Assembly (NCBI RefSeq): GCF_000156655.1
Contig: NZ_DS996841.1
Span: 193,141-246,787, forward strand
Direction of reading: 5' to 3'
Length of the DNA: 53,647 nt
DNA from: Holdemanella biformis DSM 3989
GTDB taxonomy: Bacteria; Bacillota_I; Bacilli_A; Erysipelotrichales; Erysipelotrichaceae
Below the pieces are notes generated by a model that searched no databases, was not told the origin of the DNA, and worked only from the letters and a program-made list of their open reading frames with translations. Made by a program: the position numbers and the translations under genes. Below are positions 1-53,647 of this stretch, piece by piece; within the stretch, counting starts at the first letter, position 1, and each line of letters begins with the position of its first letter.

Positions 1-139
1 CATCTCTTACAAAATTATATATTTCCTTGATTCTTTCAAATTCATCCAATTCCTTCCACTTCTTCTTTTGAATCAATTCTTGAATTGCAGGATTTGAATA
101 ATCAAGCATTTCTGTTTCTCTAAGATACTTATCCATCAT
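1..139 (-). CDS. Transglutaminase-like protein, N-terminal fragment (runs off the window)
   Basis: The frame is open from an ATG at 139 to the left edge of the window, giving 46 residues that begin MMDKYLRETEMLDYSN and continue with a charged KKKWKELDEFERIKEIYNFV segment. This N-terminus resembles small transglutaminase-like proteins of Bacillota, which carry a MLDY...EF.RIK.IYNFVR lead-in before the catalytic Cys-His-Asp core. The core itself lies outside the window, so the assignment rests on memory of the lead-in only. A purine-rich AAGGGATAAGTGA stretch precedes the ATG. It is downstream of, and probably co-transcribed with, the membrane protein at 223-711. Confidence 0.5.
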   Translation of the reverse strand, partial: MMDKYLRETEMLDYSNPAIQELIQKKKWKELDEFERIKEIYNFVRD

Positions 140-222
140 TTTTCACTTATCCCTTCAGGATTTCAGATTTGAACCTACAAAACCTCAAAATCACTATCGC
201 AATATTTACATAACGACTTTGA

Positions 223-711
223 TCAAATTTCACCAAGCAATACCACAATTCCTGCAACTACAAGTGCAACCACCAAATATAGTACAGTAGCCACTCCTCG
301 TTTTATCAACACAGTCTTCCAAGACTTTACATATGGAATTCCTTCCATACCCTCTATATGCCAGATTTTGCTGTGTCCTACCCATAATCTGTCAATCACA
401 ATACCATCAAACCAATTCATGACCACAAGAAATAGGCAGGCTTGAAGATATGCCGTTTTTAAATCCGTAACATGATTCCAAACAGAAATAATCAGGATCA
501 AAGCCACAAATATAATGATACAAAAAGGGATCATGAACCATTTTGACCTTTTCATGACAGTTTTCTTATCGGCAATACCACGTTTTTGTGCTTCCACTAA
601 AAAATCTTTCGGATAAAAATATAAACAGTTACTCCCATCGTTTTTTACTGCACATTTTATTAATAATGCATACAACAGACAATATAAAACATTTTGTAAA
701 AGTAATAACAT
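223..711 (-). CDS. Small integral membrane protein of unknown function
   Basis: About 162 residues with four hydrophobic stretches: one at the N-terminus (LLLLQNVLYCLLYALLI), two central ones (IPFCIIIFVALILIISV and LQACLFLVVMNWF) and one C-terminal (VATVLYLVVALVVAGIVVLL). I do not recognise the family. ATG 711 is preceded by GAAGG; an in-frame TTG at 732 overlaps the stop of the upstream hydrolase (729-731) and is an alternative start. It is the sixth gene of the hydrolase/methyltransferase operon, so it may insert or export whatever that operon modifies, but this is inference only. Confidence 0.6.
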   Translation of the reverse strand: MLLLLQNVLYCLLYALLIKCAVKNDGSNCLYFYPKDFLVEAQKRGIADKKTVMKRSKWFMIPFCIIIFVALILIISVWNHVTDLKTAYLQACLFLVVMNWFDGIVIDRLWVGHSKIWHIEGMEGIPYVKSWKTVLIKRGVATVLYLVVALVVAGIVVLLGEI

Positions 712-728
712 TTTTGCGATACCTTCTT

Positions 729-1493
729 TCAAAATGTCAACTCAGGTAATCGATCTGTCTTAATAATCATTTCTAACATTCTGGCAAATCCATCTGGATA
801 CCGAATTTGATACTCCATATGGTTCAATCCCTCAAAAACTGGAAAATTCTCATATTTATAGGCTTGCATTACTGCATTTCTATATTTAAAATGATCTTCT
901 TTACTACCAAATTCCCAGAATGTATGTTTTTGTAGCTCTTCTGATAATTTTGGAAATGGCTTATCTTCTAAACTATCATCCATCTGTTTTCTCAAATTTG
1001 TATATGACAAATTCTTTCCTGCTTCAATAAAATAAGGCTTAATATTATCATCGTCACACCACATAATTTTCTTCAATGTTTTCCCATTTGTCCAATACAA
1101 ACTTTTCATGGCCACATATAAAAATGGAACCATAATTCTACGTGTTATCTTACCAATCTGTGCAAATTGACCACCATCAAAGAATATATGCTTAACCGGT
1201 ATTTTTGTATCTGTTAGAAATACCATCGCAAGATCTGCACCAATCGAAGATGCTACTACTAGTTCAATCTCTTTGATCCCATGATCACTTAAAAATCGTT
1301 TAATCTGTTGTATCTCATCACTTTTACCTAGATACTTTTGATTTGAACAATAAACAGTAGATGTTGGCATAACACAATAATATTTATCTGACAGTTTTTC
1401 GGCAATTGGCATACTGCTTTCTCCAGTTACACCCATCGCATGAAAAAATAAAATCACAGGATTCAATTCATTTCCAATTGTTTGAAACAACAT
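729..1493 (-). CDS. Alpha/beta hydrolase (first of three in the operon)
   Basis: A 254-residue alpha/beta-hydrolase-fold protein. Early beta strands with a VILFFHAMGVTGESS oxyanion-type loop lead to a degenerate nucleophile elbow VVASSIGADLAM (the usual GxSxG reads ASSIG). An acidic GSKEDHFKYR loop and a C-terminal GLNHMEYQ histidine complete a plausible Ser-Asp-His triad. Start 1493 is chosen because AAGGTGAG sits just upstream; an in-frame ATG at 1550 would overrun into the preceding gene and lacks a site. Substrate unknown. It lies between a SAM methyltransferase and a membrane protein in a tightly packed operon, which suggests esterase, thioesterase or acyltransferase chemistry on a shared product. 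Confidence 0.75.
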   Translation of the reverse strand: MLFQTIGNELNPVILFFHAMGVTGESSMPIAEKLSDKYYCVMPTSTVYCSNQKYLGKSDEIQQIKRFLSDHGIKEIELVVASSIGADLAMVFLTDTKIPVKHIFFDGGQFAQIGKITRRIMVPFLYVAMKSLYWTNGKTLKKIMWCDDDNIKPYFIEAGKNLSYTNLRKQMDDSLEDKPFPKLSEELQKHTFWEFGSKEDHFKYRNAVMQAYKYENFPVFEGLNHMEYQIRYPDGFARMLEMIIKTDRLPELTF

Positions 1494-1515
1494 AATCTCA
1501 CCTTCTATCCATACA

Positions 1516-2169
1516 TTATTTTGTGCAACAAAAATATACCATCGATCCATCTATGTGAAGATCTATTTGTTTGTACATCTCTTTTAGAATATTTCTAAGT
1601 TCTTCCTCCGTTTGAAATGGTGGGGTGAACCATCCTTTCTTAGAAAGAATATGATTCACAAGCCAATCTGTTCTTTTAGATTTACCCCTAATATAAAAAC
1701 ATCCTATAAAGGTACCACCTGGTTTTAAAACTCGCCACGTTTCTTGAAATGCCTTTTTCTTATCTGGAAAAGCATGAAATCCATTCATAGAAACCACAAT
1801 ATCATAGGATTCAGCATTCATTTTTAAATTGGATACATCCCCCTGAATACATTTAATATGTGTATACCCATCAAATCTTTTCTTAGCTTGTTCAAGCATA
1901 TCCATACTGTAATCAAGACAAATAATATGCGCATCTTTTAAAGCTATCCACTTATGTTGGGTAAATACAGCTGTTCCAACTGGAACATCTAGAAGATTAC
2001 CTGAAAAATCATTTGGAATATATGATAATACTTTCTGTGCTATATCATTATCATTAGTACCATTCCAAAATAATTTAATATACAACTTACTGAAAATATT
2101 TCCCTGTGTCAAAACATCATCATAAATATTCTTTGATGATTCATACGCATTTTGTATTTTATCCGCCAT
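1516..2169 (-). CDS. Class I SAM-dependent methyltransferase (Methyltransf_11/UbiE type)
   Basis: A 217-residue class I methyltransferase. Motif I is LLDVPVGTAVFT (a DVPVGTA variant of DxGxGxG), an acidic residue closes strand 2 (ICLDYSMDML), and motif post-I to IV runs IQGDVSNL...YDIVVSMNGFHAFPDK. The motif WRVLKPGGTFIGCFYIRG marks strand 5. ATG 2169 is preferred over in-frame starts at 2223 and nearby because AAGGTGAAG precedes it; it overlaps the stop of the upstream BAAT-like gene by 11 bases. The substrate is unknown; small-molecule or lipid methylation is typical for the family. It is one of two methyltransferases alternating with hydrolases in this operon. Confidence 0.85.
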   Translation of the reverse strand: MADKIQNAYESSKNIYDDVLTQGNIFSKLYIKLFWNGTNDNDIAQKVLSYIPNDFSGNLLDVPVGTAVFTQHKWIALKDAHIICLDYSMDMLEQAKKRFDGYTHIKCIQGDVSNLKMNAESYDIVVSMNGFHAFPDKKKAFQETWRVLKPGGTFIGCFYIRGKSKRTDWLVNHILSKKGWFTPPFQTEEELRNILKEMYKQIDLHIDGSMVYFCCTK

Positions 2170-3094
2170 ATCCAACTTCACCTTTTTTCCATTCTTCAAT
2201 CGCATTCCTAATACGAACATCAATATCTATGCGTGTTTCAAGGCATTCCTTTGGATGTTTTCTTGCGGATTGAAACGCAAATTTCACAAAGCTTGCTGAA
2301 CCAATTGGAAGCATCATCTTTAACATGCTTTCTGGAAAAACAAAATGAGTCCCATATTTATACACAACAGCTTCTAACTTGCATATATGTTCTCGTTCTT
2401 CCATGCGACGAATGTATTTTGCAGCATCCCACAACACATCATCTTCAGCGCCAATCAACAATAGTTTTCCATGAATCTTTTCAATCTTGATTTTTTCTTC
2501 TTCCAAAATCGGATGAACGGCTTCTGAATCATCAAACAACTTTCTAGAATTGATCATATCACCTGTTCGCTTTGTTTCTTGTTCAATCACATGCCAATAT
2601 TGAGGATGTTTATAACAAAATGGCATATATGGAAGCGGTTTTTCTCTATATGAAAATAGTGATTCACCTTCGATCGGCCATTCTTTACAACCATCTTTTT
2701 TACCTTGCATAAAGCCTTGCCAAATAAAATCACTTGGAGTTAAGCCAATTGTCAAAGTGATATCTTCAAAATAAGAAGCTGCCGTAAGTGCTAGTGTTCC
2801 TGTAGTGGATGCACCCACAATTCCAACCTTCTTGTTTCCATGTACTTTTAGCCATCTTATCGCATTCTCTATTCGTTCTAAAGGATAATTATGATGTCCA
2901 TAATCTTTTTTTGCGGGTGACATAGTCATTACATTTAATCCAAGTTTATGTAACCATTTTACAGATGTACAGGCTAAATAATCCTGGGAATCATCACCAA
3001 TCATGGCAATCATCGCACAATCTGAATCCGTTTTGCATTTCCAATAGTCACCATAAAATCCGTCTGTGTGTACTTCAAAATGAATTTTCTTCAT
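2159..3094 (-). CDS. BAAT-C-like alpha/beta hydrolase / acyltransferase
   Basis: A 311-residue alpha/beta hydrolase resembling the C-terminal catalytic domain of acyl-CoA thioesterase / bile-acid-CoA:amino-acid N-acyltransferase (BAAT_C). Visible are the helix NAIRWLKVHGNKKVGIVGAS leading to the nucleophile elbow VGASTTGTLAL (Ser), a mid-strand acid GAEDDVLWD and the histidine YKYGTHFVFPE. The amino-terminal BAAT domain is absent, as in bacterial members. A GGGG-type site lies about 10 bases upstream of ATG 3094. It is separated by only 5 bases from the LCM-type methyltransferase upstream. The family name does not prove bile-acid chemistry; bacterial members are mostly uncharacterised and may act on acyl thioesters or esters. 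Confidence 0.75.
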   Translation of the reverse strand: MKKIHFEVHTDGFYGDYWKCKTDSDCAMIAMIGDDSQDYLACTSVKWLHKLGLNVMTMSPAKKDYGHHNYPLERIENAIRWLKVHGNKKVGIVGASTTGTLALTAASYFEDITLTIGLTPSDFIWQGFMQGKKDGCKEWPIEGESLFSYREKPLPYMPFCYKHPQYWHVIEQETKRTGDMINSRKLFDDSEAVHPILEEEKIKIEKIHGKLLLIGAEDDVLWDAAKYIRRMEEREHICKLEAVVYKYGTHFVFPESMLKMMLPIGSASFVKFAFQSARKHPKECLETRIDIDVRIRNAIEEWKKGEVGYGG

Positions 3095-3099
3095 CCGTA

Positions 3100-3900
3100 T
3101 TAACCCCTATTCTTCAAAACTATAATTTTATTTGAAATATTTCGAACCAATGGAATCCATCCAAACAAATGATAAATAGGATGCAATTCTTTCATACCTT
3201 CAATCAAACTAACTTCCTTTTCAAAAATAAATTCTGGTAAAATCTTTTGTAGTTCATTTCCATTCTTTACACCCCATAAAAATTTAGCATTACTTTGATC
3301 TATCGACTTTTCTTTCATATGCTTTACTACAAAAGGCGACATAGTTTCGACAAGAACAGTTACTTTTTTAAAGGATTTTTCAATAATAGAAAACATCTTC
3401 TGCACTTCTTTTTCGTCTAAATACATAGTTAACCCTTCAATGATCACTAGAATATCTTCTCCATGATACTCAATATCATGGACATAAGAATCATCCATAG
3501 CTGATTTTGCGATTTGATACATTGGCCCTGTTTCAGTAAGAAACTGTTCCCTTATCTTCATAGTTTGAGGCAAGTCAAGATTATACCAACGAAGATATTT
3601 ACCTTTCATTCTGTAACAACGAGTATCCAATCCACATGCAATATTTACTACAACTGCATTTGTATGAACATTTAAATATTGTTCGACCATACGATCCAAT
3701 ACAATCGTTCTTGCGATAACACCACTACTCATAGCACTATCTTTATCAGCTTTAGAAAAATCATAATCTATATTTTCAACAATATGTACGGCAATATCAT
3801 CCTTGATTTTTGCATTTTGACTATTCGTTTCTTTTGCTCTAGCATATAAAGTCTGAAGCATTGTCTCTGAAACACCTGTAATATCTATTTTTGATTTCAT
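3100..3900 (-). CDS. LCM/TcmP-type O-methyltransferase
   Basis: A 266-residue protein of the leucine-carboxyl-methyltransferase superfamily (PPM1/TcmP-like), which methylates carboxylates in small molecules such as polyketide intermediates. Diagnostic are VNIACGLDTRCYRM (the AxGLDxRxYR SAM-binding motif), YNLDLPQTMKIR, and ILVIIEGLTMYLDEKEV (the EGLxxYL signature). The start at 3900 forms an ATGA overlap with the stop of the upstream hydrolase (3897-3900), pointing to translational coupling; a longer frame to 3945 would run into that gene. Together with the neighbouring hydrolases it suggests formation and cleavage of an ester or thioester in one pathway; the substrate cannot be read from sequence. 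Confidence 0.85.
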   Translation of the reverse strand: MKSKIDITGVSETMLQTLYARAKETNSQNAKIKDDIAVHIVENIDYDFSKADKDSAMSSGVIARTIVLDRMVEQYLNVHTNAVVVNIACGLDTRCYRMKGKYLRWYNLDLPQTMKIREQFLTETGPMYQIAKSAMDDSYVHDIEYHGEDILVIIEGLTMYLDEKEVQKMFSIIEKSFKKVTVLVETMSPFVVKHMKEKSIDQSNAKFLWGVKNGNELQKILPEFIFEKEVSLIEGMKELHPIYHLFGWIPLVRNISNKIIVLKNRG

Positions 3901-4673
3901 AATCCAACATCTCCAATTACAACATTTCTTACTTCTTCTATCCACTTGTCAGGATGGCAACAAAACATTTCTTCATGCTGCATATTAAATCTATGAATAT
4001 CTGGATTCTTAAAATATGTATAGTATCTCTTTTCATATTTTTTACCCATTTTTGTCGCATAAAATACGTGAATTTTTGTGTTTGGCACATCCATATTGTG
4101 TTGAACTTTTGTCACTAAATCCGAATAGAACTGATTATAAATACTCTTCTTTGTGATCCAAGAACCACCTAAACCAAACATATCTAAAAATCCATTCACA
4201 AATTTCTTCTTCGAATCATCCATTTGTGCAATCTTTTTCTCCATAAGTTTTGGAAGCGTTCCTGTATGCACCATTTTATACATAATAGGCGTTACTATAG
4301 ATGCCTGAATTGTAGCCATCACCTTTCCAGCCTCATCCATATCACTACTTCCAATAATGCCATGATCCATATGAATTCTTTTTCTTTGAATCAACAAAGA
4401 AACAAAACTGCCTCCAAGTGAACAGCCATAAGCGGCTTTAATTCTTCCGCCATAATGATCTATAATTTCTTGTTCAATCTTTTCACACTCTTCTTCCATC
4501 GAATGAAATTGAGTATTCTCATTTGGATCAAAGCCATCATAAGAAACAACCACCGTATAAAAATATACATGTAATCCTTCTAACACATGATCAAAACTAC
4601 TATATAAGCAACAAGTGCCCGGAAACAAAAAGATGACTGGTTTACTTTGATCTCCACTTTTATAAAACTTCAT
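3897..4673 (-). CDS. Alpha/beta hydrolase, first gene of the hydrolase/methyltransferase operon
   Basis: A 258-residue alpha/beta hydrolase. The N-terminus reads PVIFLFPGTCCLYSSF (oxyanion loop), the nucleophile elbow is AAYGCSLGGSFVS (GxSxGG), an extended cap region follows (residues about 115-190) and the probable catalytic histidine is in MQHEEMFCCHPDKW. The architecture and loop order are similar to the hydrolase at 729-1493, suggesting paralogues specialised for different steps. AAGGG lies 9 bases before ATG 4673. A 16-base inverted repeat (4690-4705) sits just upstream of the ribosome binding site and may regulate the whole operon. Confidence 0.8.
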   Translation of the reverse strand: MKFYKSGDQSKPVIFLFPGTCCLYSSFDHVLEGLHVYFYTVVVSYDGFDPNENTQFHSMEEECEKIEQEIIDHYGGRIKAAYGCSLGGSFVSLLIQRKRIHMDHGIIGSSDMDEAGKVMATIQASIVTPIMYKMVHTGTLPKLMEKKIAQMDDSKKKFVNGFLDMFGLGGSWITKKSIYNQFYSDLVTKVQHNMDVPNTKIHVFYATKMGKKYEKRYYTYFKNPDIHRFNMQHEEMFCCHPDKWIEEVRNVVIGDVGL

Positions 4674-4689
4674 AATTAACCCTTAAAAT

Positions 4690-4705
4690 GTTAGATAAAA
4701 CTAAC
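4690..4705. promoter_or_regulatory. Inverted repeat upstream of the hydrolase/methyltransferase operon (candidate operator)
   Basis: GTTAG-ATAAAA-CTAAC, a 5-base inverted repeat with a 6-base spacer, lies 17-32 bases upstream of the ATG at 4673, just 5' of the AAGGG ribosome binding site. Its position fits a repressor site at or just after the transcription start. No regulator gene is encoded beside it, so any cognate factor would act in trans. Short AT-rich repeats arise by chance, hence the low confidence. Confidence 0.35.
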
Positions 4706-4761
4706 TTTTTCTTAGCTTCAGTTTACCACTGCAATTAACGACACGCAAGAACAATATGTAG

Positions 4762-4796
4762 TACAAAAGAAAAGACAACTCCTCTTAAGAATTGTC
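4762..4796 (-). terminator. Rho-independent terminator (minus strand), second of two
   Basis: Read on the minus strand, GACAATTC / GAGTTGTC form an 8-bp stem (one G-U) around a 7-base loop, followed by TTTTCTTTT. It lies between the AAA-ATPase-like gene and the hydrolase operon and would back up the terminator at 4850-4893. Confidence 0.6.
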
Positions 4797-4849
4797 CAAT
4801 ATATGATTTATTTATTCCTTCAATAAATTATAGTATCATTTGTTGATAT

Positions 4850-4893
4850 AGAAAAAGAGTAGAAGCTGTACCACACAATACAATCTCTACTCT
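4850..4893 (-). terminator. Terminator of the AAA-ATPase-like gene
   Basis: On the minus strand AGAGTAGA (4893-4886) pairs with TCTACTCT (4863-4856) across a 22-base loop, followed by TTTTTC. It is 39 bases past the stop of the gene at 4932-6590. Confidence 0.65.
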
Positions 4894-4931
4894 AGTTTTG
4901 TAATTATCTTATTTCTTAATCAACCTTATCA

Positions 4932-6590
4932 TCAAACAATGCTTTTAGAACCATGTTCCACTTTAACTACATAGCACTGTTTCTTATAGAAAGATATTCC
5001 ATAGCCAATTACATTTTCATATTTTTTAAATTTATGTTCTTCAAGATATTTTTGTTCGACAATTTGTCTTGCTCCTTCTTTAGCATCATCAATCAAATCA
5101 TCTTCACTTATTGAATGTTTACACTCAATAAGCACGATTGTTCCTAAGATATTTTCTGGTAAAACACATACATCAAATCTACCATTTCCAGATTCTTTAT
5201 TAGATACTACCTCATAATCATTCAACAATCCTACTAGAAATCCATGATAAAAGGATTCTTGATTATCAAAATAACTAATACTTCTTAATAGTATATCATT
5301 CAACAATAGATTTACTTTTTTTGCATCTCCATCCACAAATTCTTGATACAATTCACCTTTTCTACTTGTTGTATAATCTTCAAAATATGACATGAAGGAT
5401 TGTTTATAGATTTCATAAACCTCCTTATTTGGGATAACCAATTCGTATTGATTTTCTCCCCTATCTTTAATGACCTTTAAATATCCAGTTAGTAATAAAA
5501 AGCTATAAATATTATTGATATTATCCATTTCACGATACGTAAGTTCAGGCTTGATATATTTAATAAGGGATTGACCATTCATTAATAAATCAAACTCCTT
5601 GCGCAATTTTTTATCACCATTTTGAATATACTTAACAACAAGATCATTTCCACTAGTATTTGCCCAAAATGAAATTGGTTTAAAAGACACATCTTGCGTT
5701 ATATTTTTTACATACATGAGTGTACTCCATGGATTATAGATTTCGTTATTGCCAAATTGATATCCATCATACCATTCTTTTACTTCATCCATCTTTTCTG
5801 ATAAATTATAATCCTTTAACAACTGTTTAACTTCCGATTCAGTAAATCCAAAAGATTCACTACTAATATTATTTAAAACAGAATAAGCCGTAAAATTATT
5901 CAATCCAGTAAAAATACTTTCCTTAGAAATACGAAGGCATCCAGTCATAACACCTTTTTCTAAAGCATCATTCGTTTTAAGCGCTGAAGAAAAAACACTT
6001 CTTAAAAACTCAACCATTTCTTCATAATAATTATTTTGATATGCAGCCTGTAAAGGAACATCATATTCATCGATTAAAACAATGACTTTTTGTTGATAAT
6101 AAGCATATAACGCATTTGTTATGACTCTCAATGAAATTTTCAAATCTTCAACACAAGATGAACGATTATGCAATTTATTTAAAATATCTTTAGTTGTATC
6201 CGACAATTGATCTGAAGATAATATTTCTAAGTTTTTATCTAACAATTCATAAATCACATTTGAAAAAGATGAAATTTGCGCATCAAAAGTTAAGCTTTTC
6301 ATTTCCTTTAAAGAAATAAAAATCGTTGGATATTTATTTTGAACCTTTAAAGCATTCTTATTCTTCGAAATATTTAAGCCATCAAATAGATAAGAGTTTT
6401 CCTTTTCTTTGATTGAAAAAAAATAATAAAGCATCGACATATTCAGTGTTTTACCAAATCTTCGAGGTCTTGTATATAAAACAACTTGTTCATTTAATAC
6501 ATCTTCAATGAAATTTGTCTTATCTACATAATACGCACTTTTATCAATCATCATCTTAAAATTTTCAATTCCCGTCGGTAACAATTTCAT
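4932..6590 (-). CDS. AAA-ATPase-like protein with C-terminal PD-(D/E)XK nuclease-type domain
   Basis: A 552-residue protein of the widespread AAA-ATPase_like plus PDDEXK_9 family. The N-terminus has LLPTGIENFKMMID...YYVDKT, then a degenerate Walker A VVLYTRPRRFGKTLNMSML, a Walker B-like KVIVLIDEYDVPLQ, and a C-terminal nuclease-fold region with GRFDVCVLP and IVLIECKHS (D...ExK). Family members are common in multiple copies in gut Bacillota and Bacteroidota and have no established function. ATG 6590 is preferred over an in-frame GTG at 6608 because AAAGGA lies 8 bases upstream of it. It stands alone between terminators, consistent with an independently mobile accessory gene. Confidence 0.85.
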   Translation of the reverse strand: MKLLPTGIENFKMMIDKSAYYVDKTNFIEDVLNEQVVLYTRPRRFGKTLNMSMLYYFFSIKEKENSYLFDGLNISKNKNALKVQNKYPTIFISLKEMKSLTFDAQISSFSNVIYELLDKNLEILSSDQLSDTTKDILNKLHNRSSCVEDLKISLRVITNALYAYYQQKVIVLIDEYDVPLQAAYQNNYYEEMVEFLRSVFSSALKTNDALEKGVMTGCLRISKESIFTGLNNFTAYSVLNNISSESFGFTESEVKQLLKDYNLSEKMDEVKEWYDGYQFGNNEIYNPWSTLMYVKNITQDVSFKPISFWANTSGNDLVVKYIQNGDKKLRKEFDLLMNGQSLIKYIKPELTYREMDNINNIYSFLLLTGYLKVIKDRGENQYELVIPNKEVYEIYKQSFMSYFEDYTTSRKGELYQEFVDGDAKKVNLLLNDILLRSISYFDNQESFYHGFLVGLLNDYEVVSNKESGNGRFDVCVLPENILGTIVLIECKHSISEDDLIDDAKEGARQIVEQKYLEEHKFKKYENVIGYGISFYKKQCYVVKVEHGSKSIV

Positions 6591-6960
6591 TCTATCAATT
6601 CCTTTCACAGTTATTATACTTTATATTATTAACTTTTTCTTCAATTCCTCATAAGATTTTAAAATTCACATAACTAAAAAAAACTTCCTTTATCAGGATA
6701 TCCAATTTTCTAGGGGTCTATGAAATGCAATTATTTTCATTCCTGATTCATTCTCTTTTTTTATATCTGATATAACCGTTTATAATTATTTCGTTATGTT
6801 CATTGCTTTCAACCAGGAGGTATTCCGATTTGTATTTCAGTTTGCTTTAAAAATGGAGAATCCATATTTCAGGACTCCCCATACATCGTACTAATTATGT
6901 GAATTTTTCTTGCTTGCACAAAAATCATTAACTCCAATGGTTTACTATTTTTCTTTATTC
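6591..6960. other. 370-base intergenic region without a gene
   Basis: AT-rich stretch between two minus-strand genes. It contains the terminator of the XRE regulator (6849-6881) and, on the plus strand near 6815, an orphan AGGAGG not followed by a usable open frame. The latter could be a remnant of a lost gene. The promoter of the AAA-ATPase-like gene must lie in its left part, but I cannot point to a convincing -35/-10 pair. Confidence 0.5.
6849..6881 (-). terminator. Terminator of the XRE/zinc-ribbon regulator
   Basis: On the minus strand TGGGGAGTCC (6881-6872) pairs with GGATTCTCCA (6863-6854), ten base pairs including two G-U, with an 8-base loop and a following TTTTTAAA tract. It lies about 80 bases past the stop codon at 6961. 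Confidence 0.65.
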
Positions 6961-7728
6961 TCATCTTTTCTTATACAATACAAGTTCCGGATTTTTACCG
7001 TCTTCTTCATAAGTGCAAATAAGAATAAAATCCATATCTGCAACAACGCCGAAACATCTATCGCCGCCGTATTCACATTCAAGCTGATTGCCCAGATATG
7101 TCTTTGCCTCATTCAAAAACTTAGCCACTTGCCCATTTGGAAGCTGGTACTCAAGATTCACGTACTTTCCCACAAGGGCATTCAGTTTTTCCACCTTTGG
7201 CATTCCGTCAACATTCAATTCGTTAATTTCAATGATTAACTTTTTCTTAAATTCCTCAAATTGACCATTATCACTAAGCTCATCATATTTCTTCCAATAA
7301 TCCAAAGAAGGAAGCAGCTCTTTCATATAAGAACGAGCTTGTTCCTCCGTGAAATTCTCGCTTATCATATTTTTAACACAAACTTCAATCAAATCGTCCA
7401 TATCATTGTAAGTATACGTTCCATCGGCATAACACCACTTACAATAGTCCTCATTAAAAGAACCATCGTGATTATGCCCGATAATATTATCATCTTCAAG
7501 CGGCATTCCACAGCATTGACAAACAAGCTTTCTCGGTGAGCCTAAAAGTGTATTTATGGAAACATCGAATACTTTTGACAGCAATTTCAATGTTTCCGTA
7601 TTAGGAACTGTTTCTCCGTTTTCCCAACGTGAAACCGCCTGACGACTTACAAAAACCTTTTCTGCAAGCTCATCCTGCGACATTCCCCTTTGGGTGCGAA
7701 GTTCAAGTATAACCTGTTTTGTGTCCAT
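6961..7728 (-). CDS. XRE-family regulator with zinc-ribbon and effector domain
   Basis: A 255-residue fusion. Residues 1-60 form a Cro/C1 helix-turn-helix (MSQDELAEKVFVSRQAVSRWENGETVPN). Residues about 68-100 hold a putative zinc-ribbon with CQCCGMPL and CKWCY. The remainder resembles the region following such ribbons in Bacillota, with an IEINELNVDGMPK linker. Regulators of this type are often autoregulated and sit beside small accessory genes. AGGGAGG lies shortly before ATG 7728, a TATAAT -10 lies at 7754-7759, and a perfect 19-base palindrome (7781-7799) lies next to the -35 position. By eye the base use is more GC-rich than in surrounding genes, which hints at transfer. Confidence 0.85.
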   Translation of the reverse strand: MDTKQVILELRTQRGMSQDELAEKVFVSRQAVSRWENGETVPNTETLKLLSKVFDVSINTLLGSPRKLVCQCCGMPLEDDNIIGHNHDGSFNEDYCKWCYADGTYTYNDMDDLIEVCVKNMISENFTEEQARSYMKELLPSLDYWKKYDELSDNGQFEEFKKKLIIEINELNVDGMPKVEKLNALVGKYVNLEYQLPNGQVAKFLNEAKTYLGNQLECEYGGDRCFGVVADMDFILICTYEEDGKNPELVLYKKR

Positions 7729-7780
7729 TATGAAGTACCTCCCTTACACCTTTATTATAATCTCACGCATTATCTAAAAC

Positions 7781-7799
7781 TAGCAACTCGCAGTTGCTA
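7781..7799. promoter_or_regulatory. 19-base palindrome (candidate XRE operator)
   Basis: TAGCAACT-CGC-AGTTGCTA has perfect 8-base arms around CGC. It is 53-71 bases upstream of the regulator start and about 21 bases upstream of the TATAAT hexamer (7754-7759), so it abuts the -35 region. Autorepression by the downstream XRE protein is the simplest reading. It is not followed by a T-run on either strand that would make it a terminator. Confidence 0.5.
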
Positions 7800-7985
7800 T
7801 CGTTATGACTCGCCTTTTTTATTCCCGGCTAAACAAATTTCACAATAATAGTTTTGATCATTTGTATCCGCAGACGGATAACCTTCAAGCTCCACTGTTG
7901 TTCATAGCCAAACTTCAACCTCCTTGTGCTTAGAGTATATGAAGTTTTGGCTTTTACTTGTAGTTTGCGAATATCCGTATAAATA

Positions 7986-8028
7986 GAAAAAGCCCTTTGA
8001 GAAAAGGATTTCTCCTCTCTCAAAGGGC
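7986..8028 (-). terminator. Terminator after the methyltransferase pseudogene
   Basis: On the minus strand GCCCTTTGAGA (8028-8018) pairs perfectly with TCTCAAAGGGC (8002-7992), an 11-bp stem followed by TTTTTC. A very strong intrinsic terminator, 25 bases beyond the stop at 8054. Confidence 0.85.
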
Positions 8029-8053
8029 AGGTTGGCAAACTGAAAGTTGTTTA

Positions 8054-8780
8054 TTAAACCTTTTTAACCTTAACCAACAACATCATAGGTCTACGCATTT
8101 CATGACACATTCCCGGCATACCCATCATATCTGCCGAAGGCATTGCTTCCTCAATAGCCTCAATTTGAAAACCACATTTTATAAGTGGATTCAATATCTG
8201 CGTTAATGTGTGGTGCTGTTTAATTACTCGTTGACCAAGAAAATTGGTTTCTCTTTCGCCTGTGTAATAGTAATTGTCGATTGGCCAATATTTAGGTTTC
8301 CCATTTTCATCATAAATCCAATCCTCATTAACACCGGCGGTGAAAGTCGGATGTTCAATATTGAATAGGAAATACCCACCTACTTTTATGTGCAATACAC
8401 CTTTTGATAAACATTAGCTAAATTTTCGATATAGTGCAGTACCAGGTTAGAAACAACTAGGTCATAAGTATTTTCAGGATAAATGTATTCTTCAACACCG
8501 CAAACTTTATACTTGATTTTGTCATCAGAGTTATCAGCTACTGCTTTTGCAATCATTTTTTGACTACTATCAATACCAAGAATTTCAACAGCTCCCATTT
8601 GTGCGGCATATTTGCAATGCCAACCGTAACCACATCCTAAATCCAAAACTTTTTTCCCTGTAATTTAGGGAATAACGGTTGCAACTGATGCCACTCTCCA
8701 GCAGCTTTCAGACCATCTTTGCTTCTTCCCATTTCAGCATATGCGGCAAAAAATTCACTATTATCGTAAATATTTCTCAT
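8054..8780 (-). pseudogene. Frameshifted class I SAM methyltransferase
   Basis: An otherwise complete methyltransferase of about 242 codons is split by two single-base losses. The first segment starts at ATG 8780 (MRNIYDNSEFFAAYAEMG...) and shifts at a run of six A (minus strand, 8650-8655) where seven are needed to continue into VLDLGCGYGWHCKYA. The second shift is near 8391-8395, where ...YQKVYCT hits TAA and one missing base would continue into LKVGGYFLFNIEHP. Motif I (DLGCGYG), motif II (ILGIDSS) and motif IV (YDLVVSNLVLHYIEN) are all intact, so decay is recent or the shifts are sequencing errors. AGGT lies 6 bases before the start. The C-terminus (MPSADMMGMPGM...RRPMMLLVKV) is typical of small-molecule methyltransferases. 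Confidence 0.8.
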
Positions 8781-8826
8781 TGATAATTACCTCCACAACT
8801 TCCAATTTATCTTTTTCTTTCTGAAA

Positions 8827-8982
8827 ATGGGCAATTCCACAATGGAACTGCCCATATATTTTGAAAATTATGTGATTTTTAAGGCTCTGCACCGTTTCAA
8901 GCACCATTTGGTGTATTTACGTATTTTTAGAGCTTTTTCACAAATGAAGTACATCCCGTTTTGTCGGGTAAAACGGTACTTC
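8827..8982. repeat. Cluster of three hairpins downstream of lysS
   Basis: This 156-base gap holds three inverted repeats. 8827-8855: ATGGGCA/TGCCCAT with inner TTCC/GGAA. 8884-8941: outer AAGG-CTCT/AGAG-CTTT arms around an inner CACCA/TGGTG. 8946-8982: GAAGTAC/GTACTTC and CCGTTTT/AAAACGG arms directly after the lysS stop. None has a strong T-run on the minus strand (the first is followed by ATTTTC), so termination of lysS is only partly explained. The density of structure suggests either a composite terminator or a small palindromic element. Confidence 0.5.
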
Positions 8983-10896
8983 TTAATAAAGCTTAGCACC
9001 TGCAGGAATGTTGTCATCAACCATCAATAAATTCAAGCCTTCGTGACCATTTTCTTCATGAACAGCTGAGATCAACATACCTTCAGAATTGATACCCATC
9101 ATTTTTCTTGGTGGTAAGTTTACAATCGCAATTGCAGTCTTTCCAACCAATTCTTCTGGTTCATAATATTCGTGAATTCCGCTTAAAATAACGCGATCTT
9201 TACGTTGACCGTCATCCAAAGTGAACTTTAATAGCTTCTTAGATTTTTCTACAGCTTCACAAGCGAGAACTTTAACAGCACGGAAATCTGACTTACTGAA
9301 TGTTTCAAAATCTACCATATCTGTGAAGATTGGTTCGATTTTTACATTCGAGAAATCAACCTTTACAGGTGCAGATTCCACTGGTTTTTTAACTTGCGCT
9401 TTCTTGTTTGAATCCCCCAAGTTCTTCATGTGAGGGAATAATAATACTTCACGAATTGTTCTTTGATCTGTCAACAACATTACGAAACGATCAATTCCAA
9501 GTCCTACACCACCAGTTGGAGGAAGACCATATTCCAATGCTTCTACATAATCTGTATCTACTTCGTTGGCTTCATCATCACCTAATTCACGAAGTTCTAA
9601 TTGTTTTTCGAAACGTTCTCTTTGATCAATTGGATCATTTAATTCAGAGAATGCGTTCGCATATTCGTGTCCACAAATGAACAATTCATAACGATCCGCA
9701 AATCTAGGATCCTTCTTATTCTTTTTAGCTAATGGAGAAATGGATGTTGGATGACCATATACAAATGTTGGTTGTACAATTGTTTCTTCAACATATTTTT
9801 CGAAGAATAAGTTGATGATGTGTCCAACTGTATTATGGATCTTTTCAACTTCAATATCATGTTCCTCAGCCAATTTCACAGCTTCTTCATAACTCATATC
9901 TTGCCAGAAATCTACACCACAAGCTTCTTTGATCGCATCAACCATGTGAATACGTTTGAAAGGAGCCTTTAATGATAATTGTGTTCCTTGATAAGTAATA
10001 TCTGTAGTACCCAATACTTCATTAGCTACTGAATCAAATAAACCTTCAATCAAGTCCATCATTCCATGTAAATCACTATAGGCAACATACGCTTCAACGG
10101 TTGTAAATTCAGGGTTATGCATCGCATCCATACCTTCATTACGGAATAAACGTCCAATTTCATAAACACCTTCTAAACCACCAACAATCAAACGTTTCAA
10201 TGGCAATTCAGTTGCGATACGCAAATAGAAATCCATATTTAATGTGTTGTGGTGCGTTACGAAAGGTCTAGCACTTGCACCACCTAAGATTGGTTGCATA
10301 ACTGGAGTTTCAACTTCCACTAAACCTTGACCATCCAAATAGTGTTGGATTGCACGAATAATTTTTGGTCTTGTTAGTGCAATATGCTTAGCTTCTGGAT
10401 TCATAATCAAGTCTACATAACGACGACGGAAACGCTCTTCAACATCTGTTAAACCATGGAATTTTTCTGGTAAAGGACGAAGTGATTTTGAAAGATGTGT
10501 ATAATTTTTAGCACGAACAGACAATTGCCCATGATCTGTCTTCATAACAGTACCTTCAATACCTACGATATCTCCAATGTCATTTTTCTTGAAGATTTCA
10601 TATTGATCATCCCCAATTTCATCTTTACGAACATAAATCTGAATTTGACCTTCACGATCCTGGATATTCATAAAACCAGCCTTACCCTGACGACGCTTCG
10701 TCATGATACGACCTGCAATCTTAACAGTTACTTGTAATTCATCTAATTCTTCTTTTGTCTTGTCTTCATAAGATGATTTGATAATACCCGAATTTGAAGT
10801 ACGATCATAACGAGATCCAAATGGATCAATACCCATGTCAATCAAATCTTGCATCTTTTGACGACGAACTTGTTCTTGTTGCGTTAACTTTTCCAT
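8983..10896 (-). CDS. lysS: Lysyl-tRNA synthetase with C-terminal tRNA-binding (Trbp111-like) domain
   Basis: A 637-residue class II lysyl-tRNA synthetase that charges tRNA-Lys. Residues about 55-145 form the anticodon-binding OB fold ([19 protein letters not shown]), the catalytic core has motif 2 [18 protein letters not shown] and motif 3 [14 protein letters not shown]. The typical family length is near 495; here about 135 residues follow, joined by a Lys/Pro/Val linker ([17 protein letters not shown]) and containing [41 protein letters not shown] and [13 protein letters not shown]. That is the EMAP/Trbp111 tRNA-binding fold normally found at the C-terminus of methionyl-tRNA synthetase. GGAGAAAA precedes ATG 10896. 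A T-box leader regulates it. Confidence 0.97.
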
Positions 10897-10917
10897 TGTT
10901 TTCTCCTTTTTCTTTTA

Positions 10918-11155
10918 TCCATAAAAAAAGGCACTTGCCACAAAGGGACGAAGTGCTCGTGTTACCACCCTAATTTACCAGACAAATCACTTTGTCTAGC
11001 CTTAGTCACTGTCTATAAACAGCGCTTCCTTTAATGCAGGAAATACAAATAGCTCCAAGTCTTTATTCCCAATTAGTCCTACGCTTTTTTTCACCAACCA
11101 AAAGCTCTCTAAAGTATTTCTAAAAGGTACTCGCCCTCTTCATTGCCTTTTTATA
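10918..11155 (-). promoter_or_regulatory. T-box leader (lysine) of lysS
   Basis: On the minus strand the region carries the T-box core AGGGTGGTAACACG (about 10971-10958), which pairs with the uncharged tRNA acceptor end. It is followed by a terminator stem GCACTT.../AAGTGC ending in TTTTTTT (10923-10953). The 5' part (about 11040-11150) forms the long stem I; an AATAAAGAC segment on its 3' side, near 11058-11070, offers an AAA/AAG lysine specifier. The position directly in front of lysS fits. Transcription would read through when tRNA-Lys is uncharged. Confidence 0.9.
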
Positions 11156-11192
11156 CGCTTTTATCCTACTAGACAATACACAATTTGTCAAT

Positions 11193-11753
11193 TTAAGATT
11201 TATCCATATATCGAATATTTAATTCTTTAATACTGTTTTTAAATAAAATATCAATCTTGGCATAATATGTTTCTACATCCGGTTCAAAATTACGAGAAAT
11301 CCAATACTTTAAAAAGTATAATAAATCATTCGCATAATAATCCACTAAAAAATCCACTGTGAACCTTGAATCCAACCTACTCACATCTAAATAAGAAAAT
11401 ACATTTCTAAATATTTCTTTAAACACATTACTCATTAAATCTTCAAAACCATTCTGTCCTGTGATTCTGTAACAAGATTTAAAGAAATCACGATCATCAC
11501 TTACAGTCTGAAAGATATGTTTTATAATTTGAGGATTGGATTCATGCTCAATCCCTTTATAAAACATACGATGAATCAAGTATTCTAAAGCCTCATACTT
11601 ATCCATAAAATGATTATAGAAAGTTCCACGAATAACACCTGTTTTATCGCAAATCTGTTTGATTGTGATCTTTTCGAAAGGCTTTTGTTGCATCAAAATA
11701 TACAATCCCTCACTCAGAAGATCTTTCATTGTCACCTTTTCATTTAATGTCAT
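11193..11753 (-). CDS. TetR-family regulator
   Basis: A 186-residue TetR-type repressor. The N-terminal helix-turn-helix is FEKITIKQICDKTGVIRGTFYNHFMDKYEAL (residues about 26-56) and the C-terminal ligand domain resembles the TetR_C_8 / DhaS-like group. AGAGGTGATTTC precedes ATG 11753. It starts 10 bases after the stop of the MntP-like gene, so the two are one transcript and the regulator probably controls its own operon; no palindromic operator stood out in the 12322-12345 gap. Confidence 0.88.
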   Translation of the reverse strand: MTLNEKVTMKDLLSEGLYILMQQKPFEKITIKQICDKTGVIRGTFYNHFMDKYEALEYLIHRMFYKGIEHESNPQIIKHIFQTVSDDRDFFKSCYRITGQNGFEDLMSNVFKEIFRNVFSYLDVSRLDSRFTVDFLVDYYANDLLYFLKYWISRNFEPDVETYYAKIDILFKNSIKELNIRYMDKS

Positions 11754-11763
11754 GAAATCACCT

Positions 11764-12321
11764 CTACAATCGAATTAATTTAAAAATTAATGATAAGCTC
11801 ATAAATAAGTATACGACTCCGCAAAGAAAATAATAAACCTTTTGATATCTGGCACCATTATAATATCCAATATAAAAATGAATCATATAGCCAGCAAGTA
11901 CAATTAAAAATAAGACTAAAGACTCCATCAAATAAGGAAGATTCATATAATAACAGCCAACTCCAACAAAGAAACAGTCCAATCCTCCAATAAGAGCCAA
12001 TTTAATAATTTGTTTTGTATCAAACTCTTGTAGTCTCTCCACAAACTTTCCACGCTTAAAGCTATAGATGATCATTCCATTTCCAAGAATCAAAAAGACA
12101 AATATCGCAACATATTTATTCAATGTTGCCAATGGACGTCCAAAAATATATGTGGACATTCCATGTCCTAATAAAAACATACCTGAACTGCATAGCGCAA
12201 AAATCAATCCATAAACCAATGCTTTTGAAAAGCGAATATTACGAATTGAAGCACCCTGTTCTAGTGCACATACAAATACGTCTAAACTCAGACAAATACA
12301 CAAAATTCCAAATATCAACAT
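11764..12321 (-). CDS. MntP-like (DUF204) membrane transporter
   Basis: A 185-residue six-helix membrane protein with the two-fold repeat of the MntP manganese-efflux family: SLDVFVCALEQGA in helix 1 and LIGGLDCFFVGVGCYY in helix 4 carry the conserved aspartates. The length matches MntP (about 190). Family knowledge suggests divalent metal export; sequence identity looks distant, so the substrate is uncertain. AAGGTGGA precedes ATG 12321. Co-transcribed with the TetR regulator and divergent from the Mbeg1-like lipase. Confidence 0.75.
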   Translation of the reverse strand: MLIFGILCICLSLDVFVCALEQGASIRNIRFSKALVYGLIFALCSSGMFLLGHGMSTYIFGRPLATLNKYVAIFVFLILGNGMIIYSFKRGKFVERLQEFDTKQIIKLALIGGLDCFFVGVGCYYMNLPYLMESLVLFLIVLAGYMIHFYIGYYNGARYQKVYYFLCGVVYLFMSLSLIFKLIRL

Positions 12322-12423
12322 AACAATCCACCTTCACTAACTTTATTGTATACGAACTTTATAAAATTTAAAATTATGGATGAACATATTTCATTAAATG
12401 TATTTATGCACTACAATAAACCT

Positions 12424-13452
12424 ATGAAAAACATCATTGACTACATTAAAGAATACGGAAATTTAACCCTTGAAGAATACCCATTTAATAATGTGGACTC
12501 TTTAATTCTCTCACAAATTTCCTATATTAAATTTGAAAACTCAAGCATTGACATCGAATCCGAAATCCATTTATTAAGTGATTTTGAAAATGAAATTAAT
12601 GATTTATGTACTAATACCCGAGTACCTGAATTAAACGAGGAATTATTCCTTCAAACGATTCATTCACTACGATATGAAGCTATTACGATTTCTCATCTAC
12701 AAACTAATTTTGACAAAGATAATGAAAAACAATTCTGTGCTATGACTTATCACTTACCCAACCAAACAGACTACATTGCCTTTCGCGGAACCGATGCTAG
12801 TTTTGTAGGATGGAAAGAAGATTTTAATCTTTGTTTTCAAGAAAATATTCCCAGTCAAATTTCTGCATTAAACTATGTAAACAACTATAAGACAAATCAT
12901 AAGCTCATCTTAGGAGGACACTCCAAAGGAGCCAACCTTGCCCTATATGCAGGCATACATACACATAATCCAATTTATTGTATATACAATCATGATGGGC
13001 CTGGATTTCTTACACCTTATCAAACGGATAAGAAAGTATTTAAGACCATACCACAATCGAGCGTTATTGGACTCTTACTTGAAGAAACAAATAATTATCA
13101 AATCATTCAAAGTGATGCCATATCTATCCTTCAACACGATCCATTTACGTGGTGCGTTGAAAACGGTGATTTTATTTATCTTAAACAAAATGATCAACTA
13201 TCTAAACATACACAATCTACACTATCAAAATGGCTTAAATCCATTGATATCAATACTCGCAAACAAGTCATTGATACCATTTATTCTATCTTTTCAGATT
13301 ATGAAAACCCAAAAGATTTAAGAAAGAATATCGATATAGCTGAGATGATCAAATCCATTCAGAATATGGATAGTCAAACTAAGAAAATGATTAGTGAAAC
13401 GATTCAAGTCTTATTCAAATGTATTCAAAACGAAATCAAGCGAGGATTTTAA
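12424..13452 (+). CDS. Mbeg1-like (DUF2974) lipase/esterase
   Basis: About 342 residues of the DUF2974/Mbeg1-like alpha/beta hydrolase family. The start of family resemblance is MKNIIDYIKEYGNLTLEEYP...LILSQISYI. The lipase features are YIAFRGTDASFVGWKEDF (oxyanion region), LILGGHSKGANLALY (nucleophile Ser in GHSKG) and YNHDGPGF. A histidine in ILQHDPFTW may complete the triad. In-frame ATGs at 12346, 12376 and 12400 give longer products; none of the starts has a Shine-Dalgarno match, so 12424 is chosen by family N-terminus only. Predicted cytoplasmic (no signal peptide). Confidence 0.8.
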   Translation: MKNIIDYIKEYGNLTLEEYPFNNVDSLILSQISYIKFENSSIDIESEIHLLSDFENEINDLCTNTRVPELNEELFLQTIHSLRYEAITISHLQTNFDKDNEKQFCAMTYHLPNQTDYIAFRGTDASFVGWKEDFNLCFQENIPSQISALNYVNNYKTNHKLILGGHSKGANLALYAGIHTHNPIYCIYNHDGPGFLTPYQTDKKVFKTIPQSSVIGLLLEETNNYQIIQSDAISILQHDPFTWCVENGDFIYLKQNDQLSKHTQSTLSKWLKSIDINTRKQVIDTIYSIFSDYENPKDLRKNIDIAEMIKSIQNMDSQTKKMISETIQVLFKCIQNEIKRGF

Positions 13453-13463
13453 ATTCCTCGCTT
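13438..13463. terminator. Shared hairpin between convergent genes
   Basis: AAGCGAGGA / TCCTCGCTT, a perfect 9-bp stem with an 8-base loop, spans the ends of the convergent Mbeg1-like and SdpI-like genes. Neither strand has a real T-run after it, so termination strength is doubtful. Confidence 0.45.
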
Positions 13464-14075
13464 AAATAATATGTAGCTATAAATACATGGAATAATAGTC
13501 GCTACAAGAATCACAACAATGCCCATTGTCACATAACCAAGTAATCCAAGTACTATAAATAAGATTCCAGCAATGACCATACAATAGCCACCCACACGAT
13601 TTGATAACACCCAGTTTTCATCACTATTTAAAGCCCACGATGTTTTAATTCCAACCGAATAATTCCGTTTTACTTTCGGCAAATAATTACCTAGTACAAT
13701 AAGTAATACACCAACTAAAATATTCATCACAAAACTTACATCAAACGAATATCCCAATCCAAAATAAATAATTGTCATATTTGTCACAATACAAACAACG
13801 GGACAAATCATAAATAAAATATTCATCATAAAATCTGGAATATTATTTCGCTTTGGATCTTTTACACTCACAAAACAAGTAAATACATGAATTGCCAAGC
13901 ACAAAAACAACATACCAAATAAACCCATAAACTTAGGCATTGTACCATCGACTTGTCCATTTACATCAAAATGGGTTGGTACAACATCTGGAAGTTGATT
14001 ATAGAAAACTAGATTCAATACCAAAGGAATCACAAACAAAGCTAAACTAAACATAAACCATTTATTTTTCAACAT
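13449..14075 (-). CDS. SdpI-family immunity/membrane protein
   Basis: A 208-residue membrane protein of the SdpI family. An N-terminal DUF1648-type segment (NQLPDVVPTHFDVNGQVDG) is followed by six hydrophobic helices and the SdpI signature VGIKTSWALNSDENW. In Bacillus subtilis SdpI protects against the SdpC toxin and sequesters the SdpR repressor. GGAGG lies 8 bases before ATG 14075, which overlaps the upstream ArsR-type gene; longer in-frame starts lack a site. No SdpC-like toxin gene is present in the window, so here the pair is either an orphan immunity system or serves another envelope role. Confidence 0.88.
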   Translation of the reverse strand: MLKNKWFMFSLALFVIPLVLNLVFYNQLPDVVPTHFDVNGQVDGTMPKFMGLFGMLFLCLAIHVFTCFVSVKDPKRNNIPDFMMNILFMICPVVCIVTNMTIIYFGLGYSFDVSFVMNILVGVLLIVLGNYLPKVKRNYSVGIKTSWALNSDENWVLSNRVGGYCMVIAGILFIVLGLLGYVTMGIVVILVATIIPCIYSYILFKRGI

Positions 14076-14340
14076 CTTCATTCCCTCCAATAAAAGATTT
14101 AAAATAACACAACATCTCCTCAAAAACAGATGCGTTGATTTGATAAAAGATAAAATTTTTATCCTTCTCTTCACAAATCAAACCTGCATCCTTTAATAAA
14201 GATAAATGATAGGAAACGGTTGCCTGAGACATATCAAAATGACTCGCAATATCTCCAGCTGACATTTTGCCTTTTTTTAATAAATTCAATATGTCTCTTC
14301 TAACTGGCGCACCTAGCGCTTTAAATGTTTTTTCAAACAA
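14062..14340 (-). CDS. ArsR-family repressor (SdpR-like)
   Basis: A 92-residue winged-helix ArsR protein: MFEKTFKALGAPVRRDILNLL, recognition region FDMSQATVSYHLSLLKDAGL, then wing KNFIFYQI. Metal-binding CxC motifs of classical ArsR are absent, and the sequence is SdpR-like. It overlaps sdpI by 14 bases. Two perfect 24-base palindromes lie immediately upstream and are the obvious binding sites, implying autorepression of the operon. AGGTGG lies close before the ATG at 14340. Confidence 0.9.
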   Translation of the reverse strand: MFEKTFKALGAPVRRDILNLLKKGKMSAGDIASHFDMSQATVSYHLSLLKDAGLICEEKDKNFIFYQINASVFEEMLCYFKSFIGGNEDVEK

Positions 14341-14351
14341 AGTATCACCAC

Positions 14352-14375
14352 CTATTTAGAAATATTTCTAAATAG
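14352..14375. promoter_or_regulatory. 24-base palindromic operator 1 of the sdpR-sdpI operon
   Basis: A perfect palindrome with half-site CTATTTAGAAAT and its complement, 12-35 bases upstream of the ArsR-type start. It overlaps the expected transcription-start region. Confidence 0.75.
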
Positions 14376-14405
14376 ATTATATACCTTTTAAATATTATTT
14401 CAACT

Positions 14406-14429
14406 CTATTTAGAAAATTTTCTAAATAG
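14406..14429. promoter_or_regulatory. 24-base palindromic operator 2 of the sdpR-sdpI operon
   Basis: A perfect palindrome with half-site CTATTTAGAAAA and its complement; it differs from operator 1 only at the central base pair. Centre-to-centre distance 54 bases, about five helical turns, so two repressor dimers would bind the same face of the DNA. Confidence 0.75.
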
Positions 14430-14433
14430 TTAA

Positions 14434-14464
14434 CAAAAAAATCAGGAAGACTACTCTCCCTGAT
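14434..14464 (-). terminator. Terminator of the SseB-macro gene, overlapping its stop codon
   Basis: On the minus strand ATCAGG (14464-14459) and CCTGAT (14446-14441) form the base, with inner AGA/TCT, followed by TTTTTTTG. The stop codon (14451-14453) lies inside the hairpin. Confidence 0.8.
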
Positions 14465-15341
14465 ACGATGTATATTTCTGATATTCCTTTGTCGTTTCTT
14501 CATCAAAACAATACAAACTGATCTTCATTGTATAATCACTATTCGCATCCAACCAATCCGCAATCGTCTTTAATACAAGGGGCACTGCCTTTTCTACTGG
14601 ATAGCCATAAACGCCACATGAAATAGCTGGAAATGCGATTGTATGAATATCATACTTACGAGCTAACGTTAAGCTATTCCAATAACAATCTCTTAACATA
14701 TGCTCATCTTCATGTTTACCTGAATACATCGGACCCACAGTATGAATTACATACTTTGCCTTTAAATCATACCCTTTAGTAATCTTAGCCTGTCCTGTTT
14801 GACAGCCATTTAATAATTTACACTCTTCAAGTAACATGGGACCGGCCGCTCTATGAATAGCGCCATCTACACCGCCGCCACCCAAAAGCGATTCATTCGC
14901 TGCATTGACAATACAATCTCCATCAAAAGTAGTGATATCTCCTTTTACTACTTTGATTTCACTCTCTAAATTCTTATTGTCTAAAATCATTTCAATTAAA
15001 ACCTTTGGTAAAAAATATGAATCTTTCCAAGGATTTAATACAACTCCACTTACACCTTGTGTATCATGCACCATATGGAGTACATCCATCACACTTTGAT
15101 TTAATGTTTCTGTAGCCTGACCCAAATCCACTTGAGCCTGCGTCGTAAAAGCGACAAATACATCTTGTCCATCATCTAAAGATAATCTTCGATAGACCTT
15201 TTCACCATTTGCATCGCCAACAGGAATAATAAATTGTTTTTCTTCTTTTGCCAGTTTACGAATCTGCGAAAGAACCTCCATATTCTTTTCACGAGTTCCT
15301 TCTTGATATAATTCTTGAATCAATGTTTCTAATTTTTCCAT
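14451..15341 (-). CDS. SseB-domain / macro-domain fusion (ADP-ribose hydrolase-like)
   Basis: A 296-residue two-domain protein. Residues 1-125 match the SseB-type domain (KEEKQFIIPVG...RRLSLDDGQDVFVAFTTQAQ...GVVLNPWKDSYFLP). Residues 130-296 are a macro domain of the O-acetyl-ADP-ribose deacetylase type: VKGDITTFDGDCIVNAANESLLGGGGVDGAIHRAAG, YVIHTVGPMYSG and TIAFPAISCGVYGYP, with the ADP-ribose-binding Asp, Asn-Ala-Ala-Asn and GGGGVD loops intact. Macro domains of this class remove ADP-ribose from acetyl-ADP-ribose or proteins. The stop codon of the preceding 97-residue gene is 2 bases upstream of its ATG, so both are translated from one mRNA. Confidence 0.88.
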   Translation of the reverse strand: MEKLETLIQELYQEGTREKNMEVLSQIRKLAKEEKQFIIPVGDANGEKVYRRLSLDDGQDVFVAFTTQAQVDLGQATETLNQSVMDVLHMVHDTQGVSGVVLNPWKDSYFLPKVLIEMILDNKNLESEIKVVKGDITTFDGDCIVNAANESLLGGGGVDGAIHRAAGPMLLEECKLLNGCQTGQAKITKGYDLKAKYVIHTVGPMYSGKHEDEHMLRDCYWNSLTLARKYDIHTIAFPAISCGVYGYPVEKAVPLVLKTIADWLDANSDYTMKISLYCFDEETTKEYQKYTSYQGE

Positions 15342-15343
15342 AC

Positions 15344-15637
15344 CTATTTCCTTACTACAAATGTCAAACTAAAAGGAAAAGCTCCAATCACATCTTGATA
15401 AATAGAGTCATCAATAAAGAATCCCTCTTTCATTGCACTTTCCTTTAATAGTGAATCTAACGAAATAAATTCTTCCTCGCTGATTTTAAAATCATTAAAA
15501 CAATATCCATCATTAAAACGTTGATAGTTAAATACTTTATCCATTAAATCCCAAGTACTGACTTCGCTACCATCTTCTAATGTATCCATATAGTTTAATA
15601 ATTCATTTACGATTTCTTGTTGTCTTTCTTGTACCAT
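15344..15637 (-). CDS. Conserved hypothetical protein (97 aa) paired with the SseB-macro gene
   Basis: A small soluble acidic protein starting MVQERQQEIVNELLNYMDTLEDG and ending FPFSLTFVVRK. I recognise no family. Start 15637 has AGGTGA 5 bases upstream; an in-frame GTG at 15646 is unlikely since it overlaps that site. Immediate adjacency (2 bases) to the SseB-macro gene suggests a functional link. Confidence 0.75.
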   Translation of the reverse strand: MVQERQQEIVNELLNYMDTLEDGSEVSTWDLMDKVFNYQRFNDGYCFNDFKISEEEFISLDSLLKESAMKEGFFIDDSIYQDVIGAFPFSLTFVVRK

Positions 15638-15669
15638 AAAAATCACCTACACTTATTCTAACACAAAAT

Positions 15670-15690
15670 GAAAAAGAGGCATGGCCTCTT
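15670..15690 (-). terminator. Terminator of the patatin gene
   Basis: On the minus strand AAGAGGC / GCCTCTT (7 bp) with a 3-base loop (CAT), followed by TTTTTC. It overlaps the TAA at 15689-15691. Confidence 0.8.
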
Positions 15691-16609
15691 AATCAATTTC
15701 TAAATATTCTTTGATTCTTTGAATCTGATTCAAACCATCCAAATATCCCATGTAGTAAAGATTGGCGAGTTTATCCACATCTCCCTCTACACGCGATACA
15801 TTCACAGGCTTGCTTGGGGCAATCGTAAAGATTCTTCCCTCATTTTCAAGCCTTGCTAATTCATCACACTGTTTATTGTAGTCACTATTCATTGATTCTA
15901 GCTTCTTTTCTAAAGCTGGATAGCCTGCATACAATCTTTTCGTCATTTTTTGAACCAAAGGATTCGTCTCACCCTTTCGATACTCTCTTTGACGTGTACG
16001 AACGACAATAATCTTTTCAAAATCATGATCCAACGCCCATTGATACGCTATCTTATCACTGCAGCCACCATCTAAATATAAACCATCTTCAATTTCAACC
16101 ATCTTTGAAACATAAGGCATGGTTGCACTGGCTTGTACGGCTTTAAAAATATCTTGCGTTTTATTCTTACTAAAATATTCGGGTCTTCCCGTTTTACAAT
16201 TCGTACATACCGCAATAAAATCACGCGTTGGATTCATAAAACGAGGCATATTTAATGGATCAAAATATTGAGTTCCTTTCATCAAAAAATCAAATCCAAT
16301 GATTCCTTTGTTGTTTTTAAAAGCTTCTAAACCAACATATCGAGAATCATGACGATACCCTAAATTAATTCTAGCACTACGACCAATTTGACCAGCTACA
16401 TAGTTAAATCCGTTTAGTGCCCCTGCACTTGTACCTACTGTACACTGCATATTGATTTCAAACTGCATTAAAGCATCTAATACTCCTGATGTATATAATC
16501 CTCGAAAGGCACCTCCTTCCAGGACAATACACCCAGGAACAACTTTATTTGAAGTATTTCCATTTGGAAGTTTGGATATTCCCGAAAAACGCTTATTATT
16601 CTTCTTCAT
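15689..16609 (-). CDS. Patatin-like phospholipase
   Basis: A 306-residue patatin-family lipid acyl hydrolase. The oxyanion loop is LEGGAFRGLYTSGVLDAL, the nucleophile Ser61 is in TVGTSAGALNG (GxSxG), and the catalytic dyad aspartate is in GLYLDGGCSDK (DGG). No signal peptide or membrane segment, so probably a cytoplasmic or membrane-peripheral (lyso)phospholipase of the RssA/YchK type. AAGGAGGG precedes ATG 16609. It lies 50 bases downstream of the radical SAM gene with no terminator between, so they are likely one operon. Confidence 0.92.
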   Translation of the reverse strand: MKKNNKRFSGISKLPNGNTSNKVVPGCIVLEGGAFRGLYTSGVLDALMQFEINMQCTVGTSAGALNGFNYVAGQIGRSARINLGYRHDSRYVGLEAFKNNKGIIGFDFLMKGTQYFDPLNMPRFMNPTRDFIAVCTNCKTGRPEYFSKNKTQDIFKAVQASATMPYVSKMVEIEDGLYLDGGCSDKIAYQWALDHDFEKIIVVRTRQREYRKGETNPLVQKMTKRLYAGYPALEKKLESMNSDYNKQCDELARLENEGRIFTIAPSKPVNVSRVEGDVDKLANLYYMGYLDGLNQIQRIKEYLEID

Positions 16610-16659
16610 AACATCCCTCCTTCTTAGCTGAAAATTTTAAACTTATTTTTTTTATTTGT

Positions 16660-18003
16660 CTACTTCTTTTGTTCATTCCAAAGCTTGTCAGCCATTGGCT
16701 TCCAATTTTTTGCATATGGAACTGTCTTTTCTAATAAGTGATCCACATCTTCTAATGATTCATAATCTGTATTGACTGCTTTACTTTGTTTAACCAACTC
16801 TTGAATGCGTCCCGCATTTTCTAACATTGGGCAAGGTCTTAACATATTTTCATTAAATGGTTGATTATCATGATAAGCCTGGAACAATGGAGATCTTAGT
16901 GCATCAAGTAATGTCGTATCATGAATGTTACAGTTTGAATAATGAATAAATACACATGGTTCTACATCCCCTTTGGCATTGATATGAAGATATCTTCTGC
17001 CTCCGGCAATACATCCACCCACATATTGCGCATCATTTTGGAAATCCATAGTGAAAATTGGTTTTTCACTTCTGAACTTACGAATCTGATGATAAACATA
17101 CGCTCTTTGTTCTGGTGTTGGAAGCAATTCTTTCACAGCCCCATTTCCTACTGGCATATAGTGGAAGAACCAGCAGAATAAAGCACCTGAATCAATCATT
17201 AAATCAAAGAATTCATCACTTGCGATATCTTTATAGTTTGCACTTGTATAACAAGTACTAATTCCAAAAGGTAATTTGTGTTTCTTTAATAATTCCATGG
17301 CACGCTTTACATTTTCATAACAACCCTTACCACGTCTAGAATCATTGGCTGTTTCAAAACCTTCCAAACTAATAGCTGGCACAAAGTTTTTAACTCGCAA
17401 CATATCCTGACAGAATTCTTCATCGATCAATGTACCATTTGTGAAAGATAAGAAGGCACAATCGGGGTGCATTTCACAAATTTTAATCACATCTTTTTTA
17501 CGTGTTAAAGGTTCTCCACCCGTATAAATATACATGTAAGTTCCTAATTCTTTTCCTTGACGGATAATTGAATCAATATCGTCTAAAGATAAATTTAATT
17601 GATGACCATATTCAGCAGCCCAACAACCTGTACAATGCAAATTACATGCAGATGTTGGATCTAATAATACAGCCCAAGGAATATTACAATTATATTTTTC
17701 TGACAATTCCTCTTGTTTTGTACTACCATTTAAAGACGCATTAAAAATATAGTTTTTAAATACAGTCTGCCGAACATCTGCATCTAAATCATACAACTTT
17801 AAAATGTAGTCATACCAAACACCTTTTTCATCAATTTGTTCACGAATCACTTTACGCTGTGATCCATACCAACCTTCAGGCATAACCTTATCTACTAAAT
17901 TCATTAATTTAGGAATGTTTGTTTCTGGATCCTTCTCCAAATACTTCAAAGCTTGATTCATACCAAACTTTTGAACACTACTCTGTAAAGAACTAAAATT
18001 CAT
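16660..18003 (-). CDS. Radical SAM protein with SPASM-like C-terminus
   Basis: A 447-residue radical SAM enzyme. The cluster motif CNLHCTGC (Cys120, Cys124, Cys127, CxxxCxxC) is followed by the GGEP motif (YIYTGGEPLTRK). The C-terminal part contains several cysteines (GGCIAGG, VEPCVFIHYSNCNIHD, LRPCPML) like the auxiliary-cluster region of SPASM/twitch enzymes. The first 110 residues form a helical extension. No precursor-peptide gene is seen nearby, so peptide modification is not supported; such proteins beside patatin may act on lipids or cofactors. CGGAGG precedes ATG 18003, and two similar 15-base repeats lie in the upstream gap. Confidence 0.88.
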   Translation of the reverse strand: MNFSSLQSSVQKFGMNQALKYLEKDPETNIPKLMNLVDKVMPEGWYGSQRKVIREQIDEKGVWYDYILKLYDLDADVRQTVFKNYIFNASLNGSTKQEELSEKYNCNIPWAVLLDPTSACNLHCTGCWAAEYGHQLNLSLDDIDSIIRQGKELGTYMYIYTGGEPLTRKKDVIKICEMHPDCAFLSFTNGTLIDEEFCQDMLRVKNFVPAISLEGFETANDSRRGKGCYENVKRAMELLKKHKLPFGISTCYTSANYKDIASDEFFDLMIDSGALFCWFFHYMPVGNGAVKELLPTPEQRAYVYHQIRKFRSEKPIFTMDFQNDAQYVGGCIAGGRRYLHINAKGDVEPCVFIHYSNCNIHDTTLLDALRSPLFQAYHDNQPFNENMLRPCPMLENAGRIQELVKQSKAVNTDYESLEDVDHLLEKTVPYAKNWKPMADKLWNEQKK

Positions 18004-18091
18004 AACGATTCCTCCGGTTTCATTTATAATTTCATTCTAGTTCTTTAAAAATGAGTTTTTAATAGACAAATTTTCAAATATGTAAATATTT

Positions 18092-18106
18092 ATGAGCTAT
18101 GGTCAT
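18092..18106. promoter_or_regulatory. Operator-like element 1 upstream of the radical SAM gene
   Basis: ATGAGCTATGGTCAT, an imperfect palindrome (ATGA-C...G-TCAT), inside a longer direct repeat shared with element 2 (ATATTTATGA..C.A.GGTCATT). It is about 90 bases upstream of the radical SAM start. Confidence 0.55.
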
Positions 18107-18154
18107 TATTTTTATACCGTTTTGAGATATATATTATATATAATTTATATATTT

Positions 18155-18169
18155 ATGAACCACGGTCAT
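18155..18169. promoter_or_regulatory. Operator-like element 2 upstream of the radical SAM gene
   Basis: ATGAACCACGGTCAT, the second copy of the element at 18092-18106, 63 bases away centre to centre (six helical turns). The AT-rich DNA between them contains several TATAAT-like hexamers, so promoter control by looping or co-operative binding is plausible. Confidence 0.55.
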
Positions 18170-18178
18170 TTTTTTGTG

Positions 18179-18204
18179 AAAAAAGAAGGTGTTTTCACAC
18201 CCTC
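18179..18204 (-). terminator. Terminator of the flavin oxidoreductase operon
   Basis: On the minus strand GAGGGTGT / ACACCTTC (8 bp, one G-U) closed by a GAAA tetraloop and followed by TTTTTT. It begins right at the stop of the gene at 18205. Confidence 0.85.
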
Positions 18205-20208
18205 TTAGATTTCATTGGCAGCCTTATATCCTGTACGAATAGCACTTGCGATATCCGCTGTTCTTTCACCACTGCAGTCTCCTACATAAGTAAATGGAAC
18301 ACTTAACTTACTATCATCAAATACATTCTTTTTAGAACCTAATGCATTTATAATTGTATCTGAAGCAATTTCAACATTTGTTTCATCTTTTGTATTCACT
18401 GCATAGATGACATTATCTTTAATTTCACTAACACGTGTATTCACAAATTTTTGAACATTGTGTTCTTTAAAATCAGCTTCCATCAATGGCAATACGGTTT
18501 CAGATTCTTGTGCCGCAATTTTATCCATCATTTCTACAATTGAAACTTCTAGACCTTTATTTGCCAAATATTCAGCGGTTTCAGCACCTACTAAGCCTCC
18601 ACCTAAGACTACACATTTACCGGATACTTCTTGACCATTCAAGATATCCCAACTTGATACTACATTTGAATTTTCTACAGGCATAGGAAGATCCATATTG
18701 TGAGCCCCAATGGCCAAGATCACATGATCAAATCCATTCAATTCTTCCATTGTTGGTTCGTGGTTTAATTGAATGTCTACTTTACCAGGTAAGAATTTTT
18801 CGTAGTATTGAACCGAACGTAAAATTTCATCTTTTCTAGGTGGAACTGATGCGATATTGATTTGTCCACCTAAACGATCTGATTTTTCAAATACAGTCAC
18901 TGTATGTCCACGCTTATATGCTACACGAGCTGCTTCTAAACCAGCAAGACCTGCACCAACTATGGCAACATTCTTAGTTTCTGTACATGGTTTAATGAAG
19001 ATTGTTTCTTCATCTCCATTTTCAGCATTTAAAACACAGCTTAAGTAACGACGAGATTGGATGGCATCTACACAACCTTTATTACAGTTCAAGCATTCAC
19101 GAATGCATTCACCTGTTTCCACTTTATTGGCAATATCTGGGTCTGTTAACAAACTTCTTCCATAGCCAATCATGTCAGCTGTACCATCTTCTAGAATCTT
19201 TTCACCAGCTTCCACACTAACAACACGACCCACTGTTGCCACAGGACAAGAAACAACGGCTTTTACTTTTTCACAAGCACCTAAAGTCCAGTTGTATGGA
19301 ACCGCACCCATAGGAGGAATTGTATCGCCCATGTTTCCTGTGTGGTTAGCTTGAGCCACTTGAATCATATCAATTCCTGCTGCATCTAACATTTTTGCGA
19401 ATTCAACCGCTTCATCTTCCAATAAACCACCTTTACCACGTAAAGATCCATCTGGATTTACAGTAATGATTGGAAGTTTATATTCGACCATCATGGATGG
19501 AGCCGCTTCTTTAATCGCTTGTAAAACTTCTAATGCATAACGAGTACGATTTTCTAAGCTACCACCATAATTATCTGTACGGTGATTTAATACTGTAGAA
19601 CATAATGAACCAAGTAAACGGTCCCCATGAATTTCAATCGCATCAATACCAGCTTTTTGTGCTTTTCTAGCACATTGGGCAATGCTGTTTTTAATAGCTG
19701 TTAATTGTTCAACACTTGCTTCAGTCACAAAGTGCTGCATATCATGATGTAATTTTGCGTAGGCACCCTTTGTCAATTCGTCACAGATTTTTTGTTGTTT
19801 TTCAGCCTCTTCTAAATCATTGGCAGCCTTCGCTTTTGCCGCCAATTGACCAGCAATCCCAGCTTCCATGATCATTTTTCCAACGCCTTGAACATCATAT
19901 TCTGGGTGGAACAATTGTAAAGCGACTTTACAATCGTATTCATGTAAGGCATCTGCCAATTTTTTATACATTTCAATTTGTGATTCATCATATAATTTTG
20001 GTGTTGGACTTGCCGTACGAACAGGAGCCACATCACCAATAACAATATAGGAACATCCACCTTTGGCAAGTCTTGTATAGAAAGCTAATGAACGAGGACC
20101 AATTGATCCGTCTCTTTCTTCATATCCTGTTGTCAAAGGGGGAAACATAATTCTATTTTTAAAAGTTAAGTTACCAACTTGAATTGGTTGTAGTAATTTA
20201 CTTGTCAT
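18205..20208 (-). CDS. NADH:flavin oxidoreductase, OYE/2,4-dienoyl-CoA reductase family, with Fe-S cluster
   Basis: A 667-residue three-domain flavoenzyme. Residues 1-350 form the FMN-binding TIM barrel (LLQPIQVGNLTFKNRIMFPP, IEIHGDRLLGSLCSTVLNHRTDNYGGSLENR). A cysteine cluster CLNCNKGC...YLSC follows, then an FAD-binding fold (VAIVGAGLAGLEAARVAYKRG) and an NAD(P)-binding Rossmann (CVVLGGGLVGAETAEYL). This is the layout of 2,4-dienoyl-CoA reductase, trimethylamine dehydrogenase, enoate reductases and BaiCD/BaiH. A Lys/Ala/Glu-rich helical insert (residues about 118-160) replaces part of the barrel loop. In the paralogue the catalytic-region motif reads AHAHGLLGGF; here it is HGDRLLGSL. Starts 8 bases after the upstream paralogue ends. 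Confidence 0.93.
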   Translation of the reverse strand: MTSKLLQPIQVGNLTFKNRIMFPPLTTGYEERDGSIGPRSLAFYTRLAKGGCSYIVIGDVAPVRTASPTPKLYDESQIEMYKKLADALHEYDCKVALQLFHPEYDVQGVGKMIMEAGIAGQLAAKAKAANDLEEAEKQQKICDELTKGAYAKLHHDMQHFVTEASVEQLTAIKNSIAQCARKAQKAGIDAIEIHGDRLLGSLCSTVLNHRTDNYGGSLENRTRYALEVLQAIKEAAPSMMVEYKLPIITVNPDGSLRGKGGLLEDEAVEFAKMLDAAGIDMIQVAQANHTGNMGDTIPPMGAVPYNWTLGACEKVKAVVSCPVATVGRVVSVEAGEKILEDGTADMIGYGRSLLTDPDIANKVETGECIRECLNCNKGCVDAIQSRRYLSCVLNAENGDEETIFIKPCTETKNVAIVGAGLAGLEAARVAYKRGHTVTVFEKSDRLGGQINIASVPPRKDEILRSVQYYEKFLPGKVDIQLNHEPTMEELNGFDHVILAIGAHNMDLPMPVENSNVVSSWDILNGQEVSGKCVVLGGGLVGAETAEYLANKGLEVSIVEMMDKIAAQESETVLPLMEADFKEHNVQKFVNTRVSEIKDNVIYAVNTKDETNVEIASDTIINALGSKKNVFDDSKLSVPFTYVGDCSGERTADIASAIRTGYKAANEI

Positions 20209-20216
20209 ATTTTCTC

Positions 20217-22139
20217 CTATATATTTTTTGCGATTTCATGCGCATTTGTGATCGCATCTTTTAAAGTTCCTACTTTTTCACAATCACCAATGTAGTGTAC
20301 ATTTTCAGCTTCCACTTCCACTTTCTTAGGTGCATAACCGACTGCGAAAATTAAAGTATCCGCTTCTGTAAGCTTGTGTTCAACACCCTCTTTTACATAC
20401 GTAATTGTATTTTCATCCACACTTGTTACTTGTGCGTTCAATTCGATGCGAACACCTTTCTGCATCAATCTTTGTGTCAATCTAGATTTTGCAGCTCCAC
20501 CTTCACCAGGCATTAAGTTATTTGTCATTTCTAATAATGTAATCTTACGATTCATTGGGAATAAGTCATTGATTAATGGTGCTAAATAATCGGCTGTTTC
20601 ACATCCAACACTTCCACCACCTAATACAACAATATTACGTCCTGGATATTTCTTTCCAGATAATACATCGTCTGCAGTCATCCAATTTTTAAATACTTTG
20701 AATGGAGGAATTTCTTTTGGAGTAGCTCCACTTGAACATACGATTTCGTAATCTTTAAATTCATTTTCAAGCATTTCTTTTGTGACTTCTGTATTTAAAC
20801 GAACTTCAACACCTTCATGATCTAAACGACGAATCATAAATTTAATAACTTTACACAATTCTTGTTTCGCAATTGGAACCGCCGCAAGTCTTAATTGTCC
20901 ACCAAGTTCATTTGATTTTTCACAAAGAACAACTTCGTGTCCACGTTTTTTAGCAACATATGCCGCTTCCATACCAGCAGGACCACCACCAATGACTAAT
21001 ACTTTTTTCTTATCTGTAGCTTCTTCAATCGTATCATCTTCCACACTTGGATTTACTGTACATCCAATACGTTTACCCATCATGATACCTGTTAAACAAC
21101 GTCCACATCCAATACATGGACGAATATCGTCTACTTTACCTTCAAATGCCTTATTCGCAAATTCACTATCACATAAGTTTGGGCGACCAATCATACACAT
21201 ATCACATTTTTCATTGGCGATTAATTCTTCAGCCATCCAAGGTTCATTAATACGTGCTACAGTGGCAACTGGAATATTTACATGCTTTTTGATTTCTTCA
21301 CTTGAGTGAGCGTGAGGTGCTGGACTTGTACCTGGTGCAGGCATACTTGATCCACGTTTGATTGTGTTACCACCAGATACGTGAATAAAGTCAACTCCAG
21401 CTTTTTCTAGTTGCTTACAAACATAGATTTGATCATTTAATGTCAATCCACCTTCACTATATTCATCACCACTAATACGAACATCAATAATGAAGTCATC
21501 TCCACAGTATTTACGAACAGATGCGATAACTTCTAAACATAAGCGTAAACGTCCATCAATATTTCCACCATATTCGTCCGTACGTTTATTATATAAAGGC
21601 GTTAAGAAACCACCTAATAATCCGTGGGCATGAGCACATTGAATTTCAACACCATCACCACCGGCAATCTGAACACGGTGAGCCGCTTGACCAAATTGAT
21701 CAACGATTGTGTGTAATTCTTCAATTGTTGCAGGTCTTGGTGCACTTTGTGCATAATAAGGACCCACACAGCTTGGTGCAATTAATTGAGGTGTTCCTGG
21801 AACTGGGAATGCCATATAAGCTGGGTGGAACAATTGTGCTAAAATTTTTGTTCCATATTGGTGTACGCCATCCACCAATTTTTTCCATCCTGGAATAAAA
21901 CTATCATCATAAATTGACATATCTCCTGGAAGATATACATACGTTGGTTCTACAGTTACAACTTCAGTAACGATAAGTCCAACTCCACCTTTTGCACGTG
22001 CAGAATAGTGTGCTACTAAATCATCTGTAACATATCCTTTATCGGCCATGTTCGTTGAAATAGGTGGCATAAAAATACGGTTTTTTACAGTTGTTTTTCC
22101 AATTTCAATTGGTTCAAATAAATGTGGAAAATTATTCAT
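20217..22139 (-). CDS. NADH:flavin oxidoreductase, OYE/2,4-dienoyl-CoA reductase family, with Fe-S cluster
   Basis: A 640-residue paralogue of the next gene with the same order: FMN barrel (LFEPIEIGKTTVKNRIFMPP, EIQCAHAHGLLGGFLTPLYNKRTDEYGG), 4Fe-4S motif CIGCGRCLTGIMMGKRIGC, FAD fold (VLVIGGGPAGMEAAYVAKKRG) and NAD(P) fold (IVVLGGGSVGCETADYL). It lacks the helical insert of its neighbour. GAGGAGGAG precedes ATG 22139. Expected chemistry is NAD(P)H-dependent reduction of an activated C=C in the cytoplasm under anaerobic conditions; substrate unknown. The lengths (640 and 667) parallel the BaiCD/BaiH pair, but the other bai genes are absent. Confidence 0.93.
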   Translation of the reverse strand: MNNFPHLFEPIEIGKTTVKNRIFMPPISTNMADKGYVTDDLVAHYSARAKGGVGLIVTEVVTVEPTYVYLPGDMSIYDDSFIPGWKKLVDGVHQYGTKILAQLFHPAYMAFPVPGTPQLIAPSCVGPYYAQSAPRPATIEELHTIVDQFGQAAHRVQIAGGDGVEIQCAHAHGLLGGFLTPLYNKRTDEYGGNIDGRLRLCLEVIASVRKYCGDDFIIDVRISGDEYSEGGLTLNDQIYVCKQLEKAGVDFIHVSGGNTIKRGSSMPAPGTSPAPHAHSSEEIKKHVNIPVATVARINEPWMAEELIANEKCDMCMIGRPNLCDSEFANKAFEGKVDDIRPCIGCGRCLTGIMMGKRIGCTVNPSVEDDTIEEATDKKKVLVIGGGPAGMEAAYVAKKRGHEVVLCEKSNELGGQLRLAAVPIAKQELCKVIKFMIRRLDHEGVEVRLNTEVTKEMLENEFKDYEIVCSSGATPKEIPPFKVFKNWMTADDVLSGKKYPGRNIVVLGGGSVGCETADYLAPLINDLFPMNRKITLLEMTNNLMPGEGGAAKSRLTQRLMQKGVRIELNAQVTSVDENTITYVKEGVEHKLTEADTLIFAVGYAPKKVEVEAENVHYIGDCEKVGTLKDAITNAHEIAKNI

Positions 22140-22243
22140 TTTCTAAACTCCTCCTCATAGATTCTTATTATTTTATTCACAAATAGACATAAAAAGCCTA
22201 TCCCTTTTCTTATGTTTATTATTATGAATTAAAAAATAAAAAG

Positions 22244-22270
22244 AATGCGCTACCATCATTATAACGCATT
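22244..22270. promoter_or_regulatory. Promoter -10 inside an inverted repeat upstream of the oxidoreductase pair
   Basis: Arms AATGCG (22244-22249) and CGCATT (22265-22270), extendable to AATGCGcTA/TAaCGCATT, flank a minus-strand TATAAT hexamer. A regulator bound here would cover the -10 box. It is 105-131 bases upstream of ATG 22139. Confidence 0.5.
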
Positions 22271-22334
22271 TGTTAACATAAAACTATCTATTTGGTTAAT
22301 TTGTGAACTTTTTTAGTTAGGATTACTTAACAAT

Positions 22335-23162
22335 TTACCTTAAAATTTCATCATTGATTGTCACAATCGGATCAAGTTCACTGCCATCTCCATATAGGTC
22401 CGGCCTTGATAATAAATATTCCTTTACTTGTTTTTTATTTTGGAATTTTGTTGCTTGAAAAGGTGCAATATTACTATATTTTTCAAAATATAAGTATCCA
22501 TCTTCTGTATTCACAAGTAGTCCTGTATGACCTACAAAACGAGTATTTTCTTCAGGAACATGTAAATATATACTTACGATCGAAATGGTATCTGTTTTTA
22601 ATTGGATATGTCTTGATTTTAAAGTCTCTACAATTTTATCTTCTTGTTTCTTTAAAGTATCTTCATTAGATACATCAATCGAATGAAACAGTGTGACAAA
22701 ATCCTTTATCTTTTCTTCACTTGTCTTAAATTGTTTAACTGTATTTAATGCTTCTACATCAAACATTAGCCAAGTATCATTTGAATCCTCATCTTTTGAT
22801 GTTTCAACTACATTTTGAATCAATGAAAAGGCAGTTAAACGACAATTTAACCAATTTAAATAAGCATACGATTTAGCTGTATCATCCAAATACAACGTAT
22901 CATAATTTACGCCGTCTTTTGGTAAGCGAACAAAACCTTTCTTATATGAATACTCTTTCGAAATCGAATTAAATTCATTCACCCAGTCCATGACTTTCTT
23001 TACATCTTTTTTAAGCAATTTATTTTGAATCATTAAATCTGCCACTTCATTTCGTGTCTTTTCATCGACTAAATTTGAATATGTAACAGAACTTGATTGA
23101 CATCCACTCAAACCAAATGTCATACATATTGTAAGGATGATTGTTAATAGTTTTTTAATCAT
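22335..23162 (-). CDS. DUF4300 lipoprotein
   Basis: A 275-residue lipoprotein. The signal peptide MIKKLLTIILTICMTFGLSGC has a lipobox LSGC with Cys21. The mature part matches the DUF4300 family (TYSNLVDEKTRNEVADL...VMDWVNEFN...NWLNCRLTAFSLI). Function unknown; it is expected on the outer face of the membrane. A TATAAT-containing promoter lies near 23190, just after the rRNA methyltransferase terminator, so the gene is transcribed on its own. Confidence 0.85.
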   Translation of the reverse strand: MIKKLLTIILTICMTFGLSGCQSSSVTYSNLVDEKTRNEVADLMIQNKLLKKDVKKVMDWVNEFNSISKEYSYKKGFVRLPKDGVNYDTLYLDDTAKSYAYLNWLNCRLTAFSLIQNVVETSKDEDSNDTWLMFDVEALNTVKQFKTSEEKIKDFVTLFHSIDVSNEDTLKKQEDKIVETLKSRHIQLKTDTISIVSIYLHVPEENTRFVGHTGLLVNTEDGYLYFEKYSNIAPFQATKFQNKKQVKEYLLSRPDLYGDGSELDPIVTINDEILR

Positions 23163-23204
23163 ATATTTCTTTACCTTTCACCAACTTTATTATACGCAAA
23201 TAAG

Positions 23205-23235
23205 AAAAGGACTTCAGTTCATATGCCTGAAATCC
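23205..23235 (-). terminator. Terminator of the RumA-like methyltransferase
   Basis: On the minus strand GGATTTCAG (23235-23227) pairs with CTGAAGTCC (23217-23209), 9 bp with one G-U, followed by TTTTCTTATTT. It begins 8 bases after the ancestral in-frame TAA at 23243-23245 and 146 bases after the premature TGA. Confidence 0.75.
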
Positions 23236-23242
23236 CATGTTT

Positions 23243-23440
23243 TTATTTACCATATCTACGTTTTGGTTTATCATCATTTAAACGTCTTCTTGGTTTATAT
23301 TCACCATCTTTTCGATCATCAAATCTACGTCTAGGCTTATCCTCATCAAAACGACGTCTTGGCTTGAAGTCACCATCTTTTCAATCATCGAATCTACGTC
23401 TTGGCTTATAATCACGATCTTTGCGATCATCAAAGCGACG
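23243..23440 (-). repeat. Tandem-repeat segment encoding an Arg/Asp-rich tail
   Basis: Imperfect repeats of about 24-39 bases encode units such as DRKDGDYKPRRRFD. Translated in the frame of the upstream methyltransferase, the repeats run through a TGA at 23381-23383 and stay open for 45 further codons to a TAA at 23243-23245. The TGA stands where sister repeats have CGA (Arg) in the context GAT-GAT-CGA-AAA-GAT. Confidence 0.8.
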
Positions 23441-24754
23441 TCTTGGTCTATAGTCATCATTGCGAACAAGTAGCGTAACACTTTCTACATGTGGAGTTTG
23501 ACTAAACATATCGACTGGTTGAATCTTGACAATACGATATTCTTTCTTTAATACGCCTAAGTCTTTAGCCAAAGTCGCTGGGTTACAAGATACATAGATC
23601 ATCGTTTTGATCTTTGATTTTAAAATGGTTTCCTTCATTGTATCATCCAAACCAGAACGAGGCGGATCCACAATCAATGTATCCACATCTTTTTCTTGCA
23701 CTAAGTGTGCTAAAGCACTACCCGCATCTTCACAAATGAAAGATACATTGTCTGCATGATTTAACATCGCATTTTCATTGGCATTATCAACCGCATCCTG
23801 AATGGATTCAACGCCAATAATTTCTTGCGCCTTATCTTTCACAAATAAACTGATGGCACCAATTCCACTATAGGCTTCAACCGTAGTCTTTGATCTTGGC
23901 ATCCAATCTTTAACCACATTATAAAGATTCACGGATTGTTTCGTATTTAACTGGAAGAAAGATCTTGGAAGTAAAGAAAGTTGAATATCTTCTAATTGAA
24001 GATGCATCTTTTCTTCTCCCCAAATAAAACGCATATCCCCAAATACTTCGCGTTTTGTTTCTGTTTTTACACTTTGCCAAATCGAAACAACACCCTCTAA
24101 TTGAGTTACGTCATGAATAAATTCTTCACTTAGATTTTCTTTTCCCGTCACAAAAATAATTTGAATCTTAGAATCAAATTCTTTCATGACCAACGTACGA
24201 TAACCTGTTTTCTTTTTATCATCATACATCTTTAAATGATGTTCATTCATGATTTTTAAAACAGCCTGACGTGTCTGTTCTAAAAGTTTTGAGTGCACAT
24301 AACATCTTTCCATCTTTTGGAAATGATTTGTGTCACGCTCATACATTCCAGTATATAATTCACCATATTCTTCACCAAAAGGAAGTTTACAACTATTACG
24401 ATAAGATAATGGTTCCGGATTCTTTATGATTGGTAATATACGACCATTATAATCTGCATACTTAATTAATGTCTCCTTTAAATTTCCCTCTTTCATCTTA
24501 CATTGAGCCGGATATTTCACGTGCATCAAGGCACATCCACCACACTCTTTCCAAATCGGACATAAAGGATAACGACGCTTTGAACTCTGTTCTACCAAAC
24601 GAGTCATTTCACCAATCAAGTATGTATTTTCATCACTTTTAATATCAAATTCGATTACTTCTTCAGGAATGGCATTTTCAATAAATACAGGCTTTCCTTC
24701 ATGGAACGCAATCCCTTCACCATTGATTCCCCATTTTTTTATTGTTGTTTTCAT
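23381..24754 (-). CDS. RumA/RlmD-family 23S rRNA (uracil-5-)-methyltransferase, C-terminal tail truncated
   Basis: A 457-residue SAM-dependent RNA m5U methyltransferase. A short TRAM-like N-terminus (KKWGINGEGIAFHEGKPVFI) is followed by Fe-S cysteines (LCPIWKECGGCALMH), the SAM fold (VEAYSGIGAISLFV), motif IV DPPRSGL and the catalytic cysteine in YVSCNPATLAKDL. The ending DMFSQTPHVESVTLLVR is the family C-terminus. It is followed by an extra basic tail (RPRRRFDDRKDRDYKPRRRFDD) cut by a TGA; the tail would continue 45 codons to 23243. The catalytic part is intact. Its ATG overlaps the stop of rlmA by four bases (ATGA), so translation is coupled. Which uridine is methylated cannot be told. Confidence 0.93.
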   Translation of the reverse strand: MKTTIKKWGINGEGIAFHEGKPVFIENAIPEEVIEFDIKSDENTYLIGEMTRLVEQSSKRRYPLCPIWKECGGCALMHVKYPAQCKMKEGNLKETLIKYADYNGRILPIIKNPEPLSYRNSCKLPFGEEYGELYTGMYERDTNHFQKMERCYVHSKLLEQTRQAVLKIMNEHHLKMYDDKKKTGYRTLVMKEFDSKIQIIFVTGKENLSEEFIHDVTQLEGVVSIWQSVKTETKREVFGDMRFIWGEEKMHLQLEDIQLSLLPRSFFQLNTKQSVNLYNVVKDWMPRSKTTVEAYSGIGAISLFVKDKAQEIIGVESIQDAVDNANENAMLNHADNVSFICEDAGSALAHLVQEKDVDTLIVDPPRSGLDDTMKETILKSKIKTMIYVSCNPATLAKDLGVLKKEYRIVKIQPVDMFSQTPHVESVTLLVRNDDYRPRRRFDDRKDRDYKPRRRFDD

Positions 24755-25512
24755 ATTTTTTTGTACACAGTTACGACAAATTCAAACGTAACCTCTAACC
24801 TTTCTAATTCTTTTACACGATCAAGACCAGCTTGACTTGTTTTATATCGATATGGTGTCATTTCCAGTAAAGACCATACATCATCCACCATCTTTGTTTC
24901 TTGAATGATATCTTGACTCATCAATTCATATTGTTCTTGTATTTCTGGCATTTCATTTTCGTAGGGTGTGTCATACAATACTTCTTTTAATTCAAAACAA
25001 TGCTTAGGACCCGGACCCACTACAATCCAATATCCATTTTCTTTTAGAATACGATAGATTTCATCTTGGCCTAAAGGCACAAAAATACTGGTAACACAAT
25101 CTATACTCTCGTCTGAAAAAGGCATATCAAATAAACTCCCCACAATATATTGTGTATGTTTATCTTGTTTAGATGCATGAAGTATCGCTTCCTTACTTAA
25201 ATCGATGCCATAACTCTGTTCGAAGTTTGCACCAATCTCTTTTGTGTAATAGCCTTGACCGCAGCCAGCATCCAAATACACATTTCCTTTTACCTTTTTC
25301 TTTACATATTGACGCATAAAATCATAATAATCTTTTTCCAAAAAATCCGTGCGCGCTTTGACCATTAAAGCATTGTCCCCATGATTCTTTGTCTGTTTAC
25401 GAGATAAGTTCACATAGCCTTGTTTTGCACAATCAAAAGAGTGATTATTTACGCATCGAAATGTTTTACTTTCTTTTATTAGTTTCTCTTTACACACCGG
25501 ACATATCAACAT
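24751..25512 (-). CDS. rlmA: 23S rRNA (guanine-N1)-methyltransferase RlmA family
   Basis: A 253-residue class I methyltransferase of the RlmA (G745/G748) family. The N-terminal zinc site is ICPVCKEKL...FRCVNNHSFDCAKQGYVNL (two CxxC/H-type halves), followed by motif I YLDAGCGQGYYT and IDCVTSIFVP. This N-terminus starts only two residues before the first cysteine, as in the family, so ATG 25512 is secure. There is no ribosome binding site: an extended -10 box (25519-25527) stands 6 bases before the ATG, suggesting a leaderless transcript. Family members confer tylosin-type resistance or housekeeping methylation. Confidence 0.92.
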   Translation of the reverse strand: MLICPVCKEKLIKESKTFRCVNNHSFDCAKQGYVNLSRKQTKNHGDNALMVKARTDFLEKDYYDFMRQYVKKKVKGNVYLDAGCGQGYYTKEIGANFEQSYGIDLSKEAILHASKQDKHTQYIVGSLFDMPFSDESIDCVTSIFVPLGQDEIYRILKENGYWIVVGPGPKHCFELKEVLYDTPYENEMPEIQEQYELMSQDIIQETKMVDDVWSLLEMTPYRYKTSQAGLDRVKELERLEVTFEFVVTVYKKI

Positions 25513-25518
25513 AGAAAG

Positions 25519-25527
25519 ATTATAACA
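25519..25527 (-). promoter_or_regulatory. Extended -10 promoter of rlmA, directly abutting the start codon
   Basis: TGTTATAAT on the minus strand (TGn + TATAAT) ends 6 bases before ATG 25512, which places the expected transcription start on or next to the A of the ATG. No good -35 is visible. It overlaps nothing but the thiI terminator arm upstream. Confidence 0.6.
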
Positions 25528-25532
25528 TAAAA

Positions 25533-25564
25533 GAAAAAGAGAAGTGCTTAATTTTCACTTCTCT
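25533..25564 (-). terminator. Terminator of the ezrA-cysteine desulfurase-thiI operon
   Basis: On the minus strand AGAGAAGTG / CACTTCTCT, a perfect 9-bp stem with a 9-base loop, followed by TTTTTCTTTT. It starts within the thiI stop codon. Confidence 0.85.
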
Positions 25565-26754
25565 TAGAATAAATCTTCTTCAACCTTAACTGGATGTACC
25601 CAAATATCTTCTGTATTATCTATACAATCTTGTACCATCTTGTCAAAATCCCATTTTCCCTCATATTTTTCGCATTTATCAACACGAGGTTTTGTGACTG
25701 GATTTTTAGGTGTAAAGATCGTACAACAATCTTCATAAGGAAGAATACTTGTTTCATAGGTTCCAATCTTTTTAGATAGATCAATAATCTCAACTTTATC
25801 CATACAAACAACTGGACGAATAATTGGCATGTTTGTGACATCATTGATTGCAAGCATACTTTCTAATGTTTGACTTGCGACCTGACCAATTGACTCACCA
25901 GTAGCGATTGCTTGCGCATGTCTTTTTTGAGCTAGACCTGTTGCAATACGCATCATCATACGACGCATTAATGTGATCGCATAACTCTCATCCGCATTTT
26001 GATAGATTGCCAATTGAAGATCTGTAAATGGAACAACATGAACTAAAACATCACCTTGATAACCAGATACAAGTCTTGCCAGTTCCATAACTTTTTCTTG
26101 TGCATTTTGTGAAGTATATGGAGGAGATGCATAGTGAATACATTCAATATGTACACCACGCTTCATCATTAAGTAGCAGGCAACTGGAGAATCAATTCCG
26201 CCACTCAATAAAACCATGGCCTTTCCACCAACACCAACTGGATATCCTCCAGCACCTTGAACACGATCTGTCATGATGTAAGCTGCATCTTGGTGAACTT
26301 CAACAACAATTTTAACATCCGGATTATGCACATCTACTTTCCAGTCACTGTTCTTTAAAATTTTAGTGGCTACCTTACGATTAATTTCATCCGAAATATA
26401 AGGGAATAATTTATCGCTACGACGTGCAGCTACCTTAAATGTTTTTGGCGTTGTTAAATCTAAAGATTCATAACAAGCATCAATGATTTGATCTAAATCT
26501 GGTTCCACTTTAATAGCCAATGAGAAAGATGAAATTCCAAATACTTTCGCTAAAATTTCACTTACCTGTTTTGAATCTTCATCATGAAGGTAAATATACA
26601 TACGATCATGTTGTTTTTCAAATTCTAATGTTGGAAATGCTTTTAAAGCCTTACGAACATTATCATAAAGCGCCTTAATAAAGTTGTTACGGTTTTTTCC
26701 TTTTAAACTCAATTCGCCATAACGAATCAAGATGTGATTATAACGATAAGCCAT
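25564..26754 (-). CDS. thiI: tRNA 4-thiouridine synthetase ThiI
   Basis: A 396-residue ThiI. An N-terminal ferredoxin-like/THUMP region (HILIRYGELSLKGKNRNNF) binds tRNA, and the PP-loop MVLLSGGIDSPVACYLMM adenylates U8. The C-terminal rhodanese domain of the Escherichia coli enzyme is absent, as is usual in Bacillota, where a dedicated cysteine desulfurase supplies sulfur directly; that desulfurase is the adjacent upstream gene, overlapping by 17 bases. GGAG precedes ATG 26754. ThiI gives s4U in tRNA and can serve thiamine synthesis, but the missing rhodanese domain favours tRNA thiolation. Confidence 0.96.
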   Translation of the reverse strand: MAYRYNHILIRYGELSLKGKNRNNFIKALYDNVRKALKAFPTLEFEKQHDRMYIYLHDEDSKQVSEILAKVFGISSFSLAIKVEPDLDQIIDACYESLDLTTPKTFKVAARRSDKLFPYISDEINRKVATKILKNSDWKVDVHNPDVKIVVEVHQDAAYIMTDRVQGAGGYPVGVGGKAMVLLSGGIDSPVACYLMMKRGVHIECIHYASPPYTSQNAQEKVMELARLVSGYQGDVLVHVVPFTDLQLAIYQNADESYAITLMRRMMMRIATGLAQKRHAQAIATGESIGQVASQTLESMLAINDVTNMPIIRPVVCMDKVEIIDLSKKIGTYETSILPYEDCCTIFTPKNPVTKPRVDKCEKYEGKWDFDKMVQDCIDNTEDIWVHPVKVEEDLF

Positions 26755-27868
26755 AATTCTCTATAATCTCCTTACATGTTTCTATAAAATATTTTGCCTC
26801 TTCTAAAGTATTCTCATAAGAAAATGATAAGCGAATTCCATGTGTCGCATCAAATTCCGATTTATGCATAGCCAATAAGACTTCAGAAGCATTGGTATTT
26901 TGTGAAGAACAAGTGCTTTTTGCGGATACACAAATCCCCTTTTGATCCAAAGCATTCAATAAGACTTCACTTGTGATTTGATCAAATGAAATATTTAGAA
27001 TATATGGAATCGCACTCAAAGGTGAATGAATATGTGCACCCTTAATTTTAGATAATTCTTCACGCAAATATTGATTGATTTTTGAAACATGAGCATACGC
27101 ACTAGATTGTTCTTCTAAAGCCAAACGAATCGTTTTTGCCAAAACAATATTGGCAGGTGCATTCTCTGTTCCTCCACGAAGACCCTGTTCTTGTTGACCA
27201 CCTTGAATAATTGGAACAAGCTGAATCTTCTTTTTCTTCATTAAAATGGCACTTCCCTTTAGACCATGAATCTTATGTGCAGAGATTGTTGCCATATCTA
27301 ATTTGTCGAAAGGAATATCAATTTTTGAGAAGCTTTGTACACAATCCACATGATAAACACAAGTTGGATTTTGATGTACAATTTTCTCTAATTCTAAAAT
27401 GGGATTGATGGCACCCATTTCATTATTCACATGCATAACAGAAACTAAAATCGTATCTTTACGCATATGCGCTTTTAAACATTCTGGCGTTACAATACCT
27501 TCTTCATTAATTGGAAGAAATTCAACTTCAAAGCCAAAACGCTTTAAAAACTCCATCGCATGACGAACACTTGAATGTTCAACATTACTTGTTAATACAT
27601 GATGACCTCTATGTTCATTTGCTAGAGCATATCCAACAATAGCTAATGTGTTGGATTCACTAGCCGCTGAAGTAAAAATAATTTCACTAGGCTCTACATG
27701 AAGCATAGAAGCAATATTTGATCGACTCTTTTCCATGAGCGTACTTGCTTGACGTCCTATTGCATGCAAACTATCTGGATTGCCATAACAAGTTTCTAAC
27801 ATTTGCCCATAAACACGACGAACCTCTGTACGTACAGAGGTTGTCGAAGCATTATCAAAATAAATCAT
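26738..27868 (-). CDS. Cysteine desulfurase (NifZ/IscS-like) partner of ThiI
   Basis: A 376-residue PLP-dependent class V aminotransferase. Seen are MIYFDNASTTSVR, the PLP lysine in TISAHKIHGLKGSAILM, HVDCVQSFSKIDI, and the active-site cysteine in KSTCSSQNTNASEVL on the short mobile loop. The shorter C-terminus and placement directly before thiI match Bacillus NifZ, which passes persulfide sulfur to ThiI. Its start at 27868 overlaps the last base of ezrA. Confidence 0.95.
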   Translation of the reverse strand: MIYFDNASTTSVRTEVRRVYGQMLETCYGNPDSLHAIGRQASTLMEKSRSNIASMLHVEPSEIIFTSAASESNTLAIVGYALANEHRGHHVLTSNVEHSSVRHAMEFLKRFGFEVEFLPINEEGIVTPECLKAHMRKDTILVSVMHVNNEMGAINPILELEKIVHQNPTCVYHVDCVQSFSKIDIPFDKLDMATISAHKIHGLKGSAILMKKKKIQLVPIIQGGQQEQGLRGGTENAPANIVLAKTIRLALEEQSSAYAHVSKINQYLREELSKIKGAHIHSPLSAIPYILNISFDQITSEVLLNALDQKGICVSAKSTCSSQNTNASEVLLAMHKSEFDATHGIRLSFSYENTLEEAKYFIETCKEIIENYGLSL

Positions 27869-29643
27869 TACTGCACCTGATTCATAACAGCAGGATCTTT
27901 TTGAGCAACTAGTTTCTCATAAATTCCTGGGTGCATGTTTTCGATTGCCTGAATCGCAATCTTAAGTGCACGAGTATATTCTCCATTTTGGAAGCATAAC
28001 TCTGCACGAGTTAAATCCGAATCCATTTGTGCATGCGTACTACGGAAACGGTTACCAAACACAATCGCATTTTCTACCATAACAGCAACACCGACTAAAT
28101 TGTTTGCGTTATTGTATAACTTATATACAAAATCGATGGCATCCTGCAAATCTGCATTTAATGTTTGTACATCTAATGGTGAGTGATCCAACACAACACG
28201 AACACGTTGAATCAAGCGTTCGCCTTCTTTTAAATCTGCAGAAAATTGAGATGAAATACTAGGTAAATGACGTGTTACTGTATTTAGACGCACTTCATTT
28301 AAAATCAATTGTAATTTAGTCAATTGTTTTTTAGCACGTGATTCATCACTACTTGCTCCCACTAGCATTTCTTTCATATCCTTGACTTGATCGTGGAATT
28401 CATTAACATCTTCTGAAAATTTACGATAACCATGAACTACATCTACGCTTGGACGTTGATTTTGTTTCAATTCATTTTGAATTTCATCACGACGCTTTTC
28501 TAAATCTTCCATTTGGATTTTTGCCAAAGAGAAGCGGTGTGTCCAATCTTCTAAACCAAAACGGTCTTTAATATTGGCATAAAGTGCCATGATTTCCTCA
28601 AGTTCCTGACCAATGACATTAACAATATCTAAATTTGATTGAAGACTCACATGAATTTCTTCATATGCCTGTTTTTCATTCGTCACATCATCTTGTAAAG
28701 CTAAGATGTGATCTCCAATGATTTCCAAGTTTTCTTGTGCCAATTCAAATTCACCAGCATCCAATTGATCAATTGTACTTGCCAATGCATTTTGAATGGT
28801 TGTTAATTTTTCTTCTGGTTCTAAATAAGATAAGTCGATATCTTTTTCTTGTAATTCCTTGATGTGCAAACGAACTTCGTTGATTGCACGAGGTAATACA
28901 TTCTTGGCCTTTTCATAGAGTCCAGGGAAGGCTGCAATTTTAGAGCTGATCTCATCCACCATTTTTGAGATTTTTTCTTGTTCTTCCTTTGCCTTATTAA
29001 ATTCAGAAGCAAACATCCATTCTTCGAAATTAGAGAATTCATTTTCGATTTCCTCTAAACATGAATCTACATAATTAACCGATCCATAGAATGAAGAACG
29101 ATTATCTTGATAAACAGTTTTCACATTACGGAAACGTTCTTTTAAAGCATTTGCCGATTCACGAACTTCTGTTTCACGAGCTAAGATGTGATCCAAAGAT
29201 TGCGTAACAATACGAATTCTTTCTTTTGTTTCATCCATCATTGTTTCTAAATCATCCATTGCACGCATTGATTTACGCAAACGATGTCTAGAAACATAAT
29301 CATCTGCTTCATTGAACAAATCATCACATGCACTTAAGTTATTTTGACAAGTATCATATTTTGGAGTTAATTTTTTAACTTTATCCATGATATCATCATT
29401 CACTCTTGCGAACGCCGATGCTTTGTTAAATTTATAGGCCAAGGAATTGTTACGAATTTCATTCATTTCAATTTCAAGATCTGAAAGTCGCTTCGACGCC
29501 TTTTTACGTTTGATCATACGCATGATGATCCAAACCAAGATCAAGACTAAAATCGCTATACAAAGATAGATGATTACAGTCACAGAAAGTTGATTTTTTA
29601 TGAATGCGTATACTGATCGAAAGAAATTCAAAACACTATCCAT
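27868..29643 (-). CDS. ezrA: Septation ring formation regulator EzrA
   Basis: A 591-residue protein with an N-terminal membrane anchor (LSVTVIIYLCIAILVLILVW, residues about 19-38) followed by KRKKASKRLSDLEIEMNEIRN and a long series of spectrin-like coiled coils (for example LETMMDETKERIRIVTQSLDHIL). EzrA modulates FtsZ ring assembly at midcell. Family length is about 560-570, so this one is slightly long. ATG 29643 is preceded by AAGGAGG; an in-frame start at 29694 would include that site within the coding region. Gene order ezrA-desulfurase-thiI beside rpsD is conserved in Bacillota. Confidence 0.93.
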   Translation of the reverse strand: MDSVLNFFRSVYAFIKNQLSVTVIIYLCIAILVLILVWIIMRMIKRKKASKRLSDLEIEMNEIRNNSLAYKFNKASAFARVNDDIMDKVKKLTPKYDTCQNNLSACDDLFNEADDYVSRHRLRKSMRAMDDLETMMDETKERIRIVTQSLDHILARETEVRESANALKERFRNVKTVYQDNRSSFYGSVNYVDSCLEEIENEFSNFEEWMFASEFNKAKEEQEKISKMVDEISSKIAAFPGLYEKAKNVLPRAINEVRLHIKELQEKDIDLSYLEPEEKLTTIQNALASTIDQLDAGEFELAQENLEIIGDHILALQDDVTNEKQAYEEIHVSLQSNLDIVNVIGQELEEIMALYANIKDRFGLEDWTHRFSLAKIQMEDLEKRRDEIQNELKQNQRPSVDVVHGYRKFSEDVNEFHDQVKDMKEMLVGASSDESRAKKQLTKLQLILNEVRLNTVTRHLPSISSQFSADLKEGERLIQRVRVVLDHSPLDVQTLNADLQDAIDFVYKLYNNANNLVGVAVMVENAIVFGNRFRSTHAQMDSDLTRAELCFQNGEYTRALKIAIQAIENMHPGIYEKLVAQKDPAVMNQVQ

Positions 29644-29706
29644 AGTGGTACCTCCTTGCAAACCATTCTTATTATAGCAAAACTTCAAAATCATTGCATC
29701 CTTTTC

Positions 29707-29735
29707 TTGATTTTATTCATGTTCTTTGATATGAT
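29707..29735 (+). promoter_or_regulatory. Promoter of rpsD
   Basis: TTGATT (29707-29712), a 17-base spacer, and TATGAT (29730-29735). This would start transcription around 29742, giving a leader of about 165 bases. Confidence 0.6.
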
Positions 29736-29760
29736 ACATAGGCATAAATTGATAGCAGCA

Positions 29761-29861
29761 TACAAAGTTAAAGGATATGCGTTACAGCACTAAGCGATAT
29801 GAGTAAGCTAATAGCTGATAGCGGAAAATATCATTGTTAACACAACCTTTAAAGATTTGTA
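29761..29861 (+). ncRNA. Candidate S4-binding autoregulatory leader of rpsD
   Basis: The leader closes on itself by a long stem: TACAAA (29761-29766) with TTTGTA (29856-29861) and TTAAAGG (29768-29774) with CCTTTAA (29846-29852). The enclosed bases contain further complementary pieces (GATAT/ATATC, GCTAATAGC). In Bacillus the rpsD leader binds S4 as a structured pseudoknot and represses translation. Position and size fit that, but I cannot verify a covariance match. Confidence 0.55.
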
Positions 29862-29865
29862 CTGT

Positions 29866-29894
29866 TATTGTTTTATGAATGATATAAAACAATA
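29866..29894 (+). promoter_or_regulatory. Hairpin flush against the rpsD ribosome binding site
   Basis: TATTGTTTTAT and ATAAAACAATA form a perfect 11-bp stem with a 7-base loop, ending immediately before GGAGG. It has no T-run so it is not a terminator; it could modulate ribosome access as part of S4 feedback. Confidence 0.5.
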
Positions 29895-29906
29895 GGAGGA
29901 AAAATT

Positions 29907-30515
29907 ATGTCAAGAAACACAGGAAGCATTTGGAAAAAGTCTCGTCGTCTTGGTTTCTCAGTTTTAGAAACTGGTGAAGAATTAACTCGTCGTGATACTA
30001 TTCCAGGACAACACGGTTCACCTCGTCGTCCAAAATTAACAAACTACGGTATCCAGTTACAAGAAAAACAAAGAATTCGTCACACTTACCAATTAAGTGA
30101 AAAACAATTCTACAACACTTACTTAAAAGCAAGTAAAAAAGCTGGTTCAGCTGGTGAAAACTTCTTAGTAATGTTAGAATCTCGTTTAGATAATATCGTT
30201 TATCGTATGGGATTTGCACGTACTCGTCGTGCTAGCCGTCAGTTAGTAAACCACGGACACGTATTAGTAGATGGTAAGAAAGTAGATATTCCTAGTTTCC
30301 AAGTAAAACCAGGACAAGTTATCGAAATCCGTGAACGCGCTAAAAACTTAAGCGTAATTAACGAAGCTTTAGAAGCTGCAACTGCAACTGTTGATTTCGT
30401 AGAAGTAAACAAAGACGCTAAGAAAGGTACTTATGTTCGTTACCCAGAACGTAAAGAACTATTCACAGCTCAAGAAATCAACGAATTGTTAGTAGTAGAA
30501 TTCTACAACCGTTAA
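29907..30515 (+). CDS. rpsD: 30S ribosomal protein S4
   Basis: A 202-residue S4, the primary 16S rRNA-binding protein that nucleates the small-subunit body. The N-terminal region (SRRLGFSVLETGEEL) lacks zinc cysteines, so it is the C-minus form. The S4 RNA-binding domain is RLDNIVYRMGFARTRRASRQ...GHVLVDGKKVDIPSFQVKPGQVIEI. AGGAGG lies 7 bases before the ATG. Divergent from ezrA. The codon use (frequent CGT, GGT, GTT) is that of a highly expressed gene. Confidence 0.98.
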   Translation: MSRNTGSIWKKSRRLGFSVLETGEELTRRDTIPGQHGSPRRPKLTNYGIQLQEKQRIRHTYQLSEKQFYNTYLKASKKAGSAGENFLVMLESRLDNIVYRMGFARTRRASRQLVNHGHVLVDGKKVDIPSFQVKPGQVIEIRERAKNLSVINEALEAATATVDFVEVNKDAKKGTYVRYPERKELFTAQEINELLVVEFYNR

Positions 30516-30534
30516 TCTTAGACATAAAAAAAAG

Positions 30535-30564
30535 AAAGAAGCGACTTGATTCGCTTCTTTTTTT
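30535..30564. terminator. Bidirectional terminator between rpsD and ssb
   Basis: AAAGAAGCGA / TCGCTTCTTT (10 bp, 6-base loop) followed by a T-run on the plus strand and preceded by an A-run that gives TTCTTTTTTTT on the minus strand. Serves rpsD and the convergent small SSB gene. Confidence 0.85.
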
Positions 30565-30604
30565 GTGGATGTGTTTTCTTATTTTGTGTATTTCTCTTTG
30601 TTTA

Positions 30605-30913
30605 CTAACGTAAAAAATCAATTTTTTCGGCTACAAAGCCATAGTTTAAGTATACCTTTTCATCCTTTTGATATTTACGCGAATGAATACGACCATTGAT
30701 TCCTACATAATCACCAATCTTACATGAAGCACTTACCGTTTCAGCAAGTCCTCGCCATACTTCAATAACCATATCATCATTTTCATAAACACCATCTGAA
30801 TTTGGAAAGTTACGCTGCACACGAACAGGAAGTTCACAAGTTTTTAAACCATTTGTTGTTTCCTTTAAAACAGGCATTTCCGTAATTTTCCCCACGATAC
30901 TAAACGCATTCAT
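30605..30913 (-). CDS. Short single-stranded DNA-binding protein
   Basis: A 102-residue OB-fold protein of the SSB family: MNAFSIVGKITEMPVLKETTNG, then VIEVWRGLAETVSASCKIGDYVGINGRI and a final strand VYLNYGFVAEKIDFLR. The acidic C-terminal tip that recruits partner proteins in canonical SSB (about 170 aa) is missing, as in the competence-associated SsbB/YwpH type. It is a single-gene unit, not in the usual rpsF-ssb-rpsR operon, so a second full-length SSB is expected elsewhere. AGGAGG lies 8 bases before ATG 30913. Confidence 0.85.
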   Translation of the reverse strand: MNAFSIVGKITEMPVLKETTNGLKTCELPVRVQRNFPNSDGVYENDDMVIEVWRGLAETVSASCKIGDYVGINGRIHSRKYQKDEKVYLNYGFVAEKIDFLR

Positions 30914-30995
30914 AATTGATTATCCTCCTTCAATTCTGACCACCATTTTCATCACCATCCTTCTTCAAATGTATTGTACAAACATCCCTTATATA

Positions 30996-31025
30996 AAACA
31001 AACGACCTATTTTGTCTATAGGTCG
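30996..31025 (-). terminator. Terminator of the M16 peptidase operon
   Basis: On the minus strand CGACCTAT (31025-31018) pairs with ATAGGTCG (31010-31003), 8 bp with a 7-base loop, followed by TTTGTTTT. It is about 60 bases past the stop at 31088. Confidence 0.75.
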
Positions 31026-31087
31026 CTATTTTGCACATATTTCTATTGTTTTCAGCCTCTAATTTGGCTAAAATAACGCAAATTAGA

Positions 31088-32341
31088 TCAGATAGAATCA
31101 TTCGGAAGAATTTTTGTCACACATACATTTGAAAAATCTAAATCATCCAAATTAGAAAGAACCTTGTCTAAAGACATCTTTTGAATGCGATTTAAACTAT
31201 CCATATAATCAAAATTTTCAAAATGACTTCTTAATAAATCATTCGCTAAACCATCAAAATGATTTAAGCCCCTTAAATTATTCGCTATAGCCTGCGCACG
31301 CAAAGATTGATAATCTTCATTCAATATTGTTTTCTTCTTCACCTGCTCTTTTACAAGCTCAATAAAAGCCTCTGGATTTGTTGTTTGTGCATAAAATAAG
31401 ACATAACTATGATCTGTAGTGAAATCCGCTTCCGCTCCTACAAATTGCGTAAAAATTCTTTGATCCAGCCATTCTTGAAATTTAGGATTCAAAGGCCCCA
31501 TTAAAGAATCTAGCCACATATTAACCGCAAAATCCTTTTCTATACTCTCCATAACATTTGAACAAGGCTTCATTTTAAAGCCAACACACACAAAAGGCTG
31601 AGAAATATCCATTGTATCTACAAATTCTTTGCGATTGACTTCCATCGGTTCTTCTTTAAAAACACGCGAAATCTCTTTATCACACTTACTTTCTACATCC
31701 TTTTGACAGTCTTTGATCCATTCCATAATTTCGTCTGTATCTTTTCCAGTGATGCCTACAAGACATAATTTACTTGGATCATAATTCAACTCATAAAAAT
31801 ATTTAAGATCTTCCATACGCATATTTTGAATATCTTTCTTAGATCCTAATACATCTACTTTCATTGGATGATTCTTATATAAAGAGATTAAAGTCTCCTT
31901 AAAAAGACGCTGTTCAGGCGATTGTTGATACATATCATATTCACTTAGAATAATTCCCTTTTCTTTTTCAATCGTTTTGTTTGTCACGTCTAGATTCTCA
32001 ACAAAATCAAATAATAGCTTTAATGGTTTTTTTACATCTGCTGTCGTTGAAAAATAAAATGCAGTTTCCGTATATGAAGTATAGGCATTTGTAGAACACT
32101 GCAAACCCGCAAACAATTCACTAACATCTTCTCCATCTAAATAAAACATTTGATGCTCTAAATAATGAGCCAATCCACTTTTATGATGAACAAGTGTTCC
32201 ATCCACATTTTGATCTATGTCAAAGCCACCAACTTTTGCCCCCAAAAGAAAGAGTGATCTTTGATAATCCGGCTTATGCACAAGTAAAACTTGTAAGCCA
32301 TTTGGTAAAGTTTCTTTCGTTAAATCCAAATTATAATTCAT
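31088..32341 (-). CDS. M16 family zinc peptidase (YmfH-like, catalytic subunit)
   Basis: A 417-residue inverzincin. The zinc motif HYLEHQMF (HxxEH) lies near residue 65, and the downstream metal ligand is in EKGIILSEYDMY. ATG 32341 is chosen because GGAG lies 7 bases upstream; it overlaps the end of the upstream paralogue by 11 bases. M16B peptidases of Bacillota occur as pairs with one active and one inactive subunit that clamp short peptides; the adjacent gene is the inactive partner. Cytoplasmic (no signal peptide). Confidence 0.92.
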   Translation of the reverse strand: MNYNLDLTKETLPNGLQVLLVHKPDYQRSLFLLGAKVGGFDIDQNVDGTLVHHKSGLAHYLEHQMFYLDGEDVSELFAGLQCSTNAYTSYTETAFYFSTTADVKKPLKLLFDFVENLDVTNKTIEKEKGIILSEYDMYQQSPEQRLFKETLISLYKNHPMKVDVLGSKKDIQNMRMEDLKYFYELNYDPSKLCLVGITGKDTDEIMEWIKDCQKDVESKCDKEISRVFKEEPMEVNRKEFVDTMDISQPFVCVGFKMKPCSNVMESIEKDFAVNMWLDSLMGPLNPKFQEWLDQRIFTQFVGAEADFTTDHSYVLFYAQTTNPEAFIELVKEQVKKKTILNEDYQSLRAQAIANNLRGLNHFDGLANDLLRSHFENFDYMDSLNRIQKMSLDKVLSNLDDLDFSNVCVTKILPNDSI

Positions 32342-33530
32342 TTTCATTCTCCGCAACAATGGCTACTGATGCCAAATTCATTTGTAAAGCAACACGCGAA
32401 ATATCTTCCTTTGTCACCTTCATAATCCTTTCAATTCTTTGTTCTGTTGTTAGTTTACAATGCAACAAATCATCTAAAAACGCTTGGGCAATTAAAGAGA
32501 GTGCCTGATCCAACCCGCCAACAAGGCGATCTTTAAATCCCATTTTCGCAATTTCTAAATAGGCATCGTCATAATCCATATTCAATAATCGATCCATTTG
32601 GGTTTCTATTAAATTCAATACTTTAGTAACATCTTTACGATTTACACCCGTATGAATCAATATCGCACCATCAAAACGAATGATTGATGAGCTTATTGAA
32701 TAACAAAGGCTATTCTTCTCACGAATCTCATCAAACATCAAATTCTTTTGACTTTGTCCTAAAATACTACACAAAAGCAATTCTGCCTCATAGTCTGCAC
32801 TTGAAATATCCACACCTGTAGAATACACTTGCGAAATACAGGTTTGAGAAATATCCTTTTCAAATGTCTTATAACTCGTTTCTACTTTTGGAAGCAATGT
32901 TCTTTCTGAAATAAAAGGAAAATGCGAATCCAAAGAATCAATAAAATCATATAATTCTTGATCAACATATCCACAAATATAGAAATGTTTAGCCATATCC
33001 ATATAGAGTGTATATATTTGTTTGACATCTTTTAAAGTAAGCGTTTCTAAGTCCTTTAAACTTCCTTGTACAGGAATCGAAATCGAATGCTTGTCATGAG
33101 CCATTTCAAAGGCATACATACAAGATAAATTGGCTGGGTCATCCATTTGTGCTAATAATCTATTTTTTAATAGATATACAGACTCTTTGAAGTTTTCTTC
33201 ATCCAATACCGAATGAAATAAAGCTTGATCCATAATATCTTTGATTTTATTTACATAATTCTCATCTTCAATCCAGTCTGGACGAACAAATTGAAAACGC
33301 ACATCTACTTGAATTAAATCCCCGAAAGATGTTAATCCATAAGATATTTTCGTACCATAAGCTAGATTTAACGTAGAGGCTAATTTCTGTTTTGAATCCA
33401 TCTTTTCTGTTTTTGCCTTCATCATATATACAAGAACATTGAGTGCTGTAATTGTATTTCGATTAAAAGGCATCATTGTTTTACAAGAAACATAGACATC
33501 GCTAAATTTTTGCGTTTGAATATAGTTCAT
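32331..33530 (-). CDS. M16-like peptidase paralogue without zinc site (YmfF-like)
   Basis: A 399-residue M16-fold protein: MNYIQTQKFSDVYVSCKTMMPFNRNTITALNVLVYMM at the N-terminus is where the HxxEH motif would follow, but no histidine pair is present (KQKLASTLNLAYGTKISYG instead). Thus it should be the structural partner of the active subunit downstream. ATG 33530 has AAGGAGG at the right spacing; the longer frame to 33569 has none. Equivalent to Bacillus ymfF-ymfH order. Confidence 0.9.
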   Translation of the reverse strand: MNYIQTQKFSDVYVSCKTMMPFNRNTITALNVLVYMMKAKTEKMDSKQKLASTLNLAYGTKISYGLTSFGDLIQVDVRFQFVRPDWIEDENYVNKIKDIMDQALFHSVLDEENFKESVYLLKNRLLAQMDDPANLSCMYAFEMAHDKHSISIPVQGSLKDLETLTLKDVKQIYTLYMDMAKHFYICGYVDQELYDFIDSLDSHFPFISERTLLPKVETSYKTFEKDISQTCISQVYSTGVDISSADYEAELLLCSILGQSQKNLMFDEIREKNSLCYSISSSIIRFDGAILIHTGVNRKDVTKVLNLIETQMDRLLNMDYDDAYLEIAKMGFKDRLVGGLDQALSLIAQAFLDDLLHCKLTTEQRIERIMKVTKEDISRVALQMNLASVAIVAENENEL

Positions 33531-33573
33531 ACAAGACCTCCTTGAAAAATATATTATTGATTTTACCACAAAA

Positions 33574-33605
33574 ACAAAAAAAAGGTTAGAATTGAATTCT
33601 AACCT
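33574..33605 (-). terminator. Terminator of the wall-binding NlpC/P60 gene, overlapping its stop codon
   Basis: AGGTTAGAATT / AATTCTAACCT, a perfect 11-base inverted repeat around one base, followed on the minus strand by TTTTTTTT. The TAG at 33599-33601 is inside the stem. Confidence 0.85.
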
Positions 33606-34843
33606 ACATGAACATATGCAATCAATGCATTACCACAAGAAACCGACTCTATTACTGTTTGATTGCCTAGCCATCCACCATGAACAGCTTGTCCGTTTCC
33701 AAGATAAATCGCAACGTGACCTGAATAAACAATAATATCACCTGCAACTGGACTTGATGTAATGCGTCCTAAACTTAAATATTGTTCAGGAGAACCATGG
33801 AAATTAATTCCTACGGCTTTCAAAGCATTTGTGACTAACATTGTACAATCTTGACTTGCTCCTACTTGTGCTCTAGCTGCAGCCGCAATAGCTGAAGAGT
33901 TTACACTTGGAGTTGATGGTGCATAGTTATTGTTGTAACTATTGTTTGTAGAACCACCTGTTGTATTCTGTGAAGGAGCTTGTGTAGTATTTGTACTTGT
34001 GTTTGTACTCGTGCTTGTGTTTGTAGTAGTACTTTGAGCCGGTGTACTTGTAGTGTCTTGAGTTGAAGAATCCTGAGAAGGAGTTATTTCAGTCGCAACA
34101 CCATTTTCATCGATCTTATATCCATCTTTTTCGGTATTCTTAATTAAATTACCATTTTCATCGAATGCGTATTTAGTTCCATCAATATCTAAGAATTTAT
34201 TCTTAGTGACTTCACCATTTTCTGCATAATAATAATCCTGACCGTTGATTACTTGCCAACCAGTACGGAAGATTCCATCTTCACCAGTGAAATATGTTTT
34301 TCCGTCTACATCAAATTGACCTGTAGCCATCTTTCCATCTTCACCAAAATAATAGTCCTGGCCATCGATTTTTTGCCAACCCGTTACGCAATTTCCTTTT
34401 TCGTCAAAATAATATTTTGCGCCATTGTCTTCAACCCAGTTTGTTGAAGTCTTGTTTCCTTTTTCATCGTAGAATGATTTACCATCTTCACTCCATCCAT
34501 GAAGAAGAATACCTTCCTTTTGGAAATTATATTCACTGCCGTGAATTGTAACCGTGCCTGTTGCTGCAGTTCCATCTGCTTGGAAATAATACGTTTCATC
34601 CGAAACATTTTGCCAACCAAACTGCATTTCACCCTTACTATTGAAATAGTAAAGTTCAGTATCGATTTTTGTTAAACCAGTAGCTGTTTGACGATTTGAT
34701 TCTAAAATATAATAACGATCTGCGCCTTCACCATGCCATCCTGGTTGAACTTCTTTGGCATACATTGTCGAAACAATTGGACCAGAAGTCAATAGACATA
34801 GGCTTACGGCTAAAATTTTACTATGTTTTTCGATAAAATTCAT
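33599..34843 (-). CDS. Secreted NlpC/P60-type peptidase with choline-binding-like repeats
   Basis: A 414-residue exported protein. Residues 1-28 form a signal peptide (ending VSTMYAKE). Residues about 33-230 hold eight or more degenerate wall-binding repeats of the GW..(i)...YYF.edG type (for example GWQKIDGQDYYFGEDGKMATG). A Ser/Thr/Asn linker (TNTSTSTNTSTNT) leads to an NlpC/P60-like domain with Cys in ASQDCTMLVTNAL and His in VYSGHVAIYLGNGQAVHGG. Expected to cleave peptidoglycan stem peptides at the cell surface. A paralogue sharing the start MNF.E......PGWHG lies at 47777-48826. AGAGGTGA precedes the ATG pair 34846/34843. Confidence 0.9.
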   Translation of the reverse strand: MNFIEKHSKILAVSLCLLTSGPIVSTMYAKEVQPGWHGEGADRYYILESNRQTATGLTKIDTELYYFNSKGEMQFGWQNVSDETYYFQADGTAATGTVTIHGSEYNFQKEGILLHGWSEDGKSFYDEKGNKTSTNWVEDNGAKYYFDEKGNCVTGWQKIDGQDYYFGEDGKMATGQFDVDGKTYFTGEDGIFRTGWQVINGQDYYYAENGEVTKNKFLDIDGTKYAFDENGNLIKNTEKDGYKIDENGVATEITPSQDSSTQDTTSTPAQSTTTNTSTSTNTSTNTTQAPSQNTTGGSTNNSYNNNYAPSTPSVNSSAIAAAARAQVGASQDCTMLVTNALKAVGINFHGSPEQYLSLGRITSSPVAGDIIVYSGHVAIYLGNGQAVHGGWLGNQTVIESVSCGNALIAYVHVG

Positions 34844-35015
34844 CATATCACCTCTTCGTTACAACAACTGAAGTTTAACAAGGATTCTTTTTTGTTGCAA
34901 ATTTTCGCTTAAAAATCATTTGCACTTTTTAGTAATTTATTTCTTAATTTTCCCTTAATAAGCTTTATATAAAGCATTTGAATCTAAATTGTGGTAAATT
35001 GTGTGATTTTATAAA

Positions 35016-35031
35016 AAATTGTACACAATTT
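35016..35031 (-). terminator. Weak AT-rich terminator after the membrane protein gene
   Basis: AAATTGT/ACAATTT around GT, followed on the minus strand by TTTTATAAAA. Very AT-rich, so only a tentative terminator for the gene ending at 35051. Confidence 0.35.
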
Positions 35032-35050
35032 AGTAAATGCATAATATTGT

Positions 35051-35584
35051 CTACAATTCATGAACAAAATCATCATAATCCGCAATCATTTTTGAAAGCG
35101 TATACAGTAAAACTATAGAAACAATCAGCATACTTATAAAAAGCCCTAAAGAAAGCCATTTTAAACAAGAAATTACCAAATATACACTTTTTGAATTTAA
35201 TGCTTTAACAACCCAAAACAAGCCCCAAACGTATTTAATTCCATTAAAAATAACGACAATTCGAAACTTTTTTATCAATAATATGACTCCTGCAATAGCC
35301 AAAATGTCTATTAGTTTTATACAACTAATGAGTTTTAATACATTCAAAGTTGGATTTGAAATCACATAATATAGGATACGAATGAAAACACTCGATTGAT
35401 ACATACCTAGTGTTGACTGAATATGAAATAAACTCTCATAATTCGTCACAAAGAATAATTTACCAAACAGAATGAGCTGCCATACATTCTGCCACAACCA
35501 ATATAGACAAAGAAAGAAAATAAAAAGAAAGATTCGCTTTTCAAACGAATCTATGCATTGATCAATCAACCTTAAGATTTTCAA
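35051..35584 (-). CDS. Integral membrane protein of unknown function
   Basis: About 177 residues with four or five hydrophobic segments (IFLFIFFLCLYWLWQNVWQL, LIDILAIAGVILLI, IVVIFNGIKYVWGLFWVV, WLSLGLFISMLIVSIVLLY). I recognise no family. Start choice: TTG 35584 has AAGGGAGAGG six bases upstream; ATG 35611 is possible with a weaker AGGA. Either start overlaps the end of trmL, so the gene is translationally coupled to it. Ends with a charged DYDDFVHEL. Confidence 0.65.
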   Translation of the reverse strand: MKILRLIDQCIDSFEKRIFLFIFFLCLYWLWQNVWQLILFGKLFFVTNYESLFHIQSTLGMYQSSVFIRILYYVISNPTLNVLKLISCIKLIDILAIAGVILLIKKFRIVVIFNGIKYVWGLFWVVKALNSKSVYLVISCLKWLSLGLFISMLIVSIVLLYTLSKMIADYDDFVHEL

Positions 35585-36083
35585 GCCAATCCTCTCCCTT
35601 AAGCTCTTCATGCGTACTAAGTCCTGGATAATCAAGTTGACGCAACACTTCATATACAATAATGGCAGCACAATTGGACAAATTCAAGCTTCTTGCGTTT
35701 GCGACCATAGGAAGACGCATACAAGTATCTAAGTGTCCTTTGAGGATTTTTTTGTCTACACCCGTACTTTCTTTTCCAAGCACTAAATAAACATCGCCCT
35801 CTTCTTTTGCGAAGTCAAATTCACTTGGTGCCTTTTTTCCATAGCGAGTCATAAAATAATAATGTTCACATGGATTTTCAGCCACAAACGCATCCCAATT
35901 CTTGTGAATATGAATATCGGCATCTTTGATATAATCCATTCCCGAACGACGCAAATGTTTTTCATCTAACGAAAAGCCCAATGGTTCAATCAAATGCAAA
36001 CGAGAACCTGTAGCCATACAAGTTCGAATAATATTTCCTGTATTTTGTGGAATTTCCGGTTCATACAATACTACATGCAACAT
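35562..36083 (-). CDS. trmL: tRNA (cytidine/uridine-34 2'-O)-methyltransferase TrmL
   Basis: A 173-residue SPOUT methyltransferase. MLHVVLYEPEIPQNTGNIIRTCMA is the family N-terminus; the knotted SAM site comprises VYLVLGKESTGVDKKIL and MRLPMVANARSLNLSNCAAII. It methylates the wobble ribose of tRNA-Leu isoacceptors in characterised members. Two bases separate its start from the rdgB stop, so the order rdgB-trmL-membrane protein is one operon. Confidence 0.94.
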   Translation of the reverse strand: MLHVVLYEPEIPQNTGNIIRTCMATGSRLHLIEPLGFSLDEKHLRRSGMDYIKDADIHIHKNWDAFVAENPCEHYYFMTRYGKKAPSEFDFAKEEGDVYLVLGKESTGVDKKILKGHLDTCMRLPMVANARSLNLSNCAAIIVYEVLRQLDYPGLSTHEELKGEDWLENLKVD

Positions 36084-36085
36084 AC

Positions 36086-36661
36086 TTATTTACTCCAATC
36101 TTTCAAAAACTTCTCAAGCGCAATACCACGATGTGAAACACTATTTTTCTTTTCTTCACTCACATTGGCAAGCGTTGTCTTAAATGCAGGATAATAGAAA
36201 ATAGGATCATAACCAAATCCATTTTCACCTTCCAATTTATCGTGAATCAAACCTTCACATTCACCACGATATACATGTTCTTTTCCATCTTCATCAATAT
36301 AGGCAATTACACACACATAACGAGCTGTACGCACCTTACCTTGTACTTGATCTATAATATATTGATTCTTAATATCATAGCTTGTATCTTCACCTAAAAA
36401 ACGAGCGGAATAAACACCCGGCTTTTTGTCCATCGCATCCACTTCCAAACCTGAATCATCACTAATGACAGGTTCATGTAGTTCATTAAATAATGTACGA
36501 GCTTTGATCAATGCATTTTCTTCAAAAGTTGTTCCATCTTCAATAATATGGATTGTATGATCTAAATCTTTTAAACATTTCACATCACAATCCTTCAACA
36601 TCGTCTGAAACTCTTCCACTTTATGAGCATTGCTCGTTGCTATCCAAATTGTTTTCTTCAT
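36086..36661 (-). CDS. rdgB: XTP/dITP pyrophosphatase (RdgB/HAM1)
   Basis: A 191-residue house-cleaning NTP pyrophosphatase that removes non-canonical purine nucleotides. Diagnostic motifs are IWIATSNAHKVEEF, VISDDSGLEVDAM (catalytic Asp), GFGYDPIFYYP and SHRGIALEKF. First gene of the rdgB-trmL operon and divergent from the MFS exporter. No strong ribosome binding site is seen before ATG 36661 (GGTGATAA). Confidence 0.95.
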   Translation of the reverse strand: MKKTIWIATSNAHKVEEFQTMLKDCDVKCLKDLDHTIHIIEDGTTFEENALIKARTLFNELHEPVISDDSGLEVDAMDKKPGVYSARFLGEDTSYDIKNQYIIDQVQGKVRTARYVCVIAYIDEDGKEHVYRGECEGLIHDKLEGENGFGYDPIFYYPAFKTTLANVSEEKKNSVSHRGIALEKFLKDWSK

Positions 36662-36715
36662 AAATTATCACCGATATATATTATAGAAAGAAAAAATAGG
36701 GTTTTCAATAAAACT

Positions 36716-36727
36716 TATGGTAAAATA
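36716..36727 (+). promoter_or_regulatory. Extended -10 element of the MFS gene
   Basis: TATGGTAAAATA (TGn plus TAAAAT), 29 bases before the TTG start with GAAAGGA between. The same 12-base word occurs at 40393-40404, and one-mismatch TATGATAAAATA at 37898-37909. Confidence 0.55.
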
Positions 36728-36755
36728 AAAATCGTTTTTGAAAGGATGATTTATT

Positions 36756-37895
36756 TTGCATAAGAAACAATGGATGCCACTTTTAGGAATGACAATTGCC
36801 GCATTTATTTTTAACACTTCTGAATTTATGCCCATTGGCCTACTTACAGATATTGCCCAATCTTTTTCCATCACCCAAACACAAGCCGGTGCAATGATTA
36901 CTATCTATTCTTGGGCTGTGATGCTACTTTCTTTACCATTAATGATTTTAGCTTCTAAATACAACTTAAAGAAAGTCTTACTTACTACACTCTTCTTATT
37001 TGGACTAGGGCAAGCCATTAGTGCTATTTCTATGAATTTCGCTATATTAATACTAGGAAGACTTGTCGTAGCATGTGCTCACGCCGTATTCTGGTCTATC
37101 GCAAGCGTCATAGCTGTAAGACTTGTCAATGAAGATAAACGTGAATTTGCGATGAGCATGATTGTTACGGGTACAAGCGTTGCCATGATTGCCGGTTTAC
37201 CACTTGGAAGAATGATTGGTTTATGGATGGGATGGAGAATCACATTTTTGATTGTAGGGATCATCAGTATCCTTCTACTACTTTTTCAAACACACTACTT
37301 ACCTAGTCTTGAAACAACTTCTGCCTTTACTTTATATCAATTACCTACACTATTAAGAAATAAACAGCTAATTACCATTTACGGTATTTCCTTATTATTT
37401 GCGAGTGCCTACTATACGGCCTATAGCTATATCGAACCCTTCTTATCACAAGTCGCAATTTTATCCAATACAACAATTACACTTGTACTCTCTTTATTTG
37501 GTGTTGCCGGAATCGGTGGAAGTATCTTATTCTCTAATTTCTACAACAAGAACAGAAAGAGATTCATCTTAGTTTCACTATTCTCTCTTACACTTGTTTT
37601 ATTCTTATTAAAACCAAGTGCAGTATCCATCATCACACTCTTGTTGATGTGTATTGTATGGGGAACTAGCTCTACTGCATTTAATGTGGCTTGCCAATCA
37701 GAAACAATGTTGGCAACTGATGAAAATACAAGTTCTGTTGCAATGTCGATTTTCTCAGGCATCTTTAATCTAGGTATTGGATTAGGGTCTTTTATCGGAG
37801 GACAAACCATTAATTGGATTAACATTCAATCCATCGGATATGTTGCAGGTATAATCAGTATACTTGGTATAATCTTTTATATAAGCCGACGCTAA
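36756..37895 (+). CDS. MFS exporter of the SotB/AraJ (sugar efflux) group
   Basis: A 379-residue twelve-helix major facilitator. The N-terminus WMPLLGMTIAAFIFNTSEFMPIGLL and motif ISMNFAILILGRLVVACAHAVFW match the DHA1 SotB/YdeA/AraJ group that exports arabinose, IPTG-like sugars or drugs. It starts with TTG at 36756 behind GAAAGGATGA; no nearer ATG is available. Substrate not predictable. Single gene followed 32 bases later by tgt, which has its own -10. Confidence 0.88.
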   Translation: MHKKQWMPLLGMTIAAFIFNTSEFMPIGLLTDIAQSFSITQTQAGAMITIYSWAVMLLSLPLMILASKYNLKKVLLTTLFLFGLGQAISAISMNFAILILGRLVVACAHAVFWSIASVIAVRLVNEDKREFAMSMIVTGTSVAMIAGLPLGRMIGLWMGWRITFLIVGIISILLLLFQTHYLPSLETTSAFTLYQLPTLLRNKQLITIYGISLLFASAYYTAYSYIEPFLSQVAILSNTTITLVLSLFGVAGIGGSILFSNFYNKNRKRFILVSLFSLTLVLFLLKPSAVSIITLLLMCIVWGTSSTAFNVACQSETMLATDENTSSVAMSIFSGIFNLGIGLGSFIGGQTINWINIQSIGYVAGIISILGIIFYISRR

Positions 37896-37897
37896 TA

Positions 37898-37909
37898 TAT
37901 GATAAAATA
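37898..37909 (+). promoter_or_regulatory. Extended -10 element of tgt
   Basis: TATGATAAAATA, 18 bases before ATG 37928, with GGAGG in between. Very short leader. Confidence 0.55.
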
Positions 37910-37927
37910 AATGAGTTGGAGGCATTT

Positions 37928-39139
37928 ATGGAATATAAAAATGACAATAAATTTTATTTTGAAATTGAAAAAAGAATTCCTGGCCATTTAGGAAGAGCCG
38001 GAATTATACATACACCTCATGGTGACATTAAAACGCCAGCATTTATGTGCGTAGGAACACATGGTGAAGTTCGTTTTGTTTCTATGGAAGAATTAAAGAG
38101 TATTCATGCTCAAGCCATGTTAAGTAATGGATATCATTTACGAAACATTTCCCCAGAAATTGCCGCTAATGGAGGCTTATCTGCATGGTCAAAATGGGAT
38201 GGTCCAACCTTAACGGATTCTGGTGGATTTCAAGTCATGTCTTTAGGTTCAGGTTGTGGAAAAGTTGTCAGCATGAAACGTGAAGACAACATGAAAAATA
38301 CGGAAGAAGAAAAACGTTTAGCCCACGTTACAGAAGATGGAGTACACTTTCATGATCCATTTACAGGTCAAGAAGATTTTATTGGTCCTGAAGAAAGTAT
38401 GCAGATTCAATGTCGTATTGGAGCCGATATCCATATGGCTTATGATGAATTAACTTCTTTAGCGGATACTTATGAATATAATGTTGAATCTTTGGCAAGA
38501 ACTGAGCGTTGGGCAAAAAGAAGTCTTGATGAACATAAGAAACATTGTGATGATTTAGGATATCACCAATCTCTATATGGCGTAATTCAAGGTGGGCGTT
38601 GGGAAGATCTTAGAAGATCTACTTGTAAAAAGTATGCACAAATGGATTTTGATGGTTATGGATTAGGTGGAGCTTTCTTAAAAGAAACATTAGGCGATAT
38701 TTTAACTTGGTGTAACGAAGAACTACCAGAAAACAAGCCAAGACATTTATTAGGTTTATCTCATCCAGATGATATCTTGATTGGAACTGAAAACGGTGCA
38801 GATACATTTGATTGTGTAGCCCCTACAAGAGAAGCAAGACATGGAAGATTGTATACAATGCATGGTCCTATCAATCTATCTAAATATAGAGATAGCGATG
38901 AAATCATTGATGAAGGATGTGATTGTCCAACATGTCAAAGTAAAATCACATTAGGCGAATTAAGAAGACTTTGGAAATCACAAGACCGCACAGAATCAGC
39001 CAAATATTTTGAACTAGCTTCGATACATAATCTTCGTTTCATCATTCGTCTTACAGAACAGGCTAGACAAGCTATTTTAGATGGTACATTTAAAGAATTC
39101 AAAGAATCTTTCTTAAATTCATACTACGGGAACAAATAA
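37928..39139 (+). CDS. tgt: tRNA-guanine transglycosylase (Tgt), divergent substrate pocket
   Basis: A 403-residue Tgt that exchanges G34 in GUN-anticodon tRNAs for a deazaguanine. Conserved are SNGYHLRN, LTDSGGFQVMSL (catalytic Asp), YGVIQGGRWEDLRR, FDCVAPTREARHGRLYT (nucleophile Asp) and the zinc site CDCPTC...HNLRF. Two pocket regions differ from the preQ1-using Escherichia coli enzyme: FDECTPYP reads YDELTSLA and GGLAVGE reads GGAFLKE. About 30 extra residues follow the SGGFQ region (KREDNMKNTEEEKR). GGAGG precedes ATG 37928 (a TTG at 37916 is less likely). It may use queuine or another base. Confidence 0.93.
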   Translation: MEYKNDNKFYFEIEKRIPGHLGRAGIIHTPHGDIKTPAFMCVGTHGEVRFVSMEELKSIHAQAMLSNGYHLRNISPEIAANGGLSAWSKWDGPTLTDSGGFQVMSLGSGCGKVVSMKREDNMKNTEEEKRLAHVTEDGVHFHDPFTGQEDFIGPEESMQIQCRIGADIHMAYDELTSLADTYEYNVESLARTERWAKRSLDEHKKHCDDLGYHQSLYGVIQGGRWEDLRRSTCKKYAQMDFDGYGLGGAFLKETLGDILTWCNEELPENKPRHLLGLSHPDDILIGTENGADTFDCVAPTREARHGRLYTMHGPINLSKYRDSDEIIDEGCDCPTCQSKITLGELRRLWKSQDRTESAKYFELASIHNLRFIIRLTEQARQAILDGTFKEFKESFLNSYYGNK

Positions 39140-39153
39140 TTGTTCCTTTTTTT
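39129..39153 (+). terminator. Terminator of tgt, overlapping its stop codon
   Basis: GGAACAA / TTGTTCC, 7 bp with loop ATAA, then TTTTTTT. The TAA (39137-39139) is in the loop. Confidence 0.85.
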
Positions 39154-39156
39154 GTG

Positions 39157-39181
39157 AAAAAAAGAGAAATCGAACGATTTC
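39157..39181 (-). terminator. Terminator of the MetE-like gene
   Basis: On the minus strand GAAATC-GTTC-GATTTC followed by TCTTTTTTT; it starts 3 bases beyond the stop at 39184. Confidence 0.8.
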
Positions 39182-39183
39182 CC

Positions 39184-40284
39184 TTAAATGAAGTCTTGGC
39201 AAGATACCAATAAATCAATTTTCTTCCATTGTGTTTCTTCATCAATGCAGTTACCTTCTTCTACAGAGGCAAATCCACATTGTGGAGAAAGTGCAATATT
39301 CTCACCAACTACAGCTTTAGCTTGTTCATAACGCTCTTTAATCGCGTCATGCTCTTCTAATTCTTTACGCTTAGTCGAAATCAAGCCAGCTACAAATGTG
39401 CGGTCAGTGCCTTTTAAAACAGCCCAAGGATCAAAGGTTCCACTACGAGCATCATCATATTCTACAAAATAGCCATCGTATGGAATACTTGCGACCGATT
39501 TGGCAATCGTATCATAGAATCCATGGAATAATGGATTTCCTTTGAAGTTTCCTTTACAGAAATGTGTTGCGATCTGCATATCTTCTGGACGATTTTCTAA
39601 AGCCTTTGTACTTACACGCACAAACCAATCTAGTACTTGTGCTTTTGTATAACCCAAACCTTCTACCTTTGATACAAACGTATCGTCAATCATATATGTC
39701 CATGAAGTATCATCAATTTGAATATAGCGACAACCATGATTATAGAAATCACGAATGGCTGCTTGATATGCCAATCCAATATCTTCAATCACCGCTTCAA
39801 TATCCGTACCATAATATGGTGTATCTTTAATGCCTAGTTGTAAGAAATGATCAATCAAAATCATATTTGGTCCAGAAATACATTTCTTGGCTTCTACACC
39901 ATATTTACTTGCTTCCTTCTTTAAGAAATCCCATGCGTACATTTCTTTATGTGCCTTATTTGGATCATAGAAGATCTTTCCTTCAATCATACCCAATTCA
40001 ATATGATTGTTTCTTCCATTAATAAACTTATCTAAGTGTTTTGTGGTAAAACCATCAAATTCTTTTAGCCAATCCAAATGCCACCAGCGACGACGAAACT
40101 CTCCATCCGTCACAAACTTTAATCCGTGTTGTACTTCTTTGGCAACCAATTTTGCGATTTGTTCATCCTCAATATCACGTAATTGTTCATATGTGATTTC
40201 ATTATTATTAAATTTAGCACGAGCCTCTTTAATTTCTTGTGGTCTTAAAAAAGATCCTACAATATCATATTTAATATTCAACAT
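39184..40284 (-). CDS. MetE C-terminal-like (cobalamin-independent methionine synthase family) protein
   Basis: A 366-residue single-domain relative of the catalytic half of MetE (YxjG/YxjH type). Features: IVGSFLRPQEIKEA, the FVTDGEFRRRWWHLDW motif, YIQIDDTSWTYM, and the zinc ligands in THFCKGN and the late cysteine in SPQCGFAS. Classical MetE has about 750 residues; these short forms transfer methyl groups to homocysteine or act in methylthio salvage. A TGATAAAAT -10 lies at 40309-40317 and GGAGG precedes ATG 40284. Confidence 0.9.
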   Translation of the reverse strand: MLNIKYDIVGSFLRPQEIKEARAKFNNNEITYEQLRDIEDEQIAKLVAKEVQHGLKFVTDGEFRRRWWHLDWLKEFDGFTTKHLDKFINGRNNHIELGMIEGKIFYDPNKAHKEMYAWDFLKKEASKYGVEAKKCISGPNMILIDHFLQLGIKDTPYYGTDIEAVIEDIGLAYQAAIRDFYNHGCRYIQIDDTSWTYMIDDTFVSKVEGLGYTKAQVLDWFVRVSTKALENRPEDMQIATHFCKGNFKGNPLFHGFYDTIAKSVASIPYDGYFVEYDDARSGTFDPWAVLKGTDRTFVAGLISTKRKELEEHDAIKERYEQAKAVVGENIALSPQCGFASVEEGNCIDEETQWKKIDLLVSCQDFI

Positions 40285-40308
40285 TAGTCAATTTCCTCCA
40301 ATGACATT

Positions 40309-40317
40309 ATTTTATCA
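40309..40317 (-). promoter_or_regulatory. Extended -10 element of the MetE-like gene
   Basis: TGATAAAAT on the minus strand, 24 bases before ATG 40284 with GGAGG in between. Confidence 0.5.
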
Positions 40318-40392
40318 TTTCTTATTGATTATTTATAATATTTAAAAATATGCACTTGTTATAGTTTTTATCTATAATCAAAAAGAAAAGAA

Positions 40393-40404
40393 TATGGTAA
40401 AATA
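40393..40404 (+). promoter_or_regulatory. Extended -10 element directly before the P-loop kinase start
   Basis: TATGGTAAAATA, identical to the element at 36716-36727, ends 6 bases before ATG 40411. The transcription start would fall at or within a base of the ATG, so this may be a leaderless mRNA. Confidence 0.5.
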
Positions 40405-40410
40405 ATTTCT

Positions 40411-41445
40411 ATGAACACAAAAGAATATATACTTAATCAATTTAAATTATATCCACAACTTGAATTACAAGACCTTATGAAGTTTTTGTACCAAAGTAGT
40501 TTTGGATGTGAACACCTTGTTTCTGATTTTTCTACCGTCAAATCAAGTATTGAACAAGAACTACAAAATCATCAAGATTCTTCAAATTCAATTGAAGAAT
40601 TAGATGGTGACTATATTCGTCTACATTTGAATTATGGCTTAAATGTAAACACACTAAGTACCTTATTTATACGATCATGCCAACAAGAAAAAAATGGGAT
40701 CAAACAACTTGAAGATAAGATTCAAACTCTTTTAGATCTTATCTTCGACAATACTCTTCCCTTTTCATTCGAAAAATCTAAGGATTTACTTTTAAAATGG
40801 AAAAAAGAGGGGTATCCTGCAATTCATCATTCAGATACGTTCAATCAATTGTATCATCCTGCATATCGTTTGATTCACAAAAAATATATTCCATTTTTAG
40901 AACTATTCAAATATATAGACAACAATCACCCTTCTATGATTTCAATTGATGGTCGTTGTGCTTCGGGTAAGACAACACTTGCAGACTTACTTAAACAAAT
41001 ATATGACTGTAACGTATTTAAAATGGATGATTTCTTTCTACAACCTTTTCAAAGGACAAAAGAAAGGCTTGAAAGTCCTGGAGAAAATGTGGATCATGAA
41101 CGTTTTGAACAAGAGATATTGATTCCATTATCAAAACATGAAGATGTGAAGTTGTGTAAATTTAATTGCTCAACTATGTCTATAGAACATGCTATCTTGA
41201 TTCCATATAAACCATTCAATATTATAGAAGGCTCTTATTCTATGCATTCTCGTCTTCAAAAATATTATGATTTTTCCGTTTTCTTAACAGTCAATAAAGA
41301 TGAACAAATAGAAAGACTAAGAAAAAGAAATCCAAAGATGTTGAATAATTTCATTCAACAATGGATTCCTTTAGAAGAAGCCTATTTTAATACTTTTTCA
41401 ATCCAAGACAAATGTGACATTCAAATTAATACATCAAAGGCCTGA
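40411..41445 (+). CDS. Uridine kinase-like P-loop protein with an unknown N-terminal domain
   Basis: A 344-residue protein. Residues 170-344 are a nucleoside/uridine-kinase-like P-loop domain: ISIDGRCASGKTTLADLL (Walker A), FKMDDFFLQPFQRTKERL (the MDDFF acidic motif), NIIEGSYSMH and FLTVNKDEQIERLRKRNPKM. Residues 1-165 form a separate helical domain (YPQLELQDLMKFLYQSSFGCEHLV...IRLHLNYGLN) that I cannot assign. The substrate is probably a small hydroxyl-bearing metabolite. No ribosome binding site precedes ATG 40411; an extended -10 stands directly before it. Confidence 0.8.
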   Translation: MNTKEYILNQFKLYPQLELQDLMKFLYQSSFGCEHLVSDFSTVKSSIEQELQNHQDSSNSIEELDGDYIRLHLNYGLNVNTLSTLFIRSCQQEKNGIKQLEDKIQTLLDLIFDNTLPFSFEKSKDLLLKWKKEGYPAIHHSDTFNQLYHPAYRLIHKKYIPFLELFKYIDNNHPSMISIDGRCASGKTTLADLLKQIYDCNVFKMDDFFLQPFQRTKERLESPGENVDHERFEQEILIPLSKHEDVKLCKFNCSTMSIEHAILIPYKPFNIIEGSYSMHSRLQKYYDFSVFLTVNKDEQIERLRKRNPKMLNNFIQQWIPLEEAYFNTFSIQDKCDIQINTSKA

Positions 41446-41463
41446 TTTCTCAGGCCCTTTTTT
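41439..41463 (+). terminator. Terminator of the P-loop kinase gene, overlapping its stop codon
   Basis: GGCCTGA / TCAGGCC, 7 bp with a TTTC loop, then CTTTTTT. The TGA (41443-41445) is the end of the left arm. Confidence 0.85.
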
Positions 41464-41468
41464 AATTT

Positions 41469-43277
41469 CTATTCAACTTGATCGTCTTCCATACTTACAA
41501 TACGACCTTTTCTTTGTCCAAGATCATATTTTTCTTGATATTCAGCCAACGTTGTTTTATAATCGTCACCTTCGATCGCATATACCTTTGAATCGTGAAT
41601 ATGGATATCTGTATCTTTTTCACGAATCTTAATCAAGGCCACCATACTACTTGCACAATGCGTGGCAATACGATTTAAACTATTCAATAAATCATTGAAG
41701 ACTGTACCTTCTTCAAGTCCACAGTTTCCTTGTGATAAACGTTCAACGTGACGTAATTTCATTTCATCACAAAGTCCACGAATGACAATTCCAAGTGGGG
41801 ATACACGTCTAGCTAACACAAGATCATCTTCTAAATAAGCATGATATGTCATATTCATAGATTCACGAACAGCTTCCATGACAAGATTTAATTCATCCAT
41901 AGCCGCTTCCGACATTTCCATACGATTTTCATTGATACTCTTTGACATCTTGGCAATATCTGCAGCATGATCACCAATTCTTTCAAAGTCACTAATAGTA
42001 TGAAGATATAATGAGGCTTGTCTTGTTTGTTCAGTATTTAATGCTTGTTTTGTAAGTTGCATCAAATAAGAACCTAAACGTGCTTCATATTTATCAATCA
42101 ATTTTTCTTTACGCCCAACTTTTTCGTATTTTTCAGGTCTAAATTCATTAATTAGGTTCATCGCACGATTCACATTGTTACGCACTTTTTTAGCCATACC
42201 ATTCATAACACGATGACATTGTGCAATTGCCAAAGCAGGATATGGAATCAAACGTTCTTCTAATAAATCAAAGTCCGCTTGTTCTTCTAAATCTTCAGGA
42301 CTGTCTTTAATGAATACCATTAATAATTTTTCAATTTGTGGAATAAACCAGAATAAAACTAGAATCGCCCCAGAACGAAGAACGGTGTTCATTAAAGCAA
42401 TCGTTACAGGTGTCATGACCATATTCACAAAGGTAAAATGTATAAATGCATTCGCACCATAAAATAAAATTGACCATATAATCATACCGAAAACATCATT
42501 TAATAAATATTCAATGGCTGTTCGCTTTCCATTTTTATTTGCACTTAAGGCAGAAATCAACACAGGACAAGCGGCTCCAATTCCAACCCCTAACGTAATT
42601 GGAAAAGCAGCAGCAAACGTTAAAGAACCAGTCATTGACAAGGCTTGTAAAATACCAATGGCAGCACTTGCACTTTGTAGAACAGCTGTAAACAAAATAC
42701 CAACAAGAATACCCATAATTGGATTTGAGAACATTGTAAGCATACTAATGAATGTTTCATTTGTTCTTAAAGGTGAAACAGCACCACTCATTTGTTGCAT
42801 ACCTGTCATTAAAATTGCAAAACCAAGCATGATGTTTCCCACATTTTTATGTGTTGTACGTTTTCCAAATGTTTTTAAACAAATACCAATAAACGCAAAC
42901 AATGTTGTGATCGTAGCTGTTGAAAATAAGCTAGCGATACCACTTGATCCACCAACATAAGATAAACACAATATCCAACCGGTAATACTTGTACCAATAT
43001 TAGCACCCATAATAATACCGATTGCTTGTCTTAGTTTCATCATACCTGAGTTAACAAAACCAATGACCATTACTGTCGTAGCACTACTAGATTGAATAAC
43101 AGAAGTAACACCTGCACCTAGGGCAACACCTTTTAGACTTGTGTTTGTCATCTTGTACAAGAATGCTTCTAACTTATTACCAGCTACGCTTTTTAGTCCA
43201 TCGCCCATTAAAGACATACCGAACAAAAATAACGCAATGCCACCTAATAGGGATAAGACCATTGTAACTATTTCCAT
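41469..43277 (-). CDS. Na+/phosphate cotransporter (NptA/YjbB type) with PhoU-like C-terminus
   Basis: A 602-residue membrane transporter. Two inverted Na_Pi_cotrans repeats carry the signature VTSVIQSSSATTVMVIGF and its second copy TAVLQSASAAIGIL. From about residue 335 a cytoplasmic helical PhoU-type domain follows (YLHTISDFERIGDHAADIAKMSK), as in bacterial NptA homologues. It imports or exports phosphate with sodium. AAGGAG precedes ATG 43277; a 14-base cre-like site lies at 43423-43436. Confidence 0.93.
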   Translation of the reverse strand: MEIVTMVLSLLGGIALFLFGMSLMGDGLKSVAGNKLEAFLYKMTNTSLKGVALGAGVTSVIQSSSATTVMVIGFVNSGMMKLRQAIGIIMGANIGTSITGWILCLSYVGGSSGIASLFSTATITTLFAFIGICLKTFGKRTTHKNVGNIMLGFAILMTGMQQMSGAVSPLRTNETFISMLTMFSNPIMGILVGILFTAVLQSASAAIGILQALSMTGSLTFAAAFPITLGVGIGAACPVLISALSANKNGKRTAIEYLLNDVFGMIIWSILFYGANAFIHFTFVNMVMTPVTIALMNTVLRSGAILVLFWFIPQIEKLLMVFIKDSPEDLEEQADFDLLEERLIPYPALAIAQCHRVMNGMAKKVRNNVNRAMNLINEFRPEKYEKVGRKEKLIDKYEARLGSYLMQLTKQALNTEQTRQASLYLHTISDFERIGDHAADIAKMSKSINENRMEMSEAAMDELNLVMEAVRESMNMTYHAYLEDDLVLARRVSPLGIVIRGLCDEMKLRHVERLSQGNCGLEEGTVFNDLLNSLNRIATHCASSMVALIKIREKDTDIHIHDSKVYAIEGDDYKTTLAEYQEKYDLGQRKGRIVSMEDDQVE

Positions 43278-43422
43278 CTTGAACTCCTTTTATAAAATGA
43301 ATATTTTATTTTCAATTTTTTCACGCAAAAAATTCCACATTGCGACGTCTTTATTATGCAATAAAAATAATGTCAAAACAATATTAAATTTATGTTAATT
43401 TTTAGTAAAATGTCATTTTTTG

Positions 43423-43436
43423 TGAAAGCGTTTAAA
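43423..43436. promoter_or_regulatory. cre-like catabolite-response element upstream of the Na/Pi cotransporter gene
   Basis: TGAAAGCGTTTAAA matches the CcpA consensus TGWNANCGNTNWCA with one mismatch. It is 146-159 bases upstream of ATG 43277, upstream of TTGTTT-17-CATAAT on the minus strand. It overlaps the terminator of the M50 gene, so a chance match is possible. Confidence 0.4.
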
Positions 43437-43468
43437 AAAGATGACTTTAGAAACCTAAAATCATCTTT
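43431..43468 (-). terminator. Terminator of the seven-gene housekeeping operon
   Basis: On the minus strand AAAGATGA-TTTTAG / CTAAAG-TCATCTTT form a long stem with one mismatch, followed by TTTTAAA. The TAA of the M50 gene (43447-43449) lies inside. Confidence 0.8.
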
Positions 43469-44088
43469 GCGATCATCTCGAAAAATTGAATCATATTTGA
43501 ACGTAACATACCTAGTGGATAATCTAATAGACCTGTAAAAATCAAAAAGATAAATAAGATGTTCATCCATGGTGCACCATCAATAAATTTATAATACTTA
43601 TCATCTGGTAAAAATGAAAATAATATTTTCGATCCATCTAGTGGTGGAACTGGAATTAAGTTAAAAATTCCAAATCCCGTAGAAATAAGTCCTGTATAGG
43701 TCAATGTGTTTGATACAAAATAACCAACACTTGTCATCATAAATTGAGGTGCAAATTTATAAAGTGCATAAAACAGGAATATACAAATAAAGCTTAAAAG
43801 AAAATTTGCGACAGGCCCCGCAAAACTAGTCCAAATAATCCCTGTTTTTGCGTCTTTATAATATCTTGCATCAATTGGAACCGGTTTTGCCCATCCAAAT
43901 CCACAGATCAATAGACAAACTAAGCCTAGCCAATCCACATGTTTAAAAGGATTTAGACTTAATCTTCCCTCTAATTTAGCGGTTGGATCTCCCATCCAAT
44001 AAGAAACTAAGCCATGAGCTGTTTCATGAATTGACATGGATAGAATAACGGCAATCACCAAATAGACAATACTTTGTAGACTAAACAT
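43447..44088 (-). CDS. M50 site-2-type membrane metalloprotease
   Basis: A 213-residue, largely hydrophobic protein. The zinc motif SIHETAHGLVSYWMGD (HExxH) lies in the first helix region and the third ligand region is NLIPVPPLDGSKIL. This is the short M50B (YwhC-like) form without a PDZ domain, about six membrane segments. These proteases cut substrates within the membrane; the substrate is unknown. The start overlaps the end of ychF by 8 bases. Confidence 0.92.
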   Translation of the reverse strand: MFSLQSIVYLVIAVILSMSIHETAHGLVSYWMGDPTAKLEGRLSLNPFKHVDWLGLVCLLICGFGWAKPVPIDARYYKDAKTGIIWTSFAGPVANFLLSFICIFLFYALYKFAPQFMMTSVGYFVSNTLTYTGLISTGFGIFNLIPVPPLDGSKILFSFLPDDKYYKFIDGAPWMNILFIFLIFTGLLDYPLGMLRSNMIQFFEMIAKMILGF

Positions 44089-45184
44089 TAAATCTAAAAT
44101 GCATTACATCGCCATCTTGAACGACATAATCCTTTCCTTCTAGGCGTAAACGTCCTGCTTCTTTAATAGCTAATTCACTACCCAATTCATCAATATCATC
44201 AAAGCGATATACTTCTGCTCGAATAAAGCCTTTTTTGAAATCTGTGTGGATAACACCAGCACAATCCGGTGCTTTCATACCTTTTTTGAATGTCCATGCA
44301 CGACATTCATCTTCTCCAGCCGTTAAGAATGTACATAAATCTAATACGGAATAGGCTTCTTGAATCAATTGATCTAAGCCAGATGTTTCAACACCTAATT
44401 CTTCTAAGAACGCATCTTTTTCTTCTTTATCTAAACCAGACAATTCCTCTTCCATTTGCGCACACAAGGCAACGACTTGATTATTTTGACTTGCAGCATA
44501 TTCTTTTACTTGATTGTAGTAAGCACATGAATCTGGATCCATAATACCTTCATCATCTAAGTTGGCAACATAAATCATAGGTTTTGCGGTCAATAAGTTA
44601 TAACCCTTCATCAAAATTTGTTCTTCTTCATTTAATTCTAATGAACGCGCTGGTTTTCCTTCTTCTAAAACAGGTTGAAGACGATCCAATAAAGCAAGTT
44701 CATCCAATGATTCTTTATCTTTGTTTGTCTTAGCCTTACGTTCAATCTTACTTCTACGATTTTCAATTGTTTGAAGGTCAGCTAAAGTCAATTCTAAGTT
44801 GATAATTTCAATATCACGAATTGGATCCACACTATTTTCTACGTGTGTAATATCCGGATTGTCAAAACAACGAACTACGTGACAAATCGCATCTGTTAAA
44901 CGAATGTTCGATAAGAATTGGTTACCCAAACCTTCACCTTGACTTGCTCCCTTTACTAATCCTGCAATATCAGTAAATTCAAATGTTGTATAAATCGTTT
45001 TTTTAGGATTGAAGATTTCAACTAAACGATCAATACGATAGTCTGGTACTTCTACAACACCTACATTTGGCTGAATTGTCGCAAATGGATAGTTTGCAGC
45101 TTCCACTTGAGATTTTGTGATAGCGTTAAATAAAGTCGATTTTCCTACGTTAGGAAGACCAACAATTCCTGCAGTTAATGGCAT
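44081..45184 (-). CDS. ychF: Redox-regulated ATPase YchF (OLA1 family)
   Basis: A 367-residue Obg-related P-loop ATPase. G1 is GIVGLPNVGKSTLFNAIT, the NKxD equivalent is YVANLDDEG, and the C-terminal TGS domain contains TAGEDECRAWTFKKGMKAPDCAGVIHTDFKKGF. YchF binds ribosomes and prefers ATP. GAGAGGATG precedes ATG 45184. Fifth member, after DUF951, of the operon from 47689 to 43447. Confidence 0.97.
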   Translation of the reverse strand: MPLTAGIVGLPNVGKSTLFNAITKSQVEAANYPFATIQPNVGVVEVPDYRIDRLVEIFNPKKTIYTTFEFTDIAGLVKGASQGEGLGNQFLSNIRLTDAICHVVRCFDNPDITHVENSVDPIRDIEIINLELTLADLQTIENRRSKIERKAKTNKDKESLDELALLDRLQPVLEEGKPARSLELNEEEQILMKGYNLLTAKPMIYVANLDDEGIMDPDSCAYYNQVKEYAASQNNQVVALCAQMEEELSGLDKEEKDAFLEELGVETSGLDQLIQEAYSVLDLCTFLTAGEDECRAWTFKKGMKAPDCAGVIHTDFKKGFIRAEVYRFDDIDELGSELAIKEAGRLRLEGKDYVVQDGDVMHFRFNV

Positions 45185-45201
45185 AATTCAATACATCCTC
45201 T

Positions 45202-45393
45202 CTATTCTTCTTCATGTCGAATTACTTTTTTCAATTTCTTTTCAAATTTTTGTCTAGGCATCAAAACACTTGCTCCACAACCCAAACACTTAATTCGAAT
45301 ATCAGCACCCATGCGAATAATTTTCCATTCTGTGGACTTATGACAAGGATGCTCTTTTTTCATTTCAACAATATCATTTAATCCATATTCCAT
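45202..45393 (-). CDS. DUF951 small zinc-ribbon-like protein
   Basis: A 63-residue protein typical of DUF951: YGLNDIVEMKKEHPCHKSTEWKIIR, then IKCLGCGASVLMPRQKFEKKLKKV. A Cys-His pair plus CLGC suggests a metal site. The gene is conserved next to ychF or rpsF in Bacillota; function unknown. Ends 17 bases before ychF and starts 2 bases after folD. Confidence 0.9.
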   Translation of the reverse strand: MEYGLNDIVEMKKEHPCHKSTEWKIIRMGADIRIKCLGCGASVLMPRQKFEKKLKKVIRHEEE

Positions 45394-45395
45394 AA

Positions 45396-46250
45396 TTATT
45401 CTCCCTGCATATGCATTTTATATGCATCTAGCGTATTCGATAATAACATACAAACCGTCATTGGACCAACACCTTTTGGCACAGGACTTACATAACTTGC
45501 TTTTTTCGCAACCGATTCGAAGTCACAATCCCCAACAAGTTTTCCATTGACACGATTGATTCCCACATCAATCACGACAGCTCCTTCTTTTACCCAATTT
45601 TCATTGACCATTTGACTAACACCCATCGCAACAATCAAAACATCCGCTTGTGAAGCAATCTGTTCAATATTTGGTGTTTTCGAATGTACAATTGTAACTG
45701 TCGCATTGCGATTTTGAAGCAATAATGCGACGGGTTTTCCAACTAAATTACTTCTTCCACAAACAACAGCACGTTTTCCCGATAAATCTTTATATCCAAT
45801 CGAATCTAACATAGCCATCACCCCTTGTGGAGTACATGGAATAAAGCCTGGACGATTTGTCAATAAACACCCGGCATTCATAGGGTGTAATCCATCCACA
45901 TCTTTTTGTGGATCAATCAATTCTAATGCGGCCGTTTCATCTAAATGTTCTGGTAGTGGCATCTGTACTAAAATACCATCCACTTCCGGATCTAGATTTA
46001 GCTCCATAATCACATTACTCAATTCTTCTTGCGATACATTTTCATCTAAGCGAATCGTTTTTTGAAGCATTCCTATTGAAGAACAAGCCTTTTCTTTACC
46101 ACGAACATAAGACATACTTGCCGGATTATTTCCTACAAGAACTACACTTAATAAAGGTAATCTTTTATTTTGGGCACGAATGTCATCAATCTTTTGTTTC
46201 ATTGAAGACTTAATACTTTCTGCCAATATATTTCCATATATAATTTCCAT
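45396..46250 (-). CDS. folD: Bifunctional methylenetetrahydrofolate dehydrogenase/cyclohydrolase FolD
   Basis: A 284-residue FolD that converts 5,10-methylene-THF to 10-formyl-THF with NADP. The catalytic signature SYVRGKEKACSSIGM (Tyr and Lys) and DGILVQMPLPEHLDE are intact, as are the Rossmann region AVVCGRSNLVGKPVALLL and the PVPKGVGPMTVCMLL tail. Overlaps dtd by one base. Confidence 0.97.
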   Translation of the reverse strand: MEIIYGNILAESIKSSMKQKIDDIRAQNKRLPLLSVVLVGNNPASMSYVRGKEKACSSIGMLQKTIRLDENVSQEELSNVIMELNLDPEVDGILVQMPLPEHLDETAALELIDPQKDVDGLHPMNAGCLLTNRPGFIPCTPQGVMAMLDSIGYKDLSGKRAVVCGRSNLVGKPVALLLQNRNATVTIVHSKTPNIEQIASQADVLIVAMGVSQMVNENWVKEGAVVIDVGINRVNGKLVGDCDFESVAKKASYVSPVPKGVGPMTVCMLLSNTLDAYKMHMQGE

Positions 46251-46699
46251 TAAAATAACTCCTTCGAATCCAATACAATTGTAACTGGACCATCATTCAA
46301 CAATTCAATCTTCATATCGGCTCCAAAAATCCCCTTTTCTACATGCATACCTTGATCTTGTAACTTCTGATTAAATTGATCATATAATACTGTAGCTACA
46401 TCGGGCTTTCCTGCATTTGTAAAACTTGGGCGATTCCCCTTTTTACAATCCGCATATAAAGTAAATTGTGAAATAGATAGAATACTACCATTTACATCTT
46501 GAATCGATTTATTCATCTTCCCATTTTCATCTTCAAAAATACGTAAAAATAAAATTTTATGAATCATTTTATCAATGATTTCTTCAGTATCCTCATTATT
46601 AAAACCTACAAAAATACAATAGCCATGATCAATTTGTCCTGTCACTTGCCCTTCAACTGTACATTTTGCGTTTTTTGCCCTTTGAATTACAACTCTCAT
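46250..46699 (-). CDS. dtd: D-aminoacyl-tRNA deacylase
   Basis: A 149-residue DTD that recycles D-aminoacyl-tRNAs. Motifs [17 protein letters not shown] and the Gly-cisPro-containing [10 protein letters not shown] are present. Start 46699 is set by GGAG upstream and an ATGA overlap with ispF; a longer frame to 46720 has no site. Confidence 0.95.
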
Positions 46700-47181
46700 C
46701 TTTTTTTCTCCAATATACAAACACTTAAACTCACTATGCCCTCTTCATTTCCTACAAAGCCTAGCTTTTCTCCACGCGTAGCCTTAATGGAAATGTCTTC
46801 CATATCACAATGTAAAACAGCTGCAATATTTTTTCGCATAGCCATAATGTGTGGTGCCATTTTCGGTCTTTCTGCCAAGATTGTCGCATCCACATTTCCA
46901 ATCTGGTAACCCATTTCATTCATCATTTCATAGATATGAGCCAATAAATCTAAACTATTCGCGCCTTTATATTTAGGATCCGTATCCGGAAAATGCTTTC
47001 CTAAATCTCCTAATGCAAGGGCTCCTAAAATACTTTCACCTACCGCATGTACTAAAACATCGGCATCTGAATGTCCTAACAAACCTTTTGAATGTTCGAT
47101 TTCTACACCGCCTAGAATGAGTTTTCTACCCTCTTGAAGTTGATGAATATCTACAGCTTGTCCAATACGTATATTATGCAT
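46696..47181 (-). CDS. ispF: 2-C-methyl-D-erythritol 2,4-cyclodiphosphate synthase
   Basis: A 161-residue IspF of the MEP isoprenoid pathway. The zinc site is [10 protein letters not shown] (Asp and His) with [16 protein letters not shown] (His), and the C-terminal [18 protein letters not shown] is family-typical. Coupled to the nitroreductase upstream (8-base overlap) and to dtd downstream (ATGA). It implies a MEP-pathway organism; other MEP genes are outside the window. Confidence 0.97.
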
Positions 47182-47689
47182 AAATCACCTTAGAAGTTCT
47201 TTCAGCACGCTTGTCAAGCGTATTTGCACGATAACCTAAAATACAATGGCCAATTCCTTCATAAGATTCTGGTAAGCCCCATTTTTTCTTTAATTCTTTA
47301 CCAAAATCCGTTTCAAAAACTTCTTTAGCACGATGGATCCAACATGAATCGACACCTAAGGCATTAGCAGCGTTCATTAGATTTCCCATAGCTAAGGCTC
47401 CATCATATAAATATGTCGGTGCATTTGAATCCGCAAATACAATGATCATACTTTTAGCTCCATAGAAAGGATCCGATGATGAATTCATAACTTCTGCATT
47501 CATTTTAGATAACACATTAACTAACTCTTCATCTTCGACAACCACAAAAGCATAGATTTGACGATTCATTCCACTAGGCGCACATTGACCTGCATAAACA
47601 ATTTTTTCAATTAAGTCATGACTGACCTTTTTATCATTATATTTTCGAACACTTCTTCTCTCTAAAAGATTTTTATATGCTTCATTCAT
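47174..47689 (-). CDS. Nitroreductase-family flavoprotein
   Basis: A 171-residue FMN-dependent nitroreductase-like enzyme: [16 protein letters not shown] at the N-terminus (FMN phosphate contact), [22 protein letters not shown], and the C-terminal [26 protein letters not shown]. Short compared with typical 180-220. Physiological substrate unknown. First gene of the operon; no obvious promoter motif seen by eye in 47690-47740. Confidence 0.92.
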
Positions 47690-47738
47690 AAATAATAGCC
47701 TCCAAAACTACATCATATTATACAATACAAAAGAATTA

Positions 47739-47764
47739 AAAAAAAGCCTGGCAAATTGCCAAGC
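47739..47764 (-). terminator. Terminator of the Pro-rich NlpC/P60 gene
   Basis: On the minus strand AAGC-TTGGCA / TGCCAG-GCTT with one mismatch, followed by TTTTTTTT; 13 bases beyond the stop at 47777. Confidence 0.8.
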
Positions 47765-47776
47765 TTAAAAATTCAA

Positions 47777-48826
47777 TTATCTTACTACACGAATATATTG
47801 TGGATTACCCATACCATTTTGGTATGCACTAGCTATTACAGTTTTACCATTATAGTTTCCGTGTACAGCTTGTCCATTTCCAATATATACGGCGATGTGG
47901 TCAACGCCACGTCCACCATTGTTGTAGTAAATCAAGTCACCAGCTTGAGGACTATCTGTATAATATCCATATACACCTTGATATTGATCAGGCCATAATT
48001 GATATGCATCACTTACACCCGCATTAGCTAATGCTTGTTGTACAACTTGTGTACACCATAATCCATCCGTTACACCGACTAAACCTTGGGCTGATGAAGA
48101 AATACGATCACCTAAGCTAGAAGCTGTTTGTTCTGGTGCTGGTGTTACAGTTTCTTCTGGAGCAGGAGCAGGAGTCTGTTCTGGAGCTGCAGGAGCTTCT
48201 GGAGCAGGTGTTGGATTTTGCTCTGGTGTTTGTTCTGGAGCTGCAGGAGCTTCCGGGGCAGGTGTTGGATTTTGCTCTGGAGTTTGTTCTGGAGCTGCAG
48301 GAGCCTCTGGAGCAGGTGTTGGATTTTGCTCTGGAGTTTGTTCTGGAGCTGCAGGAGCCTCTGGAGCAGGTGTTGGATTTTGCTCTGGAGTTTGTTCTGG
48401 AGCTACAGGAGCTTCTGGAGTTTCAGTAGTATCTGTTGTTGTATCTGTAGTTGTTTCTGTTTTAACTTCTTCAGTTTGAACAGGTGTTTCATCTACAACT
48501 GCTTTTTCTTCAGTTTCTTGTTTTACAGCTTCTTGACTAGCTGTTGTTACTGTTTCTTTCACTTCCCCCGTAATGTTACTTGAAACACTTGCTGTAGTGG
48601 CATTTTCAGTTTTTGAAGAGTTTACTGTACCATCTTCTGAGAAATAGTAAGATTTTCCTTCAATTTCTTGCCATCCTTTAGCTACAGTTTTATCTTCGTT
48701 TACGTAACGATCGCCATGCCATCCTGGTTCTTCCTTGGCTGCAACCACTGTTGCGACAACAGGGAAAGCAGATGCTACACAAAGAATTGCTGCGACTTTT
48801 TTACCATTATTTTCTACAAAGTTCAT
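47777..48826 (-). CDS. Secreted NlpC/P60 peptidase with Pro-rich repeat linker
   Basis: A 349-residue exported protein. Residues 1-30 are a signal peptide ending VVATVVAAKEE. One wall-binding repeat follows (GWQEIEGKSYYFSEDG), then a Thr/Glu-rich region, then about 4.4 copies of an 18-residue unit PEAPAAPEQTPEQNPTPA, and an NlpC/P60 domain with Cys in GLWCTQVVQQAL and His in GVDHIAVYIGNGQAVHG. It shares its first 45 residues' pattern (PGWHGDRY) with the protein at 33599-34843. Likely a peptidoglycan stem-peptide hydrolase with a wall-spanning stalk. Confidence 0.9.
   Translation of the reverse strand: MNFVENNGKKVAAILCVASAFPVVATVVAAKEEPGWHGDRYVNEDKTVAKGWQEIEGKSYYFSEDGTVNSSKTENATTASVSSNITGEVKETVTTASQEAVKQETEEKAVVDETPVQTEEVKTETTTDTTTDTTETPEAPVAPEQTPEQNPTPAPEAPAAPEQTPEQNPTPAPEAPAAPEQTPEQNPTPAPEAPAAPEQTPEQNPTPAPEAPAAPEQTPAPAPEETVTPAPEQTASSLGDRISSSAQGLVGVTDGLWCTQVVQQALANAGVSDAYQLWPDQYQGVYGYYTDSPQAGDLIYYNNGGRGVDHIAVYIGNGQAVHGNYNGKTVIASAYQNGMGNPQYIRVVR
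48183..48420. repeat. 54-base tandem repeats (about 4.4 copies)
   Basis: Copies begin at 48183, 48237, 48291, 48345 and 48399 (partial). Two copies appear identical and the others differ by a few bases, implying recent slippage or recombination. The repeat keeps the frame and encodes the Pro-rich linker of the NlpC/P60 protein. The antisense frames are also open but that is a by-product. Confidence 0.9.
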
Positions 48827-48921
48827 TTTATTCTACCCCCTATTTAAAATAGTTCATGATTAGTTTACCACGAAACCACCTCACAAACAACCCTTAAATT
48901 TATTTTTGGTTAGAAACAGCT

Positions 48922-48947
48922 AAAAATAAAAGGCCTCAAAGAGGCCT
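48922..48947 (-). terminator. Terminator of pgk-tpiA
   Basis: AGGCCTC-TTT-GAGGCCT on the minus strand, a 7-bp GC-rich stem, followed by TTTTATTTTT; 14 bases beyond the tpiA stop. Confidence 0.85.
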
Positions 48948-48960
48948 ATATAATCATCAA

Positions 48961-49707
48961 TTATTTTGTTTTTTCAATGATTTCTGTGAAGCTATCTTCT
49001 TTCAAACTAGCACCACCAATTAATGCACCATCGATATCTGGTTGAGCCATATATTCAACGATGTTATTAGGTTTAACACTTCCACCATATTGGATACGTA
49101 CTTTTTCAGCAGCTTCTTCACCATACATAACCTTAACTTGGTCACGTACGATTTTACAGCAGTTTTCAGCAATTTCAACTGAAGCAGATTTTCCAGTTCC
49201 GATAGCCCAGATTGGTTCGTAAGCAATTACCATTTCACCAACACATTTTGGACATAAGTCAGCTAAAGAACCAGCTAATTCTTCACGAATTACTTTTTCT
49301 GAGTTTCCAGCATCATAATCAGCTTCTGTTTCACCAACACATAAGATTGGAGTGATTCCAGCTTTGATCAAACGTTTTGCTTTTTTGTTAACTGTTTCAT
49401 CTGTATCGCCGAACATTTCACGACGTTCTGAGTGACCGATAATGCAGTATTTAACTCCCATTTCTTCTAACATAGGAACACTAACTTCACCAGTGAAAGC
49501 TCCACTATCTTCAAAGTGGCAGTTTTCAGCAGCTACAACTAAGTTTTTAGCGTGATCCAATGCAGTTCTTAAATCAGTAAATGGACATCCAATTCCATAA
49601 GTAGCATTTTCGCTAGCAGCAACACCATCAACAGCTTCGAAGAAAGCTTTTGTTTCAGCGTTGTTTTTATTCATTTTCCAGTTTCCAACGATAATAGGTT
49701 TTCTCAT
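48961..49707 (-). CDS. tpiA: Triosephosphate isomerase
   Basis: A 248-residue TIM barrel that interconverts DHAP and G3P in glycolysis. Active-site elements: VGNWKMNK (Lys), CIIGHSERREMFGDTDE (His), AYEPIWAIGTGKSAS (Glu) and YGGSVKPNN. Codon use is strongly biased to GCT/GGT/AAA, as in a highly expressed gene. Lies 18 bases after pgk in one transcript. Confidence 0.98.
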   Translation of the reverse strand: MRKPIIVGNWKMNKNNAETKAFFEAVDGVAASENATYGIGCPFTDLRTALDHAKNLVVAAENCHFEDSGAFTGEVSVPMLEEMGVKYCIIGHSERREMFGDTDETVNKKAKRLIKAGITPILCVGETEADYDAGNSEKVIREELAGSLADLCPKCVGEMVIAYEPIWAIGTGKSASVEIAENCCKIVRDQVKVMYGEEAAEKVRIQYGGSVKPNNIVEYMAQPDIDGALIGGASLKEDSFTEIIEKTK

Positions 49708-49725
49708 TTTAAGTACATCTCCTTA

Positions 49726-50910
49726 TTACTTTTCGCTGATAATAGCGATACCAGGTAATGTTTTACCTTCCATATATTCCAAACTAGCTCCACCACCAGT
49801 TGAAACGTGAGAGAATTTGTCTGCATATCCTAATTGTTTTGCAGCAGCAGCAGAATCTCCACCACCAATTACTGTAATAGCTTCTGGTAATTCAGAAATT
49901 GCTTTACATACTTCTTCAGTACCTTTAGCAAATTTAGGCATTTCGAATACACCCATAGGTCCATTCCATACTACAGTTTTAGCACCAGCTAAAGTTTCTT
50001 TGAACAATTCAACAGATTTAGGACCAATATCTAATCCCATCCATCCATCAGGAATTTGTCCAGCATCAGCAACACTAGTGTTAGCTTCTTCACTAAATGC
50101 ATCAGCGATTACGTTATCTACAGGAAGAACTAATTTGTCTCCAGCTTTTTCTAAATATTCTTTTGCTAAATCTAATTTGTCATCTTCAACCAATGAAGTA
50201 CCGATTGAACCACCAACAGCTTTAGAGAATGTATAAGCCATTCCACCACCGATGATAACTTTATCAGCTTTTTTCAATAAGTTGTCAACAACATCGATCT
50301 TACTAGATACTTTAGATCCACCAATGATAGCTACGAATGGATGAGCTGGTTCATCAACAGCTTTTCCTAACATTGTAACTTCTTTTTCTACTAAGAATCC
50401 TAATCCATTTTCTTTAATATTTGTAGGGATACCTACAGTAGAAGCGTGAGCACGGTGAACAGATCCGAATGCATCTTCAACGAATACTTCACCTAAGCTA
50501 GCCCAATATGCACCTAATTCAGGATCGTTTTTGCTTTCGCCTTTTTCGTAACGAGTATTTTGCATTAATACGATTTCTCCATCAGCTAATGCATTTACAG
50601 CGTTTTCTAATTCTTCACCACGAGTTACTGGGCAGAAAGTTACTTTTACATCTGGTAACAATTCTTGTAAACGTACAGCTACGCATTCCAAGTTGTTTTT
50701 AGCTTTGTCTTCTTCAGTCTTAACTTTTCCTAAGTGAGACATCAAAATAACTTTAGCTTTGTTTTCTACTAAATATTTAATTGTAGGTAAAGCCATTACG
50801 ATACGGTTATCATCAGTGATAACACCATCTTTTCTTGGCACGTTAAAATCACAACGTACGATGACCTTTTTTCCAGCTACATCAAGGTCTTTAACAGTTC
50901 TCTTTGTCAT
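49726..50910 (-). CDS. pgk: Phosphoglycerate kinase
   Basis: A 394-residue PGK, the first ATP-yielding step of lower glycolysis. Seen: [38 protein letters not shown], and the nucleotide site [13 protein letters not shown] with [18 protein letters not shown] 50910 has GGAGGAA upstream; in-frame starts at 50943 and 50931 lack a site. The promoter (TGATATAAT at 50946-50954) and a degenerate cre lie upstream. Glyceraldehyde-3-phosphate dehydrogenase is not adjacent. Confidence 0.98.
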
Positions 50911-50945
50911 GTATATTCCTCCTACTGTCATTTTTTTGCACATCC

Positions 50946-50954
50946 ATTATATCA
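50946..50954 (-). promoter_or_regulatory. Extended -10 of pgk-tpiA
   Basis: TGATATAAT on the minus strand with TAGTCA at -35 spacing (17 bases), about 36 bases before ATG 50910. Confidence 0.6.
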
Positions 50955-50999
50955 CTACATAAATTGATTGACTAGTTTTTCACAAGTAAAATATTTCAC

Positions 51000-51013
51000 A
51001 AAAAGCGCTTACA
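51000..51013. promoter_or_regulatory. Degenerate cre-like site upstream of pgk
   Basis: On the minus strand TGTAAGCGCTTTTT: the left half is a perfect cre half-site, the right half misses two consensus positions. It lies 46 bases upstream of the -10, a place from which CcpA could activate glycolysis genes. Confidence 0.35.
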
Positions 51014-51017
51014 TCAT

Positions 51018-51491
51018 CTACTTGTGGTAATTACGACCATTATTGATCATAAAACCACGATAAATCTGCTCCAACATCAAAACTCGCGTCATCAAATGTG
51101 TAAAAGTTAGATCCGATAATTTCCAACGATAATTCGCTCTAGAAACTAATTTTTCACTCGGTCCTAGACTTCCCGCAATCACAAAAACAATATTTGAATG
51201 CTTCATTTGCCAAGTATCCAAATTTTTCGCAAACGTCTCAGAATCAATCATTTTGCCATGAAGATCAAGCAATACTACAAAATCTTGATCTGATAATTTT
51301 TCTAGAACACGATTTCCCTCTTTTTCTTTCACCAATAAAACCTCGGCTTCTCTAGAAACATGCTCATTTGCCTCATCCTTGACTTCGATTTCACTAAACT
51401 TACAAAAAGCCGACAATCGCTTCATATATTCTTTCTCTAAAGACTGTAACGCCTTATCTTTATTCTTTCCAATCGCAATTAATTTAATCAC
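51018..51491 (-). CDS. rlmH: 23S rRNA pseudouridine-1915 N3-methyltransferase RlmH
   Basis: A 157-residue SPOUT methyltransferase acting on 70S ribosomes. MIKLIAIGKNKDKALQ, the SAM loop VFVIAGSLGPSEKL and the C-terminal LTFTHLMTRVLMLEQIYRGFMINNGRNYHK are diagnostic. It begins with GTG at 51491, overlapping the stop of the upstream ATPase gene (GTGA), so translation is coupled. Confidence 0.97.
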   Translation of the reverse strand: MIKLIAIGKNKDKALQSLEKEYMKRLSAFCKFSEIEVKDEANEHVSREAEVLLVKEKEGNRVLEKLSDQDFVVLLDLHGKMIDSETFAKNLDTWQMKHSNIVFVIAGSLGPSEKLVSRANYRWKLSDLTFTHLMTRVLMLEQIYRGFMINNGRNYHK

Positions 51492-52198
51492 AATATCCCT
51501 CCTTCATTATTCTCTTGAATATCTTTCACAAAATAATCATACCGATCCAAAAACAATTTCATTGTTTGATAGCTAGACGTCGATTTATAATCTACTTCTT
51601 CTACCTTACCATCATCAAACGATAAGATTTGAGCATTGGGAAAGCCCAATAATATCGGTGAGTGTGTCGCAATGATAAACTGACAATTTTGTTTCACACA
51701 TTCCTCAATCAAATAGAGTAAGGCCAATTGATTCTGACAAGATAAAGCTGCTTCAGGTTCATCTAGAAAGTATAATCCATTTTTATTTGTTTGTTTCATC
51801 AATACAGAAAAGAAACTCTGACCATGCGATTGATCATGGTATCTTTCAGAAAAAATTCCTCCATATTCCATTTCCTTTGTCGCCACATTATAGAAGCTTT
51901 CTGCACGCAAGAAATACATCCAATCCGGTTTTCTATTACGCCACAAACGCATATGTTTATGTAAACTAGAATACGAATCATACGTAGAAAAATCATAATT
52001 TCTTGTTCCACCCTCTGGATTCAATCCATTTTTAATCGCAAGAGCCTCTAATAAAGTAGACTTACCACTTCCATTTTCCCCACAAAAGAAAGTCACTGGC
52101 TTACTAAAAGTTAATTGATCAATACTTCGAATACTTTGAATATCGGCCACATAATCATCAATTTCATCCCATAAGATGTCAAATCCATTAATAAACAT
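51488..52198 (-). CDS. AAA/ABC-type ATPase (RecF/SMC-like head, single domain)
   Basis: A 236-residue ATPase. Walker A is FFCGENGSGKSTLLEAL, Walker B with signature-type neighbours is GLYFLDEPEAALSCQNQ, and the H-loop is FIIATHSPILLG. No coiled coil, so an AAA_21/AAA_23-type cytosolic ATPase of unknown role. ATG 52198 has AGGTGAT upstream. Coupled to rlmH, perhaps only by position. Confidence 0.85.
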   Translation of the reverse strand: MFINGFDILWDEIDDYVADIQSIRSIDQLTFSKPVTFFCGENGSGKSTLLEALAIKNGLNPEGGTRNYDFSTYDSYSSLHKHMRLWRNRKPDWMYFLRAESFYNVATKEMEYGGIFSERYHDQSHGQSFFSVLMKQTNKNGLYFLDEPEAALSCQNQLALLYLIEECVKQNCQFIIATHSPILLGFPNAQILSFDDGKVEEVDYKSTSSYQTMKLFLDRYDYFVKDIQENNEGGIL

Positions 52199-52210
52199 AT
52201 ATATCACCTA

Positions 52211-52236
52211 AAAAAATAGTACTCTAATCGAGTACT
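52211..52236 (-). terminator. Terminator of the ABC permease / small peptide transcript
   Basis: AGTACTC-GATTA-GAGTACT on the minus strand, 7-bp stem, followed by ATTTTTTT. It overlaps the last codon of the 25-residue frame. Confidence 0.8.
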
Positions 52237-52312
52237 AAATTCCATGATGATTTACATAATAAATATAGATACATAACCCAATCAAAAGAAATCCTAATAT
52301 CCAATTAAACAT
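52235..52312 (-). CDS. Candidate 25-residue membrane peptide
   Basis: ATG 52312 opens a 25-codon frame MFNWILGFLLIGLCIYIYYV... ending NHHGI, one hydrophobic helix with a short polar tail. The ATG lies inside the last codons of the ABC permease gene (stop 52305-52307) in another frame, a spacing typical of translational coupling; a weak GAAAAG precedes it. It stops within the terminator stem, so nothing else fits between. No family recognised; small peptides associated with BceAB-type transporters are a possible parallel. Confidence 0.4.
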   Translation of the reverse strand: MFNWILGFLLIGLCIYIYYVNHHGI

Positions 52313-53647
52313 TTCTTTTCACGATTCCATAATAGATTTTTGAAGTTAATACATAAATCACAATGTAGACTAGCGCAAAGGCCACAAAACAGAATATTGT
52401 CGTACGAATATAAAGCCATGAATCACTCACAAATAATAAATGAAGTAGCTTTTCAATCATTGGATACGCAAAACAAACATGAAGCCCTGCCACAAGTAAT
52501 GGCATAAAGAATACCGTTAATACCTGTGAATGAATAGCCTTCTTTACATCTTGTTGTTCAAGACCTACTTTTTGCATGATCTCAAAACGATCCTTATCTT
52601 CATAGCCTTCTGTAATTTGTTTATAGTACATAATCAGAATGGTTGCCATGATGAATAAAAAGCTTAAGAAGATTCCAATAAATAAGATGCCTGCATATAA
52701 TTCAATCAAACCTTGTTTCTGATCCAATTTACTTAACCAAATAAAATCATTTATATTCTCATTCTGACCTAACTTTTTAATAACTTCACGCTCATTCGCA
52801 TCACAATCAAACGAATAATAAGCACGTATTGCACTCGCATTATCGCCATACACATGTATCTGATCTTGTTGCATCTTCTCTAAAGTCTTTTCTGAATTCA
52901 CAATAATATAATAATGTTCTGTCACATTAGGATTACTCTCATCCATCTTCAAATGATCCAATTGTTTTTTTACAACATATTCTTTTCCAAATAAAGACAA
53001 AGTCTTTTTCTTAATCGTCTCTGCATTAGAATACACATAGATTTCATTTGGTTTTAAAGACCCCTTAATATTTTCATAGTCCTGAATATCTTTTAGTGGA
53101 AAACAATAAAATTCTTGTACTTCATTTACCGCATTCATCCCCTCATTCCGATAATCCGTAATCAAAGTTCCATTCTTTAAATATCCAGCATAATCCAATC
53201 TCTTATACGCAAGAAGATTCTTTGGAACAATGCCCATACGAATCAATTCTTCATTCATTTCATCAAAATCAATATTGGAAGCATCCCCATATCCATTTCC
53301 CATTACACTTCGAGGATATTGTGAATCCACAACACGATCAATACTTGACCACATACTTAGTGTTGTAGACAACATGACTAAGACCATCGTTGAAAGAATA
53401 CAGATATTAGCTAGTCCTACGGCATTTTGTTTCATACGATACATCATGCCAGAAACACTAATAAAGTGATTCGTCTTATAGTAGTAATTCTTATTTTTTT
53501 TCATTAATTTTAAGAAAGTCACTGATATAGATGTAAACAATAAATACGTTCCAATAATGACAAGTACAACAGCCACAAAGAAAAAATAGAATGCCGTTAA
53601 AGGATTTTTAGTCGTAATTGACAAATAGTATCCAATACCTAGACAAA
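52305..53647 (-). CDS. ABC transporter permease, FtsX/BceB-like (partial, 5' end outside window)
   Basis: The frame is open to the right edge of the window, giving about 447 residues without an N-terminal start. FtsX-type features: helices VVLVIIGTYLLFTSISVTFL and GLANICILSTMVLVMLSTTLS, a long extracytoplasmic segment (about residues 90-290), and three C-terminal helices (LYAGILFIGIFLSFLFIMATILIMYYK, AIHSQVLTVFFMPLLVAGL, TTIFCFVAFALVYIVIYVL). This matches BceB/YtrF/YxdM-like peptide-antibiotic efflux permeases; the cognate ATPase and two-component system would lie upstream beyond 53647. A frame starting at the TTG at 53624 is internal, not a true start. Confidence 0.88.
   Translation of the reverse strand, partial: CLGIGYYLSITTKNPLTAFYFFFVAVVLVIIGTYLLFTSISVTFLKLMKKNKNYYYKTNHFISVSGMMYRMKQNAVGLANICILSTMVLVMLSTTLSMWSSIDRVVDSQYPRSVMGNGYGDASNIDFDEMNEELIRMGIVPKNLLAYKRLDYAGYLKNGTLITDYRNEGMNAVNEVQEFYCFPLKDIQDYENIKGSLKPNEIYVYSNAETIKKKTLSLFGKEYVVKKQLDHLKMDESNPNVTEHYYIIVNSEKTLEKMQQDQIHVYGDNASAIRAYYSFDCDANEREVIKKLGQNENINDFIWLSKLDQKQGLIELYAGILFIGIFLSFLFIMATILIMYYKQITEGYEDKDRFEIMQKVGLEQQDVKKAIHSQVLTVFFMPLLVAGLHVCFAYPMIEKLLHLLFVSDSWLYIRTTIFCFVAFALVYIVIYVLTSKIYYGIVKRNV

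What the first reader, a model, noticed from the sequence alone, without database searches (positions are those of the whole stretch)
223..4673. Operon alternating three alpha/beta hydrolases with two SAM methyltransferases
Minus-strand order: hydrolase, LCM/TcmP-type methyltransferase, BAAT-C-like hydrolase, Methyltransf_11, hydrolase, four-helix membrane protein, then a transglutaminase-like start. Junctions are ATGA overlaps or gaps of a few bases. I know no described system with this composition. Methyl-ester formation and cleavage of an acyl or (thio)ester product is one reading; a lipid- or peptide-modifying pathway is another. The two similar cap-bearing hydrolases look like a duplicated, specialised pair.
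Basis: partly seen in the sequence, partly recalled or inferred. Interest (0 to 1): 0.7.

Follow-up and report, generated by a model that had tools for sequence, protein, structure and literature searches.

The report
Iron-box hydrolase–methyltransferase gene cluster
The operon is real and belongs to a family of shuffled enzyme clusters in gut bacteria that carry the same DNA switch as the genes for iron uptake and iron storage, so it is most likely turned on by iron starvation to handle a small iron-related molecule that nobody has described yet.

Summary
In detail: six minus-strand genes in tight succession (hydrolase, LCM methyltransferase, BAAT-C hydrolase, Methyltransf_11, hydrolase, membrane protein), followed by a transglutaminase-like start and, outside the window, a small membrane protein, TetR and an ABC pair. 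The same families recur around BAAT-C homologues in about 85 loci from gut and rumen Bacillota. Order and content are shuffled, so this is a modular cluster rather than a fixed operon. The new result is regulatory. A palindrome GTTAG-N6-CTAAC lies 16 bp upstream of the first gene (4690-4705). It occurs 77 times in 82 such loci, always upstream of a gene; other half-site permutations give at most 7, other spacings 0-1. In the window's own genome the same box precedes feoA-feoB, a heavy-metal P-type ATPase pair resembling the ferrosome genes, nrdI-DUF3793 and pfl. In Blautia wexlerae it precedes ZIP, feoAB, a ZinT-fold lipoprotein and the ABC pair. Metal genes are enriched beside the clusters (p about 1e-8). 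Best explanation: an iron-starvation-induced pathway, probably under a DtxR-type repressor, that makes, tailors or dismantles a small metal-related molecule carried by the ABC pair. Regulon membership is well supported by sequence; the chemistry is inference.

The parts
4690..4705 (-). Palindromic operator GTTAG-N6-CTAAC (iron box), 16 bp upstream of the H1 start codon
   Evidence: Exact match; 77 copies in 82 cluster loci vs at most 7 for other half-site permutations; same box upstream of feoAB and other iron genes in the own genome
3897..4673 (-). H1, alpha/beta hydrolase, 258 aa, motif GCSLGG
   Evidence: ORF; Ser and His conserved in the H1/H5 family; no Pfam hit over cut-off
3100..3900 (-). 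LCM/TcmP-type SAM methyltransferase, about 266 aa
   Evidence: PF04072 2.7e-16; SAM motif and further residues invariant in 25 relatives
2159..3094 (-). BAAT-C/ACOT-type serine hydrolase or acyltransferase, 311 aa, triad Ser96-Asp219-His250
   Evidence: PF08840 8.1e-13; triad invariant in 27 sequences; AF2 model pLDDT 92.8, best fold match human ACOT4/ACOT2 catalytic domain Z 25
1516..2169 (-). Class I SAM methyltransferase (Methyltransf_11), about 217 aa
   Evidence: PF08241 1.3e-19; no NCBIfam equivalog cut-off reached
729..1493 (-). H5, alpha/beta hydrolase, about 254 aa, distant paralogue of H1
223..711 (-). Four-helix membrane protein of a family recurring in the clusters (TM6)
   Evidence: Homologues in about 21 loci
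1..139 (-). Start of the transglutaminase-like gene (continues outside the window, sequence withheld)
   Evidence: Blautia homologue L145:3764-4465 is Transglut_core 6e-16

Best explanation
An iron-starvation-induced enzyme and transport module. Step 1 (supported by sequence, not by binding data): when iron is low, a metal-dependent repressor, most likely of the DtxR family, leaves GTTAG-N6-CTAAC, and the H1-LCM-BAAT-M11-H5-TM6 operon and the nearby ABC pair are expressed together with feoAB, the ferrosome-like pair and nrdI. Step 2 (inferred from families and conserved catalytic residues): the serine hydrolases/acyltransferases (BAAT-C/ACOT type, H1, H5), the two SAM methyltransferases (one carboxyl-type, LCM) and the transglutaminase-like protein act in turn on one small molecule, joining or cleaving acyl/ester/amide bonds and capping groups by methylation. 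Step 3 (inferred): the type-IV-fold ABC pair moves that molecule or its metal complex across the membrane, and TetR (AraC in relatives) senses it. The simplest overall reading is acquisition of iron (or another scarce metal) through a small metal-binding molecule, made, tailored or dismantled here.
For: Iron box at 4690-4705 and a one-mismatch copy about 27 bp upstream of ABC1 in the window's own locus. 77 boxes in 1.25 Mb of 82 cluster loci, 70 of them in front of cluster, metal or transporter genes; every other permutation of the half-site gives at most 7, other spacings 0-1. In 12 of 15 further loci the box is again present. In the own genome the box precedes feoA-feoB (TIGR00437 equivalog), a divergent HMA protein, a 94-aa protein plus heavy-metal P-type ATPase, nrdI (equivalog) plus DUF3793, and pfl. 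In B. wexlerae it precedes ZIP, feoAB, DUF3793-flavodoxin, the ZinT-fold lipoprotein, the ABC pair, and a second cluster with M11, transglutaminase, ketopantoate-reductase-like and ZIP genes. Metal genes beside clusters: 16/169 vs 6/793, p 1.2e-8, plus DtxR-family regulators in six places. ZinT fold shown by model and Foldseek. Two DtxR-family proteins in the own genome. Published parallel: low iron induces zupT and the CD630_05910/05920 genes in C. difficile (PMC6311696), and SAM methyltransferase, carboxyl-methyltransferase and TetR/ABC loci in Bacteroidetes (PMC10434189).
Against: No assembly enzyme for a chelator (NRPS, NIS synthetase, ligase) was seen among the recurrent neighbours scanned. 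No molecule is known. No zinc or iron gene lies directly beside the window's own copy. About a third of BAAT loci lack any partner in the directon (31 of 87). ABC1 looks most like YbtPQ/IrtA, but ABC2 most like Sav1866, so transport direction is open. In G000 the total number of exact boxes (7) does not exceed the control pattern (8); only their positions are telling.
Confidence: 0.62

Rival explanations
1. Iron-sparing or envelope remodelling: under iron starvation the enzymes modify lipids or cofactors (as nrdI and flavodoxin replace iron-dependent proteins), with no chelator involved; the ABC pair flips or exports the modified lipid.
For: The same box controls iron-sparing genes such as nrdI/flavodoxin and pfl. 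The BAAT-C protein folds like acyl-CoA thioesterases ACOT4/ACOT2. ABC1 and ABC2 score best among NCBIfam models with MsbA, but far under its cut-off.
Against: Clusters keep company with metal transporters, a ZinT-fold metal lipoprotein and DtxR regulators, which lipid remodelling does not need. No acyl carrier, ligase or lipid synthase recurs among the neighbours scanned.
Confidence: 0.18
2. Detoxification or efflux: TetR and the ABC pair are a drug-efflux unit, and the hydrolases and methyltransferases inactivate xenobiotics such as plant phenolics or antibiotics; the iron box reflects iron-chelating toxicants.
For: TetR is nearest to the MtrR efflux repressor model, far under its cut-off (56 vs 280 bits). 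MATE genes occur near some clusters. Gut and rumen hosts meet many plant phenolics (inference).
Against: Metal genes and feoAB share the operator; drug-resistance operons are not expected to carry it.
Confidence: 0.13
3. A loose assembly of unrelated genes on laterally moving DNA, without a joint pathway.
For: Order and content vary strongly; the unit is patchy (14/344 genomes in the order of B. wexlerae, 5/392 in the window's phylum) and laterally transferred.
Against: Repeated co-directional clustering of the same families in distant genera, about 18 of 29 LCM genes next to BAAT, and a shared operator.
Confidence: 0.07

Closest known systems
Low-iron-induced SAM methyltransferase / carboxyl-methyltransferase and TetR-ABC loci of Porphyromonas gingivalis and Prevotella intermedia (PMC10434189)
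   Same: SAM methyltransferases and a TetR/AcrR plus ABC system go up under iron starvation; function unknown
   Different: Different phylum; isoprenylcysteine-type carboxyl methyltransferase rather than LCM; homology not tested here
Yersiniabactin transport and regulation genes (YbtPQ, AraC-type YbtA) and IrtAB
   Same: Iron control plus AraC or TetR control beside an exporter-fold ABC pair; ABC1's best single-domain PDB matches are YbtPQ (6p6i) and IrtA
   Different: No NRPS/PKS seen; ABC2 is nearer to Sav1866; import not shown
BioC-BioH methyl-ester masking in biotin synthesis
   Same: A Methyltransf_11 enzyme with an alpha/beta hydrolase; BioC is the best NCBIfam match of M11
   Different: 63.8 bits against a cut-off of 185; iron box; two methyltransferases and three hydrolases
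BAAT / acyl-CoA thioesterase ACOT4 and ACOT2
   Same: PF08840 and the closest fold (Z 25)
   Different: Serine nucleophile; no N-terminal BAAT domain found; 17% identity
Ferrosome (fezAB) and feoAB iron regulon of C. difficile (PMC6311696, PMC12574912)
   Same: A small-protein/P-type-ATPase pair, feoAB and ZIP/ZupT answer to iron
   Different: There under Fur; here a GTTAG-N6-CTAAC box and an added enzyme cluster

Membership tests
Iron (DtxR-type) regulon | Shared operator upstream of the operon and of recognised iron genes in the same genome | tested here: met
Iron (DtxR-type) regulon | A DtxR-family regulator encoded in the genome | tested here: met
   Two PF02742 proteins in G000
Iron (DtxR-type) regulon | Regulator binds the box; expression rises at low iron | not testable with these tools
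   needs binding assay and RNA-seq
Canonical siderophore biosynthesis cluster | NRPS, PKS or NIS synthetase assembling the chelator | tested here: inconclusive
   None among the recurrent neighbours scanned with Pfam; not every neighbour was scanned
YbtPQ/IrtAB siderophore importer | Both subunits closest to YbtPQ/IrtAB | tested here: inconclusive
   ABC1 yes among single-domain chains, ABC2 nearer to Sav1866
BAAT / ACOT type I family | BAAT_C catalytic domain | tested here: met
   49.3 bits vs cut-off 20.9; ACOT fold
BAAT / ACOT type I family | N-terminal BAAT/thioesterase domain | tested here: not met
   Only BAAT_C found; 311 aa with about 70 residues before it
Leucine carboxyl methyltransferase family (Pfam LCM) | Score over Pfam cut-off | tested here: met
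   60.4 vs 22.3 bits
TIGR00027 SAM methyltransferase subfamily | Score over NCBIfam cut-off | tested here: not met
   63.8 vs 93.55 bits
BioC malonyl-ACP methyltransferase | Equivalog cut-off TIGR02072 | tested here: not met
   63.8 vs 184.95 bits
Known anti-phage defence systems (PADLOC) | Set of system-specific proteins | tested here: not met
   Only generic methyltransferase and ABC ATPase-domain matches
ZinT (251-aa lipoprotein of relatives, not in the window) | ZinT fold | tested here: met
   Top eight Foldseek PDB matches are ZinT/YodA/AdcA-ZinT, E 2e-8 to 1e-5

The most novel reading that the evidence does not exclude
A new class of metal-acquisition small molecule in common human gut commensals, assembled without NRPS or NIS synthetases by BAAT/ACOT-type acyltransferases, transglutaminase-like and cap-type hydrolases and methyltransferases, shuffled from strain to strain so that each makes its own variant, and switched by a GTTAG-N6-CTAAC iron box.
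Probability: 0.3. Interest if true: 0.9.

Novelty: new variant of a known kind. Interest (0 to 1): 0.66.

Why it matters
Blautia, Roseburia and Faecalibacterium are major human gut genera, and little is known of how they obtain iron beyond FeoAB. A modular, laterally moving enzyme and transport set under the same operator as feoAB gives a concrete candidate for competition for metals in the gut, a target for metabolite discovery, and an operator with which its regulon can be mapped in many genomes.

Tried and rejected
Literature searches for ATC_hydrolase/BAAT/LCM clusters in gut bacteria and for the operator sequence gave nothing on point in the held library. Zinc as the sole metal was my working idea after the ZIP and ZinT finds; dropped in favour of iron, because the shared operator sits on feoAB, the ferrosome-like pair and nrdI. 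Defence system: rejected. Methyl-ester disguise as in BioC/BioH: kept only as an analogy. Sequence search of the ZinT-like protein against PDB and Pfam found nothing; only the model did. A FeoB-profile count over the loci was discarded, because it picked up other GTPases. Gene calls in the high-GC Faecalibacterium and Gemmiger regulon fragments are poor and were not used (L148-L153). That the 94-aa protein and P-type ATPase are FezA/FezB is a resemblance from memory, not a test. Foldseek/VIA ranks for BAAT beyond ACOT are tied and say nothing of substrate.

Full report
OBSERVATION. With start codons set by overlaps and relatives they are H1 4673-3897, LCM 3900-3100, BAAT-C 3094-2159, M11 2169-1516, H5 1493-729 and TM6 711-223, then a transglutaminase-like start at 139. 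Pfam supports LCM, BAAT_C and Methyltransf_11 well over cut-off; H1, H5 and TM6 have no convincing family. The genome behind the window (G000:C39) continues with the transglutaminase-like gene (mostly withheld as N), an 80-aa membrane protein, TetR and two ABC half-transporters, all on the same strand. The homologue of the withheld gene in Blautia wexlerae is Transglut_core at 6e-16.

ENZYMES LOOK ACTIVE. The BAAT-C triad Ser96, Asp219, His250 is invariant in 27 diverse relatives. The H1/H5 family keeps its Ser (97%) and His (100%), and the LCM family keeps an invariant C-G-L core of its VN.xCGLD SAM motif and many other columns. H1 and H5 are related at 21% identity. The BAAT-C model (pLDDT 92.8) matches human ACOT4/ACOT2 best by a clear margin (Z 25, next 21), so this is an acyl-CoA-thioesterase-type catalytic domain without the N-terminal domain. 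That says nothing of its substrate.

A RECURRING, SHUFFLED CLUSTER. A scan of one genome for each of 84,980 species gave 117 places encoding a relative; the best 80 were kept. Profiles built from the window genes and iterated on these loci find Methyltransf_11, LCM, H1/H5-type hydrolases, TM6, ATC_hydrolase (PF14196), metallo-beta-lactamase-fold, ketopantoate-reductase-like, TetR/AraC, ABC pairs and MATE around BAAT. In 56 of 87 loci at least one partner family shares the directon. Order differs from locus to locus. The nearest relatives are in Blautia; B. wexlerae (L021) reads M11, H1, LCM, BAAT, H5, AraC, ZinT-like, TetR, ABC, ABC. LCM is nearly single-copy: 29 copies in 28 genomes, of which by my mapping about 18 lie within 10 kb of BAAT. 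Occurrence is patchy: 5 of 392 genomes in the window's phylum, 14 of 344 in the order of B. wexlerae, 4 of 275 in that of Faecalibacterium. BAAT is 80-84% and the ABC pair 81-82% identical to Blautia, while the window's lysS is 59% identical to Blautia and 67% to an Erysipelotrichaceae genome. The unit was therefore probably moved laterally.

METAL COMPANY. Scanning unlabelled neighbours gave ZIP transporters, HMA proteins, P-type ATPases, DUF6110, FeoA/FeoB, FMN reductases and DtxR-family repressors. Excluding near-duplicate loci, 16 of 169 non-cluster genes lying within 4 kb of three or more cluster genes are of these metal families, against 6 of 793 elsewhere (Fisher p 1.2e-8; the cut-off was chosen after looking, so the number is indicative). 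A roughly 250-aa lipoprotein next to AraC or ABC genes in several loci has no Pfam match, but its model matches ZinT/YodA and the ZinT domain of AdcA in all eight top places.

THE OPERATOR. Comparing upstream regions of the nearest relatives showed GTTAG-N6-CTAAC before H1, LCM, M11, the ZinT-like gene and ABC1. In the window it is at 4690-4705, ending 16 bp before the H1 start codon; a one-mismatch copy lies about 27 bp before ABC1. Over 82 non-redundant loci (1.25 Mb) there are 77 exact copies; the other 29 permutations of the half-site give 0-7; spacings 0-12 other than 6 give 0, or 1 at spacing 10. All 77 lie within 350 bp upstream of a gene and 70 before a cluster, metal or transporter gene. 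Twelve of 15 further loci carry it. Genome-wide, five Lachnospirales/Oscillospirales genomes hold 7-12 exact copies against 1-3 for the control pattern. The window's genome holds 7 against 8, so there the position is the evidence, not the number.

WHAT ELSE CARRIES IT. In the window's own genome the box precedes feoA-feoB (TIGR00437 met) with a divergent HMA protein, a 94-aa protein plus heavy-metal P-type ATPase with an HMA_2 domain (two boxes), nrdI (TIGR00333 met) plus DUF3793, pfl and a MacB-type ABC. In B. wexlerae it precedes ZIP, feoB, DUF3793-flavodoxin, and a second cluster with AraC, M11, transglutaminase, ketopantoate-reductase-like and ZIP genes beside an ABC pair (L143-L146). Several of these are textbook low-iron genes; in C. 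difficile feo, zupT and CD630_05910/05920 respond to low iron (PMC6311696), and ferrosome genes are Fur-repressed there (PMC12574912). G000 has two DtxR-family proteins, and cluster loci encode such regulators at six places, so a DtxR-type repressor is the best guess. The half-site recalls the DtxR/IdeR box (from memory).

MECHANISM. Shown by sequence: the operon shares an operator with iron genes, its enzymes keep their catalytic residues, and the set recurs. Inferred: low iron relieves repression; hydrolases/acyltransferases, methyltransferases and the transglutaminase-like protein act on one small molecule; the ABC pair moves it; TetR or AraC senses it. Whether the molecule is made, tailored or dismantled is open. 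The absence of NRPS/NIS among the neighbours scanned argues against a classical siderophore pathway. ABC1 resembles YbtPQ/IrtA best among single-domain structures, ABC2 Sav1866. Reported iron-induced SAM-methyltransferase, carboxyl-methyltransferase and TetR-ABC loci in Bacteroidetes (PMC10434189) are an independent parallel of unknown function.

VERDICT. Observation confirmed; interpretation partly supported. It is a modular hydrolase-methyltransferase-transport cluster in an iron regulon of gut Bacillota. No description was found in the held library.

Noticed in passing
L137:3219-7140 (G000:C34): Own-genome iron locus: feoA-feoB, FeoB-associated Cys-rich protein, HMA protein, and a 94-aa protein plus P-type ATPase pair resembling the ferrosome fezAB genes, with three exact iron boxes.
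   Followed up: partly
L021:12900-13661; L026:13636-14352; L032:15528-16283; L017:16814-17581: Lipoprotein family without any Pfam match that folds like ZinT; in each case beside AraC or ABC genes, and in L017, L021 and L026 behind an iron box.
   Followed up: yes
L139:3362-3895; L143:2167-2718: DUF3793 proteins next to nrdI or flavodoxin behind the iron box, suggesting an iron-related role for this unknown family.
   Followed up: no
L059, L043, L090, L092, L077: DUF6110 plus heavy-metal P-type ATPase pairs lie in or beside the cluster, in L090/L092 next to LCM and ATC_hydrolase genes.
   Followed up: partly
window 8054-8646: A SAM methyltransferase broken into two overlapping ORFs, probably a frameshifted pseudogene.
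   Followed up: no
window 4932-6608: 558-aa AAA-ATPase-like protein with a nuclease-like C-terminus directly upstream of the operon on the same strand.
   Followed up: no
window 8983-10896: lysS with a fused C-terminal tRNA-binding-type domain (637 aa); closest to Erysipelotrichaceae genomes.
   Followed up: partly
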